Below, one piece after another: positions 1 through 64,000 of a stretch of 64,000 bases of DNA. The notes below the pieces were generated by a model. The model had not been told where the DNA came from, did no database searches, and worked only from the letters and a program-made list of their open reading frames with translations. Both the position numbers and the translations under genes were made by a program. Within the stretch, counting starts at the first letter, position 1. Every line of letters starts with the position of its first letter. Source of the DNA: Methyloprofundus sp. (lineage in GTDB: Bacteria > Pseudomonadota > Gammaproteobacteria > Methylococcales > Methylomonadaceae); contig AP023240.1 of the NCBI GenBank assembly GCA_016592635.1, positions 1,674,001 through 1,738,000 on the forward strand, written 5' to 3'.

Positions 1-113
1 CCCTTTATTTTGAGGTGTAACCACAAGTAGCGTGCCTTAAACTTATAGCAAGCCATATATCTGTATTTGATGATATACTAATTTATGTTTTTAATTAATA
101 ATGCATCTTATTG

Positions 114-350
114 CTATTTAGATGTTAAAATGATTAAAGCTTTTTGTATATGCTCGGCGGTTTCTATACCTAGGTCGGTTAAATATCCACCATCATCTTG
201 AGATACTAAACCTTTTTCATGCAAACGCTTAATGGCAGCAATGGTATCAGGTGGTGCAGTATTATGTACTTTAATACCTTCTTGGGTCGTTGTTAGATTG
301 TAACGTGCTAAAATACTTATTTCTTCGGTCAGGTTTTGTGAGATAGACAT
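114..350 (-). CDS. TIGR02647-type small conserved protein
   Basis: A 78-residue protein of unknown function. Its pattern (N-terminal LTEEISILARYNL, then TTQEGIKVH, a central IKRLHEKGLVSQDDGGYLTDLG and a C-terminal AEHIQKAL helix) matches my memory of the TIGR02647 family of gammaproteobacterial proteins, which are also about 77 residues long. The central 'RLxxKGLVxQxDGGYLTxLG' segment looks like the wing of a winged-helix DNA-binding fold, but that is inference. It is transcribed away from ftsH, so the 137-bp gap to ftsH should hold both promoters. No catalytic motif is visible. Confidence 0.75.
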   Translation of the reverse strand: MSISQNLTEEISILARYNLTTTQEGIKVHNTAPPDTIAAIKRLHEKGLVSQDDGGYLTDLGIETAEHIQKALIILTSK

Positions 351-487
351 GCTTATATTCCTTATGGTTTTATAATGATGTTTTTACATTGAAGCTTAAT
401 GATATTTTATTTATACCATTAAGCAGCCAGCAGAATACAGAAAAATCTTAAAGAAGAAAAATAATACTCATAATATAGAGAAAATTG

Positions 488-2437
488 ATGATGAAAATTC
501 TTATAAGAATCGCAATGTTTGTTGTGATTGGTAGTATGTTTTTTAGCATAATAGGGCGAATGCAGCCTAATTATGAGCAAAACTATACAATTCTATATTC
601 AGATTTTATTCAGGATATAAGGAATGGAACAGTAGCAGAAGTCACTATTTCGGGGGAAACAGTTAAGGGTAAGTTGCGTAATGGTGAACCCTTTGTGACG
701 TACAACCCAGACGATGCACACTTGATTGATGATTTGATTGAGTATGGTGTAAAAATTAGAGTGGCCACACCAGAAAAGCAGTCAATGCTGATGCAAATTT
801 TTATTTCTTGGGCACCAATGATGTTATTAATTGGAGTCTGGGTTTATTTCTATCGTAAGCAGCAGGGCGGTGCTGGCGGCGGTGGCGGTGGCCAAATGGG
901 TATGGGAAAAAGTCGCGCCAAATTGCTTGAAGAAGACCAAATTAAAGTGGGCTTTGCTGATGTTGCAGGGGTAGAAGAAGCCAAAGAAGATGTTATGGAG
1001 ATGGTGGACTTTCTTAAGGATCCATCTAAATATGAATTTGTGGGTGGGACTATTCCACATGGGGTTTTATTAGTAGGTCCCCCAGGAACAGGTAAAACAT
1101 TGCTAGCTCGAGCTATTGCAGGGGAAGCAGGTGTACCTTTTTTCTCAATTTCAGGATCTGATTTTGTGGAAATGTTTGTCGGGGTTGGTGCCTCACGAGT
1201 ACGTGATATGTTTGAGCAGGCCAAGAAGCGAGCACCTTGTATTATTTTTATTGATGAAATTGATGCAGTTGGTCGCCAGCGTGGTGGTTCTGGCCCAGGT
1301 GGTGGTGGTAATGATGAGCGTGAGCAAACTTTAAACCAATTACTGGTTGAAATGGATGGTTTTAGTGGTAACGAAGGTATTATTGTTATTGCCGCGACTA
1401 ACCGTTCTGATGTACTAGATAAAGCCTTATTAAGACCTGGTCGCTTTGATAGAGAAGTGCATGTGGGGTTACCGGATATAAAAGGGCGCGAGCAAATTTT
1501 AAATGTACATATCAAAAAAGTACCACAAGCTGAAGATGTGAATATCAAGGATTTAGCGCGGGGTACACCTGGTTTTTCAGGTGCTGAATTAGCTAACTTG
1601 GTGAATGAAGGTGCTTTATTGGCAGCGCGTAATAATAAGCGTATTGTTAATATGGATGATTTAGACAGGGCAAGGGACAAGTTACTAATGGGAGCAGAAA
1701 AGCGCTCTATGGTAATGCGTAAAGAAGATCTGTTAATGACCGCTTATCATGAGGCAGGGCATGCCATTGTGGGGCAGAATGTGCCAGAGCATGATCCTGT
1801 CTATAAAGTCAGTATTATGCCGCGGGGTGGTGCTTTAGGAATCACCATGTTCTTGCCTGAGCGAGATCAATACAGTGCTAGCAAAGATAAATTGGAAAGC
1901 CAAATTTCAGGGCTATTCGGTGGACGGATTGCAGAAGCAATCATTTATGGTAAAAGCAAAGTAACGACTGGTGCCTCAAACGACATTGAACGTGCAACTC
2001 AATTGGCGCGTAATATGGTGACCAAATGGGGCTTATCTGACAAATTAGGGCCAATGGATTATGGTGATGATCAAGGCTATATGGGGACTCAAGGTAAACC
2101 CATGTCGGAGCAGATGGCGCAAACTATCGATGATGAAATTCGCTTGGTGATTGATAAAAATTATCAGCGTGCTGAAGATATTCTTAATGATAATTTAGAT
2201 ATTTTGCATAATATGGCACATGCTTTGATGGACTGGGAAACCATTGATAAGTTTCAGATTGAGAAATTATTGAATGGCGAGAAAATAGACCCACCAAAAG
2301 AAGATGAGCCTGAAGATGATGGCACGATGCAGCAGGCTGAAGCTAACGTTGATGCTGATCCAGAGGATGATTCTACGCAAGAAGAGGACGCAAAATTCGA
2401 TAAAACTGCTGGTGCGCAAGGACATCAAGAGATGTAA
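488..2437 (+). CDS. ftsH: ATP-dependent zinc metalloprotease FtsH
   Basis: Membrane-anchored AAA+ protease that degrades misassembled membrane proteins and short-lived cytoplasmic regulators. Two membrane segments (about residues 5-24 and 104-122) bracket a periplasmic domain. A glycine-rich linker follows, then the AAA module with Walker A GPPGTGKT (about 198-205), Walker B IIFIDEID, second-region-of-homology arginines (LLRPGRFDR) and the zinc-protease motif HEAGH (about 421). Length (649 residues) is normal. The C-terminus carries an unusually acidic tail rich in D/E. The open frame begins with TTG at 485; I prefer ATG at 488, with GAG about 7 nt upstream (ATG at 491 is also possible). It appears to be a single-gene unit followed by a hairpin. 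The usual partner rlmE is not adjacent. Confidence 0.97.
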
Positions 2438-2478
2438 GTAAGAAGCAGTAGCAAGTTTAACCGCTCCTGTTCGACTGC

Positions 2479-2512
2479 TAGCGAAACCCATTATCAAGTA
2501 TGGGTTTCGCTA
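2479..2512 (+). terminator. Hairpin after ftsH (repeat family A core)
   Basis: A perfect 13-bp stem (TAGCGAAACCCAT pairing with ATGGGTTTCGCTA) with an 8-nt loop lies 42 bp after the ftsH stop. No long T-run follows, so it is either a weak terminator or an RNA-stabilising hairpin. The core GCGAAACCCAT is the same as in the larger inverted repeats at 42635, 52371 and 56630. Confidence 0.6.
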
Positions 2513-2609
2513 TATGTGTAATGAATCACTGACTATTCAAGTCATTTCAATTTCCCCGCCCCTACATTAAATTTACCCCAGTATTTCACGCGTATACCAA
2601 AATTAACCT

Positions 2610-3371
2610 ATGAACCCAGAAATTTGTGCCCAAGTAAAAATTGAAGCCTCATGGAAGCAGCAATTGCTTGATGAGTTTTCTTTAGAGTATATGCAAACTT
2701 TACGGCAGTTTCTGCAAAATGAACGCGAAGTTGGAAAGGTTATTTATCCACGTGCCAGTCACTATTTTAGTGCCCTAAATCTAACACCATTCGAAAAAGT
2801 AAAGGTTGTGATTCTTGGTCAAGATCCATATCACGGTCCTGGGCAAGCACATGGTTTATGCTTTTCTGTTGCCCCCGAGATCAGGGTTCCGCCTTCATTA
2901 GTTAATATTTATAAGGAATTAAGCACTGACCTTGGAATCAATATACCTGAACATGGTTGTTTAATTAATTGGGCTGAGCAAGGTGTGTTGTTATTAAATA
3001 GTGTGCTAAGTGTCGAGAAAGCACAAGCAGCCTCACATCAAGGTAAAGGCTGGGAACGATTTACTGATAAAGTGATTGCCTTGGTTAATGAGCATGCTGA
3101 GCATGTTGTGTTTATGCTTTGGGGCAGTTATGCGCAGAAAAAAGGTGCTTTTATTGATACGGAAAAGCATTTAGTTTTGCAAGCACCACACCCATCGCCA
3201 TTATCTGCGCACCGAGGCTTTTATGGCAAAAAACCATTTTCACGTGCTAATGCCTACTTGGAAGAGCAGGGTAAAGGCATGATTAATTGGCAGCTACCTA
3301 GTTTTAATGTTGCAGTTGAGCAGTTTCAGCTTGCACAAGAAATGAACCAAAAAATTTCTCAAAGTAGTTGA
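2610..3371 (+). CDS. ung: Uracil-DNA glycosylase (family 1)
   Basis: Removes uracil from DNA by cleaving the N-glycosidic bond, the first step of base-excision repair. The 253-residue protein has the family-1 water-activating motif GQDPYHG (Asp general base, about residue 71) followed by the uracil-pocket segment QAHGLCFS. Near residue 194 is the C-terminal [10 protein letters not shown] loop with the catalytic His. [27 protein letters not shown] is also typical. About 25 residues after the end of the catalytic core are not conserved in the family. It stands alone between FtsH and an ACP-like gene, all on the plus strand. Confidence 0.97.
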
Positions 3372-3570
3372 TTTTATAAAGGTGACTTTGTTTTTTAATT
3401 TGCCACTGGTGCTGGTGGCTTGCCTTTATGCATATAAAATACACTAAAAACTCTATTTTGCTAACTATATCGCACAATATGCCAGTGTAATACCCATTTC
3501 ATCACAGTTTTTCACCTTTTTAGATTAGACAATAATAGTCAATGAATTTGTCAAATAAATAGGAAATAAT

Positions 3571-3855
3571 ATGTGCGGAAAAATGGGTGAAAACGAAGTT
3601 GATTCAATGCGAAATATGATGACAATGGCTGTTTATTATGTGGTTGCTGATGTTTTTGATGTGGATGCAATGGATTTGGATGCCACAACAGATCTTGATA
3701 AAGATTTGCATGTTACCCCTACCATGCAAATTGAATTATATGAGTCTGTTGGTGAAATGTTTAATGGTTTTAAATTAGATTTGCAGCATGCCCATTCAGT
3801 GCAAGAGATAGTTGATCAGATAGTCACTATTGAACAAAATTTAACAATACATTAA
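3571..3855 (+). CDS. Acyl-carrier-like protein lacking the phosphopantetheine serine
   Basis: A 94-residue acidic protein whose last ~65 residues follow the acyl carrier protein pattern: a helix, 'TTDLDKDL', the start of helix II, then 'ELYESVGEMFNGFKLDL', and a final 'HSVQEIVDQI' helix. In acyl carriers helix II opens with D-S-L, the serine carrying 4'-phosphopantetheine. Here the aligned stretch is TPTM, with Pro at the serine position and no serine nearby, so it probably cannot carry an acyl chain in the usual way. RBS-like AGGAAA precedes ATG 3571. It stands alone, with no synthase genes nearby. It may be a structural or regulatory ACP homologue; the function is unknown. Confidence 0.7.
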   Translation: MCGKMGENEVDSMRNMMTMAVYYVVADVFDVDAMDLDATTDLDKDLHVTPTMQIELYESVGEMFNGFKLDLQHAHSVQEIVDQIVTIEQNLTIH

Positions 3856-3872
3856 ATTTTGGCTTTTATTCT

Positions 3873-3897
3873 AACCACCCGCTAAAAGCGGATGGTT
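3873..3897 (+). terminator. Rho-independent-like terminator of the ACP-like gene
   Basis: AACCACCCGC pairs with GCGGATGGTT (one mismatch) around a 5-nt loop, 17 bp after the ACP-like stop codon. The downstream sequence is only moderately T-rich. Confidence 0.5.
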
Positions 3898-3940
3898 GTT
3901 AAATATATAGAAAATGATATGTTCGATTTGCTACTACTAA

Positions 3941-4699
3941 TTATTTACATTCAGTTAGCTTTAATACATCGTATACATGGCCAACATCTAATAACGTGCC
4001 GCCTGCTGGTAAATAATATAAATGATTATCGGCAGAAGAAATACCTAAGTAAGCACTTTGGTCTTTATAAAAACGAAAATAATAAGGTGGAAATGATTGT
4101 GAGTTTGCTGCACTTTGAGCAGGCGAAAATAAACTTGCATAAGTTGTTTCAGCCCAGTGAAATAAACAATCAGAATAGCTTGCAGGGTTATCTGCCCTAG
4201 TAATGATTTCTGATCGTATGCCACGCCCACCATCCATTGGGAAAACGGGGTTATGCCAGGATAAATCATACATACAAGTGTTTCCCATTAAGCCGCCTGC
4301 ACTACAGTCCATATAAGCTACCTGGCTTATATCTGTTACTCCTAAAGTTGGGTCTTGCGCATTAAAATTAATCGCTACATAGACATTATTATTGATAGGT
4401 GGGTTAGTGGCTATTTCAGTCGTGTTTAAGCTATAAGCATAAGCTGTTATTCCTCCTTTGCCATCAGGTTCTGCTTTGAGTTGATAACGAATAGGTTCTA
4501 TATTACCCATCAAGGTGTCATCTAATATGCCTTGAAGGTTGGTTATTTCTTGAGTATCAATATCGTAATCAAATGTCCCTTGAAAAACGGTATCATCAAT
4601 TAAGGTGAGCTCAACCTGATACCGAACAGGTGCTGCTTGCACTGAATTAATCGATAAACAAAGTGGAAATAATAAGGTGGTGAGTTTTAGTTTATTCAT
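3941..4699 (-). CDS. Exported protein of unknown function, last gene of the copper-receptor operon
   Basis: 252 residues with a clear signal peptide (KLKLTTLLFPLCLSINSVQAA, cleavage near 22). The N-terminal half is beta-rich. The last ~70 residues form a distinct module beginning DCLFHWAETTYASLF and ending LLDVGHVYDVLKLTEC, with many aromatic residues and a Cys at each end that could form a disulfide. I recognise this module shape as recurring in secreted proteins of gammaproteobacterial methanotrophs and relatives, but know no function. The gene starts 47 bp after the TonB receptor stop on the same strand, so it is probably co-transcribed and may be a periplasmic accessory of copper uptake (inference from position only). 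Confidence 0.75.
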   Translation of the reverse strand: MNKLKLTTLLFPLCLSINSVQAAPVRYQVELTLIDDTVFQGTFDYDIDTQEITNLQGILDDTLMGNIEPIRYQLKAEPDGKGGITAYAYSLNTTEIATNPPINNNVYVAINFNAQDPTLGVTDISQVAYMDCSAGGLMGNTCMYDLSWHNPVFPMDGGRGIRSEIITRADNPASYSDCLFHWAETTYASLFSPAQSAANSQSFPPYYFRFYKDQSAYLGISSADNHLYYLPAGGTLLDVGHVYDVLKLTECK

Positions 4700-4746
4700 A
4701 GCGAGCCTCTTAAGCTTAAGTCGAACCTGAGTTATATATCAGGTTG

Positions 4747-6936
4747 TTAATATGTAAAGGTAATTCCAACATAGACGGAACGCCCTTGTCCTGCCAGATT
4801 TTTAGTATTAGGTCTGGATGAAATTAAGGTCATTGGATATTGATCTCCGATATAGACACCCGATAACGGGGCGAAGTATTGTTGATTTAAAAGATTATCA
4901 ACACCGACATCAATACTGGCATGCTCCCAACGATAGCTGGTTTTAAGGTTTAATAGTACGTATGAAGCAGTTTGTAATTCATTTCTAATTTTTTGAACAT
5001 CATCTTTTTTGTCAATGAACTGTAAATCAAATGAGCTTTGCCAGCCACCTAATTGATGATTTAAGCCCCATTTGAGGTTAAATGGCATCATATGGTAAAG
5101 ATTATTGCCATCTGTACGTTTACCACGCACATAGCTCATCACTGTATTGGTTGAAAAATCCCCGTAGTCGTTGCTTGAAAATAAATTCATTGACCCAGTT
5201 ACATCTACGCCAAAAAGGTATGCATCATGATTTTCCATTCGTAAGTAAGAAAAACCATTTCCAGGTTGTCTTCTACATTCTTGACACAGATCGGCATCAA
5301 TATAGTTCTCAACATAGCTTGCAAAAGGAGAAACCTCTAAAGTCCATCTGTGTTCGTCGCTTGGGTCTGAAAAATTTGTGGTAAAAGAAATATTGTGTGC
5401 CGTTTCAGTTTTTAAGTTAATGTTGCCCACATAACCATTACCATCACTAAACCACCCAATCATGGTCATTGGCATTGGACTAGTGCTCCATGGATATAAC
5501 TCTTGTAATGATGGCGCTCGATTCTTGCGTGCATAACCTAGGGTATAGCTACTCCAATCGTTAGGTTTGTAGCTAATCAGCATGCTAATGTCAAATAAAT
5601 TAAAGTTTCTCTCATGGTCTAGGGCATTAAAAGCGAGTGCTTGCTCATAATCGGTTTTGATAAAATCTGAAGTAAAATTATTATAAGCTTGGGCATCGCC
5701 AGTATCGGCCATGATGCGGTCATATCTAAAGCCTAATAGCGTTTGCCATTTATCAGACCAATTCTTTTCCCATTCAACATAAATTCCAAAATGGTCTCGC
5801 GTGGCTTTATTTAAGTTGATAAAGTCATTAGGCCCCATCATACTAGGTCTTGTGGAGGTTGCTGGCCAATAGTCATTGATTCTGGAGCTTTTAAATTCAC
5901 TACCAAACCGAAATATACTGTCGTCTTGGTCTACGGGTACTTCAAATTGTAGTTTATAGCCATAGTTTAGACCTCTTGTTTCCATTGGCATAGGCTCGGG
6001 TGCTTGTCTGTCAGATCCAAAGTCCATGGTGTGGTTGGTGTGCTCTATATAGAGCTTACTATCGACAGTCCCCCAGTCGAATAGACCGTTATAGTGCATA
6101 TTGCCGAAAACACTATCGTTGTTAGTTAAATCCATTCTTGCTGAGGGGAAGCCCTGGAAAGGCATATGCTGTAGTCCGCCTCTAATTTCTAATAAATGAT
6201 CATCCGTTCTGAAGGAAAGTGCTAGTGCATGATTTTGGTTTTTATACGAGGTTGATTTTATCGTTGTACCATTGCCGTCTTTATAATTACTACTTTGAGA
6301 ATAAGAGCCTGTGTAATCAATTCGTGCATAGTCATTAGCAAGACCAGCTGAAATACTGCCGCCATAAGAATCACCGTTACTGCGATAAAAGGAAGATAGG
6401 TTGCCATTTATTAAGATATCTTCAGTGGACTCTGAAAATTCAGGTCTTGCAGAATTTACAATGATTGTTCCTGCAATGCTGTCTCCCCCCATTCTGACTG
6501 GCGTAATGCCTTTTAAAACAGAAATACTCCCAATATTACTTCGGTCAATACTGGCTAAAGCAGGATTCATATGGTTTGGGCAAATTGAGTCCACAGTCAT
6601 GCCATTTACTTCAATTTTGACGCGATTATCATTTAAACCACGAATAATGGGTAATGAAGAAACACCGCCACCCGATTGAAAGCTCATACCCGCAGTATCT
6701 TCTAATAATTTTGCGGTATCTGTTACTTGGCTTTGCTTTTTTGCAATATCCTCAGCACTAATGGTGTTGTATTGTGATGTAGTGAGCTCATTACTTTTAG
6801 CTTCAATAACCATTGCGTCAAGATGGACAGGATCAGACTCGGATGGCTTTAAGTTTTCGGCGTTGTCATCTGCATGAACAATACTAATGGGCCATAATAT
6901 GGCTATGTTAAGTAAAAATAGTATTTCTTTTTTCAT
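4747..6936 (-). CDS. oprC: TonB-dependent copper receptor, OprC family
   Basis: Outer-membrane TonB-dependent transporter of 729 residues: signal peptide (1-22), plug domain (about 55-165, ending in VRMGGDSIAGTIIV) and a beta-barrel that finishes in an aromatic residue (GITFTY). Pseudomonas OprC binds copper through a CxxxM motif in the plug and HxM in the barrel. Both are present here, as C119-P-N-H-M123 and H302-T-M304. The segment IRGLNDNRVKIEVNGMTVDSICPNHMNPALASID is also very OprC-like. It follows the multihaem cytochrome gene by 7 bp, so the two are almost certainly co-transcribed. Copper import across the outer membrane is the likely role. Energy would come from TonB/ExbBD, which are not in this window. 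Confidence 0.92.
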   Translation of the reverse strand: MKKEILFLLNIAILWPISIVHADDNAENLKPSESDPVHLDAMVIEAKSNELTTSQYNTISAEDIAKKQSQVTDTAKLLEDTAGMSFQSGGGVSSLPIIRGLNDNRVKIEVNGMTVDSICPNHMNPALASIDRSNIGSISVLKGITPVRMGGDSIAGTIIVNSARPEFSESTEDILINGNLSSFYRSNGDSYGGSISAGLANDYARIDYTGSYSQSSNYKDGNGTTIKSTSYKNQNHALALSFRTDDHLLEIRGGLQHMPFQGFPSARMDLTNNDSVFGNMHYNGLFDWGTVDSKLYIEHTNHTMDFGSDRQAPEPMPMETRGLNYGYKLQFEVPVDQDDSIFRFGSEFKSSRINDYWPATSTRPSMMGPNDFINLNKATRDHFGIYVEWEKNWSDKWQTLLGFRYDRIMADTGDAQAYNNFTSDFIKTDYEQALAFNALDHERNFNLFDISMLISYKPNDWSSYTLGYARKNRAPSLQELYPWSTSPMPMTMIGWFSDGNGYVGNINLKTETAHNISFTTNFSDPSDEHRWTLEVSPFASYVENYIDADLCQECRRQPGNGFSYLRMENHDAYLFGVDVTGSMNLFSSNDYGDFSTNTVMSYVRGKRTDGNNLYHMMPFNLKWGLNHQLGGWQSSFDLQFIDKKDDVQKIRNELQTASYVLLNLKTSYRWEHASIDVGVDNLLNQQYFAPLSGVYIGDQYPMTLISSRPNTKNLAGQGRSVYVGITFTY

Positions 6937-6943
6937 TGGTTAA

Positions 6944-8860
6944 TTATTTTCTCAATATTTTATTTATATCAAAGGTAATGCTTTTAATGGTAGTTAACTT
7001 TAGAGTTGATGCATTAAACATTTGTTTAAAGCGAGCGACTTCCGTTGATTGATCAGTAAATAAATTTTGTGCAAAGTTATAGCCTAGCGTTTGGTAAATT
7101 AACTCAGCTTTAATCGTGTATTGATCAGCTGTTAAATTATCTATTTTATATTCAATCAAGTCAGCACCGCCGATAAAATTATCATCTGTTTTTGCTAAGC
7201 CTTTTACTTGGATTTTTTCAGGAGCAGTGTTTTTATCATAGCCATTAGGCGGAATGCGATTGTCTTTTAAGTAGCTTTTAGCGCGCAATAAGGTATAAGT
7301 AATATTACCTTGGTGGTCATGCATGATGGTCTCATAAACTTGCACTTTTTCTGGTGAATCGATCAATTGATAGTGTGGCTCAAATTTAGTTGGGTCTTGG
7401 TCAGAGTCAAGCGCGACAACACTACCATCACTATTTACTTTACCAGATTCAAAAGCGATGTTGCCATCTGCATCACGTACAGTAACATGCAGAATAATGC
7501 GTCTAGATGGGTAGCCTGAAGGTAGCTTATGGCCGGTAGTGCTATTAATGGCTAAGTTAAAATTTAAAGTATTATTTTGTAAGTTGGCAGAGCTAATTGA
7601 TAGTTGAGCTGCACTTGCTAATAAGCCTTGTGCATTGGCAATACTGGTTGAGTAATCGGCGTCAGGAGCACCGAGTTCTTTTCGGTAATCTTGTAAGATA
7701 GATAGCATCAGTTTATTGCTGCCCAGAAAACCATGTTGGGAAAAATTTTCTCTCACTGTTCTGAGGCTGTCAGGTTGGCTGGCAATAATAACGCCATTTG
7801 CTGGTTGCATATGGCATTGCTGGCAACTTTTCGTTTGCGGGTAGTCACTGTGTAGCCATTCGCTATAGGGCATTTGTTCAGGAAATTCATCACTACCATC
7901 GCTGAGAATATTGCCATTTTCATCAGTATAAGGGGTACTTAAGTCATGGCAACTGGCGCATAGTTCTGATGAACTAATGTGTTTACTATAGGTGGGGGTG
8001 AAATTGGCAAAATTTTGCATTGGGCGAGTAAGGACATTTTCATAAGGTCCATATATCAGGCGTTCGGTACTGGTAGGGAATGTTTCTACTGCAAAGTTTC
8101 CAGAGAAACCAGCTTCGGTACCAAAGTTACCGTTTGGAGAAATTTGGTGGCACAAGCTACAGCTGACACCTTCTTTAGCAAGGTTGTGATAGGGGTTATT
8201 CGCATTGAGCAGTCCTTGGTCAAAAATAGTTTGAATATTGTCACCTTGTTTTCTGGCTTCTTCATTTGCCATGGGGGCATGACAGCGTGAACAGGTATTG
8301 TTAATTGTTTCTTGTAAGCTAGGGGTTCTATTGAGTTCGCTTCTTACTTTTGCTTGCCAAAACGGGTCGCGAGTCGCATTGGCCATCATAGTTGCTTCCC
8401 ATGCAGGTACGATGGATACGTCATTGCCTTCTTCATCTTGCAGGTCAGTATGGCATTGTTTGCAAATACCTGAGCCACTAAAATGTTGAGTCCTAAAAAT
8501 TTTACGCCCCGGAAGGGCGTTAGGTGCTTCAGTAATATTGTGGATTTGGAAAATATTATCTCCAACAAATTTAAGGTCAGCAGCGTATTGTTTATCTAAA
8601 TAAGTCAGGTTAGATAAATGCAAACTGAGATCCTCATAAAGAGGCACAATAGCGTTATTTTCTAATTGAGTGGGTTGTAAGGCTGCGTTACTTAGTTGTA
8701 ATTTGTCGGGAGGCAGAAAGGAAAAATCAATAGTATAAAAATTATCTTGATAGCGCAAATAAGGGATGTTGAGCGTGTTATTTTCACTAGAAAAAGTGGC
8801 ATCAGCCCAGCAATTAGTCATGCAATGGTTAAGGATGAAAAGTAATAAAAGTTTTTGCAT
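6944..8860 (-). CDS. Exported penta-haem c-type cytochrome
   Basis: 638 residues with an N-terminal signal sequence and five CxxCH haem-attachment sites: C133-KQ-CH, C190-SR-CH, C234-SL-CH, C301-AS-CH and C346-QQ-CH. The first ~60 mature residues form a haem-free beta module (NTLNIPYLRYQDNFYTIDFSF) resembling the start of the neighbouring discoidin-type protein. The C-terminal half after the last haem (about 380-638) is beta-rich with no motif I recognise. The haem region resembles cytochrome c554-type multihaem proteins. It is probably periplasmic or surface-attached. Its place between a secreted protein and the copper receptor suggests it feeds electrons to copper reduction or to the di-haem peroxidase; this is inference. 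A surface role comparable to Methylococcus multihaem proteins is possible. Confidence 0.85.
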   Translation of the reverse strand: MQKLLLLFILNHCMTNCWADATFSSENNTLNIPYLRYQDNFYTIDFSFLPPDKLQLSNAALQPTQLENNAIVPLYEDLSLHLSNLTYLDKQYAADLKFVGDNIFQIHNITEAPNALPGRKIFRTQHFSGSGICKQCHTDLQDEEGNDVSIVPAWEATMMANATRDPFWQAKVRSELNRTPSLQETINNTCSRCHAPMANEEARKQGDNIQTIFDQGLLNANNPYHNLAKEGVSCSLCHQISPNGNFGTEAGFSGNFAVETFPTSTERLIYGPYENVLTRPMQNFANFTPTYSKHISSSELCASCHDLSTPYTDENGNILSDGSDEFPEQMPYSEWLHSDYPQTKSCQQCHMQPANGVIIASQPDSLRTVRENFSQHGFLGSNKLMLSILQDYRKELGAPDADYSTSIANAQGLLASAAQLSISSANLQNNTLNFNLAINSTTGHKLPSGYPSRRIILHVTVRDADGNIAFESGKVNSDGSVVALDSDQDPTKFEPHYQLIDSPEKVQVYETIMHDHQGNITYTLLRAKSYLKDNRIPPNGYDKNTAPEKIQVKGLAKTDDNFIGGADLIEYKIDNLTADQYTIKAELIYQTLGYNFAQNLFTDQSTEVARFKQMFNASTLKLTTIKSITFDINKILRK

Positions 8861-8927
8861 GGTTTTGTTTGGCTATTGGTTTTAGAGGCGATCTTTACTT
8901 GATGATAAAAAATAAATTAAGGCATCA

Positions 8928-9896
8928 TTAATATGCTGCAATTTCAACTAATCCAGTATTGCCACCACTACTGGAGGCGACATCTAAACGAATGGAACTG
9001 CTGTTACGATTGATAGTAAATTGGTGAGCTTCTTGGGTGTCAGGTAGCGTAAATGGGCCCAGTACTTCGCCGCTATCAACCATTATGGTGAAGCTAAAAA
9101 TTTTGGCGGTACCATCACTCATTGAGCGTGACCAAACTTCAATAGTATTAATTTGCTTGCTTTGTGCTAGCGAAATTTCTATAAAGGCGTTGTCACCATC
9201 ACCAGCCGAAGACCATGCAGAGTTGTTAGAGCCATCAATGGCACTATTTGCTCCCCAAGCTTGGTTGTTTGTAGCACCGCCAAAGTTACTACTAACTGCG
9301 GTTACGCTGGCACCATTATTTAGGGATAGTAAGTTATTGTCCATTGCAGCCGCAGTGGTAGTGAAACTTGCCGTAGGTGCCCAGTATAAGTTGCCTTGTA
9401 CATCGGATCCTTGAACTCGATAGTAATATAAAGTGTTTGCTGCCAACTGAGTTAAGATAGGGTTGTGATTGACGATGGCACCTCCATTCATATTTGGGTC
9501 GGTGGCAATTGCACCAAATGTAGGTGTAGATCCATAGATAACGGAGCAAGCTAACGGAATAGTGGAAATAAACGTGAGTCGAGCTTCGTTATGCTTAATG
9601 TCGACAATAGTAGGAGCGGATCCATCGGTGACGGTCGCAATATCCAATATTTTTGGAGGGACTGACTCAGCAGCTAAAAGGCCGTAATCTGTTAAAGTAA
9701 AGTTTATGGAGTCAGTTATACTTTCATTATATTGAAACTCCACCCATAAATTTTGCCCTTGAAATTGTAGTGTAGGAATTTGCAGTGTTAAATTGTCAGA
9801 AAGTGTTGCTTGCTCAGCGAGTACTATATTGGCGAAGCAGAAAATGCTTGACGTTATTAATAATCGTGCTTGTTTGGTCATGAATATCGGTAGCAT
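8928..9896 (-). CDS. Secreted protein with FN3-like and discoidin (F5/8 type C) domains
   Basis: 322 residues: signal peptide (to about residue 27), a ~60-residue N-terminal module (LTLQIPTLQFQGQNLWVEFQY) similar to that of the following cytochrome, a fibronectin-III/purple-acid-phosphatase-N-like domain (about 95-180, TLYYYRVQGSDVQGNLYW), and a C-terminal F5/8 type C domain (about 195-322, INTIEVWSRSMSDGTAKIFSFTI). Discoidin domains bind glycans or lipids, so a surface-adhesion role is plausible. I keep ATG 9896 because AAGGA lies about 9 nt upstream; an in-frame ATG at 9881 has no such site. It is the first gene of the run leading to the cytochrome and OprC-like receptor. Confidence 0.78.
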   Translation of the reverse strand: MLPIFMTKQARLLITSSIFCFANIVLAEQATLSDNLTLQIPTLQFQGQNLWVEFQYNESITDSINFTLTDYGLLAAESVPPKILDIATVTDGSAPTIVDIKHNEARLTFISTIPLACSVIYGSTPTFGAIATDPNMNGGAIVNHNPILTQLAANTLYYYRVQGSDVQGNLYWAPTASFTTTAAAMDNNLLSLNNGASVTAVSSNFGGATNNQAWGANSAIDGSNNSAWSSAGDGDNAFIEISLAQSKQINTIEVWSRSMSDGTAKIFSFTIMVDSGEVLGPFTLPDTQEAHQFTINRNSSSIRLDVASSSGGNTGLVEIAAY

Positions 9897-10000
9897 TTAT
9901 GGTGTCCTTTTTTAGTATAGGTGTTAAGTGCTGAGAATATTGTGAATAAATCTTAAGTTATTTGATTGTGGCAAGTGGCTAGTTTGGGAGGGGTGCTAAA

Positions 10001-10027
10001 AAGCTCCAATTGTAGAAAATGGAGCTT
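10001..10027 (-). terminator. Terminator downstream of the corA-like gene
   Basis: Read on the minus strand, AAGCTCCA and TGGAGCTT form an 8-bp stem with an 11-nt loop, followed by a short T-run (GGAGCTTTTT). It lies about 140 bp beyond the corA-like stop and before the secreted-protein gene, so it probably separates the two transcripts. Confidence 0.6.
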
Positions 10028-10086
10028 CGTAAATGTAACTATATAATATTGCAGGACGTAGGAATTGTTATATTCTTGTCCGTATA

Positions 10087-10160
10087 GGCAGGAAGCATAT
10101 AAAAATCGAAACAGATTTTTGTGCTTTTGTTCTGTTTCTGCTGATATTTTGCTACCTGCC
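10087..10160 (-). other. Nested inverted repeats in the 3' region of the corA-like gene
   Basis: Outer arms GGCAGGAAGC (10087-10096) and GCTACCTGCC (10151-10160) pair with one mismatch. Inside them, GAAACAG (10108-10114) pairs with CTGTTTC (10132-10138). The structure begins 10 bp after the corA-like stop codon and could protect the 3' end of an abundant transcript or act in processing. No T-run follows. Confidence 0.5.
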
Positions 10161-10169
10161 CTAATAGTA

Positions 10170-10820
10170 TTAGAAGTTAGGCATTAAGCTAGGGACATGA
10201 GAAGCAGTGAATGTTGCATGGTAGCCATGAACCCCGTTGTAACAAGGATCGGTTTCTGCACAGTAAAATGCATTAACGCCACCCAAATTGATTGAGTACT
10301 TTCCTGCCGGTAATTTGGCGCGGTAAGTAACCTTTGCTTCGCCATGCAGTGATGCGACGACTGCTTTAAATTGAATGGTTGACCAGAAATTACCTGTTGA
10401 GTTGAAGCTGCCTTTTTCTCTTTCTGTCGTGCTGTCCCAGCCTTCATAGACAGATAGTGCAGGATAGAGCTCAGCACCTGAAGTGGCAAATGACTTTTCA
10501 CCGGTTTCTCTATCAACTTTCATTTCATAAACGCCTTCTTGACGTTCTAGTTCAATTGTTAAAATCACTTCTTCAGCTAGTTCTAGGGCAACCCAGTCTG
10601 TAGTGTGTGTCCAGCCTAAATCAGGCGCTTCAAAAGAAGGTTCGTATGAGCCTTTTCCGCCCGTACTACCAATGATTTCAGCAGTGCCATGATGACTTAG
10701 TTTGACAGTCCACTCATAACCAATGCCGCCTTCTTCAGGGTCGGCAAACTGAACTTCAGCAATGGCATGGGTTGATAAGACTAATGCGCTAGCGCCAAGA
10801 ATAGTTGCAAATGTGTTCAT
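10170..10820 (-). CDS. corA: CorA/MopE-type surface copper-binding protein (W-x-H motif)
   Basis: 216 residues with a signal peptide cleaved near A21. Methylococcus MopE and Methylomicrobium CorA bind Cu(I) with two histidines and a kynurenine made from the tryptophan of a W-x-H motif. Here GWTHTTDW supplies W70 and H72, H159 (ASLHGEAK) is a candidate second His ligand, and a disulfide-compatible pair C187/C193 sits in a conserved-looking GGVNAFYC stretch. Length fits CorA. The divergent neighbour is a di-haem peroxidase, the partner usual for corA and mopE. AGAGGA lies about 10 nt before the start. Expression is expected to be copper-repressed by analogy. This is not the CorA magnesium transporter. 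Alternative: an MbnP-like copper protein that also uses kynurenine. The family call rests on remembered motifs and context, not alignment. Confidence 0.75.
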   Translation of the reverse strand: MNTFATILGASALVLSTHAIAEVQFADPEEGGIGYEWTVKLSHHGTAEIIGSTGGKGSYEPSFEAPDLGWTHTTDWVALELAEEVILTIELERQEGVYEMKVDRETGEKSFATSGAELYPALSVYEGWDSTTEREKGSFNSTGNFWSTIQFKAVVASLHGEAKVTYRAKLPAGKYSINLGGVNAFYCAETDPCYNGVHGYHATFTASHVPSLMPNF

Positions 10821-11477
10821 TTTTATTTAATCCTCTTCGATTATTGTTGTCATTTTTTTGCTCTAAATATTAAGAAAAATATATGATCTTAAATAAAAAG
10901 TAGCCATTAAATAATGACGAGAGGTTACTAAGTTAAGTAACTGCTAATATAAAAGCAAAAAATATGCCAATGATGTGGGTAAAGGGTTGGGAGGTTACAA
11001 GATAAAGGTTCTTTAATTATGTAAATATTAATGTCTTAGGAGGAACGTGCATAGGAATAACCCCGAAGTTATAACGCAGGGTTTTTGTATCAGCAGGGAT
11101 GACTTCATGAGGCGCATAGTTATTCTACACAAGGAATGAGGTTATCCTTATTGGTGCAAAAGGACTAATTAGAAATCGGGAGGCTGTTTCATGTGCGTCC
11201 CTTAATATAAGCATCGGTGTTATGTGCACTCTTGCAAGCCATAAAAAGGCGTTAGACGTACTCTATGAAAATGATTAAAGGTAAGGAGAAGTTTCAATGC
11301 TTTTAGATTAAACTATGTTAAATAACATAATTTAATACCGTTAAATAACCTATTTCAATTTATATATTGACCTTATATTTGTGTGCCTTTGAAAGTTATA
11401 CTTTATATTGAATGGCTCAAAAATTGCTTATTTTTAAGTTATTTATTTTCGCTTAATGAGCAGGTACACAGTTAACG
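10821..11477. promoter_or_regulatory. 657-bp divergent regulatory region between corA-like and corB-like genes
   Basis: No convincing ORF. The sequence is AT-rich towards the peroxidase side. GTTAAATAAC occurs twice (11317-11326 and 11340-11349), 23 bp apart, and the first copy sits in a longer palindrome, ATGTTA-AA-TAACAT; these are candidate operator sites. The region is unusually long for a simple divergent promoter and may hold an untranslated leader or small RNA, which cannot be decided by reading. Confidence 0.4.
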
Positions 11478-13490
11478 ATGAGCACACATAAAAATATAAC
11501 CTTTCTGATTCTTATTGCTATGCTATTTAGCAGTATAGTAGCCTTAGAAAGGCATTTTAGTACTCCAGAAACTAAACTATTAGGTAAGGGGAGTATTACA
11601 GCTCTCAGTAATAGTTATCAACAATGGCAAGCACACTATCAGTTGCAGGGAGGAGATCAGTTTTTAACTATTCCTTTGCATTTCAATGCAGGCTTTTCTA
11701 CTTCGCGTATTAAATCATTAAGTACAATAAGGGTTGATTTGTATTCAGGTGAGTTTTTGGCTGATATTAAAGGTTTACCTACTGGTTCATACCATCTCTG
11801 GTTAGAGGGTAGCTTAAAAAAGGATGAGACAAAAATTCTGGCTAAGTATTTAGGAGAGCTTATAAATATAGAGGGTCGGCAATACTTAACCGCGCAATTA
11901 AATAAGGTTGATATGCAGAGTATGTATCTGAATCGATTCGTGGTCAGTGTGCAATCACAGCAGCCACTTACGTCATCATTACTTGTTGGTAGCCCCAGTT
12001 TATTTCAGAAAATATTTTATGAGGATCAGTATTGGGTGGCGGCGCAATTTGATTTGGCGCAAGTCGAGAAAGATTCTGCAAAGACGTTTGTTGAACATTT
12101 GTTACCTAAAGTAGCTTATGCTAGAGCGGGTAAGCCTTCATTACAAGATGTTTTAGGGGCGCAAATTATGGCTGGACGGAATTTGTTTATAAATGAAACT
12201 TTTGCAGGTAACGGGCGTACTTGTAGTACTTGTCATAGACTTGATAATAATCATACGATTGACCCAAAGTATATTGCAAAATTACCTAATGATGATCCGT
12301 TGTTTATTGCTGAAAATAACCCAGAGTTAGCAGAACTTGAGCGTTCTAAATTATTGCGTCAATTTGGCTTGGTATTAGCTAATATTGATGGGTTTGATAA
12401 ACCAGGAGTGCTACGTGGAGTGCCGCATTTGTTTGCATTAGGAACTTCAATGACACCTGAGGCAGAATTTGAAGGGACTGTTGTTCAGCATGCTTTAGGT
12501 TGGTCAGCAGATGGCTCACCTAATGATGGATCATTAAGATCGTTTACGGTTGGAGCTGTTATGCAGCATATGCCTAAAACTTTAAATAGAGAGGAAGGTG
12601 TTGATTTTCGCATGCCTACTGATGCAGAATTAGATGCATTGGAAGCCTACATGTTGTCCTTAGGGCGTTCATCAGAGTTAGATTTGGACACGATGTCTTT
12701 TTCATCTCCTATTGTACAGAAAGGCTTGGAACTGTTTCATAGTAAAGAACCAGGAACAGGACAATGTAAAGGCTGTCATTTAAATGCAGGTGCTAATAGT
12801 TCCTCTTCTTTACAAAATGGTAACCGTGATACTGGGGTGGAGAATATGCCAGATAGTCCGCTTAAGTTAGTTTGGGCGGAGGTTCCTCTAGATGGTGGTT
12901 TTGGTGGTGATGAACACAATAATTGTGGTTGGTCTAAAGAAGAACCATGTTATGGAAATAAAGAATTTAATATGACGACGGTGGTTGAAGCGGCTGATAC
13001 GGGGCCTTTTTTCCATAATAATGCAGTCAATACTATAGAAGAAGCCGTTGCATTTTATAATAGTAATGCTTTTCATAATTCACCTGGTGCTAACCCAGCC
13101 GACCCAAATGACCCTGAGTCTGTCTGTGAAAGGTGTATTCATTTGGAGCCAACTCAAATAACAGCGATAGCATTATTTTTACGTACGATTAATGCCATGG
13201 AGAGTATTCGTAGTTCTAATGAATTGGCGGAGCAAGCTGTGCAGCTGAATAGGCAGCAGCGTCGAGAACTATTGGCATTAGTGATAGCCGAAACAGAAGA
13301 TGCTGTAGAGGTTCTGGAAGGGGGGAATATCATTCCAAACCCTGAATCCGTTAAATTATTGCGACGAGCACTTATTTTTGAAAAAAGAGCATTAAGCAGT
13401 CGTAATAAATGGCATTCTACACAGCTAATTTATAAAGCTATTCAATTTAAGTCTGATGCTAATAATTTATTGCTCAAAGCAGAGTCTTAA
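11478..13490 (+). CDS. corB: Di-haem cytochrome c peroxidase/MauG-type protein, CorB/SACCP-like
   Basis: 670 residues with an N-terminal signal/anchor. Two CxxCH haem sites: C249-ST-CH and C430-KG-CH. Between them are peroxidase-family segments (GVPHLFALGTSM, RMPTDAELDALEAYMLSLGR). A third, non-canonical C550-ER-C-I-H555 lies near the end. The first ~210 residues are haem-free and beta-rich, an extension much longer than in classical CcpA (~330 residues). Di-haem proteins of this superfamily oxidise tryptophan in partner proteins (MauG; MbnH makes kynurenine in MbnP), and a CorB/SACCP peroxidase is encoded beside corA/mopE in methanotrophs. Its likely role is therefore oxidation of W70 of the divergent CorA-like protein (inference). 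It may also act as a surface peroxidase. Confidence 0.82.
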   Translation: MSTHKNITFLILIAMLFSSIVALERHFSTPETKLLGKGSITALSNSYQQWQAHYQLQGGDQFLTIPLHFNAGFSTSRIKSLSTIRVDLYSGEFLADIKGLPTGSYHLWLEGSLKKDETKILAKYLGELINIEGRQYLTAQLNKVDMQSMYLNRFVVSVQSQQPLTSSLLVGSPSLFQKIFYEDQYWVAAQFDLAQVEKDSAKTFVEHLLPKVAYARAGKPSLQDVLGAQIMAGRNLFINETFAGNGRTCSTCHRLDNNHTIDPKYIAKLPNDDPLFIAENNPELAELERSKLLRQFGLVLANIDGFDKPGVLRGVPHLFALGTSMTPEAEFEGTVVQHALGWSADGSPNDGSLRSFTVGAVMQHMPKTLNREEGVDFRMPTDAELDALEAYMLSLGRSSELDLDTMSFSSPIVQKGLELFHSKEPGTGQCKGCHLNAGANSSSSLQNGNRDTGVENMPDSPLKLVWAEVPLDGGFGGDEHNNCGWSKEEPCYGNKEFNMTTVVEAADTGPFFHNNAVNTIEEAVAFYNSNAFHNSPGANPADPNDPESVCERCIHLEPTQITAIALFLRTINAMESIRSSNELAEQAVQLNRQQRRELLALVIAETEDAVEVLEGGNIIPNPESVKLLRRALIFEKRALSSRNKWHSTQLIYKAIQFKSDANNLLLKAES

Positions 13491-13748
13491 TGAGGGGGAA
13501 AAGCATTCGTAAAGTATGATGACCTGAAGAGTTTGTAAGATTTTGAGGGTAATCTGTATGGAATTGTTGAGGTAATGGAAATTTTTATATTAGAATGCGG
13601 GAATTAGTCAGAAGGAGCTTTGAGGTTTCTGTAATAACTTAGGCACCTAGAAACAACAATCATCCACCCTTGCCAGTCTTTTTGTCTGTCATCCGTACTA
13701 TTGCAACAGTGTCGATGACAAACAAAATCTTGCCCAAATATTGGATGC

Positions 13749-14132
13749 TTATTTATTCTTAGGTGCCTTACCTCTAGCAAAGCGATAATAAACTGTTAAA
13801 AACAGGATTGCTCCAAAGGTATCAGCTAGCCAATCAGCGACATCACTCATACGATTAGGCACAAAAGATTGATGCCATTCATCAGAAAGGCCATACAAGC
13901 TTGCAAAAGTTAGGCTAAGCAATATTAATGTGGTTAATGAGGTCGTAAAGTGTCGCAAAGCACGTAATGCAAAGGCTGCTAAGATAAAATAAGCACCTGC
14001 ATGAAAGAGCTTATCCTGATGCGGAAATAGCATTGGGGTGGGTAGGACGGGTTGATCTGAGAGGTAATAGATAAAGAGACAATAGAGGGACAGCAGCAGT
14101 GTATCAAAGATCTTTTTGTAAAATAGTGACAT
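13749..14132 (-). CDS. VanZ-like membrane protein
   Basis: 127 residues with four hydrophobic segments and the VanZ-family signatures DKLFHAGAYFILAAFALRAL and LYGLSDEWHQSFVPNRMSDVADWLADTFGAIL (conserved acidic/His residues in a membrane loop). VanZ confers low-level teicoplanin resistance in enterococci, but most bacterial homologues have unknown function. It lies downstream of the aminotransferase on the same strand, separated by a strong palindrome that probably limits read-through. The 258 bp between it and the peroxidase gene hold no ORF that I can support. Confidence 0.88.
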   Translation of the reverse strand: MSLFYKKIFDTLLLSLYCLFIYYLSDQPVLPTPMLFPHQDKLFHAGAYFILAAFALRALRHFTTSLTTLILLSLTFASLYGLSDEWHQSFVPNRMSDVADWLADTFGAILFLTVYYRFARGKAPKNK

Positions 14133-14153
14133 ATGTTATTAACGAAAATTTAT

Positions 14154-14193
14154 GTAAGAAGGGCTTATAGTTGCAACTATAAGCCCTTCTTAC
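14154..14193 (-). terminator. 40-nt perfect palindrome between aminotransferase and vanZ-like genes
   Basis: Two 20-nt arms starting GTAAGAAGGGC and ending GCCCTTCTTAC are exact reverse complements with no spacer. The palindrome begins 13 bp after the aminotransferase stop (minus strand), consistent with an intrinsic terminator; A/T-rich sequence flanks both sides, so it could work for either strand. Confidence 0.7.
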
Positions 14194-14205
14194 AATTTTA
14201 TTGTT

Positions 14206-15390
14206 TTATGCTATGACCCGTTTGATACGCTCAATAGAGTTTTGTAAATTTTCCATACTGGTCGCAATAGAAATTCTGATATGGCCAGGGCAACCAAAGG
14301 CAGTACCAGGTACTAAAGCAACTTCTGCTTTTTCGATAAAAAACTGAGCTAAATCTAAATCATCATTCACACCGTCTAAACGCGCAATAAGCTTATCTAC
14401 ATTGGGAAATACATAAAAAGTACCATCAGTGCTAAGGCACTCAAATTCAGGTATTTTATTAAGTTCTTCCACGACATAATCATGGCGTTTTTTAAACTCA
14501 ACCAGCATAGTATCAATACAGCTTTGATCGCCTCTTAGTGCTTCTTCTGCAGCAACTTGTGAAATAGAGGTTGGATTTGAAGTACTTTGGGATTGCACTT
14601 TACGCATGCCTGCGATAATTTTTTCAGGCCCGGCAGCGTAACCAATACGCCAACCAGTCATAGAATAGGCTTTAGAAACACCATTCATAACAAGAGTCCG
14701 ATCATAAAGAGCAGGACAGGCGTTGAGAATATTTACAAAGCTACCTTTTTGCCAAAGGATATGTTCATACATGTCATCAGTTGCAATGATGATATCAGGG
14801 TAATCCAATAAGACTTCAGCCAGTGCTTTTAGTTCATCTAAAGTATATGCCACGCCAGTTGGGTTGGAGGGGCTATTAATAACAAATAAACGTGTTTTAT
14901 CGGTAATGGCAGCGCGTAATTGTTCAGCAGTAATTTTAAATTGCTGCTCTTGGCTAGCTTCAACAATGACAGGTACTGCATCGGCTAATAGGGCGATGTC
15001 AGGATAAGATACCCAATAAGGCGCAGGGATAATGACTTCATCACCTTTGTTTAATAGCGCTTGAGCCAAGTTATAAGAGCTTTGCTTGCCGCCAGATGAG
15101 ACCAGAATTTGTTTGGCATTATATTCTAGGCCATTGTCGTTTTTAAATTTAGCAATAATAGCCTGCTTTAAGCTCGGCGTGCCATCAACAGCAGTGTACT
15201 TGGTAAAGCCATTATTAATGGCTGTGATGGCAGCTGCTTTTATATGCTCGGGGGTATCAAAATCTGGTTCTCCAGCTCCCAAGCCAATAATATCTATACC
15301 TGCTGCGCGTAGTTCGGCTGCTTTTGCAGTAATGGCTAATGTGGGTGATGGTTTAACTGCACTAAGTCGGTCGGCGAGTTTGATACTCAT
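14206..15390 (-). CDS. aspC: Pyridoxal-phosphate aspartate/prephenate-type aminotransferase (subgroup I-beta)
   Basis: 394-residue class I aminotransferase that transfers amino groups between aspartate (or prephenate) and 2-oxoglutarate. Visible signatures: GLGAGEPDFDTPEHIK near the N-terminus, NSPSNPTGV (substrate/PLP Asn), the PLP-lysine segment SKAYSMTGWRIGY (about residue 238) and the C-terminal arginine segment HIRISIATS. The I-beta subgroup is typical of many bacteria and is sometimes annotated aspB or aatA; whether it also uses prephenate cannot be read from the sequence. The divergent neighbour is uvrB. Confidence 0.93.
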   Translation of the reverse strand: MSIKLADRLSAVKPSPTLAITAKAAELRAAGIDIIGLGAGEPDFDTPEHIKAAAITAINNGFTKYTAVDGTPSLKQAIIAKFKNDNGLEYNAKQILVSSGGKQSSYNLAQALLNKGDEVIIPAPYWVSYPDIALLADAVPVIVEASQEQQFKITAEQLRAAITDKTRLFVINSPSNPTGVAYTLDELKALAEVLLDYPDIIIATDDMYEHILWQKGSFVNILNACPALYDRTLVMNGVSKAYSMTGWRIGYAAGPEKIIAGMRKVQSQSTSNPTSISQVAAEEALRGDQSCIDTMLVEFKKRHDYVVEELNKIPEFECLSTDGTFYVFPNVDKLIARLDGVNDDLDLAQFFIEKAEVALVPGTAFGCPGHIRISIATSMENLQNSIERIKRVIA

Positions 15391-15591
15391 TAAAGTTCCC
15401 TCAAATAATTGATTGGTGTTTAAGTAAAGCTCAGTAGGGTGGATTTTAGCTACTATAGATACAGTTCATGGTTTTAATAAATGATCTAATAAAACGACGC
15501 TTATCTATCTTTTAATCAAACTGGATTATACCCTATGAATAATAGTTGCTAAAATGATTAATCCCATTAATCAATGTTGGTATAGGTGTAG

Positions 15592-17595
15592 GTGAGTAAG
15601 TTATTTAAAATCCATAGTCGATTTAAGCCCGCTGGTGATCAACCTGCGGCTATTAAGCAGCTGATTGAGGGTTTGGCAGATGGTGAAGTGCATCAAACTT
15701 TATTAGGGGTAACTGGTTCGGGAAAAACTTTTACTATTGCCAATATGATTAATGACATCCAGCGTCCTGCGATGATCATGGCTCCAAATAAGACCTTGGC
15801 AGCACAGCTATATGGAGAAATGAAGGAGTTTTTTCCAGAAAATAGTGTTGAATATTTTGTCTCTTATTACGATTATTATCAGCCTGAAGCCTATGTACCA
15901 GCTTCAGATACCTTTATTGATAAAGATGCGTCGCGCAATGAACATATAGAGCAAATGCGGCTGTCAGCTACTAAGGCATTGTTAGAGCGTAAAGATACTA
16001 TCGTGGTTGCTACTGTATCTGCTATTTATGGGCTAGGTGAACCAGAGTCATATTTTAAAATGGTATTGCACTTGGTGCGTGGCGATATGCTCAAGCAGCG
16101 GGATATTTTACGTCGTTTTGCTAGTATGCAATATACTCGGAATGATATTGAATTACGACGCGGTACCTATCGAGTACGTGGGGATGTTATTGATGTATTC
16201 CCAGCTGAGTCAGAAGAAGCTGCTTTGCGTATTGAATTATTTGATGATGAAATCGAGCGTTTGTCTTTATTTGATCCTTTGACAGGTGAAATTTTACATC
16301 GGGTAGCGCGCTATACGGTTTATCCCAAAAGTCATTATGTTGCTCCCCGAGAAACTTTATTAGCGGCGGTAGAAAAAATAAAAGTAGAGCTTAAAGAGCG
16401 TTTAGAACAACTACGTTCGATGAATAAATTAGTGGAAGCCCAACGTTTGGAGCAACGCACTCTATTTGATATTGAAATGATTTATGAAGTTGGCTACTGT
16501 TCAGGAATTGAAAATTACTCGCGCTATTTATCAGGGCGCGATGATGGTGAATCACCGCCGACTATGTTTGATTATTTACAAGATGATGCGGTAGTGATTA
16601 TTGATGAAAGCCATGTCACCGTTCCGCAAATTGGCGCCATGTATAAGGGCGATCGTTCACGTAAAGAAACCTTGGTTGAATATGGGTTTCGCCTACCGTC
16701 TGCTTTAGATAATCGGCCATTACGCTTTGATGAATTTGCCGAGAGAATAGGGCAGAGGGTCTATGTATCTGCAACGCCTGGGCCTTATGAAAAAGAACAT
16801 TCAGATATATTTGTTGAACAAGTGGTACGGCCAACGGGGTTGTTAGATCCTGAGATTGAAGTACGGCCAGCAACAACGCAAGTAGATGACTTATTATCAG
16901 AGATTAATATCCGAGTTGAGAAGCGAGAGCGAGTTTTAGTCACCACTTTAACCAAACGTATGTCGGAGGATTTGACCGAATATTTTATGGAGCACGATGT
17001 TCGGGTGCGCTATTTGCATTCCGATGTAGATACCGTAGAGCGGGTAGAAATTATTCGTGATTTACGTTTAGGTAGGTTTGATGTGTTGATCGGTATCAAC
17101 TTATTACGAGAAGGTTTGGATATTCCTGAAGTATCGCTAGTGGCTATTTTGGATGCAGATAAAGAGGGCTTTTTACGTTCTGTGGTTTCATTAATACAAA
17201 CCATAGGGCGTGCTGCCAGAAATCAAAATGGTAAGGCGATTTTATATGGTGATAAAATTACCAAATCCATGGCAAAAGCAATTGAAGAAACGCAACGCCG
17301 ACGGGAAAAGCAACACGAATTTAACCTGCAGCAGGGTATTACTCCTACGACCATTTTTAAATCAGTGACCGATATTTTAGAACTGAGCATACCTGGTGCA
17401 GGGCTAAACCAGTCCACTAAAAGTAAGGTTGCTGAGCAGCAGGCCAGTTACAAGTCCTTGTCGGCAAAAGATAAAGAGAAGAAGTTAGCGCAGTTAGAGG
17501 AACAAATGTATAAGCATGCGAAAAACTTGGAATTTGAAGAGGCAGCAAGAATGCGCGATGAAATTAAACAGCTGCAGGCAGAAATGTTGATTTAA
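15592..17595 (+). CDS. uvrB: Excinuclease ABC subunit B
   Basis: Damage-verification subunit of nucleotide-excision repair. 667 residues: Walker [10 protein letters not shown] (about 39-47), the beta-hairpin region [22 protein letters not shown]-like [10 protein letters not shown], helicase motifs V/VI ([26 protein letters not shown]), and the C-terminal UVR domain ([22 protein letters not shown]) that contacts UvrC. The start is GTG at 15592; the first residues [21 protein letters not shown] match the family N-terminus. The gene stands alone upstream of two tRNA-Val genes. Confidence 0.98.
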
Positions 17596-17598
17596 CGG

Positions 17599-17626
17599 TT
17601 GCAATATATATTTTCTTGGGTAGAAT
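17599..17626 (+). promoter_or_regulatory. Sigma-70-type promoter for the tRNA-Val pair
   Basis: TTGCAA (17599-17604) and TAGAAT (17621-17626) are separated by 16 bp, about 32 bp before the first tRNA and immediately after the uvrB stop. Fit to the consensus is good but was judged by eye. Confidence 0.5.
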
Positions 17627-17658
17627 ATGCTCTTCTTAATTAGTCACCAAGATTATTT

Positions 17659-17736
17659 AGGCGTGTAGCTCAGTCTGGTTAGAGCACCACCATTACATGG
17701 TGGGGGTCAGTAGTTCAAATCTATTCGCGCCTACCA
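17659..17736 (+). tRNA. tRNA-Val (anticodon TAC)
   Basis: Complete cloverleaf: acceptor AGGCGTG with CGCGCCT (one G-U), D arm GCTC/GAGC, anticodon stem CCACC/GGTGG with loop ATTACAT (anticodon TAC, Val codon GTA), T arm with TTCAAAT loop, and encoded CCA end. First of a tandem valine pair. Confidence 0.92.
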
Positions 17737-17766
17737 GTCATCTTGCACTCGATTATTAGATTCTTT

Positions 17767-17843
17767 AGGCGCGTAGCTCAGTTGGTTAGAGCACTACCTT
17801 GACATGGTAGGGGTCGGTGATTCGAATTCACTCGTGCCTACCA
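17767..17843 (+). tRNA. tRNA-Val (anticodon GAC)
   Basis: Acceptor AGGCGCG with CGTGCCT, D arm GCTC/GAGC, anticodon stem CTACC/GGTAG with loop TTGACAT (anticodon GAC, Val codons GTC/GTT), T arm GGTGA/TCACT with TTCGAAT loop, CCA encoded. It starts 30 bp after the first valine tRNA and its 3' end borders the accessory region at 18-31 kb. Confidence 0.93.
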
Positions 17844-17863
17844 TCTCATTTCTTTGAGATGGT
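17840..17863 (+). terminator. Hairpin terminating the tRNA-Val transcript
   Basis: ACCATCTCA pairs with TGAGATGGT (9 bp, 6-nt loop). The left arm begins inside the ACCA end of the second tRNA. Only a weak T-run follows. Confidence 0.5.
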
Positions 17864-18002
17864 AATTTCAAATTCCCCAAAACTATTTTAAATTTTGAAG
17901 ATTTTTGTAGCTATTCTTTTATAAAATTCTTGCTATGAAGACATGCTTTAAATTCCAGTTTTTGCCTATAATATATCAATATAAGGAAAATACGGAAAGA
18001 AA

Positions 18003-18635
18003 ATGAGTAAATACTATCCCCCAGTTTTTCAAGAAGAGAAATTTCACTGCATTCTATGTGGTGTATTCGCCAAGCAAAGTTGGCGTAATTTAGTTATAGT
18101 GGGTAACGCTAGCAGCACGAAGTTTACCTGTTCTGCGTGTCATCACTGTCAAGACTTATGCTATTGGTATAATGGGCGAATGATCGTACCATCAGAAGCG
18201 CCTGTTCCACCTCCACATTATGATATGCCTGATGTTTGCATAGAATATTATAATGAAGCAAGAGATGTTGTGGCGCGCTCTCCACGTGCTGCCGCTGCTT
18301 TATTACGTTTAACTATCCAAAAGCTATTAGTAGAACTTGGGGAAAAAGGCAAAAGCATTAATGACGACATAGGTGCATTAGTTGCTAAAGGCTTACCTGT
18401 TGAAGTACAACAGGCGCTTGATTACTGTCGTGTTGTAGGAAATAACGCCGTTCACCCTGGCGAAATTGAAATTAATGATGACCCTAATATTGCCAACAGC
18501 CTTTTTGAAATGATCAACTTCATAGTTGAAGTTAGAATTTCTCATCCTAAAAAAGTATCAAATCTATATAATATTCTACCTGAAGGAGCATTAAGGGCTG
18601 TAGAGAAGCGAGACGGTGAAGCAGGAAACACTTAA
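18003..18635 (+). CDS. DUF4145 domain protein with N-terminal zinc ribbon
   Basis: 210 residues. An N-terminal C-x2-C ... C-x2-C arrangement (CILCGVF ... CSACHHC) suggests a zinc ribbon. Residues ~75-175 match the DUF4145 pattern: ARDVVARSPRAAAALLRLTIQKLL, then ALDYCRVVGNNAVHPGEI with the characteristic (R/N)N-x-A-V-H-P motif, shared with HEPN-like folds. DUF4145 proteins are often accessory genes near restriction or defence functions. Good RBS (GGAAAG) before ATG 18003. It follows the tRNA-Val genes and precedes the toxin-antitoxin pair. The biochemical role is unknown. Confidence 0.82.
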   Translation: MSKYYPPVFQEEKFHCILCGVFAKQSWRNLVIVGNASSTKFTCSACHHCQDLCYWYNGRMIVPSEAPVPPPHYDMPDVCIEYYNEARDVVARSPRAAAALLRLTIQKLLVELGEKGKSINDDIGALVAKGLPVEVQQALDYCRVVGNNAVHPGEIEINDDPNIANSLFEMINFIVEVRISHPKKVSNLYNILPEGALRAVEKRDGEAGNT

Positions 18636-18687
18636 TAAGGTGCTCCAGTCGGACATAAAATTTAGCTTTATCTTCTGTAGTTAATTG

Positions 18688-18707
18688 GCATACAATCAAT
18701 CGTATGC
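18688..18707 (+). promoter_or_regulatory. Candidate autoregulatory operator of the toxin-antitoxin operon
   Basis: GCATAC (18688-18693) and GTATGC (18702-18707) form an inverted repeat with an 8-bp spacer that overlaps the toxin start codon (ATG 18704). Toxin-antitoxin operons of this kind are repressed by their antitoxin; this is the only such repeat at the operon start. No Shine-Dalgarno sequence precedes the ATG, so the message may be leaderless. Confidence 0.45.
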
Positions 18708-19006
18708 AATACGAAATTGTTACAACGCCTATTTTCATCAAGTGGATGAAAAAATTAAAAGATCGTCAAGCTGTTAAAGCTATTGCTATTCGTATGGATA
18801 GGGCAATACTTGGAAATTTAGGTGATATTAAGCCTGTTGGTGAGCGTGTAAGTGAAATGCGTATTTTTGTAGGAAAAGGGTATCGTGTTTATTTTGTAAT
18901 TCGAAATAATAGATTGGTTGTCTTGCTTTGTGGTGGGGATAAATCTAGTCAACAAACAGATATTAAGCAAGCTAAAGAATTGGCAATGTCAATTGAGGAA
19001 TCATAA
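18704..19006 (+). CDS. higB: RelE/HigB-type toxin (phage-derived Gp49-like family)
   Basis: 100-residue type II toxin of the 'addiction module killer protein' group (TIGR02683-like): FIKWMKKLKDRQAVKAIAIRMDRAILGNLGDIKPVGERVSEMRIFVGKGYRVYFVIRNNRLVVLLCGGDKSSQ. The G-x-G-Y-R-V-Y-F strand and the terminal GGDKSSQ-x-DI-x-A segment are diagnostic. Members are generally ribosome-dependent mRNA endonucleases. The toxin precedes the antitoxin, as in higBA, and its stop overlaps the antitoxin start by one base (TAATG). Confidence 0.9.
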   Translation: MQYEIVTTPIFIKWMKKLKDRQAVKAIAIRMDRAILGNLGDIKPVGERVSEMRIFVGKGYRVYFVIRNNRLVVLLCGGDKSSQQTDIKQAKELAMSIEES

Positions 19007-19287
19007 TGGCTATTGAATTGAAATCATATAACCCTGTTGAATTTTTTCAAAATGAAGAAGAGCTTGTAAGTTATCTCAATGATGCTTATTTAGATGAAGA
19101 CCCAAGTGTATTTTTAGTCGCTTTAGGGCATATTGCTAAAGCTAGAGGAATGTCAAATTTAGCCAAAGTAACTGGACTTAATAGGGAAAGTTTATATAAA
19201 GCTTTGTCCGGTGATACTCAACCAAGATGGGATACAGTACAGAGAGTCATAAAAGGTTTGAAAATAAACCTTAAAGCAGTTGCATAA
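19006..19287 (+). CDS. higA: HigA-like antitoxin (helix-turn-helix addiction-module antidote)
   Basis: 93-residue DNA-binding antitoxin (TIGR02684-like): FFQNEEELVSYLNDAYLDEDPSVFLVALGHIAKARGMSNLAKVTGLNRESLYKALSGDTQPRWDTVQRVIKGLKINLKAVA. The HTH lies about 50-80 (SNLAKVTGLNRESLYKALS). It is translationally coupled to the toxin by a one-base overlap and probably represses the operon via the upstream inverted repeat. A hairpin with arms TTGGGCGT/ACGCCCAA follows at 19342-19362. Confidence 0.9.
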   Translation: MAIELKSYNPVEFFQNEEELVSYLNDAYLDEDPSVFLVALGHIAKARGMSNLAKVTGLNRESLYKALSGDTQPRWDTVQRVIKGLKINLKAVA

Positions 19288-19341
19288 ATATCAAATGATG
19301 TATAATAAGAAATCTACTTGCCATTTAAAGCATTACCTGAT

Positions 19342-19362
19342 TTGGGCGTAAGGCACGCCCAA
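19342..19362 (+). terminator. Hairpin downstream of the toxin-antitoxin operon
   Basis: TTGGGCGT and ACGCCCAA form an 8-bp perfect stem with a 5-nt loop, 55 bp after the antitoxin stop. No T-run follows, so terminator function is uncertain. Confidence 0.4.
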
Positions 19363-19426
19363 GCTATGAGTGTGCTTTGGGTATTAATTTGTGGCTTGGT
19401 AAGTGCATGCTAACAGTGTTTGGTAG

Positions 19427-20821
19427 GGGTGAGGCTTAAATATAATGTTATTTCTCATGATTTAATATAAAATCCCCATCTTTACTATCACATTATTTTT
19501 CTCTACCCATGACAACTATCATCCACAATGTTGACGGAAGCATCACCGTATCAGTTACTTTAGCTCTGGAAGGCAATATGATGGAAATGGAAAACACGAT
19601 ACTGGATGCGGTCAATAGCGTAGGATGCGTAGCCACAGGCGAAGCTTTAAAATGCTTTGATACAAAGGGTACTCCGATTATAAGAGAGGGTGTAAAACTC
19701 ACGTCTAAAAACAGAGACAGCAAAAAATATCAAACGCCCTTTGGTGTCATTGAAATTAAACGTCATGTTTACCAATCGTCAAAAGGAGGGCATATTTTTT
19801 GTCCATTAGAAGACTCGGCGCATACTATTTTTGCAGCGACTCCTAAATTTGCACAGCAATTGTCCCACAAGTATTCCCAAGGAAATGCCAATTCAGTTTG
19901 TCTTGATTTGAAGAATAATCACAACCGGATCATTGCCAAATCCACGATACAAAATGTAACGAACTGGGTAGGAAGTATTGCGACAGCACAAGAAGAAAAG
20001 TGGGAGTATGAGCTGCCTGAATTAGATGAACCCATTAGTACGATTGTTTTCAGTTTAGATGGTGCTTATGTTTTAATGGCAAACGAAGGTTACCGTGAAG
20101 CAATGGTTGGTAACCTGTCTTTGTATGACTGCGAGGGTGAACGCCAGCATACTCTCTACTTGGGAGAAGCGCCTGAATATGGGAAGGCAAGTTTCAAAGA
20201 GCGGTATGAGCATGAAATCACCTGCATAAAAGCCCGTTACCCCGATGCACTTTATCTTGGTATTGCGGATGGAGCCAAAGATAACTGGACATTTTTAGAA
20301 CAACATACTCAGCAACAATTGGTTGATTTTTATCATGTCACTGAATATTTAGCAAAAGCCTCTCATGCTGTTTTTCCAAAAAAATCAACGGCTATTAATC
20401 GTAAAAAATGGCTGTCAGATCGTTGTTCCCAACTCAAGAATGACACAGGGGCGGCGCAAACCATTTTAGAAGAATTAACGCCATTAATGGAATCTAGGCT
20501 CACCAAATCAATCAAGGCGGATTTAGAAACAACGCTCACCTATTTTAAAAATAATATCGCTAAAAACAGGATGAATTATGCCTCACATGTTAATAAAAAT
20601 TTACCGATTGGTTCGGGCGTGACAGAAGCAGCTTGTAAAACATTAGTTAAACAGCGGCTTTGTGGCTCAGGTATGAGATGGAAAACAAAAGGAGCTAAAG
20701 TTGTATTGAGTTTACGTGCATTAGTTCAAACAACAAATAGGTGGCAACAATTTTGGGAGAAAATTATTCAAGGTGAGGCTCAATATTTAATGGCCTAATA
20801 CATCATATTAAAGCCTCACCC
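19427..20821 (+). mobile_element. Intact ISKra4-family insertion sequence (1395 bp)
   Basis: Ends are imperfect inverted repeats: the left end begins GGGTGAGGCTTAAATATAATG and, as reverse complement, the right end begins GGGTGAGGCTTTAATATGATG (2 mismatches in 21). An exact 8-bp direct repeat, TTTGGTAG, flanks it (19419-19426 and 20822-20829), as expected of a target duplication in this family. One full-length transposase fills the element. Exact TSD and an intact ORF point to recent insertion. Confidence 0.9.
19509..20798 (+). CDS. ISKra4-family transposase
   Basis: 429-residue DDE transposase. Candidate catalytic residues lie in FSLDGAYVLM (first Asp), GIADGAKDNW (second Asp) and PIGSGVTEAACKTLVKQR (Glu). 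The PIGSG-x-x-E-x-A-C-K motif followed by LCGSGMRWK is typical of ISKra4 proteins. ATG 19509 lies 83 bp inside the left end. No frameshift. It shares only family-level similarity with the second ISKra4-type transposase at 23380-24945, so the two are separate acquisitions. Confidence 0.92.
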   Translation: MTTIIHNVDGSITVSVTLALEGNMMEMENTILDAVNSVGCVATGEALKCFDTKGTPIIREGVKLTSKNRDSKKYQTPFGVIEIKRHVYQSSKGGHIFCPLEDSAHTIFAATPKFAQQLSHKYSQGNANSVCLDLKNNHNRIIAKSTIQNVTNWVGSIATAQEEKWEYELPELDEPISTIVFSLDGAYVLMANEGYREAMVGNLSLYDCEGERQHTLYLGEAPEYGKASFKERYEHEITCIKARYPDALYLGIADGAKDNWTFLEQHTQQQLVDFYHVTEYLAKASHAVFPKKSTAINRKKWLSDRCSQLKNDTGAAQTILEELTPLMESRLTKSIKADLETTLTYFKNNIAKNRMNYASHVNKNLPIGSGVTEAACKTLVKQRLCGSGMRWKTKGAKVVLSLRALVQTTNRWQQFWEKIIQGEAQYLMA

Positions 20822-20921
20822 TTTGGTAGTCTTATATAGATATTTTAATGAAGGCTTTAAGAGCCTTTCTGATCTGAGTAAGTCCGCAAAGATTATTCGG
20901 TAAGAAAACAGATTCTATATG

Positions 20922-21665
20922 TTATTCAATTACCTGTAATATCTCTTGCCACAATGCTTGATAGGCATCTGTAGAGCGACTCTTTTTTGCATAAGCAGCT
21001 AATGGCATGCGTTCCCAGCCCATGCGTTCTATATCACTGGCATAAGGAATAGCGTTCGTCAAAATATCCTGATGCTTTTTGCTCAAAGTCTCCATAATTT
21101 CACAATGCATTTTTTTGCGCCTGTCTGCCATGGAGAAAAAGGGAATAAGTTGCAGGTGCCTTAATTTATTATCTTTGATATATTTTTTTAATTGTTCTAG
21201 TGTGCGTAATGATAGAGTAGTTGGAATAATAGGCGATAGTAATATTTCTGAGGCTTCAAAAATAGCTTCTGATAAGAGTGAAATATTAGGCGGGCAATCC
21301 AGAAAAATAAAATCGTACTCTTGTGTTAATGGCTTGAGTAATTTTTTAAGTCTTTGTGTGGGTTTTTTGCGGGTATCCAGTACCAAATCTAAGTTGCGAA
21401 AAGAAAAGTCGGCAGGTAGTAAGTCTAAGTTTTCAAAATTGGTTGCTTTAATCAAGCCATCTAATTCACGCTCTCCGGCAATCAGTTCTTTACTGCCACC
21501 TTTAACTTTTGGTTTGACCCTAAAATAATAACTGCTGGCTCCTTGTGGATCCAAATCCCAAACCAAAGTTTTATAATTATTTTGTGCGGCTAAGTAGGCT
21601 AGGTTAACTGCGGTAGATGTTTTACCTACACCACCTTTAATATTGTATGTTGCAATTATTTTCAT
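20922..21665 (-). CDS. Orphan ParA/MinD-family ATPase
   Basis: 247 residues: deviant Walker A KGGVGKTS (residues 10-17, with the signature Lys), Walker A' LVWDLDPQGASSYYF, and Walker B FIFLDCPPNIS. ParA/MinD proteins position cargo (plasmids, chromosomes, carboxysomes, chemosensory arrays) by ATP-dependent binding to DNA or membrane. No ParB or parS-like gene is adjacent. Its partner is the CHAD gene immediately upstream (17-bp gap, same strand), so the two are very likely one operon. The CHAD protein may therefore be its cargo adaptor (inference). Confidence 0.9.
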   Translation of the reverse strand: MKIIATYNIKGGVGKTSTAVNLAYLAAQNNYKTLVWDLDPQGASSYYFRVKPKVKGGSKELIAGERELDGLIKATNFENLDLLPADFSFRNLDLVLDTRKKPTQRLKKLLKPLTQEYDFIFLDCPPNISLLSEAIFEASEILLSPIIPTTLSLRTLEQLKKYIKDNKLRHLQLIPFFSMADRRKKMHCEIMETLSKKHQDILTNAIPYASDIERMGWERMPLAAYAKKSRSTDAYQALWQEILQVIE

Positions 21666-21682
21666 GGTTGCCTTTGGGTGCT

Positions 21683-23209
21683 TTAATGGCTAAACAAGGT
21701 TTTAAAGATGGCTTGGTTTTCAGTTTGTTTAAACTGGGAAAATTGTTCAGCAAAATCATTGCGAGCAGTACACTTCATGCTATCTAGATATTGAATTAAT
21801 ACCCCCATGGCTAAGAAGGTGTTGCTGGCAACATTATTTTCCATCATTTCGGCGCTGAAAAATTTGATACTGTTTTCCTGAATTTCGTAATCCTGAAAGT
21901 CACCTAAAACAGATTGAAAGCCTTTTAAAGCGCGTAGCAACACTTTCATATCTTTGGCAGGATACATGTCTTGGAAAAATTCCATTAGATAGCGTAATTT
22001 CTTACAGGTTTTCCTTAAGTCATGTAGTGCTTCAGCAGGCGAAGACTCATTGATTGCATTACCTTCTGTTAGTACCCTTTTGAACACTTTCCATATGCGC
22101 TGGTCGGCTAATTTTTTAATAGGTACTTTAGCATTACTGCCTTTTTCTTTCACCACCGCAGGTTTTTTTAAATATTGCTCCCAAGCGGCAAGCTGTTTGC
22201 GATATTTAGAGCTAGACAGTTTCTTGGCGAGTTCTTTTTGTGTGGCAACTTGTTTTTGTTTCAGGAATTCGTATAAAGGCGCTAGATCAGCCTGTAGTGT
22301 TTCTGGTAGAGCGGCCTGATATTGCTGATAACTTAATAAGTAAACATCCAAATCCCGAGTATCTCCGGTAATTTGCCCAAGCCATGCGAAAAAAGCGGCA
22401 TGCTTAGCAACTACTTTATGGGGTAAGGTGCTTTTGATTTGACTAAGGCCTGCACGAGTACGCCTGACAGCAACTCGGTAATCATGTAAAAATTCGGTAT
22501 CAATATCAGCAATGGTGCTGGTTTCATTGTTTTGAATGGCACTTAATAATTGTCGATAAATGATAATGCTGGCGTTGTCTGCACGCATTTTTGGATCAAG
22601 TTTAATAGCAAGTTTTGAGCTATAGTCTTTAGGTTGTCGTCCTTGCAATTGTAGTGCTGCCTTTAAAACGCTGCCGTTTGTTGGCATGAGTTTTAAAGAG
22701 TTTTCCAATAAATAACTGATACTTGCTGCTGCTTTGTCGTAGCCTTTTAAGGGCTGTAGGCTAACGCGGTTTGCGAGTGTTTCATATTCATCCAAAGTAA
22801 TGCGTAGTACTATTTTTTGGTCTTTATTTAAAACATTTAAGCGATAAACTTGATAGGGTAAGGAACATAATGGTAATAAAGCGCGCATTTCTATTTGAGC
22901 TGCCAAGCGAGTTTTGAAGCGCCCATCACGAAATTGGCCAGAGAATTTCGGTACAGCTTGTTGCTCTTCCAGAGCAAGGCATTCCCCAGTTAGTCTATCT
23001 ATCAGAGTAATGTGCGAGCTTGTTTTTGATTGGTTTAATTCACACACCATATCAGCATTGTACAAGCGCCAATCAAAGCTATCATAGTAGGTTTTGATTG
23101 CATACTGTTGTGCATCAATATCAAAATTAATTTTTTTGCTTAACTTCTTTAAGAATTTTTCTGCAGTTAAACTTTCAGGTAATTCAAAGTGTAACGGTGT
23201 TGTTGGCAT
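21683..23209 (-). CDS. CHAD-domain protein with N-terminal CYTH-like region
   Basis: 508 residues. The C-terminal ~290 residues are a CHAD domain, a helical bundle with conserved basic/His positions: FLHDYRVAVRRTRAGLSQI, TGDTRDLDVYL and ALHDLRKTCKKLRYLMEFF. The N-terminal ~200 residues (KTYYDSFDWRLYNADMVCEL and a run of charged beta-strands) resemble a divergent CYTH/triphosphate-tunnel domain, the commonest CHAD fusion partner. CHAD domains bind inorganic polyphosphate and localise to polyphosphate granules. Co-transcribed with ParA downstream. Upstream on the same strand, beyond the IS insertion, lies a histone-H1-like gene. Whether the CYTH-like part hydrolyses triphosphate is not clear: I see no perfect ExExK. 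Confidence 0.88.
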   Translation of the reverse strand: MPTTPLHFELPESLTAEKFLKKLSKKINFDIDAQQYAIKTYYDSFDWRLYNADMVCELNQSKTSSHITLIDRLTGECLALEEQQAVPKFSGQFRDGRFKTRLAAQIEMRALLPLCSLPYQVYRLNVLNKDQKIVLRITLDEYETLANRVSLQPLKGYDKAAASISYLLENSLKLMPTNGSVLKAALQLQGRQPKDYSSKLAIKLDPKMRADNASIIIYRQLLSAIQNNETSTIADIDTEFLHDYRVAVRRTRAGLSQIKSTLPHKVVAKHAAFFAWLGQITGDTRDLDVYLLSYQQYQAALPETLQADLAPLYEFLKQKQVATQKELAKKLSSSKYRKQLAAWEQYLKKPAVVKEKGSNAKVPIKKLADQRIWKVFKRVLTEGNAINESSPAEALHDLRKTCKKLRYLMEFFQDMYPAKDMKVLLRALKGFQSVLGDFQDYEIQENSIKFFSAEMMENNVASNTFLAMGVLIQYLDSMKCTARNDFAEQFSQFKQTENQAIFKTLFSH

Positions 23210-23345
23210 GGTGATTCAATTGGGTTAGGTCAAATAGTGTCAATCAAACAGCATACTAACATGTAAAGATGGCTAGAATTATGACAAGTTTATAAATAAG
23301 CTTATTTAAACTGTCATGTGCCGTCTTTGATAAGGACTTGCGGTT

Positions 23346-25072
23346 GGGTGCAACCCGCCCTCCGCTCAAACCTAAAACTTCAAGCAACTTTTAATTGTGA
23401 AAACACATTATCATTAACTGCTTCTAATATATTAGCTGTAGCAGGATGAATTGTCCGTTGTTCTTGTTGGATATTAAAACCCATAAACTGTTCCCAATCT
23501 CCATTAATATAAATACAACGTAGCCCCAGTATGGCTTTTGCCCCTGCCATTACCCAGCGCATCCCTGATTCTTCCATCCGATCGACAATAATATGGCGGC
23601 AAGCACCTTCGATGATACCGGACCCAATAGGGTAACCCGCTGCCAAATATTCGTTGTAACGCATACGCCCTGCATTACTCTCTAAATACCCGCAGCTTAT
23701 TTTAATCTGCTCAAGCCTCTTACCTGTTATTTTTCGACGTGTTGCCAGATGGCGAAAGCTTCGAATCACTTTTTTGACCTGTCCATTCAGAAGAAAACCC
23801 ATGTACTTTTTAACAACCAGTATATTATCTTTGGTAGAGCTATCCAGGGACAGTGCTTCGGCGGCTTTCCATAGGTAGGAGGCTGCATGGATAATATCCA
23901 GTATTTGAATGCAATTTTCCGGAGCCATCATTTCGGTTCCCATTTCCCATAGCTTTTTTTCACCATCCATAATTAAGACAACAGTATTATTACCACTTGG
24001 GTTGCGCTGCTTAATTTCACCCCCGATCCATGAGAAAATAGTCTCGCGTGCCGGTTGCAACGTGTCCTTATTGTCTCGATCCATACAGGCCCTGACATGT
24101 TTGTTAACAGGCTTGGGTCTCACCTGTTCGGTGATTTCTGCTGTTAATGGATCCCCGGATCGAAAGAGTGCTTCCAAGACTTTTTCTGGCGTTCTTGGGT
24201 AAGGATCTACAGAATATGAGGCACCTACTACAGCCATTTTTTTATTGCCGTAATGCCCTTTCGGTGTCACCTGTTCAATATTGGCAGGCTTGTTCTCTTG
24301 TTTGGAATCTGTTTTCTCTGCACTTGGCTTACGAATGACTACGCCTTTACAGTCGGCTGATGTCACGATTATTTGACCAGGCTCTGCCTGTTGAACACTT
24401 GTTTGGCGATCAAAATAGGCGTTCGTGAAACTTGAAGTCGACAAGACTGTTCGCTCTAGAGCACTGACTGGAAATGATAGGGAGAAAATCCTCTTGATCA
24501 CCTTGCTTGCCTCGGCATAAGGAACCGCCACCACTAACGATTGCCCCCAATCCTGTAGTAAATAGGAGTACTTGCTAGATGGCAACTGAAGCTGCTTGTC
24601 CATTGGAATGCAGTCAAGCTTTTGTCCTTCCCGAGTGCCGTAGACCCAACGAAATAAGTTGAACTCACCAAATAGAGATAAGTAGCTTCGTTTGTGTTGA
24701 GTTGGCAACCTTTTGACTTGGCGTCCATCGGATAGCTCTATTGTTTCTCCTTGGTCGCTCCCTTGATATAAAGCAAATAAATATCCCAGCAGTATATGCC
24801 CCATCTTCAATAGTTCAGTGAATATATCTTGTTCAACCTTATGAGCTGCTGTACCTGACTTGTAGGCTTTTTCTACAAGATCTATTAGGTTGCCGGTTTG
24901 ATTTAGGATGTCGTCTTTATTGATATTTTTTGTATTTTCATTCATGATTTTAATGGGCGAACTCCTCTTGACGGGGTATCTGTTCAATACTCTGATAGTT
25001 TGAAATTAAGTTTATTGAGAGGAGTTTACCTTATTATTTTATCTCAGCAAGCGCGGAGGGCGGGTTGCACCC
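23346..25072 (-). mobile_element. Second, different ISKra4-family insertion sequence (1727 bp)
   Basis: Ends are 20-bp perfect inverted repeats beginning GGGTGCAACCC. The flanking 9-bp direct repeat CTTGCGGTT (23337-23345 and 25073-25081) is exact. One transposase ORF runs on the minus strand. The insertion lies between the CHAD gene and the histone-like gene and is the only thing separating them. Terminal repeats differ from those of the element at 19427, so the two do not form a composite transposon. Confidence 0.9.
23380..24945 (-). CDS. ISKra4-family transposase (longer subgroup)
   Basis: About 521 residues from ATG 24945 (the open frame continues upstream to a TTG at 24987). Candidate DDE residues: TSADCKGVVI, VVLIMDGEKKLWEM and YPIGSGIIEGACRHIIVDRMEESGMRW. 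The last segment is the ISKra4 signature. The strong GAGGAG box (24963-24968, read on the minus strand) sits 17 nt before ATG 24945 but about 7 nt before an in-frame ATT codon, so the true start could be a rare ATT; this is unresolved. The frame is intact. Confidence 0.88.
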   Translation of the reverse strand: MNENTKNINKDDILNQTGNLIDLVEKAYKSGTAAHKVEQDIFTELLKMGHILLGYLFALYQGSDQGETIELSDGRQVKRLPTQHKRSYLSLFGEFNLFRWVYGTREGQKLDCIPMDKQLQLPSSKYSYLLQDWGQSLVVAVPYAEASKVIKRIFSLSFPVSALERTVLSTSSFTNAYFDRQTSVQQAEPGQIIVTSADCKGVVIRKPSAEKTDSKQENKPANIEQVTPKGHYGNKKMAVVGASYSVDPYPRTPEKVLEALFRSGDPLTAEITEQVRPKPVNKHVRACMDRDNKDTLQPARETIFSWIGGEIKQRNPSGNNTVVLIMDGEKKLWEMGTEMMAPENCIQILDIIHAASYLWKAAEALSLDSSTKDNILVVKKYMGFLLNGQVKKVIRSFRHLATRRKITGKRLEQIKISCGYLESNAGRMRYNEYLAAGYPIGSGIIEGACRHIIVDRMEESGMRWVMAGAKAILGLRCIYINGDWEQFMGFNIQQEQRTIHPATANILEAVNDNVFSQLKVA

Positions 25073-25117
25073 CTTGCGGTTTAGGCGAGGGTATTAATAG
25101 GCCTTATGTTGTTGCAT

Positions 25118-25143
25118 CAAAACCCAATAAGCATTGGGTTTTG
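25118..25143 (-). terminator. Terminator of the histone-H1-like gene
   Basis: An 11-bp perfect stem (CAAAACCCAAT/ATTGGGTTTTG) with a 4-nt loop, 13 bp after the histone-like stop on the minus strand. The stem ends in TTTT, fitting an intrinsic terminator. Confidence 0.7.
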
Positions 25144-25155
25144 ATTTTTAGCCAA

Positions 25156-25356
25156 TTATGCTGCTTTTTTTAATGCTTTTTTAGCAGCTTTTTTAGCTGA
25201 TTTTTTATTCGTTGTATTTTTCTTTAATACAGATTTAGCTACTTTTTTAGCAATGGCTTTTGCGTCTTTTTTGGCAACTACTTTTTTAGCAACTGCTTTT
25301 TTAGTGACTCTTTTAGCGATTTTTTGTACTGCTTTCTTTTTTAGTGCTTTTGACAT
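25156..25356 (-). CDS. Histone-H1-like lysine/alanine-rich protein
   Basis: 66 residues, almost entirely K, A and V in AKK/KKA-type repeats (KKAVAKKVVAKKDAKAIAKKVAKSVLKK), like the basic C-terminal tails of AlgP/Hc1-type bacterial histone-H1 homologues. It should bind DNA and other polyanions. It may look low-complexity, but has a start, a plausible RBS region (GGGAACA) and its own terminator. On the same strand as CHAD and ParA, and next to them if the IS is ignored. H1-like AlgP of Pseudomonas has been connected with polyphosphate condensates, which makes the neighbourhood notable. Confidence 0.8.
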   Translation of the reverse strand: MSKALKKKAVQKIAKRVTKKAVAKKVVAKKDAKAIAKKVAKSVLKKNTTNKKSAKKAAKKALKKAA

Positions 25357-26048
25357 GAGATGTTCCCTGTGGGTGAAGTTAATAACTTACTAATATAGTA
25401 ATAAGTTATAGAGATAGTATATCTTTTATGGAATTTAATAAACAATTACTTGATGCCGACATTAATTTTCTAGGTTAAATAAGGTGGGTGAAAAATATCC
25501 AGTTCAAGAATAAGGGCTAGGTATCTAATATCATTGTGGGTATTACAACGTGTTTTGTACCTATGCATAAAACAGAATTAAGTTATCAATCGACTATCGA
25601 AGTAGAGGGTATTTTGATACAGCCAATTAAACTTGTGAAGTATCAGTGCTTAGGGTGTAAAAAAAGTTGACACCATAAGAAGGATGCTAATTGATAAAAA
25701 AACCACTAAACCTCAATGTTATCAAGAGTTAAGTTTCCCCCAACCTTAGTTAAGAAGATATTGAGTGTCAATTTATTTTACAATCCTCTGTATTTATTAA
25801 GGTTATATTATTATAAGTATATGTATTATTAGAATAATTATGATATGGCATAAATATTGTATTTATTTTGATGTTATTACATTTTAATAAAGTAATTTCA
25901 ATAATGTCACAATTGTGTAAAGAAAACGCCTATTATTTTATACCACTTATTTTTGTAGTTAATTAAAGTGGAACGGCTGAAAAGTGTAGGGATTATATCC
26001 TTAGCATTGCTTTATTTATTTTATAGTTACATGAACAAGGAAAAAACT
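25357..26048. other. Mostly non-coding 0.7-kb region before the PEP-CTERM gene
   Basis: Very AT-rich. It holds the left copy of a degenerate direct repeat (around 25431-25471) and a 35-codon plus-strand ORF (25563-25670) ending CLGCKKS. The ORF could be a remnant of a zinc-ribbon-bearing transposase, but I cannot assign it. The last 170 bp carry several TATAAT-like stretches and presumably the promoter of the gene at 26049. Nothing else is recognisable. Confidence 0.4.
25431..25471 (+). repeat. Degenerate direct repeat, left copy
   Basis: Shares AATTTAA..., the exact 14-mer TTACTTGATGCCGA and the following ATTA...TAGG pattern with 31224-31262 (about 80% over ~40 bp by eye). The two copies bracket the pair of secreted-protein genes and the IS4 element. 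Confidence 0.55.
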
Positions 26049-26636
26049 ATGCAAAACAAGAAAAAACGACTCCTTTCAATGCTGGTACTATCTTCAGGGA
26101 TACTATGGAGTAGTGTGTCGGGAGCTGCAATAGTCAATGGAGATTTTTCGAGCGGGTTTACAGGGTGGTCAGGGGGCACTGATCTAGGTATTGGGTTAAC
26201 CGCTGCTAATTTTGATGCTTCATCAGGAGCAGCAGTATTGAGCAGTGATTTTGACTTGGGTGGCAGCTTTGCTGTTGACCTTTTTCAAACATTTACCGTA
26301 CAAAGTTTGACAGGGGCGAGTAATGATTTGTTTCTTGACTTTGATTTTACTTGGAATTTTGATCATGTAGATGATGCTTGGTTGGCTCAGCTGGTCGATA
26401 CGACAGATGCCTTGCATACTCTGGACTTAACAAGTGGTGCTGGCCCATTTGATATTACTAGTTTTGCAGGCTTAACTGTTGAGCTGCTTTTTAGCTTGGA
26501 AAATAATAATGGTGACGATGATACGCTGAGTATAGATAACATTGTTGTTAGTGAAGTTATAACGGATGTACCTGAGCCGATACTACCATTATTATTTGGC
26601 ACTGGCTTGTTGGCTTTGCGACGTAAACTAGCTTAA
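26049..26636 (+). CDS. Exported protein with PEP-CTERM sorting tail
   Basis: 195 residues from ATG 26049, chosen because AAGG lies about 8 nt upstream and the signal peptide (KKKRLLSMLVLSSGILWSSVSGAA) starts there; the open frame continues upstream without a good site. The body is beta-rich and Asp/Ser/Gly-rich (NGDFSSGFTGWSGGTDL, a carbohydrate-binding-like opening). The C-terminus has the tripartite PEP-CTERM anchor: VPEP, the hydrophobic stretch ILPLLFGTGLLAL, then RRK. Such proteins are processed by exosortase and usually belong to the extracellular matrix. Followed after 56 bp by a large secreted protein on the same strand. Confidence 0.85.
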   Translation: MQNKKKRLLSMLVLSSGILWSSVSGAAIVNGDFSSGFTGWSGGTDLGIGLTAANFDASSGAAVLSSDFDLGGSFAVDLFQTFTVQSLTGASNDLFLDFDFTWNFDHVDDAWLAQLVDTTDALHTLDLTSGAGPFDITSFAGLTVELLFSLENNNGDDDTLSIDNIVVSEVITDVPEPILPLLFGTGLLALRRKLA

Positions 26637-26692
26637 CCCACGTAAGTAAAAATAAACGAAAAAACAAATCTAATTCTTTTGGAGAAAAGTAT

Positions 26693-29600
26693 ATGATAAG
26701 TTCGAGACAAATAAACAAGCGAGGCAGCATTGCCGTGCTCCCCGCTTTATTTTTTATGCTGTTAACAGGGTTATGTAGCAGCATAAGTTATGCGGCATGG
26801 GAAAATGTAAGTGGCGTTACAATTGAGCAAGGACAGCGCGTCTACGAGAGAAGTACTCGTACATATTACACCTTTAATACCTTAACTAATCAATCAGGTA
26901 GCGACCTGCAAGGGTCTTTGCGTTTTTTGGTAACAAGTGCTAGTCACCCTATTCTTAATGCTGATGGTGTTGAAGCGGGAGATGAGTATTATGATGTATT
27001 ATCAGTTGATGGCTCACTAGCTGATGGTCAAAGTTTAGCACCAGTACGCTTTAATTTTCAACGTATTCGCGGTGCATTTGCCTATACGGTTGTGTTGCAA
27101 CGAGAAGTCCTCGATACGGATGATGATGGTATCCCTGATAGCGAAGACCTTTGTCCAAATGATGCGACTAACTTATGTATGAGCATAAACGGACAAGTTA
27201 ATGGTGGTGGAGCAGCACTAGACGGTGCTAGTATTAAAATTGGCTTAAATTCTGTCAATGCCGCTTCAATTGGCAACGGTAGTTTTACTGCTAATGTTGG
27301 CCCTGAAGAGTTTGCTTCAGATAATATCAATACCTTTTTCCCTGTTGAAGTGATTGCTCCTGGTTTTGCGACGGGACATGGGAAAGTGATTTATGTCAAC
27401 GGCACTAATAGTTATGATTTTTTGATTAACTTAGAGCCTATTTCAACGACGATTGACCCTGAGAACGATGATGTGACTGTGGGTGTCGATATTAATAAAG
27501 AAGGTGCTAAAGTTGGCACATTATTAATTCCAGCAGAGGCGCTTCCTACTGGTGTTACTTCTGTTAGTGGTGAAGTCACTTACTTGGATCCTACTACGGA
27601 TGACCTTGAGTCTACACCAGGTGGTGACCTACTAGCTTTACCTGAAGGTACTGATCCAAATGATACACCTGTGCCATTAGAAAGTTTTGGCATGATGGAA
27701 TTTAATTTAGCTGACCAAAATGGTAATCCTATCCATGAATTACCCGCTGCTGCAGAAGTGTGTATGCAAGCAGGAGCTGGTTTAAGTGAGGGGGATACTG
27801 TTCCGTTATGGTGGTTTAATACAGCTAATGGTCTATGGGAAGAAGAAGGCGAAGGGACTGTTGTCGATAGAGATGGGCAATTACAGATCTGTGGTGCAGT
27901 AACACATTTTACATGGTGGAACTATGATCACCCAGTTAGTGAGCATGCTTGCTTTAAATACCATATGGTCTCAGATCAAACAGACCCTATCAATACCAGC
28001 TTAACGAGTAGTTTTGTTTGGAGATCAGAAGGTGTTACTTATAATGGTGTCTCTCCAGAACGTGCGACAGATAGGGATGCTAATGATCCACTAACGCCTT
28101 TGCCTAATGATAAAATTGACTCATTAACTGTGAAGCGTTCCATAGGGGCTAACATTGAGCAGAATCGTGTGTACACATATATTGCAGGCACTAAAGTTTA
28201 TTTAAAGCGTGATGGTGAAGAGCAATATAGTCTTACTGCCGACCAGACTATGGCTGCGGTTTTTGATGATCCAACAGCAAGTGGTAGTGGTCTTCGTAAT
28301 GTTAATGTGCAAAACTGTCAATTTTTGGATTATATGGATGCAGCACCAGATGGCATTCTAGAAATTGTGACTACTTACAACCTACCTCCGGTTATTAGTC
28401 AGTTTAGTGCAGTTTCTGACAGTATTTTCCCTGGTAATGCTACTACGATTAATGCGACTATCACCGACCCTGAGGGCGGAGCAGTCAGCTCTAGTTGGAG
28501 TGCGAGCTGTTTTAGTAGTTTTGGAGCAGGCTCAGAGGATGAAACGATTGCGCCTTTAAGTGAGACTAAAACTTCGGGCTCTGTATTTAGTCCGATCTTT
28601 ACGGCTCCAACAACAATGGCAGGACCTTATGAAAACTGTCAGGTTATTTTACAGGCTACTGATGGACAAGGTGCAACAGCAACTGCTGAGTATTGGGTAA
28701 ATGTTGTCGTTGAAAATTTTATCTTTGTTGCTCAAGGGATAGTATATGGTGTTGATGGTTTGCCATTATTAGGTACACAGGTTCAGTTAGTCGATTACAA
28801 TTGTGGAAACAGTTATACCGAGACGACTGATATAAATGGGCAATATAGTATCAATATTGATTTATGTCCTGGTACGCAACCAGAAGATTTCAGAGGGCAG
28901 TTTGAGACGACTTATATTCATCCAAATGATATAAGTATGACGACATGGGTACAAACAAATCATGTTGAAAATAATGAATTCCGTGATTTCAGAGTAGAAA
29001 ATATTCAGATAGTGCCTTTCCCTCCTTTTGCAGGCAGTTGTGAGTATACTCCTCCTTCAAATAATATATTGACCTGTCAAGAAGACATACATTTACCTGT
29101 TTTATGGGGAGAGTTAAGTGGGGATCTTCATGCTCCAGTCTTAAACCTTCCTATACTCAGTATTGAGCACAAATCTGGTCGGTTTGACTTTGAAATCCCT
29201 GATACTAATCGAGCAATCGGTTTTTATGGTACTTCTTCATATAGCCTACTTGTCCCTGTTGGTGGTATCAGTCGTATTATGGGTCTTGAGGAAGAGGTAG
29301 GAGTACCTTACTCAATGCCTAATACTAATGGCATGCGGCTTGATTTAGGTAATTACAATGTCAATTTGCATATAAATATTCTTGATAATGTAGGACTTCC
29401 ATTATCAGGTGCGCAAGTAAACTATTTTTCAGAGTACAGTGAAGGTGCTTCAGTTGGAATAACTGATGCTGCTGGAGAGCTTAATCTGCTCTCATTGTCT
29501 GTGCCAGCTTCTAACCTTGGGTTCCAATATCAAGGGTCTGAAATGTTGAATGGTTATAATGCATATGCTGTGGCTCATTATAATGGAGAAGATATTTATG

Positions 29601-29923
29601 CAACTATCAATAGTCAAGAGCAATGTTCTGTTGTCTTACGTGTTTATGATGAGCAGAGGAATATTAAAGTTAATGAGCTTATAAATGTGTATGTCGATAA
29701 TAATTCTTTTTCTGGGTACACTGATAATAATGGGGAGTTTTTCTTTACGGCTCCTGCTGGTTCAATAATTGAGGAGGGGTTGGGGGGATTTTTCTATGGT
29801 GATTATTGGTCTCCACAGCAAGGTGTGCTGATTGGCAATTGTCCAAGAGATGAATTTGACAACCCAGAAGATATCTTACTGGAATGGGTGCAAGGTGAGG
29901 ATGAGATATTTTTTCCATCTTGA
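26693..29923 (+). CDS. Large secreted multidomain protein (thrombospondin-3-like and carboxypeptidase-regulatory-like repeats)
   Basis: 1076 residues with a signal peptide (to about 35). Around residues 142-159 is a calcium-binding thrombospondin type 3-like motif (DTDDDGIPDSEDLCPND), then beta-sandwich carboxypeptidase-regulatory-like segments (SINGQVNGGGAALDGASIKIG; QGIVYGVDGLPLLGTQVQLVDYN; NVNLHINILDNVGLPLSGAQVNYFS). A central region ~235-420 ends in an aromatic motif (WWFNTANGLWEEEGEG ... FTWWNYDHP), resembling segments of CILP-like extracellular proteins. No sorting tail is visible at the C-terminus. Good RBS (GGAG) before ATG 26693. Closely follows the PEP-CTERM gene, so probably one operon ending at the strong terminator at 29945. 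Adhesion or matrix function is inference. Confidence 0.75.
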   Translation: MISSRQINKRGSIAVLPALFFMLLTGLCSSISYAAWENVSGVTIEQGQRVYERSTRTYYTFNTLTNQSGSDLQGSLRFLVTSASHPILNADGVEAGDEYYDVLSVDGSLADGQSLAPVRFNFQRIRGAFAYTVVLQREVLDTDDDGIPDSEDLCPNDATNLCMSINGQVNGGGAALDGASIKIGLNSVNAASIGNGSFTANVGPEEFASDNINTFFPVEVIAPGFATGHGKVIYVNGTNSYDFLINLEPISTTIDPENDDVTVGVDINKEGAKVGTLLIPAEALPTGVTSVSGEVTYLDPTTDDLESTPGGDLLALPEGTDPNDTPVPLESFGMMEFNLADQNGNPIHELPAAAEVCMQAGAGLSEGDTVPLWWFNTANGLWEEEGEGTVVDRDGQLQICGAVTHFTWWNYDHPVSEHACFKYHMVSDQTDPINTSLTSSFVWRSEGVTYNGVSPERATDRDANDPLTPLPNDKIDSLTVKRSIGANIEQNRVYTYIAGTKVYLKRDGEEQYSLTADQTMAAVFDDPTASGSGLRNVNVQNCQFLDYMDAAPDGILEIVTTYNLPPVISQFSAVSDSIFPGNATTINATITDPEGGAVSSSWSASCFSSFGAGSEDETIAPLSETKTSGSVFSPIFTAPTTMAGPYENCQVILQATDGQGATATAEYWVNVVVENFIFVAQGIVYGVDGLPLLGTQVQLVDYNCGNSYTETTDINGQYSINIDLCPGTQPEDFRGQFETTYIHPNDISMTTWVQTNHVENNEFRDFRVENIQIVPFPPFAGSCEYTPPSNNILTCQEDIHLPVLWGELSGDLHAPVLNLPILSIEHKSGRFDFEIPDTNRAIGFYGTSSYSLLVPVGGISRIMGLEEEVGVPYSMPNTNGMRLDLGNYNVNLHINILDNVGLPLSGAQVNYFSEYSEGASVGITDAAGELNLLSLSVPASNLGFQYQGSEMLNGYNAYAVAHYNGEDIYATINSQEQCSVVLRVYDEQRNIKVNELINVYVDNNSFSGYTDNNGEFFFTAPAGSIIEEGLGGFFYGDYWSPQQGVLIGNCPRDEFDNPEDILLEWVQGEDEIFFPS

Positions 29924-29944
29924 TTTTTTAATTTATAATTAGGC

Positions 29945-29979
29945 AAAAAAAGAGGGAGCATTTGCTCCCTCTTTTTTTT
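29945..29979 (+). terminator. Strong intrinsic terminator
   Basis: AGAGGGAGC pairs with GCTCCCTCT around a ~4-nt loop, preceded by an A-run and followed by eight T residues. It lies 21 bp after the stop of the large secreted protein and is probably bidirectional. Confidence 0.92.
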
Positions 29980-30018
29980 GTTTCTACTCGTAAAACTTCA
30001 CATAGAGCCAATTTAAAT

Positions 30019-31223
30019 TTCACTACCGTACACTTTTTAAAGCAGGTATTACGAAGAGTAGAAAAATGGTAATGTGGGCGATTTACATTGAAAATACCCT
30101 ACATTGTCAGATTCTTACAAGATTTATCGCACCATCCATAGCAGCCTTCAAAAATTCTGGGATTTTGACCCTAGTAAACGTCAAAATAATAGCTTAAATA
30201 TTCTGACAGGGTTTATCTGCGGTATTATACAAAGTAAATCTGTTAAGTTAGCTAATGTGGCAGGAGAGATTCCAGGCTCAGGTAAAGAAGAAAGCCAAAT
30301 CATGCAGCTGCGCCGTTGGCTGAAAAATGAAAAAGTCGGTGTCGATTTATTTTATTTACCCTTTATAGAGGCTCTTCTTCGATGTTTAGCCAAACAAACA
30401 CTAGTACTTGCTATTGATGGCAGCACGACAGCGCAAGGCTGTATTACCTTGATGGTCAGTATGATTTATAAAGGTAGAGCTCTGCCATTGCTGTGGGTAA
30501 CCCGTAAAGGTAAAAAAGGACATTTTCCTCAAGATATGCATATCGAATTGATTAAATCCGTTCAGGCGATAATCCCCGAAGGTACGTCGGTCATTTGTTT
30601 GGGTGACGGGGAATTTGATGGAGCAGACTGGCTGGAAACCATCAGTAGTTATGGCTGGGAGTATGCCTGCCGAACGGCAAATAATGCGATATTGTATGAA
30701 AATGGAGAGGAATTTACATTTAAAGATATTTGTCCCGAACAAGGAAGCATGACTGAAATATCGGCGGTTGAATTCACTCGTAAACGTAGCATTGTGGTAA
30801 GGGCGGTTGTTTATTGGGGGAGAAAATATAATGCCCCTATTTATCTGGTGACTAATTTCCCCACAGGAGGTGAAGCATTTAACTGGTATCGCAAACGTTT
30901 CCGTATAGAAACTCTGTTTTCAGACCTTAAAGGTCGAGGCTTTAACTTGCAGAAAAGTGGGCTAAGAGCTCCTGAGCGAGTTTCTCGACTTATTATGGCA
31001 GCGGCTTTAGCTTATATATGGATGGTTTATTTAGGGGAGCTTGCTCTGACTAAGAGCTGGGATAAAATTATCCATCGCAAAGATCGTTGTGATTTGAGTT
31101 TGTTTACTCTTGGAGTACGGTTATTAAAGCACCTGCTGAGAGAAGGAAAAATACTCCCTCAATTCTGCCTTACATTATCGGGCAAGGCTTTGCTGTGAAG
31201 AGGTGAAAAGTGTACGGTAGTGA
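30019..31223 (+). mobile_element. IS4-family insertion sequence (about 1.2 kb)
   Basis: Ends are inverted repeats: CACTACCGTACACTTTT at 30021 and its reverse complement ending at 31222. An A/T-rich direct repeat AATTTAAAT flanks it (30010-30018 and 31224-31232). Because the flanks are palindromic A/T, the exact ends could shift by 1-2 bp. A single intact transposase runs inside. The insertion hit the right copy of a degenerate direct repeat. Confidence 0.85.
30104..31198 (+). CDS. IS4-family transposase
   Basis: 364 residues. Catalytic DDE positions appear in LAIDGSTTAQG, CLGDGEFDGADW and RFRIETLFSDLKGRGFNLQKSGL; the last is the Y-(2)-R-(3)-E-(6)-K motif of IS4 transposases (YRKRFRIETLFSDLK). 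The frame opens with TTG at 30104 and no better in-frame ATG precedes conserved sequence. No frameshift is seen, so the element may be active. Confidence 0.9.
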   Translation: MSDSYKIYRTIHSSLQKFWDFDPSKRQNNSLNILTGFICGIIQSKSVKLANVAGEIPGSGKEESQIMQLRRWLKNEKVGVDLFYLPFIEALLRCLAKQTLVLAIDGSTTAQGCITLMVSMIYKGRALPLLWVTRKGKKGHFPQDMHIELIKSVQAIIPEGTSVICLGDGEFDGADWLETISSYGWEYACRTANNAILYENGEEFTFKDICPEQGSMTEISAVEFTRKRSIVVRAVVYWGRKYNAPIYLVTNFPTGGEAFNWYRKRFRIETLFSDLKGRGFNLQKSGLRAPERVSRLIMAAALAYIWMVYLGELALTKSWDKIIHRKDRCDLSLFTLGVRLLKHLLREGKILPQFCLTLSGKALL

Positions 31224-31262
31224 AATTTAAATAAAAGTTACTTGATGCCGAAATTAGCTTGC
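31224..31262 (+). repeat. Degenerate direct repeat, right copy
   Basis: Counterpart of 25431-25471 sharing the exact 14-mer TTACTTGATGCCGA. The IS4 element is inserted at its left edge and duplicated AATTTAAAT from it. Confidence 0.55.
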
Positions 31263-31344
31263 CTAAGGTGTACTCCTTAGAGCGTGTGCTTTTACTTCTG
31301 GGTGAGTATGTTAAACACTGGTAATATTGCTGAATTAAGTGAAT

Positions 31345-31887
31345 TTATGCAGCAAGAGATTGACCTTTGTTCTTACGCGAGTATCCCATTAACCCGAGTA
31401 ATCCTGAGCCCATAAGCCATACAGCTGCTGGCAGTGGGACTGCTGATGGTTGAAATTCCAAATTATCGAAACGCCCATCTGTCCAAAAACCATCGACTGT
31501 TAAAGTTACTTTGTCTAAATTTACAAATGAGCTAAAAGTCCAGCTTGAATTTGCTGCATTCGTGGTTTGGGAAATGACTTCTATTCCACCTAGCCATCCC
31601 TTCCAGGTAGAGCTTTCTCCAGAATCGTAGTGTAGAGTGTCAATGCTAAGCAAGTCGAAATTACTACCAGTTGTTAATTCCCAGGTACTAGAGCCGCCTT
31701 TAAGGTCTGAATACCATGATCCTGAATTAGTTTTAACGTTTTCGCCTCCCCCAACGCTGCTAATGGTCATTCCTGCTTCTAAATAAGTTGGAGTATTTGT
31801 GGTCGTACTGAACGTTAGTGTGGAAGACGCATTTGCCCCGCTTGAATAAACGATAATTGGAAGCATGCATAATATAAATTTTTTCAT
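31345..31887 (-). CDS. Exported protein with VPLPA-CTERM sorting tail
   Basis: 180 residues: signal peptide (MKKFILCMLPIIVYSSGANA), a Ser/Thr/Trp-rich beta domain (TWELTTGSNFDLLSIDTLHYDSGESSTWKGWLGG ... FVNLDKVTLTVDGFWTDGRFDNLEFQ, resembling jelly-roll PEP-CTERM bodies) and a tripartite anchor VPLPAAVWLMGSGLLGLMG followed by SRKNK. Its tail is the VPLPA variant, unlike the VPEP tail of the protein at 26049. Exosortase is required by the family but is not in this window. Single gene, facing away from the multicopper oxidase. Confidence 0.85.
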   Translation of the reverse strand: MKKFILCMLPIIVYSSGANASSTLTFSTTTNTPTYLEAGMTISSVGGGENVKTNSGSWYSDLKGGSSTWELTTGSNFDLLSIDTLHYDSGESSTWKGWLGGIEVISQTTNAANSSWTFSSFVNLDKVTLTVDGFWTDGRFDNLEFQPSAVPLPAAVWLMGSGLLGLMGYSRKNKGQSLAA

Positions 31888-32174
31888 AAATCACCTAAAT
31901 TATTTTTTTGAAATAAGTGTTTATATCTATGTTATTAAATATAAATACTTTGTTATAAAGTATCACAGCAATTTTTGAATTACTATTGTACGCCAGTACA
32001 ATATGGGGGCTGAATTGACTTTCTATGTATCACATCTAAGCCGTTTTTTATCAGTATAGGGTGGCATGTAACTGCTAACTCATGAAAACTAGATCTTCTT
32101 TAAGGAAATAGCTTTACATTTTTTTATAAGTATATTATAAATATCTAATATTATTTATAGATCAGGAGTCCATT

Positions 32175-33794
32175 ATGAAAAATAACGTTAATAATCAGCG
32201 CCGCAATTTTATAAAATTAGCAGGCGTGAGTGCCGCTGCTTTAGCAACTTTTCCTGGTCTATTAAATGCCAAGACGATGATGGCAGGGCGACATGCTTCG
32301 CCTGACTTTAATCCTGATGTGGAGATTAGCTTAACGGAAAAGGCGATGAGTGTGCCTATTTTTGACGGCCCTAAAACGAGTGTCTGGAAAGTGATTGGTA
32401 AAGTCCTAAAAGGGGCTAATAACATTATTAGCAACGAGCAAAGCTATCTTGCTCCTACTATTCGTTTACAACAAGGGCAGAAAGTCCGTATTTACCTAAA
32501 AAATAACTTATCGACACCCACCATATTGCATTGGCATGGCTTGCATGTGCCTGCTGAAATGGATGGCAATCCTATGTATGCCATTGATGGTGGTGAGACT
32601 TTTATTTACGAGTTTGAAGTGCTTAATAGAGCTGGGACATATTGGTATCATGCACATACGCACAACTTAACGGCTAAACATGTTTATTCTGGACTTGCTG
32701 GTTTATTTATTGTCAGTGATGCTGAGGAACAAGCGCTTAAATTGCCACGCGGTGAATTTGATGTGCCTTTAGTGATTCAAGATCGTACTTTTGATAGTAA
32801 TAATCAGTTGCACTATAGCAACCATATGATGCAGCGCATGCATGGGTTTCTAGGTAACCAAATTATGATTAATGGTCAGCCTGATTTTGAATTACCCGTT
32901 GCACAACGTTCTTATCGATTACGGTTATTAAATGGCTCTAATTCACGTATGTATAAATTAGCATGGGATGATGGTTCGCCTATTAAAGTCATTGCAACGG
33001 ATGGTGGTTTATTAGAGCAAGCGGAAACTGTGCCGTATTTAATGCTTGCACCTGCAGAGCGCCGTGAAATTTGGGTAGATTTTAGTCAGCAAAAAATAGG
33101 AACCGAGCTTACTTTACGCAGTGTTGAATTTTCGGCAGGCGGTATGGGAGGCATGGGGATGATGGGCGGCGGTATGCGTGGTCGTATGGGAGGTATGGGT
33201 ATGATGGGCGGAGGTATGAGTGGCGGCTCTGGCTCTATACCATCTGGTGGTGATTACCCTGTTATTAAAATTCGTGTTAGTAAAAAAGCATCTAGTAATG
33301 ATAAGTTGCCAAAACATTTAAGTAAAATTACGCCATTACGTTTAGCCAATGCTGCAAATAAAAATGATCCGCGGGGGATTACGTTATCTATGCGGCATAT
33401 GCGCGCTTTATTAAATGGGCGCTCTTATGCCATGAATGATATTCAGCCTGATGAAATTATTCCGGTTAACACTTTACAGGTGATTGAGTTTGATAACGGC
33501 TTTCATGGTGGCAGAGGTATGGGCATGAATATGGCTATGCCGCACCCAATGCATATGCATGGCGAACAATTTCAAGTGATTAAGCGTGAAGTAAATTCTC
33601 GATCTAAATCTATGGTTGCGACAGTTGCAGACGGTTTGGTAGATAAGGGTTGGAAAGATACCGTATTAGTTATGCCAGGTGAGAAAGTGACTATATTAAA
33701 GCCATTTAATGATTATAAAGGCTTGTTTATGTATCATTGCCATAATTTAGAGCATGAAGATATGGGGATGATGCGTGATTTGTTGGTGCGGTAA
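32175..33794 (+). CDS. Tat-exported multicopper oxidase, CueO/CopA-like
   Basis: 539 residues with a twin-arginine signal (NNQRRNFIKLAGVSAAALATFPG, Arg9-Arg10). All four multicopper-oxidase copper motifs are present: HWHGLHVP, YHAHTH, HPMHMHGEQF and HCHNLEHEDMGMM (type 1 His-Cys-His with an axial Met). Between domains 2 and 3 lies a Gly/Met-rich loop (about residues 320-355, MGGMGMMGGGM repeats), like the Met-rich insert of CueO that binds Cu(I). Likely role: periplasmic oxidation of Cu(I) to less toxic Cu(II). RBS AGGAG precedes ATG 32175. The next plus-strand gene, an HMA-TauE/SafE fusion, also suggests copper handling. Confidence 0.93.
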   Translation: MKNNVNNQRRNFIKLAGVSAAALATFPGLLNAKTMMAGRHASPDFNPDVEISLTEKAMSVPIFDGPKTSVWKVIGKVLKGANNIISNEQSYLAPTIRLQQGQKVRIYLKNNLSTPTILHWHGLHVPAEMDGNPMYAIDGGETFIYEFEVLNRAGTYWYHAHTHNLTAKHVYSGLAGLFIVSDAEEQALKLPRGEFDVPLVIQDRTFDSNNQLHYSNHMMQRMHGFLGNQIMINGQPDFELPVAQRSYRLRLLNGSNSRMYKLAWDDGSPIKVIATDGGLLEQAETVPYLMLAPAERREIWVDFSQQKIGTELTLRSVEFSAGGMGGMGMMGGGMRGRMGGMGMMGGGMSGGSGSIPSGGDYPVIKIRVSKKASSNDKLPKHLSKITPLRLANAANKNDPRGITLSMRHMRALLNGRSYAMNDIQPDEIIPVNTLQVIEFDNGFHGGRGMGMNMAMPHPMHMHGEQFQVIKREVNSRSKSMVATVADGLVDKGWKDTVLVMPGEKVTILKPFNDYKGLFMYHCHNLEHEDMGMMRDLLVR

Positions 33795-34041
33795 TTTTGC
33801 TGGTATAAATTAGGTGAGGTTAAGCGTTTAAGGGGCATAGTCACTTATAACATTCGGTGCAATATTTTATGGTTTTTTTAACTCAATGAGTCCATATTGA
33901 CCTAAATCAATGCTGTTTGCAGTTTGATTTGAGATGATATGCAGCAGAGGCCATGCGAAGTATTTATTCCCTATGCTGTAGAGGGTATCCCCCCATCTCG
34001 CCCTAGAAATAGGGTTTTAACCAAAACACTGAAAAACTAGA

Positions 34042-35103
34042 ATGGAGTCAGTGGTGCAAACGACAAAAAAATATAATATAAAGGGTATGCAATGCGGTGG
34101 CTGTGAGGGTGTGCTTGAAGATGCTCTTAGCAGAATTGAAGGTGTTTATGCAGTAAAAGCAGATTATCCAAGTGCAAGTTGCCAAGTGACTTACGATGAA
34201 AGTCTGCATGGTCTTGTCGTCATCATTGAAAAAGCCATTAAGGAAAGTGGTTATGAGATTGATAATAGCGCACAAAGTAAAGGTAATATTTATATCAAAA
34301 TAAGTTTATCCTTACTTGCCTTGGTGGGTATTGTATTGCTAATGGTCTTTTCCAGAAAGCTATGGCATCAATTTAGTGTGCCGGATATGAGTTCGCAATT
34401 AAGCTACGGTATGATTTTTGTTGTGGGTTTGATTACTGGTTTACATTGTATTGGCATGTGCGGTAGTTTTGTGATCAGCTATACGGTCAAAGATGCAGAA
34501 CAGGGGCATTCCGCTTATTTATCACATGTATTGTATGGAGTGGGGAAAACCCTTTCTTATGCGATGTTTGGTGCTATTTTTGGTTTTATTGGGTCTGTAG
34601 TTAGTATTACTCCCTTTATTAGTGGTGTCAGTATATTGTTGGCGGGTACCTTTTTGATTATATTCGGCTTAAATATATTAAATGTATTTGCGGTATTAAA
34701 GCGTATACGTATTAAACAACCTGTAGTAATGCAGCGCTATGCAATGAAGAAAAGGCGTAATTCACGCAGTCCATTTTTTATAGGCTTTTTTTCGGGGTTT
34801 CTTTTAGGGTGTGGGCCATTGCAGGCTATGTATATTATGGCAGCAGGAAATGGAGATCCTTGGGAAGGGGCAAAATTCTTGGCTTTATTTGGTTTGGGCA
34901 CACTGCCTGCATTAATTGGTTTTGGGATGGCAACGCACCTATTATCCGATAAGATGACACATCGTTTTTTACAAGCATCAGGAATTATCTTGATTGTAAT
35001 GGGAACAATGATGTTAAATAAAGGTTTGATGAAAACTAAGTCCGGCTATGATTTTCAGTCTTTAGGTCAGGTAGTGGGTCAGAAAATTGATGCTATTCAA
35101 TAA
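34042..35103 (+). CDS. HMA domain fused to a TauE/SafE-type membrane protein
   Basis: 353 residues. Residues 10-75 form a heavy-metal-associated domain with the Cu-binding loop GMQCGGC (Cys pair) and a ferredoxin-like pattern (GVYAVKADYPSASCQVTYDE). The rest has about seven membrane segments: LITGLHCIGMCGSFVISYT, LLAGTFLIIFGLNILN, GFFSGFLLGCGPLQAMYIMAAGNGDPWEGAKFLALFGLGTLPALIGFG. These are signatures of the TauE/SafE/UreH-like family often seen near copper oxidase assembly genes. The Cys-containing membrane motifs CIGMCG and GCGPLQAMY could pass Cu(I). Copper export or delivery is inference from domains and the multicopper oxidase neighbour. Confidence 0.85.
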   Translation: MESVVQTTKKYNIKGMQCGGCEGVLEDALSRIEGVYAVKADYPSASCQVTYDESLHGLVVIIEKAIKESGYEIDNSAQSKGNIYIKISLSLLALVGIVLLMVFSRKLWHQFSVPDMSSQLSYGMIFVVGLITGLHCIGMCGSFVISYTVKDAEQGHSAYLSHVLYGVGKTLSYAMFGAIFGFIGSVVSITPFISGVSILLAGTFLIIFGLNILNVFAVLKRIRIKQPVVMQRYAMKKRRNSRSPFFIGFFSGFLLGCGPLQAMYIMAAGNGDPWEGAKFLALFGLGTLPALIGFGMATHLLSDKMTHRFLQASGIILIVMGTMMLNKGLMKTKSGYDFQSLGQVVGQKIDAIQ

Positions 35104-35169
35104 GAACTGAGGGTTTTATAAAACTACTTTATGGATTTGAAAATAACCCAAGATTAGGGGCTAGCTTCA

Positions 35170-35688
35170 TTATTGATAAGCGAGCAGTTGTTTGGGGCGC
35201 ATAATAAATAACAATTTGGCACAGTTTGCAGTTAAGTTGCTCCAATCTTGTGGCATGTCTAATCCAGCGACTGTCGCGGTAGGCAGTCGCTTGCCATTGC
35301 TGGGTATCTCTAAATCATTTTTCACAAGGCATTCTAGTAAAGACTCTAGTTCAGGATTATGGCCGATTAACAAAACGCGTTGTGCATTAAGCGGGCAAGT
35401 TGCCAAAGTATTTCTAAGATCTCGCAGTTCTGCCGTATAAAGTTGTGCGTCATAATGAATCTGCTTTGATGTTAACCCCATTGCTTTGACAAGTATCTGC
35501 GTCGTATTTTTAGCACGTTCTGCAGGAGAGCTGAGAATATAGTCAGGTAGCAAGTTGTTTTGCAGTAACCATATTCCCATATGCTGAGCTGCACTTTTAC
35601 CACGCAGCTTTAATGGGCGCTTAAAATCACTGGTATTAACACTCCAGTCAGACTTTGCGTGGCGCATAATTAATAATTGTTTACTCAT
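35170..35688 (-). CDS. sixA: SixA-type phosphohistidine phosphatase
   Basis: 172-residue histidine-phosphatase. RHAKSDW near the N-terminus supplies the RH(A/G) catalytic motif; SSPAERAKNTTQI and LLIGHNPELESLL supply the second Arg and the second catalytic His (GHNPE). SixA removes phosphate from phosphohistidine in HPt domains and the nitrogen-PTS. Here it is not next to a histidine kinase; the nearest co-directional gene is the GTPase YlqF upstream. Function beyond the family is not visible. Confidence 0.88.
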   Translation of the reverse strand: MSKQLLIMRHAKSDWSVNTSDFKRPLKLRGKSAAQHMGIWLLQNNLLPDYILSSPAERAKNTTQILVKAMGLTSKQIHYDAQLYTAELRDLRNTLATCPLNAQRVLLIGHNPELESLLECLVKNDLEIPSNGKRLPTATVAGLDMPQDWSNLTANCAKLLFIMRPKQLLAYQ

Positions 35689-35736
35689 TGTGCTAGCTCA
35701 ATAGGTAAGAAGGTGCTAACTAGAAATACCGTATTA

Positions 35737-36672
35737 TTAACTGCTTTTCTCTTTTGCTTTTTCCTTCCAATTCTTCTTGCGTTTAAGTTTTTTAGTTGCT
35801 TTTTTCTCACGAATAACAGCTAATTCGACTAACTCTTGCCGCATCATTTCTGGTGTTTCTAAAGTAAGCCTGCCGAGCAAGCCATCTCTCAGTTCCGTTA
35901 AAATTATTTTAGAAACCTTATCCATATCAATGTTGCCACCACTACGCAAACAGCCTCTTTTTTTACCAATTATTTGCAGTAGCTCATAATCAGTAGCAGG
36001 TAATGTTGTTAATTGATAGCGTTGTTTTAAAGGTTCCGGGTAGTGATGTAATAAAAATTCACCCGCAAAAGAGGCGACATCATCATGCTTTAAAGCAGTA
36101 TCTTTAATAGCCCCAGTCGTTGCTAAGCGATAACCAGTATTATGGTTCTCCAAATTAGGCCATAACATGCCGGGTGTATCACAAAGAATGATGCCGTTGT
36201 GTAAATCAATGCGTTGTTGCCTTTTGGTAACAGCAGGTTCATTACCTGTTTTTGCAATGGTACGCCCAGCTAAGGCATTAATTAAGGTTGATTTACCGAC
36301 ATTTGGAATGCCCATTATCAAGACATGAATCACTTTGGTAGCGCTATCTTTATGCGGCACTAATTTTCGGCATAAATCGACTACATTTTGTACTTTATCT
36401 GTTTGTATTGCGGTTAACGCGAGAGTTTTGACACCTTCTTCCTGTTCTAGGTAAGCTTGCCAAGCAGTTGTTCTTACTGGGTCAGCTAAATCAGCCTTAT
36501 TCAAGATTTTGATGCAGGGCTTATCACCACGTAACTCTGATAATAGTGGGTTAGCACTACTAAAAGGCAAACGTGCATCCAGTATTTCAATGAGTAAATC
36601 AATATCAGGCAAGCTTTCTTTAATCTCTTTGCCTGCTTTGTGCATGTGCCCTGGGAACCATTGGATTTGCAT
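35737..36672 (-). CDS. ylqF: Ribosome biogenesis GTPase YlqF/RbgA
   Basis: 311-residue circularly permuted GTPase: the G4 motif NKADL comes first (about residue 58), then G1 [14 protein letters not shown] (about 121), then G3 DTPGMLWP. RbgA matures the 50S subunit late in assembly. The C-terminal ~80 residues end in a strongly basic tail (KKATKKLKRKKNWKEKAKEK) typical of rRNA binding. It sits 11 bp downstream of the APS reductase gene on the same strand, so the two may be co-transcribed. Confidence 0.93.
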   Translation of the reverse strand: MQIQWFPGHMHKAGKEIKESLPDIDLLIEILDARLPFSSANPLLSELRGDKPCIKILNKADLADPVRTTAWQAYLEQEEGVKTLALTAIQTDKVQNVVDLCRKLVPHKDSATKVIHVLIMGIPNVGKSTLINALAGRTIAKTGNEPAVTKRQQRIDLHNGIILCDTPGMLWPNLENHNTGYRLATTGAIKDTALKHDDVASFAGEFLLHHYPEPLKQRYQLTTLPATDYELLQIIGKKRGCLRSGGNIDMDKVSKIILTELRDGLLGRLTLETPEMMRQELVELAVIREKKATKKLKRKKNWKEKAKEKSS

Positions 36673-36683
36673 AGGTTTAGCCT

Positions 36684-37418
36684 CTATTTTTTAGCAATAT
36701 GTAAACCGCATTCTTTTTTGGTAGCATCTTCCCACCACCAGCGACCAGCTCGTTCGTGTTGATTAGGTAGTACAGGGCGCGTACAAGGTTCACAACCGAT
36801 ACTAATAAAACCACGTTTATGCAATTTATTAAAAGGGACTTGGTAAGCTTTTATATAATCCCAAACTTGTGCCGAACTTTGGTTTACCATTGGGTTATAT
36901 TTGATTAAAGTATGCTCGGCACTTGAAAAAGCAGCATCAATTTCAATTTCGTGAATATTTTGTCGGGTACCAACACTTTGATCTTTACGTTGTCCTGTAA
37001 TCCAAGCATCAACTTGTGCCAGTTTACGTTTTAATGGCTCAACTTTACGAATGGCACAACATTCTTGATGACCGTCTTCATAAAAACTGAAAAGCCCTTT
37101 TGCTTTAACTAAAGCTTCAATACTTTGATGATTTGGGGACAGTAATTCAATATCAATTTTATAATGCTTACGCACCTGCTCAATAAATTGATAGGTTTCT
37201 GGGTGTAAACGGCCAGTATCTAAAGAAAACACCTGAATATCTGGGCGGATTTTTAAAGCCATATCCAGAACGACTACATCTTCAGCGCCACTAAATGATA
37301 TGGCGACACGGTCGTAGCTTTCTAAAGCATGGCGTAATACTTTTCGTGGGTTTTTATTTTGAAGTTCAGTTTGGATTGATTCGATGTCGTGCATAAATTT
37401 ATATAGGGGGTAGTGCAA
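36684..37418 (-). CDS. cysH: Assimilatory adenylylsulfate (APS) reductase, CysH family
   Basis: 244 residues, reducing activated sulfate to sulfite with thioredoxin. The [4Fe-4S] cysteines that distinguish APS reductases from PAPS reductases are present: C120-C121 ([12 protein letters not shown]) and C209/C212 (GCEPC). The catalytic Cys is C237 in ECGLH. PP-loop-like SFSGAEDVV (about 41-49) binds the nucleotide. So APS, not PAPS, is the probable substrate. Two in-frame Met precede MHDIESIQ (positions 1 and 9); either could be the start. Upstream of ylqF. Confidence 0.93.
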
Positions 37419-37476
37419 AAGTGTACGTATTAATTCAAGGAAATTGCTGGGCGATTGGGTTTAAGTGCCTAGGTAC

Positions 37477-38346
37477 TTATGAGTGATGGTGTTCATTAAA
37501 TGTATGAATAATATCGTTAACTTTTGTTTCAGTTAAGCCTGAGATAGTTGCAATTAATGATATGTCTAGCCCAACTTTATAGGCGTTAATAACTACCTGA
37601 GATTTTACGAACCCTTCCTCAAATCCCTGTTTAAAGCCTTTTTGAAAAGCTAATTCAATCGAGTTTTTTAAAATGTAAATAAAATCTTTTTGTTTATGCT
37701 GAATCTCTAGTTCTTCATAAGAAAAATTAGCTTCATTAGCAATTTCTAGTGCTTGTTTAATTTCCAGTTGTATCTGTTCAGGAATAAAGTCTAAGTTACC
37801 TGCATTTTGCAGAAAATAAATCCATTTATCTTGTGCTGTTTGTAATTCGGCTAAGCTTTTTTTGAATTTAGGTAGCTCAATAAAAATAAGTTCTATGTCA
37901 TCGCTATAATGAATAAATTCTTCTTTTTCCAAGAGCTTAAAATTGCTGGTTATTTTATCGCTATCCTCGAACATAATAAAGTCAACAATATTCAAGGCAA
38001 TAACTGGGTTCAACAGGTGATAGTCTTCACTTTTTTGCAATTGTATCGAATAATTTTTAGCGGCATTATACAACACACGCTTTTCAAAGCCCTGATGATT
38101 TAGCACCTGCATTTCAATAATGACTAGACTCTCATCTTCAAGGCGTGCTTTAACATCAACATAGCTATCTTTCATGCCTTTCAGCATTGGAATATTATAA
38201 GGGTCGACAATTTCCAGACTGGTAATTTTTAGGTCATGATTAAAGTGAATCATGGCATTTAAAAAGCTGATCAGAATAGCGTGGCTTTGCTCACTACCAA
38301 ATACCTTTTTAAACGCATAGTCTGTTTTAACATCTAAGAACTTCAT
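37477..38346 (-). CDS. Rpn-family PD-(D/E)xK nuclease / putative transposase
   Basis: 289 residues beginning MKFLDVKTDYAFKKVFGSEQSHAILISFLNAMI, the standard opening of Rpn/PDDEXK_2 proteins. Candidate catalytic elements: DSYVDVKARLEDESLVIIEMQV (D ... ExQ) and KRVLYNAAKNYSIQL. RpnA of E. coli is a Ca-stimulated DNA endonuclease promoting RecA-independent recombination; others take part in phage defence. The C-terminus (about 240-289) has a FQKGFKQGFEEGF-type coiled repeat. It lies between gshA (10-bp gap) and cysH on the same strand and is probably an accessory insertion into a housekeeping neighbourhood. Confidence 0.88.
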   Translation of the reverse strand: MKFLDVKTDYAFKKVFGSEQSHAILISFLNAMIHFNHDLKITSLEIVDPYNIPMLKGMKDSYVDVKARLEDESLVIIEMQVLNHQGFEKRVLYNAAKNYSIQLQKSEDYHLLNPVIALNIVDFIMFEDSDKITSNFKLLEKEEFIHYSDDIELIFIELPKFKKSLAELQTAQDKWIYFLQNAGNLDFIPEQIQLEIKQALEIANEANFSYEELEIQHKQKDFIYILKNSIELAFQKGFKQGFEEGFVKSQVVINAYKVGLDISLIATISGLTETKVNDIIHTFNEHHHS

Positions 38347-38356
38347 AATAGTGCCG

Positions 38357-39934
38357 TTATTGTTGGCTAAAATATTGGGTTAAGAAATCGTCAAAAGATA
38401 AGCTGTCATTTGCCTCAATTTCTTGTTGTTTAATAAGCGATGCTGTTGCCATTGCGTTAAACTTTGCTGTTGCTGCACTATTAAGTTTAGTGGCGGTAAA
38501 GTTTTTGGCGTGTTGTGCTGACAAATGATCTGCAAATTTAGCATAAGGCTGTTTGGCATTCTGCATTGCCGTTAAAATACGTGCCGAAGGCGTTAAATCA
38601 GGGTTTTCTATCAGCTTGCGCTGTTCTGCTAATGCCTGTGTGTAATGATCAATTGGCTCACCTTGATCCAAAATATGACAAACTTCCTGCATATTATCAA
38701 GAATTTCCGTAGCCCAATCTTGCAGGCGAATGGCTTGTTGGTTTTTTAGTAATTCAACTCCAGGTTGGCGGCCTGCATTAGCAACGGTCAGTTGGTTGGC
38801 ATTATTGGTTTGAAAGTCTGCAATACTCATTGCGGGGCTATCTTGTAATAAACAACTCAATAAAAATGCTTCAATAAAGCGTGCACGGCTCGCACCAATC
38901 CCAATTGGGTTAAATAAATCTAAATCCAGTGAGCGGATTTCTACATACAGTACGCCACGACGTTTAAGTGCCAAGGTTGGTTTTTCACAAGGCTTAATGA
39001 TTTGTTTAGGGCGGACGGTACTGTAATATTCATTTTCAATTTGTAGAATATTACTATTGAGTTGTTGGTAATCATTATCAACTTGTACACCAATTGCTGC
39101 ATAGTCAGCATACGGGGTATTGATTGCATGCGATAAGCTGTCGACATAGCCATCAAGGGAGTTATAGTCGATATTTAAGTCGGCTTGATTATTACTTTTA
39201 TAGCCAATATCACTCATACGTAATGAGGTGGCATATGGGTGATAGAGAGTACCATTATCAAATTCAGCAAACTGTGCCATCAGTTCAGGGCGTGTTTTGA
39301 AGAAGTTTTTACAGATAGCGGGTGAGGCACCAAATAAATATAAAATCAACCAGCCTTGGCGTTGAAAATTACGGATCAAATCAAAATAGCTGGCGGCTTG
39401 AAATTCTTCTAATGAGTTTTGTGCGCCTTCTAATTGATGTAGCACAGGCCAGAGTGCTTCTGGAACAGAATAATTAAAATGTACCCCTGCAATAGCTTGC
39501 ATAGTGCGCCCATAACGATGCCATAGACCTTTACGGTATACATGTTTCATTTTGCCAATATTAGACTGGCCGTATTCAGCAATCGGAATACTTTCGTCAC
39601 CATTAATACCACAAGGCATGCTGGTCGCTAATAAGTGCTCATTATCCAAGTTGTCATACACAAACTGGTGGATATTGTGCATGAAATCTAAAGTTTCATT
39701 AATATCAGCAAAGGGTGGGGTGATAAATTCTAATAATGCCTCAGAATAATCCGTGGTGATATGTGGGTGCGTTAAGGCCGCTCCGAGTGCTGATGGGTGA
39801 GCTGTTTGCGCTATAAAGCCTTGCTTGGAGAGACGCAGACTTTCCTTTTCTATGCCCTTGAGGCCATTTTTTAAAAGAGATTGTTGTTTGCTGGCTATTA
39901 ATCGTTGTAAACGATTTAAATTTGTCGTATTCAA
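38357..39934 (-). CDS. gshA: Glutamate-cysteine ligase (gammaproteobacterial type)
   Basis: 525 residues catalysing the ATP-dependent first step of glutathione synthesis. Family hallmarks: GLKGIEKESLRLSKQGF near the N-terminus, ITTDYSEALLEFITPP, HNIHQFVYDNL, GVHFNYSVPE, NFQRQGWLILYLFGASPAICKNF, and YVEIRSLDLDLFNPIG in the active-site region. Length fits the E. coli-type enzyme (518 residues). gshB is not nearby. Divergent from recQ. Confidence 0.96.
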   Translation of the reverse strand: MNTTNLNRLQRLIASKQQSLLKNGLKGIEKESLRLSKQGFIAQTAHPSALGAALTHPHITTDYSEALLEFITPPFADINETLDFMHNIHQFVYDNLDNEHLLATSMPCGINGDESIPIAEYGQSNIGKMKHVYRKGLWHRYGRTMQAIAGVHFNYSVPEALWPVLHQLEGAQNSLEEFQAASYFDLIRNFQRQGWLILYLFGASPAICKNFFKTRPELMAQFAEFDNGTLYHPYATSLRMSDIGYKSNNQADLNIDYNSLDGYVDSLSHAINTPYADYAAIGVQVDNDYQQLNSNILQIENEYYSTVRPKQIIKPCEKPTLALKRRGVLYVEIRSLDLDLFNPIGIGASRARFIEAFLLSCLLQDSPAMSIADFQTNNANQLTVANAGRQPGVELLKNQQAIRLQDWATEILDNMQEVCHILDQGEPIDHYTQALAEQRKLIENPDLTPSARILTAMQNAKQPYAKFADHLSAQHAKNFTATKLNSAATAKFNAMATASLIKQQEIEANDSLSFDDFLTQYFSQQ

Positions 39935-40003
39935 AATGATAAAAACCCGGATAAAAATGCTACCATCTATTATATAACTGTTTAGGGGCTAGAGATAAAT
40001 ATT

Positions 40004-42145
40004 GTGCAGCAATCACAGAATAAGGAAACGTCGGCACTTGCTATTTTGCAGACTGTTTTTGGGTATGAGGAATTTCGAGGGCAACAAGCGGAAATTATTG
40101 AGCAATTAATTATTGGCAATAGTGCGGTGGTCTTAATGCCGACAGGCGGTGGTAAATCACTTTGCTATCAAATTCCCGCGATGGTTCGTGATGGCGTAGG
40201 GATTGTGATTTCCCCCTTGATTGCTTTAATGGAAGATCAAGTGAATGCTTTGCACCAATTAGGAGTGCAGGCAGCTTATTTAAATTCGACTTTGAACTAT
40301 GAGCAAGTACAAATCATTGAGCAGCAATTACGCCGTAATGAACTGGATTTACTTTATGTCGCTCCGGAACGCTTAACCTCAGAACGAACATTACAATTAT
40401 TTAGTCAGATACAGATTGCTTTATTTGCCATTGACGAAGCACACTGTGTATCGCAATGGGGGCATGACTTTCGTGCTGATTATTTGCAGTTATCCTTATT
40501 GGCCGAGCGTTTTCCAATTATTCCACGTATTGCGTTAACCGCAACGGCTGACCAGCGTACCCGTGAAGAAATTATTACCCGTTTAAGCTTAACTGAGTCC
40601 AAGTTATTTATTGGTGGGTTTGACCGACCTAATATTCGCTATCGCATTGTCGAAAAGAACAATGCACGGCAGCAATTGTTGGCGTTGATTAAAGCGGAGC
40701 ATATGGGTGATGCAGGTATTGTTTACTGTTTATCGCGTAAGAAAGTTGAGTCTACTGCTAAGTGGCTACAAGAAAAAGGTGTTGATGCTTACCCTTATCA
40801 TGCGGGTTTATCTCACCAACTACGCAAGGAGCATCAGCATAAATTTTTAATGTCTGAAGGGGTGGTTATCGTTGCCACGGTTGCCTTTGGCATGGGTATT
40901 GACAAGCCCAATGTACGTTTTGTTGCGCATTTGGATTTACCCAAAAGTATCGAAGGTTATTACCAAGAAACGGGCAGAGCAGGGCGTGATGGTGAACCTG
41001 CCAATGCATGGATGGCCTATGGTTTACAAGATGTGATTATGTTGCGACAAATGTTGCAAGGTTCAGATGCTGATGAAACCCATAAACGGGTGGAACTACA
41101 TAAACTAGATGCGATGTTGGGGTTATGCGAGCAAGTATCTTGTCGGCGTGAAGTATTGTTAAGTTATTTTGGTGAAACCCAAGCTGAATCTTGTGGTAAT
41201 TGTGATACCTGTTTGGAGCCAGTGGAAACTTGGGATGGCACCATTGCAGCGCAGCAAGCTTTATCATGTATTTATCGTACTGAGCAACGCTTTGGCGTTA
41301 ATTATTTAATGGAAGTGTTGTTAGGGAAAGACACCGATCGTATGCGCAGTTTTGGGCATGATAAACAAAGTACTTTTGGTATTGGTAAGGAATTAACTGA
41401 AACCCAGTGGCGTTCCGTCTTTAGGCAATTAGTGGTAAAAGGTTTGGTGGATGTTGATTTTGAGTATGGCGCGTTGAAACTCAACCCGAGTTGTCGGCCA
41501 TTATTACGTGGTGAAACCCAAATTCGTTTCCGTAAAGAATTAGCCAAAGCTAAAAGCAAAAAAACCAAGGTTAAACGCGGTGATTTTGTCAAACATAGTG
41601 ATAATGTTTTATGGGATGCATTACGCGCAAAACGTCGTGAATTAGCAGATGCACAAGATGTACCACCGTATGTGATTTTTAATGATGCCAGCTTAACGGA
41701 AATGGTCGAAACGGTACCAAAAAATGAACAGCAGTTTGCGCAAATTTCAGGAGTAGGTGAGCGTAAACTTGAACTGTATGCCGATGACTTTCTCAGTGTC
41801 ATTAATAGTATTCATATTAGCCAAGAAAAAAACTCTGAATTTACGGAAACGGTAGATGAAACGGTGATACTGTTTAATGCTGGTTTTTCAGTGCAAAAAA
41901 TTGCAGTGCAAAGGGAGTTGAAAGACACCACAATCTATGGTCATTTAGCGCAAGGTATTGCTCAAGGGCGGGTTAATTTAAAGGATGTCGTTGAATTAAG
42001 TGAACAAGAAATTAGCACCATACAAGATGAAGTTTTAAGTTTGGCAGCGGCTCCCGAAGATCCTTTAAAGCCTGTTTATGATGCACTCAATGCAGCATAT
42101 GACTATGGCATTATTCGTTGTGTGAAAGCGGGCATGGAACTTTAA
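40004..42145 (+). CDS. recQ: ATP-dependent DNA helicase RecQ
   Basis: 713-residue 3'-5' helicase: motif [13 protein letters not shown] (about 46-57), DEAH box [15 protein letters not shown], motif [12 protein letters not shown], and the zinc-binding RecQ-C-terminal region with cysteines ([20 protein letters not shown] ... CGNCDTC). The HRDC domain is at about 545-605 ([26 protein letters not shown]). An extra C-terminal ~100 residues ([24 protein letters not shown]) look like the helix-turn-helix module found in longer RecQ proteins. The start is GTG at 40004; the next in-frame ATG would remove motif I. Confidence 0.96.
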
Positions 42146-42234
42146 TACTTTCTTATATTGCATAAGCACTGCATACTTGTTACTATCCAAATTCCATAAT
42201 TATAAAATAACAATAACAACAATGAGGAATCATT

Positions 42235-42618
42235 ATGAGTGAAGAAGAAAGCAGCAAAAGTCTATACGAGCAAATTGGTGGTGAAGCAGCGGTTGATGCA
42301 GCAGTAGAACTTTTTTACCGTAAAGTTCTGGCGGATCATCATATTAATCGTTTTTTTGATAAAACGGATATGGAAACCCAAGCGGCTAAGCAAAAAGCTT
42401 TTCTAACAATGGCTTTTGGCGGACCTGCAAACTATACGGGCGAAGACATGCGCACCGGTCATGCTAAAATGGTTAAAATGGGCTTAAATGCTTCTCATTT
42501 TGATGCCGTTATGGGACATCTGGGGGCAACCATGCAAGAACTAGGTGTACCTGATAATTTGATTGCTCAAGCGGCTGCGATTGCAGAGAGCACTCGTAAT
42601 GATGTACTAGGTCTATAA
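42235..42618 (+). CDS. Group I truncated haemoglobin
   Basis: 127 residues: SLYEQIGGEAAVDAAVELFYRKVLADHHINRFF (trHbN opening with the 'YEQIGG' start), FLTMAFGGPANYTGEDMRTGHAKM (contains the proximal His in the TGxxMxxxHxxM pattern) and GVPDNLIAQAAAIAESTRNDVLG. Group I members bind O2 and NO and often act in NO detoxification. AGGAAT precedes ATG 42235. It is followed by a large inverted-repeat element. A second globin is encoded at 62802. Confidence 0.93.
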   Translation: MSEEESSKSLYEQIGGEAAVDAAVELFYRKVLADHHINRFFDKTDMETQAAKQKAFLTMAFGGPANYTGEDMRTGHAKMVKMGLNASHFDAVMGHLGATMQELGVPDNLIAQAAAIAESTRNDVLGL

Positions 42619-42634
42619 TTACATTTTTAATTTA

Positions 42635-42736
42635 GTAGGATGGGTAGAGCGTCTTTTTGCGAAACCCATCAATTTGTATAGCACTGATGGGTTTCACTCC
42701 ACGACTTTTTAAGTCGTTGCGTTCTACCCATCCTAC
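42635..42736 (+). repeat. Inverted-repeat element, family A (copy 2)
   Basis: Outer arms GTAGGATGGGTAGA (42635-42648) and TCTACCCATCCTAC (42723-42736) are exact complements. Inner arms GAAACCCATCA and TGATGGGTTTC (42661-42671 and 42685-42695) form a second hairpin. Related copies lie at 52371-52477 and 56630-56765, and a core-only copy at 2479-2512. It may end transcripts from both sides between the haemoglobin gene and cheB. Confidence 0.8.
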
Positions 42737-42803
42737 GGTTGCTTGAATTATTTTGTGATATTCTGAATAAATTTATAGGTAATGAAACCTAAAACAGCCG
42801 ACT

Positions 42804-43904
42804 TCATGCTTTGCGTAAAAATGTAGCTCGGCTAGGTGAGCTTACAATAAATTCGGCTATATCAGCCAGCCCCAATTGACCATCCACACCACCAATTTTG
42901 ACTGCCTCTTTCGGCATGCCATAAACCACACAAGAGGCTTCATCTTGTGCGATAGTTAAAGCACCAGTCGCATGTAACTCTTTCATGCCTTTGGCACCAT
43001 CATCTCCCATGCCAGTCATAATAATACCAATAGCATTCTGCCCTGCTGCTTGTGCAGTAGATCTAAATAATACATCAACTGAAGGGCGGTGTCGGCTGAC
43101 TAAAGGTCCATCTTTTACTTCTACTCGATATTGTGCGCCACTACGCCTTAATAACATATGTTTACCACCTGGGGCGATCAATACTTGCCCAGGAATAACA
43201 CGATCATTCGATTCCGCTTCTTTTACTGTTACTTCACAAATACTATCTAAACGAGCTGCAAAGGCAGCTGTGAAAGCTTCGGGCATATGTTGTACAACAA
43301 TAATGCCAGGTGCTGTTCTCGGTAGTCGGGTTAGGACGTATTCTAAAGCTTGGGTACCGCCAGTTGAAGTGCCAATAGAGATGACTCGATCGGTGGAGTC
43401 ATACATAGGTTTGGCGTGAGATTGGGCAATAACAGCGTCTGCAGTCAATTTAGGCTTAACAATGATAGGGGCATGAGCTGGCATGCTACGCATAGACTGC
43501 ATTTTTGCACGTGCAGCACCTTTGATTGCATCCGCAATAAGTGCTTTCGATTCTTGCAGGAAATTTTTTAAATTAACTGTCGGTTTGGTGATAATGTCAA
43601 CAGCGCCAGCACTCATGGCTTGCATGGTAACTTCTGCACCTTTAGCTGTTAAAGTTGAGCAAATAACAACAGGAGTAGGGTGTTCATGCATGAGTTTCTT
43701 TAGAAATGTAATGCCATCCATGCGCGGCATTTCTATGTCCAAAACGATGACATCAGGCCAGTCTCGTTCCATTTTCTTTTGTGCAAAAATAGGGTCAGGG
43801 GCAGATGCAATCACTTTAATACCTGTAATACTGTCCAATAAATTAGTTAACACTTGTCTGACGACCGCGGAGTCATCAACAATAAATACTTTTATATCAT
43901 TCAT
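42804..43904 (-). CDS. cheB: Chemotaxis response regulator protein-glutamate methylesterase CheB
   Basis: 366 residues: N-terminal receiver (phospho-acceptor Asp56 in VIVLDIEMP, acidic pair D10-D11) and a C-terminal methylesterase with catalytic Ser in [12 protein letters not shown], His in VVQHMPEAF and Asp in [12 protein letters not shown]. Demethylates and deamidates chemoreceptors as adaptation feedback. The linker (~120-165) is longer than in E. coli. It lies last in the cheR-cheD-cheB minus-strand unit, opposite the cheY/cheA half of the cluster. Confidence 0.96.
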
Positions 43905-43985
43905 ATCTTATGCTTCCATGAAGAATTAGAAAAATTCCAGATCGCCATCACTGACATTTTGTTCATTATTTTCAATTAAATGTGC

Positions 43986-44582
43986 TTACCAAAACTCAGC
44001 CTGACTTTGTGCATGCTCATGTTCCGCAACACTTTTCTTCCAATATTGGCGCTCTTCTTGTTCCAGTTGTTGGGTTTGGTTGTTTTCAATACGCTTAACA
44101 TACACTGAAAAGTCGCCACCGACAAAATGTATATTTCTACCAAACTTGCCACCTAAACACCCCCCCATTAGTGGGATTTTTTCATTTTTAAGAAACTCTT
44201 TAATAAAGGCAATATTGACATCACCAATCGTTTCTTTGTTTTTCTTATCTTCGCGTAAGTGTAAAACATTGCCGCCACCAAAGCACTTGGCTTTTAAATT
44301 AAGTTTGCTGGCACCATGTTGCATCATTTCATTGATTAATAACTCCATCGCATACATGCCATAGCGAGCTTCTTCGGTATCCAATAACGGGACAGAGTGT
44401 GCATGGTGACGATAGGCTAACAAGAAATGATTCATACCAATAATTCTATTAACGGGGTCATATAAGCAGGCTGCAACACAGGATCCTAAGAGAGTTGAAA
44501 TGATTTCTTGCTCAGAACTAACATAATACTCGCCTGGATCAATAATAATACGTTGCGTTTGTTTGTAAGGAAGCGTTTTCAT
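43986..44582 (-). CDS. cheD: Chemoreceptor glutamine deamidase CheD (C-terminal tail interrupted by a stop)
   Basis: 198 residues. Catalytic Cys in LLGSCVAACLYD (C35) and His in NRIIGMNHFLL, with FGGGNVL for the Thr/Gly-rich loop. Deamidates receptor glutamines. Starts inside the cheR end (ATGA overlap of 4 nt). The protein ends at TAA after ...SQAEFW, but the same frame continues for 19 more codons (AHLIENNEQNVSDGDLEFF) to a second TAA at 43926. That DGDLEFF tail looks like the acidic-aromatic ends of other chemotaxis proteins here (DDELTFF in the receptor at 45565). A CAA-to-TAA change is the simplest explanation; the core domain is intact, so activity may persist. Confidence 0.92.
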   Translation of the reverse strand: MKTLPYKQTQRIIIDPGEYYVSSEQEIISTLLGSCVAACLYDPVNRIIGMNHFLLAYRHHAHSVPLLDTEEARYGMYAMELLINEMMQHGASKLNLKAKCFGGGNVLHLREDKKNKETIGDVNIAFIKEFLKNEKIPLMGGCLGGKFGRNIHFVGGDFSVYVKRIENNQTQQLEQEERQYWKKSVAEHEHAQSQAEFW

Positions 44583-45394
44583 TTTTTAATAAAAATTGAA
44601 GGTTTAACCATTTCGACACAATCAGTGACTCTATGTAAACTTTCGGAGTGACTGATGAAAAAATGACCGCCTGGTTTTAATGCGCCTGCAATACGTTCTA
44701 CGACATGTTTTTTGGTTTCTTGGTCAAAATAAATCAAAACATTACGTAAAAAAATAACATCAAATTTACCAATACTGGGAGCTAGAGGTTTCATTAAGTT
44801 GGCTTGATCAAAATGCATACGATCTCTTAATTTTTCAATAACGCGAAAATAACCTTCTTGTGAGCGTACCCCTTTTAAAGCATATTTTTCCAGAAAAGTA
44901 GCTGGCATGTGTTCTAGGCGCTCCATAGGGTAAACGCCATTTTTAGCTATATCCAGTACTCGAGTACTTAAATCAGAGCCAAAAATCTCCCATTTACGCA
45001 TGCCGAGTGTGTCAGCCATCACCATGGCCAGCGAGTGTGCCTCTTCACCAGTAGAGCTCGCTGCGCTCCAAATTCTGAACTGATCACCTCGATGCGGTTT
45101 TAAAATCTCATCACGGAAAAAATCAAAATGCTTCGGCTCACGAAAGAAGTAAGTTTCATTGGTGGTTAAGATATTAACCAACATTTGAAATTCATTGGGA
45201 TAATCAGGACTGGTAGCAAGTTGGTAATATTGTCCATAATTTGGTAGGTCATAGTGGTTTAGACGTTTAGCTAACCGACTGGCAACCATGACTTTTTTTT
45301 CAGGTGCTAAAGAAATTCCAGCATGTTGGTAAATCAATTGGCGAAATTTTTCAAACTCTGCAACGGTAATAGGAGAAATGCTGATAACGCTCAC
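44579..45394 (-). CDS. cheR: Chemoreceptor glutamate methyltransferase CheR
   Basis: 271 residues with an N-terminal helical domain and a C-terminal SAM-binding domain: RIWSAASSTGEEAHSLAMVMAD (motif I), FFREPKHFDFF, DVIFLRNVLIYFD and FFISHSESLH. Methylates receptor glutamates. No VxxF-type tetratricopeptide extension. First gene of the minus-strand unit, divergent from the plus-strand mcp at 45565 across a 170-bp intergenic region that should hold both promoters. Confidence 0.95.
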   Translation of the reverse strand: MSVISISPITVAEFEKFRQLIYQHAGISLAPEKKVMVASRLAKRLNHYDLPNYGQYYQLATSPDYPNEFQMLVNILTTNETYFFREPKHFDFFRDEILKPHRGDQFRIWSAASSTGEEAHSLAMVMADTLGMRKWEIFGSDLSTRVLDIAKNGVYPMERLEHMPATFLEKYALKGVRSQEGYFRVIEKLRDRMHFDQANLMKPLAPSIGKFDVIFLRNVLIYFDQETKKHVVERIAGALKPGGHFFISHSESLHRVTDCVEMVKPSIFIKK

Positions 45395-45564
45395 CTTATT
45401 TACTAGAAAAAGTATAAAAAAATCATACCAGAATTTTCCTGCCAGTTATATTATAAAATACTAATTTGTTATGGCCGTCGCAAAAATAAAAACACAGTAA
45501 TTAAGTCAGTTGTTATTGTATTCTAAGCGTCTTAAAATGGAGACAAATTATTAGGGAGCTTCTT

Positions 45565-46779
45565 ATGTCTACCGCAGTTGATCAGGCAAATAACCAACCA
45601 AACGGAAAAACTTTATTTTATACATTACCAACATTATTAGGATTGTTTTCTGGATTAGTGACCTGTTGGGTAACAGGGTTTAACTTAGTCGGTATTATCA
45701 GTGTCGTATTAACAACATTAATTGGTTTTTTTATTGGTATGAGCCTCTATAAAAAACAGCTTACTAGCTTGGCTATGTTAAACGCTGCATGGGAAAAGGA
45801 TGAAGCATCTAAGTTAGATGATGTAAATGCTTACGCAACTGAATTAGAAAGGTTGCTCACTGAAATTACCCCGATTCTTATTCGTCAGGTAACTACATCG
45901 CGGCAGCATACTGAAAATGAAGTCACAACATTGACAGATCGTTTTGCTGGGATGGTAAATCAGTTAGAAAGCATTATTTCAGGTACTGGGCACTCTGAGC
46001 AAGGCCAAGGGATTGATGGCTTATTTGATGAAAGTCGTACTGTATTGACAGGAGTTTTAACATCATTAAATGCTATTCAAGAAGTTGAGCACTCCGTGAT
46101 TACTGAAGTACGTAATCTAGCGCAACATACTAGTAGCCTAGATTCGATGGCTTTAGAAGTGCGTAAAGTAGCGGAGCAAATTAATTTACTAGCTTTAAAT
46201 GCCGCCATTGAAGCAGCCAGAGCGGGTGAAAATGGCCGTGGTTTTGCGGTAGTTGCCGATGAAGTCAGAAAGTTAGCGGGTTTCTCTTCAGAAACTGGAG
46301 AACGTATTAGTAAAACAGCGACTGAAATTAATAGTGCTATGAATGCGACATTAAAAATGTCAGAAGCTTCATCATCAAGTGATGACAAGATGATTCAGGA
46401 TGCAGAGGCAGCAATTAACACCGCACTATCAGATTTAAGAGCGGTATTAACCGTTTTTAAAGATGATGCAGATTTACTCAGAGGTAACAGTACTCAGATT
46501 AAAGATGAGATTTTTAGCGTATTAACCGCATTCCAATTTCAAGATAGAGTGAGTCAGATGTTGGTGCATGTAGAAGAAAATTTACAAAATTTACAAAATA
46601 CTGTGCAAAAAAATCAAAACACAGGCAGTCATCGCCATGCGAATATGTTGAGTGTCAGTCAAACTTTGGCACAGATGGAATTAAGTTATACTATGCCGGA
46701 AGAGCTAGTAAACCATTCGTCCAGTTCAGCTGTCAGCCATCAGGCTGCGGTAACTGATGATGAACTTACATTTTTTTAA
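45565..46779 (+). CDS. Methyl-accepting chemotaxis-like protein without a sensory domain
   Basis: 404 residues. Two adjacent membrane segments (about 16-37 and 40-62) with almost no periplasmic loop, then a cytoplasmic receptor signalling domain with tip sequence [36 protein letters not shown]. There is no HAMP, Cache or 4HB domain. The C-terminus ends DDELTFF. It may sense through the membrane or cytoplasm, or act as a signalling adaptor inside the array. Immediately upstream of cheY (30-bp gap), so it is probably the first gene of the plus-strand operon. Confidence 0.88.
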
Positions 46780-46809
46780 TATTAACGAACTCTTTAAAGG
46801 TTTATAGAA

Positions 46810-47178
46810 ATGGCAAAAACAATAATGATTGTCGACGATTCTGCTTCAATTAGGCAGGTGGTCGGCATTGCACTTAAAGGTGCTGGCTATGATGTGATAG
46901 AAGCATGTGATGGTGTGGATGCACTGAGCAAGTTAACAGGCGGTAAAATTCATTTGATTATTACTGATGTCAATATGCCGAATATGGATGGTATTACATT
47001 TGTTACCGAAGCCAAAAAATTAGCGGCTTATAAGTTTACCCCAATGATGATGTTGACTACTGAAGCAGGTGCTGACAAGAAAAATGCGGGTAAAGCTGCA
47101 GGTGCAAAAGCTTGGTTAACCAAACCATTTCAGCCGCCAACATTATTAGCCGCAGTTTCCAAATTGGTTCTACCCTAA
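46810..47178 (+). CDS. cheY: CheY-type single-domain response regulator
   Basis: 122 residues, receiver domain only. Acidic pair D9-D10, phospho-acceptor D53 in ITDVNMPNMDG, Thr in MLTTEAG, and Lys in TKPFQPP. Output of the CheA kinase. Whether it drives a flagellar or a twitching/other output cannot be told here. A 43-bp repeat (family B) separates it from the STAS gene. Confidence 0.95.
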   Translation: MAKTIMIVDDSASIRQVVGIALKGAGYDVIEACDGVDALSKLTGGKIHLIITDVNMPNMDGITFVTEAKKLAAYKFTPMMMLTTEAGADKKNAGKAAGAKAWLTKPFQPPTLLAAVSKLVLP

Positions 47179-47179
47179 A

Positions 47180-47222
47180 GTAGGAGGGGCCTTTGGCCGC
47201 GAATTTAAAAGGCCCCTCCTAC
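47180..47222 (+). repeat. Inverted-repeat element, family B (copy 1)
   Basis: 15-bp perfect arms GTAGGAGGGGCCTTT and AAAGGCCCCTCCTAC with a 13-nt loop carrying GGCCGCGAAT. Related copies at 54249, 54364 and 63341. It lies right after the cheY stop and could attenuate the operon here. Confidence 0.8.
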
Positions 47223-47333
47223 AGAATGAAATGTATACTTTAGGCCTTCAATACAGCAGTGATTGAGGGTTAAAGCGATAGCAACCGGTTGTGGTTTCTA
47301 TTATACCGACTGACTAGCAGTTAGGAGCGTGGT

Positions 47334-47657
47334 ATGGCTATACAAGCAACAGAAAAAGATGGCATTACTTATCTAAGTATTGATGATGAAATGACCATTT
47401 ACACCGCACTAGAACTCAAAAATGCTTTAGTACAGTACTTAAAAGCAGATCATGAGTTGCAGATCAATCTTGCCTCAGTCTCGGAAATTGATAGCGCAGG
47501 CTTACAAATTCTCTTACTCCTCAAGCAGGAATCCGCACAAAAACAGATAAAACTCAGTCTAACTGAGCACAGCCAAGCTGTCACAGAGGTTTTTGAGTTA
47601 TTAAATCTCGGTGCTCATTTTGGCGATCCTATGATTTTATCCGCAGACTGGAGCTAG
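47334..47657 (+). CDS. STAS-domain protein (anti-sigma-antagonist-like)
   Basis: 107 residues, all one STAS domain: QINLASVSEIDSAGLQILLLLKQES contains the DS(A)GL phosphorylatable Ser of SpoIIAA-type proteins; MTIYTALELKNALVQYL precedes it. It abuts cheA (2-bp gap), so they are translationally linked. STAS proteins beside cheA occur in several alternative chemosensory systems, where CheA or the STAS protein may be a second output; the role here is not established. Confidence 0.9.
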   Translation: MAIQATEKDGITYLSIDDEMTIYTALELKNALVQYLKADHELQINLASVSEIDSAGLQILLLLKQESAQKQIKLSLTEHSQAVTEVFELLNLGAHFGDPMILSADWS

Positions 47658-47659
47658 TA

Positions 47660-49858
47660 ATGAATGAAATGGATGCGGCTCTCGCAACTTTTGCCCAAGA
47701 GGCGGAAGAATTACTTACTGATATGGAAGACTCCTTATTAGTCTTGGAAGATAGTCCTGATGATATTGAAACTATTAATAGTGTATTTCGTGCCATGCAC
47801 ACTATTAAAGGTTCTTCAGGTTTATTTGGTTTTGATCATATTGTTGCCTTTACCCATGAAGCAGAAACCGTATTAGATCAAGTCAGAAATGGTGAACGCC
47901 ATATTGATGATGCTCTGATTTCAGTTTTATTAGATTGTAAAGATCATACAACACGCTTACTTGAGTTTTGTATGCAAGACCAAGAAGCGGCATTACCAGC
48001 AGAATTACAGGCTATCGGTCATCAACTGATTGCCGATTTAACAGGTAGCCAAGCTACCGAGCCAGACCTGCCTATTGTAGCTGAGGTAGAAGCCAATACG
48101 ATTGAATCGGAAGGTGGTGGCGAAATATCAGCAGATAACTGGCTTATCTCGCTAGAATTTCAAACGGATGCCTTGCGTAATGGTATGGATCCACTTTCAT
48201 TTATCCGCTATTTAAAAACCATTGGTGATATTGAGCAAATTCTCACCATTACGGAAAGTATGCCTAATGCTGAAGGTATGGATCCGGAAAGCTGTTATTT
48301 GCATTTTAAGATTATTTTCAAAAGTGATGCTGATAAACAAACCATTGAAGAAGTGTTTGAATTTGCAGCGGATGACTGTGATATTAAAATATTGCCGCCT
48401 AATTCCAAAGTTGAACATTACTTGAATTTGTTGGAAGAGCTACCGGATACACAGGTAGAGCGCTTAGGTGACATGCTGGTTCAGGTTGGAGCTTTAACAC
48501 CTAATGACATTGGTAAAGCACTGAACAATCAACGTGAAGATAAGCAAGATATAGATGCTGAGGTTAAACCTCTGGGTGAAATTTTAGTAGAACAACAAGT
48601 CGTGCAGCAGCCTGTTGTCGATCAAGCACTGAAAAAACAAGAGCAAACCAAGCAAAAAATAGCCACGGAAGCTAATTATATACGGGTCGATTCTGCCAAG
48701 CTTGGCCAGCTAATAAATTTGGTCGGTGAACTGGTGATCTCTGGGGCAGCCATGAACCTGATGGTTGAACGGCATGGTTTAAATGATGTCGAAGAAGTGG
48801 CTGAAAGCATGAATACTTTGGTCAGTGATATTCGTGATACTGCACTGGAATTGAGGATGGTGCCGATTGGTGAAACCTTTTCCCGATTTAGGCGCGTGGT
48901 TAGAGATGTTAGCAAGGAGCTAGAGAAAAATATTGAATTGACTATTACGGGTGGTGAAACCGAGCTGGATAAAACCGTGGTAGAAAAAATCAACGATCCA
49001 CTAACGCATCTTATCCGCAACTCATTAGATCATGGTATTGAAACGCCTGAACAGCGTTTGGCAGTGGGCAAGCCCGCTCAAGGTAATATCCAGCTAAATG
49101 CTTATCATGATTCAGGGCATATTGTGATTCAAATTGTGGATGACGGTGGCGGCTTGGATTCCGAAAAAATACTGGCTAAAGCCATAGCGAACGGTTTAAT
49201 TAGTGAGGATCATGGTTTATCACAACAAGATATTTTTAATCTTATTTTTGAAGCAGGATTAAGTACCAAAGACCAGGCCAGCAATTTATCGGGTCGGGGT
49301 GTAGGCATGGATGTGGTACGGCGCAATATTGAAGCATTACGTGGTTCGGTCAATATTAATAGTGTCGCAGGACAAGGCACCACGATTACCATTCATCTAC
49401 CGCTAACACTAGCCATTATTGATGGTTTTATGGTTGAAACTGAACAAGAGCGGTACATCATTCCATTAAGCATGGTCGAAGAATGTGTAGAAATGGATGC
49501 TGATGAATGGGAAATTGATGAGATTCAGCATTATGTCAATTTGCGTGGTGAAGTCATGCCCTATTTACGTTTAGGTGATTATTTTAATAACCGCCAGAAA
49601 CACCGTGGTGAAGTGAAACGAGAAAGCTTGGTAGTGGTACGTTTTGGTCAATCTAAGGCAGGTTTTGTCGTTGATGAATTACACGGTGAGCATCAGACTG
49701 TTATCAAACCGTTAGGGAAAGTGTTCGCAGACCTTAAAGGCATTACTGGCGCAACCGTTTTAGGCGACGGCAATGTCGCGTTGATTCTAGATGTACAAGG
49801 CTTAATACAAACAGCGACTAAGGGCAGGGGACAAAACCTTGCTAATACTTTGCATTAA
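47660..49858 (+). CDS. cheA: Chemotaxis histidine kinase CheA
   Basis: 732 residues: HPt domain with phospho-His H47 ([16 protein letters not shown]), then a long linker, dimerisation helices ([21 protein letters not shown]), HATPase ([34 protein letters not shown]) and a C-terminal CheW-like domain. The linker includes two tandem repeats ([24 protein letters not shown] at about 271-295 and [24 protein letters not shown] at about 307-330) resembling GspE N-terminal segments. Receives receptor signals through CheW and phosphorylates CheY and CheB. Confidence 0.95.
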
Positions 49859-49884
49859 CACATTCGATTTATTTAGGTAATACC

Positions 49885-51750
49885 ATGAAATTAAGAAATA
49901 TTAAAATGCAACCTAAACTGATTGGCTTGATGTTGCTAATTAGTTTAATTCCTTTAGGCAGTGTCAGTTACTGGGCGGCAACGAAATCCAGTGATGCTTT
50001 AGTGGTCGCTGCGTTTTCCCAGTTAACCTCTTTACGTAGTGTTAAAGCAAAACAAGCCGGCGATCTCGTTGCAAAATTTAAAGCAGATAGTGAAATCTTA
50101 AGTGCAACGGTACAATCCATGTACGCTGAGGTAGATGTTACCCAAAAAGATGTTGTTTCAGTTGCGCAAGATGCTTTCTTTAATAAGTATATGAATACTT
50201 ATGGTTACTATGACTTATTTTTGGTTGATAAAAATGGTTATGTATTTTATACCGCTGCTAAAGAAGCTGATTATCAGACTAATTTGATAAATGGAAAATT
50301 TAGCAGCAGTAACCTTGGTAAATTAATCAGAAAAGTGAACGGCTCGCGTCAGTTTGCTATTGCTGATTTTGCCCCTTATGCACCGAGTAATGATGAGCCT
50401 GCCGCTTTTGCTGCTATTCCGGTATTAAAAGGCGGAAATGTAGAAATGGTGGTGGCTTTGCAATTATCAACTGAAGCAATCAATGCCATTATGCAACAAC
50501 GTGAAGGTATGGGTGAGACGGGTGAAACCTATCTGGTAGGTAGTGACAAACTGATGCGGTCAGATTCATTTCTAGATCCTAAAGGCCATAATATCAAAGC
50601 GTCTTTTGCAGGAACAGTGGCGAGCAATGGCGTGGATACTGAAGCAGCCACTGCTGCCTTAAAGCATGAAACCGATGCACGTATTATTATTGACTATAAC
50701 GGCAATCCGGTGCTATCTGCTTTTCAACCAATAAGTGTGGGTGATACTACTTGGGCAGTGATTGCCGAGATAGATGAAGCAGAAGTGATGCAGCCTGTGG
50801 AAGAGCTGGTTATGAATATTGCCATGTTGGCAGTCGGCTTTATTGTTGCCATTGTTTTAGTTGCCTACTTTTTTGCACGCAGTATTACCAAGCCTATCAT
50901 TGAATCGGTGCAAATTACCGAGGCTTTATCGCAAGGTGATTTAACAGTAACGGTTGATACCAGTGCGCAAGATGAAATTGGCCAGCTACAATCTGCAATT
51001 GGTGATTACATCATTAAAATGCATGACATTATTGGTACCGTGCGCAGTGGTGCTGATAATCTTGCCAGCGCTTCCCAAGAAGTCAGTGCAACGGCACAAA
51101 CTATTAGTCAAGGAGCAACCGAGCAAGCGTCAGGGGTAGAAGAAACCACGAGTGCGGTAGAGCAGCTTAATGCATCAGTACAGCAAAACACTGAAAATGC
51201 ACAAGTGACTGAACAGATGGCAACCAAATCAGCGCAAGAAGCTGAGCAAGGTGGTGGTGCTGTCAATGAAACCGTTGATGCCATGAAAAATATAGCCAAG
51301 AAAATTGGCTTGATTGAAGATATTGCCTATAAAACTAATTTGTTATCACTTAATGCAGCAATTGAAGCGGCTTCGGCAGGCGAGCATGGTAAAGGTTTTG
51401 CGGTAGTTGCTGCCGAAGTACGTAAATTGGCAGAGAGCAGTCGTGTGACCGCAGAAGAAATTAATGAACTAGCAACCAGCAGTGTCGCCATTGCAGAAAA
51501 AGCAGGTACTTTAATTACCAATGTCGTGCCTAATATTTCTAAAACAGCGGATTTGGTACAAGAAATCAGCGCGGCATCTGAAGAGCAGTCTGGTGGTATC
51601 GGCCAAATTAATGATTCTATGTCGCAATTAGACAAAGCAACCCAGCAAAATGCCGCAGCCTCCGAAGAGTTGGCAGCAACCTCAGAAGAGTTAAGCGGGC
51701 AAGCAGAGCAATTACAACAAGCGGTCGCTTTTTTTAGATTGGAAAGGTAA
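49885..51750 (+). CDS. Methyl-accepting chemotaxis protein with Cache sensor
   Basis: 621 residues. Membrane segment ~13-33, a ~270-residue periplasmic dCache-type ligand domain ([28 protein letters not shown] and [15 protein letters not shown] ... [19 protein letters not shown]), membrane segment ~310-330, HAMP ([23 protein letters not shown]) and the signalling domain. The hairpin tip reads [32 protein letters not shown], where the near-invariant Arg of EAARAG is Ser. Follows cheA by 26 bp. Its C-terminal half is very like that of the receptor at 52535, apart from this change. Confidence 0.93.
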
Positions 51751-51821
51751 GCCGGTATGTTGCTAAATAAAAATTTTACTTACCAATCAGTGCAATACAA
51801 TGCTCTGCAGGAGATAAATTC

Positions 51822-52361
51822 ATGAGTAACTTAATGAATAGTATCAACACATCCGAACTGACAGCAGTATCTGATGATCAATTACAACAATATCTCACCT
51901 TTCAAGTTGACCAGGAAAATTTTGCGATTGGTATTTTAGATGTCAAAGAAATTATTGAAATTAGCAATGTCACACGAGTACCCATGACACCTGATTTTAT
52001 CCGTGGGGTAATTAATTTGCGCGGTAATGTGGTGCCGGTTATTGATCTCTCGGCCAGGTTAGGGCGACAGGTAAGTGAACTGACCAAGCGTAGCTGTATC
52101 GTATTGGTGGAAATAGAAGCCAACGATGAAGCGCAAATTATTGGCATGTTAGTTGATCAGGTCAATGAAATTCTGGAAATACCTGCTGCTAATATCCAGC
52201 CGGCACCTGATTTTGGTGCGGATATTCGTACCGAATTTATTCAGGCAATGGGGCGAGTAGGGGATGATTTTATTATCTTGCTGGCAATAAACCGAGTGTT
52301 ATCAGTTGAAGAGCTTTCTCAGCTTAAGAGCGTTTATCAAGCAACAGATAATTCAGTTTAA
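51822..52361 (+). CDS. cheW: Chemotaxis adaptor CheW
   Basis: 179 residues with a standard CheW fold: LQQYLTFQVDQENFAIGILDVKEIIEISNVTRVPMTPDFIRGVINLRGNVVPVIDL and SCIVLVEIEANDEAQIIGMLVDQVNEIL. Couples receptors to CheA. A clear GGAGATAAATTC RBS precedes the ATG. It lies between two MCP genes, as in many alternative chemosensory clusters. A 15-20 residue N-terminal extension before the first strand is a minor oddity. Confidence 0.95.
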   Translation: MSNLMNSINTSELTAVSDDQLQQYLTFQVDQENFAIGILDVKEIIEISNVTRVPMTPDFIRGVINLRGNVVPVIDLSARLGRQVSELTKRSCIVLVEIEANDEAQIIGMLVDQVNEILEIPAANIQPAPDFGADIRTEFIQAMGRVGDDFIILLAINRVLSVEELSQLKSVYQATDNSV

Positions 52362-52370
52362 ACCAATTGC

Positions 52371-52477
52371 GTAGGGTGGGTAGAGTGTCTTTTTGCGAAA
52401 CCCATCATTTTGGGGACAAGAGTGATGGGTTTCACTGCGCGCCTAAAAAGACAGTCCCTATGATCTACCCATCCTAC
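52371..52477 (+). repeat. Inverted-repeat element, family A (copy 3)
   Basis: Outer arms GTAGGGTGGGTAGA and TCTACCCATCCTAC, inner GCGAAACCCATCA/TGATGGGTTTC, as in copy 2 but with a different loop (GGGACAAGAG and AAAAAGACAGTCCC). Lies 10 bp after the cheW stop. Confidence 0.75.
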
Positions 52478-52534
52478 AAAAGGTTAAATTGCTTTTCCAT
52501 TGGTACTTAGTTTGTCTTTAGATGAGGATAGAAA

Positions 52535-54235
52535 ATGTTAAATAATTTTACGATTAAGTCTCGCTTGATCTTTGTGATTACACTCTTGATTGTACTCTCT
52601 GTTACGTTGAGTTTGTTGGGGTTAAGTGGCTTAAAAAAAACCAATGAGGGTTTGCGCACAGTCTATCTTGACCGGGTAATTCCTTTAGTAGATCTTGCTG
52701 AAATTCAAGGTTTAATGGCGGAGAATGTACTGCAATTAAATCTTGCCAGTAAACATGATACACGGTTGAAAGAGAGCTATGTGCATGCTGATCATGCGAT
52801 TACTTTTCATACCGATAAGATTGCACAAAATATTACCACTATAGGTAAGATTTGGCAGGCTTATGCAGCAACTAGTATGACTAAGGAAGAAAGTCATATG
52901 TCTACCGAGTATGCCCGACTGCGTAAAGACTTTGTGGTTAATGGCTTGCAGGTTGCTATGGAGCTATACAGAGCAGAAAAATATGCTGAAGGCAATATAT
53001 TCATGATGGAACAGCTTGGCCCGAAAGCAAAGTTGGCTATGGATAAAGCAGATGAGTTGAAAGAATTACAGGCCACTATAGCCAAGCAAGAGTATGAATC
53101 AGCACAGATTCGCTATGATAGCATTCGCTTTAACTCTATCGGTTTGTTGGCTTTTGGCTTGGTCGTTTCAGGGTTTCTTGGTATCATGTTGATTCGTGGA
53201 ATTACTCGCTCTCTTAATGCAATACAAGAAGTAGTGACCAGTTTGGCCGAAGGTGATTTAACGAATTCAATTGATCTTGACCAACAAGATGAAATTGGTA
53301 AAGTGGCTGAATCATTACGACAAATGCAAGATCAGTTAATGCAAGTCGTAAAAAATGTACGCTCAAATTCAGATGGCCTTGCCAGTGCTTCCCAAGAAAT
53401 TAGTGCCACTGCACAATCAATTAGTCAATCAGCGGTTGAACAAGCCTCTGGAGTAGAGGAAACCACCTCTTCAGTGGAAGAGTTAAATTCTTCAGTACAA
53501 CAAAATACTGAAAATGCCAAAGTCACTAATGACTTGGCTAACTTATCTTCTAAAGATGCAGCAACAGGGGGTGATGCTGTTAAAGAGACCGTTGCAGCAA
53601 TGCGCCAAATTGCCAAAAAAGTGGGCTTGATTGAAGATATTGCCTATAAAACTAATTTATTATCCCTTAATGCAGCGATTGAAGCAGCAAGAGCAGGGGA
53701 TCATGGTAAAGGCTTCACTGTGGTAGCCGCTGAAGTACGTAAATTAGCAGAAAACAGCCGGGTGACCGCTGAGGAAATTAATGAGTTGGCAACTAATAGT
53801 GTGCATATAGCTGAACAAGCTGGCAAGCTATTAGAAGATGTGGTGCCGAATATTCAAAAAACAGCTGATTTAGTGGAAGAAATTACCGCCTCATCGCAAG
53901 AGCAAGCCCAAGGAATTGAGCAAATTAGTAATGCCATGGGGCAGTTGGATTCGGCAACCCAACAAAATGCATCAGGTTCTGAGCAGTTAGCAGCAACTGC
54001 CGAAGAAATGAGTGGGCAGGCAGCGCAGTTACAACAAGTGGTTGCTTTTTTTAGGATTGATGTAGATCAGGCAACTAATTTTTCTAAGCCTGCACCTACG
54101 CCAAAAACTTCGAGAAAGAAACCTGTAAAAATACAAAAAGCAGCTATTAGCGCACAGCCTGTAGTCAAAGCGGCCCCTTCTAAAGCAGCCTTAACGCAAA
54201 GTGATATAGATTTTAATGATTTTGAGAAGTTTTAA
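52535..54235 (+). CDS. Methyl-accepting chemotaxis protein with four-helix-bundle sensor
   Basis: 566 residues. Membrane segment ~11-31, a periplasmic four-helix-bundle-type domain ([36 protein letters not shown] ... [16 protein letters not shown]), membrane segment ~200-220, HAMP and signalling domain with canonical tip [17 protein letters not shown] ~50-residue Lys/Ala/Pro tail after the signalling domain ([17 protein letters not shown]) ends DFNDFEKF and may tether adaptation enzymes. The signalling half is close to that of the 49885 receptor, suggesting duplication followed by sensor exchange. Confidence 0.93.
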
Positions 54236-54248
54236 GTTGTTGCTCTTT

Positions 54249-54303
54249 GTGGAGGGGGCTTTGGTCGCGGTTAATATCAGGTCGCGGCCAAAGTCCCCTC
54301 CAC
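54249..54303 (+). repeat. Inverted-repeat element, family B (copy 2)
   Basis: Arms GTGGAGGGG-CTTTGGTCGCG and CGCGGCCAAAG-TCCCCTCCAC, 14 bp after the receptor stop. The core CTTTGG(C/T)CGCG is the same as in copies 1 and 4. Confidence 0.75.
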
Positions 54304-54363
54304 ATAAATCTTTTAGGCAATATTGCCGATCCTGCACACATAATGTAATTTCTTGACGTTCTT

Positions 54364-54408
54364 GTAGGTGCGGCTTTGGCCGCATTGTGCAGATAAATCT
54401 GCACCTAC
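54364..54408 (+). repeat. Inverted-repeat element, family B (copy 3, variant)
   Basis: GTAGGTGCGGCTTTGGCCGCA ... GCAGATAAATCTGCACCTAC: the outer GTAGGTGC/GCACCTAC arms enclose two small hairpins (GCGGCTTTGGCCGC and GCAGATAAATCTGC). With copy 2 it occupies most of the 54236-54640 gap. The remaining ~230 bp hold nothing recognisable except the unused upstream part of the next reading frame. Confidence 0.65.
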
Positions 54409-54640
54409 GAGAATTCAGGCTTATACAAATTCAATAATACCCAAGCCTAGTTTCAGTGCCCACTCCAAAAACAATCCATAATAAGTTGCGTAGTCTGCTA
54501 TGTATCAGCATAACTTATTAAAGTGCACAGTGAAACCAGTCAGCTAATGGCGTATAATGACCCTGTTTATCATGATAGGTTTCTTGGCGCTTTTGCTAGT
54601 TACCATACGGCTTTGTAGTCTGTCCACACAAATAACACCC

Positions 54641-55438
54641 ATGAACAATCTATTTGACTTTGCCGAAGCCTGTTTGCATCAAACCGAAATCGATACAAAA
54701 CTTGCCTTAACAGCAGAGGCTTGGCAACTATATCAACAAGGTGAGTTGCAGTTTGAATCGAGCACGCCCCCCCAAAATATTAGCAAGGTTACTTTTCCGC
54801 AAAAGCCTGAGTTATTAGCACCACGCTTTATGAAGCGGCGTAAATTAGGCTCTCCTGAGGGTGTGCAAGCTTTTTACCACGCTTTAGCGCATATTGAATT
54901 TGTTGCCATTTATCTTGCATGGGATATACTTTACCGATTCCGTGGCTTGCCTGTAGAGTTTTATCAAGATTGGTTGCAAGTTGCACAAGAAGAAGCAATC
55001 CATTTTGGTTTAATTCGTACCCATTTGCGCCAATTAGACATGGATTACGGTGATCTGCCCGCTCATCAAGGACTTTGGGAGCATGCGCAAGATACTGCGC
55101 ATGATGTGTTGGCGCGTTTAGTGATGATTCCGCGTTGTATGGAAGCGCGTGGTTTGGATGTTACGCCAAGTATGATTGATAAAATGCGTTCCTTAAAGGA
55201 TGTCGAAGGCGTAGCGATATTGACTCGTATTTTAGAGGATGAGCAACAGCATGTGCAATTTGGTTCGAAATGGTTTAATCAGCAATGCCAAGTGCAACAA
55301 TTAGACCCTGATGCAACGTTTAAAAGTATGATTTTAAAATACTATAAAGATACTAAGCCTAAAGGCCCTTTTAATACTGAAATGCGTTTACAGGCGGGTT
55401 TCACTGCCAATGAATTGGCTTGGTTAGCAAGCCCTTAA
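54641..55438 (+). CDS. DUF455 ferritin-like protein
   Basis: About 265 residues from ATG 54641. The open frame extends to an ATG at 54557, adding a hydrophobic stretch (LFIMIGFLALLLVTIRLC), but family members begin NNLFDFAEACLxxxExDTKLALT, so I place the start at 54641 even though no strong RBS is visible. Ferritin-like di-metal residues appear in AFYHALAHIEFVAIYLAWD, AQEEAIHFGLIRTHLR and ILEDEQQHVQFGSKWF (E..H / E..H pairs), as in MiaE-related oxygenases. The function is unknown; a di-iron redox role is likely. NnrS follows after 6 bp. Confidence 0.85.
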   Translation: MNNLFDFAEACLHQTEIDTKLALTAEAWQLYQQGELQFESSTPPQNISKVTFPQKPELLAPRFMKRRKLGSPEGVQAFYHALAHIEFVAIYLAWDILYRFRGLPVEFYQDWLQVAQEEAIHFGLIRTHLRQLDMDYGDLPAHQGLWEHAQDTAHDVLARLVMIPRCMEARGLDVTPSMIDKMRSLKDVEGVAILTRILEDEQQHVQFGSKWFNQQCQVQQLDPDATFKSMILKYYKDTKPKGPFNTEMRLQAGFTANELAWLASP

Positions 55439-55444
55439 AACTAT

Positions 55445-56620
55445 ATGAATGATAATAAACCTTTTGATATCCCTCTGTTTGCCTTAGGCTTCAGAACTTT
55501 TTTTGCACTAGCAGGCTTATCCGCCTTAGTATTACTTATTATCTGGCGCTCTCTTTATGATGGTAGTTTGGTTGTAGATAATTATTTTTCTAAAAACTAC
55601 TGGCATGCTCATGAAATGTTGCTGGGCTATACGGTTGCAGTGATTGCAGGGTTTTTATTAACAGCAGTACGTAATTGGACGGGACAAGCGACGGTCACGG
55701 GGGCAAATTTGGCAGGTCTAGCTTTGTTATGGGTTTATGGGCGCATACTACCTTTTTACTCAGAGTTATTGCCAGATGAATTAATTGCTCTGGTTGATTT
55801 TGCTTTCTTACCAGTATTGGCGATCTGCTTAATTAAACCGATTATGGCGGCTCAATATACGCGTGGCTACGTGTTTATTGGCATGCTTGTATTAATGGCA
55901 TTTGGTAATGGCATGATTCATACTGAAATCCTGCAATGGACTGATAATACCGCATGGACTGGCTTTCAAATAGTGATTGCACTGATTATTGTGATGATAT
56001 TAGTGATAGCAGGGCGCGTATTTCCATTTTTTACCGAAAAAGGTTTGCCGGGAGTGTTGCCAATACGTAATCCATTGCTTGATGGCTTGTCGATTGCCTC
56101 AGCACTACTAGTTTTTGCTTTAAGCATTATACAAGTCTCGGGTGCTTTTTTAGCTATTGCTGCTAGCTTTGCTGTTGTTGTTAATATATTAAGAGTCAAT
56201 AACTGGTTTGTATTCAGAATTTGGTTCGTACCTTTATTATGGGTGCTGTATGTCGGTTACGCTTGGATTATCATCGGCTTTTTATTGACCGCATTAAGTG
56301 CTTATCAAATAGTCCCTGCCAACATTGCGCTGCATGCCTTTACCATGGGTGGCATAGGTGTGATCACTTTAGGCATGATGGCGCGAGTTTCCTTAGGACA
56401 TACAGGGCGTATATTGCGGGCTTCGCAAGCAATGGCAATTGCTTTTGCACTTATTAACTTAGGGGCATTAGTCAGAGTATTTTTACCGATGTTATTACCT
56501 AATTGGTATGCGGATGTAATTTATGCCTCCACTATTTTATGGTTGGCAGCCTTCTCGCTGTTTGCTTTTATCTATGCTCCTATCTTAACGACAGCCAGGG
56601 CGGATGGTAAAGAGGGTTAA
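55445..56620 (+). CDS. nnrS: NnrS family haem-copper membrane protein
   Basis: 391 residues with about 12 membrane segments. The NnrS histidine motifs are present: YWHAHEMLLGYTVAVIAGFLLTAVRNWTG (N-terminal HAHEM) and ALHAFTMGGIGVITLGMMARVSLGHTGR. NnrS proteins are induced by nitric oxide and protect cells from nitrosative stress. Starts 6 bp after the DUF455 gene and is likely co-transcribed. With the truncated haemoglobin at 42235, it suggests exposure to NO or low oxygen. Confidence 0.93.
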   Translation: MNDNKPFDIPLFALGFRTFFALAGLSALVLLIIWRSLYDGSLVVDNYFSKNYWHAHEMLLGYTVAVIAGFLLTAVRNWTGQATVTGANLAGLALLWVYGRILPFYSELLPDELIALVDFAFLPVLAICLIKPIMAAQYTRGYVFIGMLVLMAFGNGMIHTEILQWTDNTAWTGFQIVIALIIVMILVIAGRVFPFFTEKGLPGVLPIRNPLLDGLSIASALLVFALSIIQVSGAFLAIAASFAVVVNILRVNNWFVFRIWFVPLLWVLYVGYAWIIIGFLLTALSAYQIVPANIALHAFTMGGIGVITLGMMARVSLGHTGRILRASQAMAIAFALINLGALVRVFLPMLLPNWYADVIYASTILWLAAFSLFAFIYAPILTTARADGKEG

Positions 56621-56629
56621 AGCATAACT

Positions 56630-56765
56630 GTAGGGGGGCGTAGTATTTTGCTAAGTCGTGTAACGGCTAGCAAAATACGTAGAGAACTCCACCTTGCTAA
56701 TGCGGTGCTTTCCTGATGGGTTTCGTTGTACGGCTTTGTAAGCCGTTACACTCTACCCATCCTAC
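56630..56765 (+). repeat. Inverted-repeat element, family A (copy 4, expanded)
   Basis: Starts GTAGGGGGGCGTAG, ends CTCTACCCATCCTAC. It contains TAGTATTTTGCTA.../...TAGCAAAATACGTA (a hairpin around TAACGG) and a GATGGGTTTCG core with TACGGCTTTGTAAGCCGTTA. It is longer and more divergent than copies 2-3. Sits between nnrS and ychF. Confidence 0.6.
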
Positions 56766-56835
56766 ATATTAAAATTACCTATAAACCTCAACAAATTGTT
56801 GAGCCAATTTAAACTTTTATTAATCAAGAGACATC

Positions 56836-57927
56836 ATGGCACTTTATTGTGGAATCGTGGGTTTACCTAATGTAGGTAAGTCAACCTTATTCAATGCACT
56901 TACTAAGGCAGAAATTTCAGCCGAAAACTATCCGTTTTGTACCATCGATCCTAATGTTGGCGTAGTGCCTGTGCCTGACGCGCGTATGGATGCACTAGCT
57001 GAAATAGTGAACCCTGATCGTATTTTGCCGACTACTATAGAATTTGTTGATATTGCTGGTCTAGTCGCAGGTGCATCACAAGGTGAAGGTTTAGGGAATA
57101 AATTTCTAGGCAATATCCGTGAAACGGATGCCATTGTGCATGTAGTGCGTTGTTTTGAAGACGAGAATGTCGTACATGTTGCTGGCAAAGTTGATCCGCT
57201 AGGGGATATTGAGGTCATTAATACTGAATTGGCACTTGCAGATATGGCCAGCATTGAAAAAGCCTTAACAAAAAGTGCTAAAGCGGCTAGAACAGGCAAT
57301 AAGGAAGAGTTAGCCAAAAAAACAGTTTATGAAAAACTCTTAAAGCATTTAGATGGCGGTGGTCAAGCACGTTCTTTAGATTTATCAGATGATGAGCGGG
57401 TTATTATTAAAGAGTTATTTTTATTAACCATTAAGCCAACTATGTACGTTGCTAATGTGCAGGATGATGGATTTGAAAATAACCCACTGCTGGATGTAGT
57501 ACAAGAGCTTGCTGATAAAGAAGGTGCTGTTGTCGTATCAGTTTGTGCTGCGATAGAAGCTGATATTATTCAATTGGAAGAAGATGAGAAGCAAGAGTTT
57601 ATGGATGACCTAGGTTTGGAAGAACCCGGCTTAAATCGTGTTATTCGTGCGGCTTATAAGTTATTAAACTTATCTACATATTTTACTGCAGGTGTTATGG
57701 AAGTCAGGGCCTGGACTATTCCAGTAGGTGCAACGGCGCCACAAGCTGCGGGTGTCATTCATACCGATTTTGAAAAAGGCTTTATTCGTGCGGAAGTTAT
57801 GGCATATGCTGATTTTGTTGAATATAAAGGCGAGCAAGGTGCTAAAGACGCAGGTAAATGGCGTTTAGAAGGCAAAGACTATATTGTACAAGATGGCGAT
57901 GTGGTGCATTTTAGGTTTAATGTTTAA
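56836..57927 (+). CDS. ychF: Redox-responsive ATPase YchF (OLA1 family)
   Basis: 363 residues. P-loop [14 protein letters not shown] (about 8-21), G3 [20 protein letters not shown], a helical insertion, and a C-terminal TGS domain ([83 protein letters not shown]). G4 is replaced by a sequence giving ATP preference, as usual in the family. Associates with ribosomes and stress responses. Single gene; a bidirectional-looking hairpin follows. Confidence 0.96.
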
Positions 57928-57934
57928 AAATTAG

Positions 57935-57963
57935 TTGACCATATAATAAAGAGCGGCTATAAT
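57935..57963 (+). promoter_or_regulatory. Sigma-70 promoter of tRNA-Met embedded in the ychF terminator
   Basis: TTGACC (57935-57940) and TATAAT (57958-57963) with exactly 17 bp between them: a near-consensus promoter, with the -10 in the loop of the ychF terminator hairpin. Transcription would start near 57970, about 40 bp before the tRNA. The fit was read directly; activity is inference. Confidence 0.65.
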
Positions 57964-57977
57964 TTCCGCTCTTTATT
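57945..57977 (+). terminator. Bidirectional-looking terminator hairpin after ychF
   Basis: AATAAAGAGCGG (57945-57956) and CCGCTCTTTATT (57966-57977) form a 12-bp perfect stem with a 9-nt loop containing TATAAT, 18 bp after the ychF stop. Confidence 0.85.
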
Positions 57978-58010
57978 AGGGTTGCTTAGTCAAGTAACTC
58001 ACCAAGATAA

Positions 58011-58088
58011 GGCGATATAGCTCAGTCCGGTTAGAGCACAGGATTCATAACCCTGGGGTCGGTGGTTCAATTCCACCTATCGCCACCA
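58011..58088 (+). tRNA. tRNA-Met (anticodon CAT)
   Basis: Acceptor GGCGATA with TATCGCC, D arm GCTC/GAGC, anticodon arm CAGGA-TTCATAA-CCCTG (anticodon CAT; one A-C mismatch closing the loop), T arm GGTGG/CCACC with TTCAATT loop, CCA encoded. Elongator Met is most likely, though an Ile tRNA with lysidine-modified CAT cannot be excluded by reading. Its 3' end abuts a dead integrase gene. Confidence 0.9.
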
Positions 58089-58101
58089 TCTTTTCAATAA
58101 C

Positions 58102-58530
58102 TTAGATAGCTTTAAATTTCACTACATTATCAGGTGCAACCGATTTTGCAACGATGCCATCTAAATTATTTGCATAAGTGCTTAAATGATCAGGTGCTAA
58201 GTGTGCATATCTAAGCACTGATTTATAATCGCTCCATCCTCCTAGTTATTGTAATGAATTTAGTGATGTTCCGTTTTGGACATATCAGCTTCATCATGTG
58301 TGTTTTAGCCCATATCAGGTGAAATTTTCTACCCCACATTGCTTTAGCGTTTTCCGCCAACTTTTAATACGGGTTTGCTCTTGTAGGTAAATACCCGAAC
58401 AGAATGTCTGCCTAGCCGCTGGATATAAAATATTAATCGCATCTTGGTTAAGTGGAATCCTGATTATTTTGTCTGATTTAGCTTGGCCTGCATGTATCCA
58501 TGCTATTTTATTTCTGGTAGTTCTACCATT
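58102..58530 (-). pseudogene. Decayed tyrosine recombinase (phage-type integrase) fragment
   Basis: In one continuous minus-strand frame I can read AWIHAGQAKSDKIIRIPLNQDAINIL, then KSWRKTLKQCGVENFT, then a stop-ridden region (*YGLKHT**S*YVQNGTSLNSLQ*), then LGGWSDYKSVLRYAHLAPDHLSTYAN and an end near 58102. Phage integrases have WHDLRHTWASWHVQ...LQELGGW...RYAHLAPEHL here, so several Trp and other codons have become stops and the catalytic Arg of LRHT is Lys. The N-terminal half is missing. It starts 13 bp from tRNA-Met and so marks an old integration site. The 0.5 kb before ssb holds nothing else. Confidence 0.88.
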
Positions 58531-58592
58531 AAAAAATATAAAATGATAAGCTTTGCTGTTATTTGTATTATTAACTTTGTATGGAGTAGCAG

Positions 58593-59099
58593 GTGCTTAA
58601 TAAAGTAACTTTAATAGGAAATTTAGGAGCCGACCCTGAAGTTCGGTATATGCCCACAGGTGGAGCAGTTACCACTATTCGTTTGGCCACATCAGAACGT
58701 TGGAAAGACAAGCAAACAGGTGAGCGTAAAGAAAGTGTTGAATGGCATCGCGTGGTTTTTTTTAATCGCTTGGCAGAAGTTGCGGGAGAGTATTTAAGGA
58801 AGGGTAGCCAAGTATATATAGAAGGGCGTATCCGCACTCAAAAATGGCAAGACCAAAGTGGTCAAGACCGTTATACAACAGAAATTGTAGCAGCTGAAAT
58901 GAAAATGTTAGGTAGCCGTACAGGAGGGACTGCACCTTTAGGTAATAATGCACCTGCGATGAATGCGGCCCCCGCTCAAAATAACCAGCCTACTAGTCCT
59001 AGTCAGCATAATTCAGCACCAGCACCACAGCCTCAAGCAATGCCTGAGCAACCTCCTGCTGCGGCTTATGAAGATTTTGACGATGATATTCCTTTTTAG
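58593..59099 (+). CDS. ssb: Single-stranded DNA-binding protein SSB
   Basis: 168 residues. OB-fold [88 protein letters not shown], a Pro/Gln/Ala-rich flexible linker and the partner-binding tail DFDDDIPF. The start is GTG at 58593 with GGAG about 6 nt upstream. Binds ssDNA in replication, recombination and repair. Confidence 0.97.
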
Positions 59100-59181
59100 G
59101 AGATAGTTATATTAATAGCAGGGAAAAATTCAGTATTAACTGAATTTTAATCATAGATTTAATCATAGGAATATTCTCGTA

Positions 59182-59766
59182 ATGAAATTAAAAAAACCTT
59201 TTTCTTTTACCGCTATTGCATCAGCAGTTGCGGCTACACTTGTTATTACCCTTAGTGGTTGTGCATCTTCACCGCAAAAAAATACAGGTGATCAGCTGAT
59301 GCAGAAAACGGCTGTCGAAGTTGCATTGACAAAGTTTTACGCTGAAGCAACTAATGCTCCATTATTAGTACAAAATGCTCAAGGTGTATTGGTATGTCCT
59401 ATTATAAAAAAAGCAGGATTTGTTTTAGGGGGAGAAGGCGGAACATGTTCGATGCAGGTCAATGGTGCAACGGTTGAGTATTACCGAACTGCTGCATTTA
59501 AGGCGGGTTTAGTGGCGGGTGCTGAGTCCTATTCTCTATTGCTGATTTTCAATGATGCAAATGCTTTGTCCAACTTTCGTGCGAGTAACGGTAACTGGCA
59601 AGTGGGCGGTAATCTTTCCATATCTGTGGCGAAAAAAGGCGCAGGGGGTGGTTTTGACTCCAGGTCTACAGGTGCTGCTATTACTGCATATGTATTCAGT
59701 CAAAGAGGGCTGATGAGTGATATTTCTATTGATGGTTCGACATTTAAAAAGCTACAAGATAAGTAA
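59182..59766 (+). CDS. SYLF (YSC84-like) domain lipoprotein
   Basis: 194 residues. Signal peptide ending in a lipobox (TLSGC, Cys about 26) followed by a SYLF/YSC84 domain: NAQGVLVCPIIKKAGFVLGGEGGTCSM, YRTAAFKAGLVAGAESYSLLLIFNDANALSNFRASNGNWQVGGNLSISVAKKGAGGGFDSRSTGAAITAYVFSQRGLMSDISIDGSTFKKL. SYLF domains bind phosphoinositides in eukaryotes; bacterial ones are outer-membrane or periplasmic lipoproteins of unknown role. Confidence 0.9.
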   Translation: MKLKKPFSFTAIASAVAATLVITLSGCASSPQKNTGDQLMQKTAVEVALTKFYAEATNAPLLVQNAQGVLVCPIIKKAGFVLGGEGGTCSMQVNGATVEYYRTAAFKAGLVAGAESYSLLLIFNDANALSNFRASNGNWQVGGNLSISVAKKGAGGGFDSRSTGAAITAYVFSQRGLMSDISIDGSTFKKLQDK

Positions 59767-59900
59767 GCAATAAAGTGTTTTGATATCGGTACGAGCTTCG
59801 AGCAGGTAGTCTATTTTTGTTGGGGTTCGTACTAGGCTGTCGAAATATGCCTATTTTCTGGATTTTTAGGTCTCACCTTATGGGTTCAAAAATATTTTTT

Positions 59901-59975
59901 GTAGGTTGTGGGTGAGGCACGAACCCCAACATTTTAGCGTTAACCGTTGGGGTTCGTGCCTCACCCGCAACCTAC
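59901..59975 (+). repeat. Long inverted repeat, family C
   Basis: Two 30-nt arms (GTAGGTTGTGGGTGAGGCAC..., with reverse complement ending GCCTCACCCGCAACCTAC) differ at one position and enclose a 15-nt loop (ATTTTAGCGTTAACC). A partial copy, GTTGGGGTTCGTAC, lies at about 59819. Positioned between the convergent SYLF and ion-channel genes. Confidence 0.8.
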
Positions 59976-60044
59976 GCCAATCCATAATATGAGTAATTTT
60001 AAAGAAAAATTTAGCTGAGCGCTGATGGCGTACGCTCGTCGGTA

Positions 60045-60935
60045 TTACTCTTCGGCATCTTCTAAGGACCCTCCACAATACTTGCAATATTCTGCATCGG
60101 TATCATGCCCTAGCTTGCCACAATTTGGGCAGGCATCATTACGTAGTGCCTTATGACTATAAGTTTTAATCAGTTCGGCGCTGTATATACCTGTCGGTAC
60201 TGCAATAATGCCGTAACCCATAATCATAATGGTGGCTGCAATGATTTGCCCTAAAGGTGTTTGTGGAGCAATATCACCATAACCGACTGTTGTTAAAGTT
60301 ACAATTGCCCAATATACCGATTTGGGAATACTGGTAAAACCTGAAGCGCTGCCTTCAACTACATAAAGTAATGAGCCAAATACGATTGCTAATGTCAGTA
60401 CCGTATAGAGAAATACTAAAATTTTACGACTACTTTTTTTTAAGGCGGTCATTAAGGTTTCTGCCTCTTCCATATATTCAGCTAATTTAAAGATACGAAA
60501 GATTCTTAATAAGCGCAGGATACGGATGATGAGTAAGTATTTAACACCAGGTAAGAGTAAGCCGATATAGGTAGGTAGTATGGAGAGTAAGTCGATAACA
60601 CCATAAAAACTGCGTACATAAAGCTTTGGTTTGCGTACTGCAATTAAACGTAAAATATATTCAAAGGTAAACAGCAGCGTAAAGCCCCATTCTGCATAAA
60701 AGAATAGCTGTGTGTATTGCGTATAAAATGATTCCACACTGCTGAGCATGACTGCTATTACACTCGCTGTGATGCTGGTGACTAAAAAAATATCGAAGTA
60801 TTTTCCTGCCGCTGACTCAGCGCCAAAAATAACATCATTTAGCGCTTCTCGCCAAGGCGATAAAGGCGAGCCAGAATTATAGTAGACCTTGGTTTTGTTG
60901 TTGTATTTTGATGGGTGTGTATCAATATTTGTCAT
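60045..60935 (-). CDS. Voltage-gated-like potassium channel with C-terminal zinc ribbon
   Basis: 296 residues, six membrane segments. S4-like RILRLLRIFRIFKLAEYME (regular Arg/Lys) and pore filter TLTTVGYGDI are typical of Kv-type bacterial channels. The C-terminus has a zinc-ribbon pattern CPNCGKLGHDTDAEYCKYCGG (two C-x2-C pairs) followed by an acidic end, which could gate or localise the channel. Potassium selectivity is expected from the filter. Single gene, convergent with the SYLF lipoprotein and divergent from glnS. Confidence 0.93.
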   Translation of the reverse strand: MTNIDTHPSKYNNKTKVYYNSGSPLSPWREALNDVIFGAESAAGKYFDIFLVTSITASVIAVMLSSVESFYTQYTQLFFYAEWGFTLLFTFEYILRLIAVRKPKLYVRSFYGVIDLLSILPTYIGLLLPGVKYLLIIRILRLLRIFRIFKLAEYMEEAETLMTALKKSSRKILVFLYTVLTLAIVFGSLLYVVEGSASGFTSIPKSVYWAIVTLTTVGYGDIAPQTPLGQIIAATIMIMGYGIIAVPTGIYSAELIKTYSHKALRNDACPNCGKLGHDTDAEYCKYCGGSLEDAEE

Positions 60936-61102
60936 AAAGCCAGAGAATAAATGTGGATATGCTATGTGCGAGCTTATGGATAGTATTTTATCCTCGCGCC
61001 TTGGTTGCTATCAAACTATAATATGGTATCTTATTGCTCCATATTATAGTGCTCATTTTTTTAAAATGTGCTTAATCTAATTTTTGATTACTTTATAGCT
61101 AA

Positions 61103-62758
61103 ATGTCAATACCTGAAAATGCCCCCGCTACCAATTTTATTCGTCAAATCATCAGTAATGATTTAGCGGAACAAAAACATAATAAAGTTGTAACGCGCTT
61201 TCCGCCCGAGCCAAATGGATTTTTACATATAGGTCATGCTAAATCAATCTGCCTTAATTTTGGGGTTGCAGCTGAAAAGCAGGGCTTATGTAATTTGCGC
61301 TTTGATGATACTAACCCTGAAAAAGAGAGTGAGGAATATGCGCAGGCAATTGAGAAAGATGTGCATTGGTTGGGATTTGAATGGGCTGAGTTAAAACATT
61401 CATCTGATTATTTTGCAGAGTTGTACGCGTTCGCCGTGCAATTAATCGAAAAAGGCTTGGCTTATGTTGATAGCTTAAATGCTGAGCAAATTCGTGAATA
61501 CCGTGGTTCTTTAACCGAGCCAGGTAGAGAAAGTCCTGATCGTAGCCGCAGTATTGCGGATAACTTGGATTTATTTGCGCGTATGCGTGCAGGTGAATTT
61601 GCGGATGGGCAATATGTGCTAAGAGCTAAAATTGATATGGCATCGGCTAATATCAATATGCGTGATCCTGCATTATATCGAATTCGCCGTGTGCATCATC
61701 AACGTACAGGTGACGATTGGTGTTTGTATCCTATGTATGATTATACCCATTGTATTTCTGATGCACTGGAAGGTATTACCCATTCTTTATGTACTTTAGA
61801 GTTTGCAGATCATCGTCCATTATATGATTGGATTCTGAATAATATTGAGATAGATTGTCATCCACAGCAAATTGAATTTGCGCGCTTAGTATTGGAATAT
61901 ACCATTGTCAGTAAACGTAAATTAAATCAGTTGGTAGTTGATAAACATGTGAGTGGTTGGGATGACCCACGCATGCCAACAATTGCAGGTTTACGCCGTG
62001 CAGGTTATACACCTGCAGCTATTCGTGAGTTTTGTGAGCGTATCGGCGTGACCAAGAAAGATTCGTCGATTGAAATGGGAGTGTTGGAAAACTGCATTCG
62101 TGATGATTTGAACAATACCGCTGCACGAGCTATGGCGGTATTAGAGCCATTAAAGGTAGTGATAGAGAATTACCCTGATGGCCAAGTAGAAGAGTTGGAA
62201 GCGAGTAATCACCCGCAAAATGAAGTGATGGGTAAACGTAAAGTTCCTTTTGCTAAAGTGGTTTATATTGAGCAAGATGATTTTGCGGAAGTGCCGCCAC
62301 CAAAATTTAAACGTTTAATTGCAGGTGGTGAAGTACGCTTACGTGGTGCTTACGTGATCAAGTGCAATGAAGTGATTAAAGATGCGGAAGGTAAAATAAC
62401 TGAACTACGTTGTAGTTATGATGTCGATACTTTAGGGAAAAAACCGGAAGGTCGGAAAGTAAAAGGTGTGATTCACTGGGTGTCAGCCGAACATGCCTTA
62501 GATGCAGAAGTACGATTATATGATCGTTTATTTAATGTGCCTAACCCTGCTGCTGAGGAAGATTTTTGTAAGGTATTAAACCCTAATTCTTTACAAGTTT
62601 TGACGGAAGTTAAAGTGGAAGCGAGTCTTGCCAATGCTGAATTAGGCAGTCGTTTTCAATTTGAGCGTGTTGGATATTTTTGTTTAGATACTGAAGATAG
62701 TAGCACCAATAAATTGGTATTTAATCGTACGGTCACATTACGTGATACATGGGCGTAA
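61103..62758 (+). CDS. glnS: Glutaminyl-tRNA synthetase
   Basis: 551 residues charging tRNA-Gln. Class I signatures: [13 protein letters not shown] (HIGH, about 35-47) and VSKRKLNQL (KMSKS-like, about 270). Family segments [58 protein letters not shown] and the C-terminal anticodon-binding barrels ([52 protein letters not shown]) are all present. Length is normal. GlnS rather than the GatCAB route is typical of Gammaproteobacteria. Confidence 0.97.
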
Positions 62759-62801
62759 CATAATGTTGATCATATCAGAAAGGTAAATAAGGGTTGTTTT
62801 T

Positions 62802-63332
62802 ATGATGTATGGGCTGCTGGTTTTAATTGTCGTGTTGTCATTTTGGTTATTTAAAAGAAATTGGTATGACCCTGTGCGCGAAGCTCAGTCTTATCGACAG
62901 GAAGAGGCCGCACCTTTAAGTACAGCACAAATACAGCTTATTCGGGATTCATGGCAGCGTGTAGCCCCCATGAAAGCTAAGGCAGCTGAATTATTTTATG
63001 GTCGTTTATTTGAGCTGGATCCCGCAGTGAAACCTTTATTTCGGGGTAAGCTAGACTTTCAAGGTGATAAATTAATGACCACTTTAAATGTGGTGGTTAA
63101 TTCATTAGATGATCTAGCAGAAATTGAAGCAATGTTGCAGGCAATGGGAAAACGTCATATTATTTATGGTGTGGAAGCTGCACATTATGAAACAGTAGGT
63201 GCTGCCTTATTGTGGGTTTTAGAGCAGGGCTTACAAGAACATTATACTGAGGAAGTTGCAGAGGCTTGGAGCATTGCTTATGGCTTGATAGCCACTACGA
63301 TGATAGAAGCAGCTTATGCTGAAGAGTCATAA
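62802..63332 (+). CDS. Membrane-anchored single-domain globin
   Basis: 176 residues: an N-terminal membrane segment (LLVLIVVLSFWLF) followed by a globin of the bacterial Vgb/flavohaemoglobin type (LSTAQIQLIRDSWQRVAPMKAKAAELFYGRLFELDPAVKPLFRGKLDFQGDKLMTTLNVVVNSLDDL). The proximal His lies in MGKRHIIYGVEAAHYETVGAALLWVL, the normal GxRHxxYGVxxxHY pattern. The anchor is unusual: classical Vitreoscilla-type globins are cytoplasmic. ATG 62802 is followed by a second ATG at 62805; start uncertain by one codon. A role in O2 or NO handling near the membrane is inference. Confidence 0.88.
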   Translation: MMYGLLVLIVVLSFWLFKRNWYDPVREAQSYRQEEAAPLSTAQIQLIRDSWQRVAPMKAKAAELFYGRLFELDPAVKPLFRGKLDFQGDKLMTTLNVVVNSLDDLAEIEAMLQAMGKRHIIYGVEAAHYETVGAALLWVLEQGLQEHYTEEVAEAWSIAYGLIATTMIEAAYAEES

Positions 63333-63340
63333 AAACATAG

Positions 63341-63397
63341 GTAGGAGGGGTCTTTGGCCGCGATTTTAAACCAGTCGCGGCCAAAGGCCCCTCCTAC
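63341..63397 (+). repeat. Inverted-repeat element, family B (copy 4)
   Basis: GTAGGAGGGGTCTTTGGCCGCGA pairs with TCGCGGCCAAAGGCCCCTCCTAC around the loop TTTTAAACCAG (a G-T at the T of GGGGTC). Starts 8 bp after the globin stop. Confidence 0.8.
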
Positions 63398-63412
63398 ATT
63401 AAAGCATTATTG

Positions 63413-64000
63413 ATGATGCAGTATGTTTCTACAGTATTAAATAGCTGTCTTATCAGTGGTATTATAGCGTTGCTTTCAGTAGCCAATGTCTCTGCAATAG
63501 AGTCAATAAATTTATCTGCACAAACAATATCAGCAGATAACTGGACGCTATATAATAGCAAATTAACACTTCACCACTTAGGTGAAGCTAGCCCACAAAT
63601 TTCTTTAGTGGCAGCCTCACTTGCATTGCCACCTCCTTTCGATAAAATCCAACTAATAAATATTCGTTGTCAGCAATTTTATTGGCAGGAAAATGATCTG
63701 AATTGCGCGCAAGGAATAGGCGATATTGTAGGCGCAACATTCCCCGCAATTACGTTTAACTTTACTCTAAAAGTGCAAGATGGCGAAGGTAGCTTACAGA
63801 TTAAACAATTGAGTTTATTTGGAGGGCAACTTGAAATTGATGCCAATGAAACTCAAGGCAAGTGGCAACTTAAGTTAAAAACTAGCCATATTGACGTAAG
63901 CAAATTATCAACTTTGCTTACTGTACCTGCATTAACAGTACAGCAAGGCAATATAAGTATGAAAATTGAGCTAGACGGCAAAGGGGAAAACATTCAGGAG
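63413..64000 (+). CDS. Exported protein, 3' end outside the window
   Basis: An open frame from ATG 63413 runs to the right edge without a stop (196 codons seen). A signal peptide is visible (NSCLISGIIALLSVANVSA, after MMQYVSTVL). The rest has regular beta-strand patterns (INIRCQQFYWQENDLNCAQGIGDIVGATFPAITFNFTLKVQDGEGSLQIKQLSLFGGQLEIDANETQGKWQLKLKTSHIDVSKLSTLL), with alternation and 'C...W....L.C..G' reminiscent of large YdbH/AsmA-like envelope proteins involved in lipid transport. I do not recognise it firmly. Confidence 0.65.
   Translation, partial: MMQYVSTVLNSCLISGIIALLSVANVSAIESINLSAQTISADNWTLYNSKLTLHHLGEASPQISLVAASLALPPPFDKIQLINIRCQQFYWQENDLNCAQGIGDIVGATFPAITFNFTLKVQDGEGSLQIKQLSLFGGQLEIDANETQGKWQLKLKTSHIDVSKLSTLLTVPALTVQQGNISMKIELDGKGENIQE

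Follow-up and report, generated by a model that had tools for sequence, protein, structure and literature searches.

A putative copper capture and import cluster in Methyloprofundus sp. combines a CorA-like protein and its di-haem partner with an OprC-type receptor

The window analyzed here is a 64,000-nucleotide stretch of the Methyloprofundus sp. genome, which consists of 4,428,391 bases in two contigs and carries one pmoA. The window harbors a cluster of six genes (Table 1), and the six reading frames proposed for it in the initial annotation are all open. Five of the genes are on the minus strand. A gap of 273 bp separates the gene for the 216-residue protein from the discoidin gene downstream of it, and from there the discoidin, cytochrome, receptor and 252-residue genes follow each other with gaps of 67, 7 and 47 bp. 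The di-haem gene is divergent from the 216-residue gene, across 657 bp. The secreted discoidin-type protein that had been recognized from the sequence matches PF00754 in Pfam, and the penta-haem cytochrome likewise stands, with five CxxCH motifs in its 638-residue frame and weak matches to multihaem models; its AlphaFold2 model reached a pLDDT of 53.8 and was left out of the fold search. Among the nearest relatives in our scan of related loci are a Methyloprofundus MAG and a Bathymodiolus endosymbiont (loci and genomes are denoted by L and G numbers, respectively). At 32175-35103 of the window, ~20 kb from the cluster, a multicopper oxidase with Cu-oxidase domains is followed by a membrane protein with HMA and DsbD_2 domains, and these are likely further copper genes.

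Table 1 Features of the cluster, in window coordinates
Feature	Position	Strand	Remarks
Secreted 252-residue protein	3941..4699	-	C-terminal domain (~173-252) common to neighbor proteins in related loci
TonB-dependent receptor, 729 residues	4747..6936	-	Plug and barrel (Pfam); OprC copper ligands C119, M123, H302, M304
Secreted five-haem cytochrome, 638 residues	6944..8860	-	Five CxxCH; weak match to ExtKL multihaem family
Secreted discoidin (F5/8 type C) protein, 322 residues	8928..9896	-	Pfam PF00754
CorA/MopE-like secreted protein, 216 residues	10170..10820	-	W70-x-H72; Gly137 at position of CorA H114; H198
Divergent intergenic region, 657 bp	10821..11477	.	Between CorA-like and di-haem genes; holds dyad at ~11316-11327
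Di-haem protein, 670 residues	11478..13490	+	Two CxxCH; C-terminal part MauG/MbnH-like; proposed Trp-oxidizing partner

The dyad in the divergent region reads ATGTTA-TT-TAACAT (11316-11327), and similar dyad words are present upstream in L028, L030 and L032. As an operator, the dyad TGTTATTTAACA was rejected because it is not enriched, the genome holding three exact copies of it versus four of the reversed control. Promoter-like and terminator-like sites in this region were no more frequent than in shuffles.

The 216-residue protein had been labeled CorA-like, and establishing this kinship required profile and fold comparisons, as the single sequence is insufficient. Like the 252-residue protein, it has no match in Pfam (at E 1, PF18252 included). 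In NCBIfam it leaves the MbnP models unmatched and gives one chance-level match, to another family and at the signal peptide, and a direct phmmer search of the PDB produced no match, as did a 12-sequence profile of the family. We therefore relied on relatives gathered from methanotroph genomes and from named genomes, which belong to Methylococcaceae, Nitrosomonas, Nitrospira and Verrucomicrobia and of which 41 were aligned. PF18252 (Cu_bind_CorA) is matched by 22 of these 41 at E 0.01 or better, and CorA is the sole PDB sequence matched by the 41-relative profile (E 0.036), with GWTHTSDW of the family placed on GWTHHSNW of CorA, which contains W62 and H64. The profile-profile comparison of the family with classic CorA gave a probability of 97.9 and an E of 6.3e-13. 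The predicted structure points the same way. The AlphaFold2 model of the protein (pLDDT 81.5) retrieved CorA (4bz4) first among 350,542 PDB chains in Foldseek (E 4.5e-5), and in the fold comparison CorA ranked first (Z 11.6) and MopE (2vov) second (Z 11.1), followed by collagen-binding and other β-sandwich domains with Z ~10 that cover ~100 residues, compared to 141-158. Identity to CorA across the fold is ~14%. Thus, profiles and predicted fold indicate that the protein is homologous to CorA, being CorA-like and not a textbook CorA, and it may function like CorA.

The residues W70 and H72 of the W-x-H motif are found as claimed and are invariant in the 41 relatives, so that the motif is not a chance occurrence. 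They correspond to kynurenine-62 and His64 of CorA from Methylomicrobium album BG8, in which W62 becomes kynurenine (PMC3912023). The second His ligand is where the CorA-like label does not carry through. In the profile-profile alignment CorA H114 falls on Gly137 of the window protein, and this column contains His in 32 and Gly in 9 of the 41 relatives, the window protein being among the nine; in the classic CorA genes fetched from relatives, W62, H64 and H114 are all invariant. The initial annotation had transferred copper binding from CorA and MopE, for which kynurenine, Cu(I) binding and copper-repressed expression are among the defining traits, and this is not supported as written: with Gly137 in place of the second His ligand, copper binding by the window protein does not follow automatically from that of CorA and MopE. 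The best candidate for a further copper ligand besides H72 would be H198, as judged from the alignment. This residue is kept in 9/9 Gly137 forms; eight proteins have Gln at position 198, every one of them with His137, and none of the 41 aligned proteins is without both, a mutual pattern that may be due to chance given the few sequences.

The Gly137 members might instead have given up copper storage. In that case the oxidized Trp and one His would work with the di-haem and five-haem proteins at the cell surface in redox, peroxide or electron-transfer chemistry, and the receptor would be an independent copper importer encoded next door. All nine members with Gly137 come from two methanotroph groups and the residue requires two changes on the tree, within the methanotroph group, and they are mostly those members that have the five-haem cytochrome or the discoidin protein nearby. 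We consider this reading unlikely, because W70 and H72 remain invariant, all nine retain H198, which could replace the lost ligand, and the OprC-type receptor recurs in the cluster across several genera. Members in which one copper ligand has been lost naturally provide a test of how far the kynurenine site depends on that ligand.

The pairing of the CorA-like gene with a MauG-like di-haem gene proved to be conserved. A two-haem protein is encoded within 3 kb in 29 of the 35 loci with a clustered CorA-like gene, spanning methanotrophs, Nitrosomonas, Nitrospira and Verrucomicrobia; among the other six, L029 and L058 are cut by a contig end beside the gene and L032 has a cut-off piece. The partners in nitrifiers and in some methanotrophs are CorB-like, with E ~1e-31 to the MbnH model and ~1e-21 to the MauG model, and one nitrifier-type partner that we compared is 35% identical to CorB. 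The window protein belongs to a branch that differs from these CorB-like partners and carries an N-terminal extension. The description of it as a di-haem peroxidase holds for the two haem motifs, and its MauG-like character is weak: Pfam matches are marginal and limited to CCP_MauG and Cytochrom_C, the match to TIGR04039 is weak (E 3e-4), and the alignment to CorB is short, with the two proteins barely alignable. A relative from the same branch reaches E 3e-11. That the di-haem protein oxidizes the Trp of its neighbor is what we infer from the pairing together with the analogous proposal that CorB and SACCP oxidize the Trp of their partner proteins (PMC3912023).

A 316-residue W-x-H-type protein in L112 has a di-haem partner with 45% identity to that of the window. 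Further relatives of the window di-haem protein, in other methanotrophs (L128, L129, L130, L134, L137), are located near proteins of ~300 residues that carry GW[KA]H[QND]TD[IF], several with CTERM-like tails, and that possibly represent a further W-x-H class. The Nitrospira loci L047, L048, L051, L052, L060, L063, L065 and L066 each contain several CorA-like paralogues, many with VPxPA/PEP-CTERM-type tails and most beside CorB-like di-haem genes and a 255-residue family of no known function. In Verrucomicrobia (L057, L061, L064, L068), proteins of ~1100-1400 residues contain two or three tandem CorA-like stretches, and a 1400-residue two-haem protein is encoded nearby in L061, L064 and L068; a relative of the latter in L069 (873 residues) has β-propeller repeats joined to a CCP_MauG domain. 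A distant CorA-like gene in L106 (G061), with 25% identity to a nitrifier-type member, has no two-haem neighbor in 19 kb.

The receptor had been assigned to the OprC type from its CxxxM and HxM motifs, and all four residues, C119, M123, H302 and M304, align one to one with the OprC copper ligands C143, M147, H323 and M325 (numbering from PMC8610252), despite low overall identity to OprC. Four relatives also keep the ligands in their cluster receptors. The genome itself encodes ten Plug-bearing receptors: the full set of residues is found in the window receptor and in one of the nine others, a 320-residue frame, Gly replaces Cys in the site of two more, and six have no ligand in the aligned columns. 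The 320-residue frame (G000:C1:2663111-2663374, L123), with its complete CxxxM-HxM site, is perhaps broken or split. On the TonB-copper model TIGR01778 (cut-off 472) the window receptor scores 139.3 bits, far below the cut-off, and the cluster receptors of relatives, to which it is 22-26% identical, score 461-471 bits, just under it. As the OprC ligands are conserved, copper is the substrate that we infer for the window receptor. The top NCBIfam scores would favor another substrate: haem/haemoglobin receptor models reach 155.8 bits versus 139.3 for TonB-copper, all sub-cut-off, and the receptor could accordingly import haem, a siderophore or a metal-chelate instead of ionic copper, as part of a locus that scavenges metals or haem in general. 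This appears improbable given that all four OprC ligands are present, that six of the nine others in this genome have none of them in the aligned columns, and that relatives hold near-cut-off TonB-copper receptors in the same neighborhood. That two dissimilar receptors bear this site in one and the same neighborhood argues most strongly for a copper function.

A lack of synteny in relatives had been named beforehand as part of what would refute the proposal, and the cluster does recur in other methanotroph genera. Five methanotroph relatives encode an OprC-type receptor no more than 3 kb from the CorA-like gene, some of them together with a five-haem cytochrome and a discoidin protein. Relatives of both the cytochrome and the discoidin protein are found beside the CorA-like gene in L029, L030, L032, L033 and L109, and just one of the two in L028, L035, L037 and L039. 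The receptor is absent nearby in L035 and L041, and in G058 the cytochrome and discoidin genes are ~25 kb from the CorA-like gene. Across genomes, 10 of the 12 carriers of the full-length cytochrome have the CorA-like family, compared to 6 of 189 non-carriers (Fisher p 2e-11, a value that shared ancestry inflates). The C-terminal domain of the 252-residue protein resembles a 280-residue protein that comes after the receptor in L030, L031, L033 and L109, and, by eye, the di-haem protein of L034 ends in this same domain.

The variable gene order and strand, and the absence of the receptor or the cytochrome near the pair in some genomes, could mean that chance placed these genes side by side, or that they encode surface proteins with a loose link, and that a functional tie exists for the CorA-like/di-haem pair alone. 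We give little weight to this reading. The association recurs in reshuffled form among several methanotroph genera, and two OprC-type receptors that are unlike each other occupy the same place, both of which point to selection for the association; in addition, the four downstream genes are separated by 7-67 bp.

Classic CorA, searched with a 41-residue probe, and the CorA-like family share a single genome, G041, whose family match is weak. In twelve classic corA-corB loci no receptor-like neighbor was found, and the long neighbors considered as possible TonB receptors are a methionyl-tRNA ligase, a polyphosphate kinase, an acyltransferase/ligase, an S1-domain protein and one unmatched protein. 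A link of the CorA-like family to ammonia monooxygenase (AMO) in Nitrospira was also rejected, because within one genus (32 genomes) AMO is found in 2 of 4 carriers and in 10 of 28 others. Most Nitrospira carriers have the AMO model, and none of 11 Verrucomicrobia genomes does, AMO detection in drafts being patchy.

Taken together, we favor, with a probability of about 65%, a module for capturing and importing copper at the cell surface of a pMMO-bearing methanotroph. In it, the CorA-like protein would be exported and its W70 oxidized, probably to kynurenine by analogy with CorA and MopE, by the divergent di-haem MauG-like protein. The oxidized W70 would create or tune a copper site to which H72 contributes, along with another ligand that is not the H114 of CorA and for which H198 is the best candidate. 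Copper would then be handed to the OprC-like TonB receptor, or be taken up in parallel, through the CxxxM-HxM site. The five-haem cytochrome may hold copper as Cu(I), or it may supply or remove electrons for maturation; copper reduction driven by the cytochrome is the weakest link of this explanation. A broader version is tentative: the module would be self-contained and extracellular, with a CorA-like protein whose kynurenine site has been rebuilt without H114 passing cytochrome-reduced copper directly to a dedicated OprC-type receptor, and this combination of protein and maturase, which occurs across methanotrophs, ammonia oxidizers, Nitrospira and Verrucomicrobia, would constitute a general kynurenine-metal system reaching well past CorA and MopE. 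The wide spread of the pair, nitrifiers included, suggests that Trp-oxidized metal-binding surface proteins are commoner than the few that have been studied. For methanotrophs without known chalkophores, the question is how copper moves from CorA/MopE-type surface proteins into the cell; the linked receptor would be the missing import step and, because it names that step, makes it testable by gene deletion.

A search of the literature, with subscription journals only thinly covered, found no description of this cluster. The initial annotation had regarded an arrangement fuller than the known pairs as novel, which holds for the cluster itself and not for a receptor beside a binder/maturase pair. 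This has precedent in MbnP/MbnH pairs, some of which are located beside MbnT-like TonB receptors and which, like the window, combine a partner protein with a di-haem MauG-like enzyme; unlike the window cluster, they have no five-haem cytochrome described, as far as the accessible part of that source goes (PMC3621798). CorA-CorB of M. album BG8 (PF18252, 4bz4; PMC3912023) has in common with the window a secreted protein with the predicted fold, the kynurenine-forming Trp and the first His, as well as an adjacent di-haem partner gene, which in the window is on the divergent and not the same strand. The two differ in the second His (H114 versus Gly137), in the low identity and in the di-haem branch of the window partner, and classic corA-corB loci are without receptor or multihaem neighbors. 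MopE-SACCP of Methylococcus capsulatus Bath (PMC3423442) shares the W-x-H motif and the fold with the window protein, which has no close sequence similarity to MopE, and MopE uses H132 and H203, the latter being its counterpart of CorA H114. Finally, OprC/NosA (PMC8610252; TIGR01778) has the Plug, the barrel and the CxxxM-HxM site in common with the window receptor, which scores far below the cut-off of the family model, with the receptors of relatives just under it.
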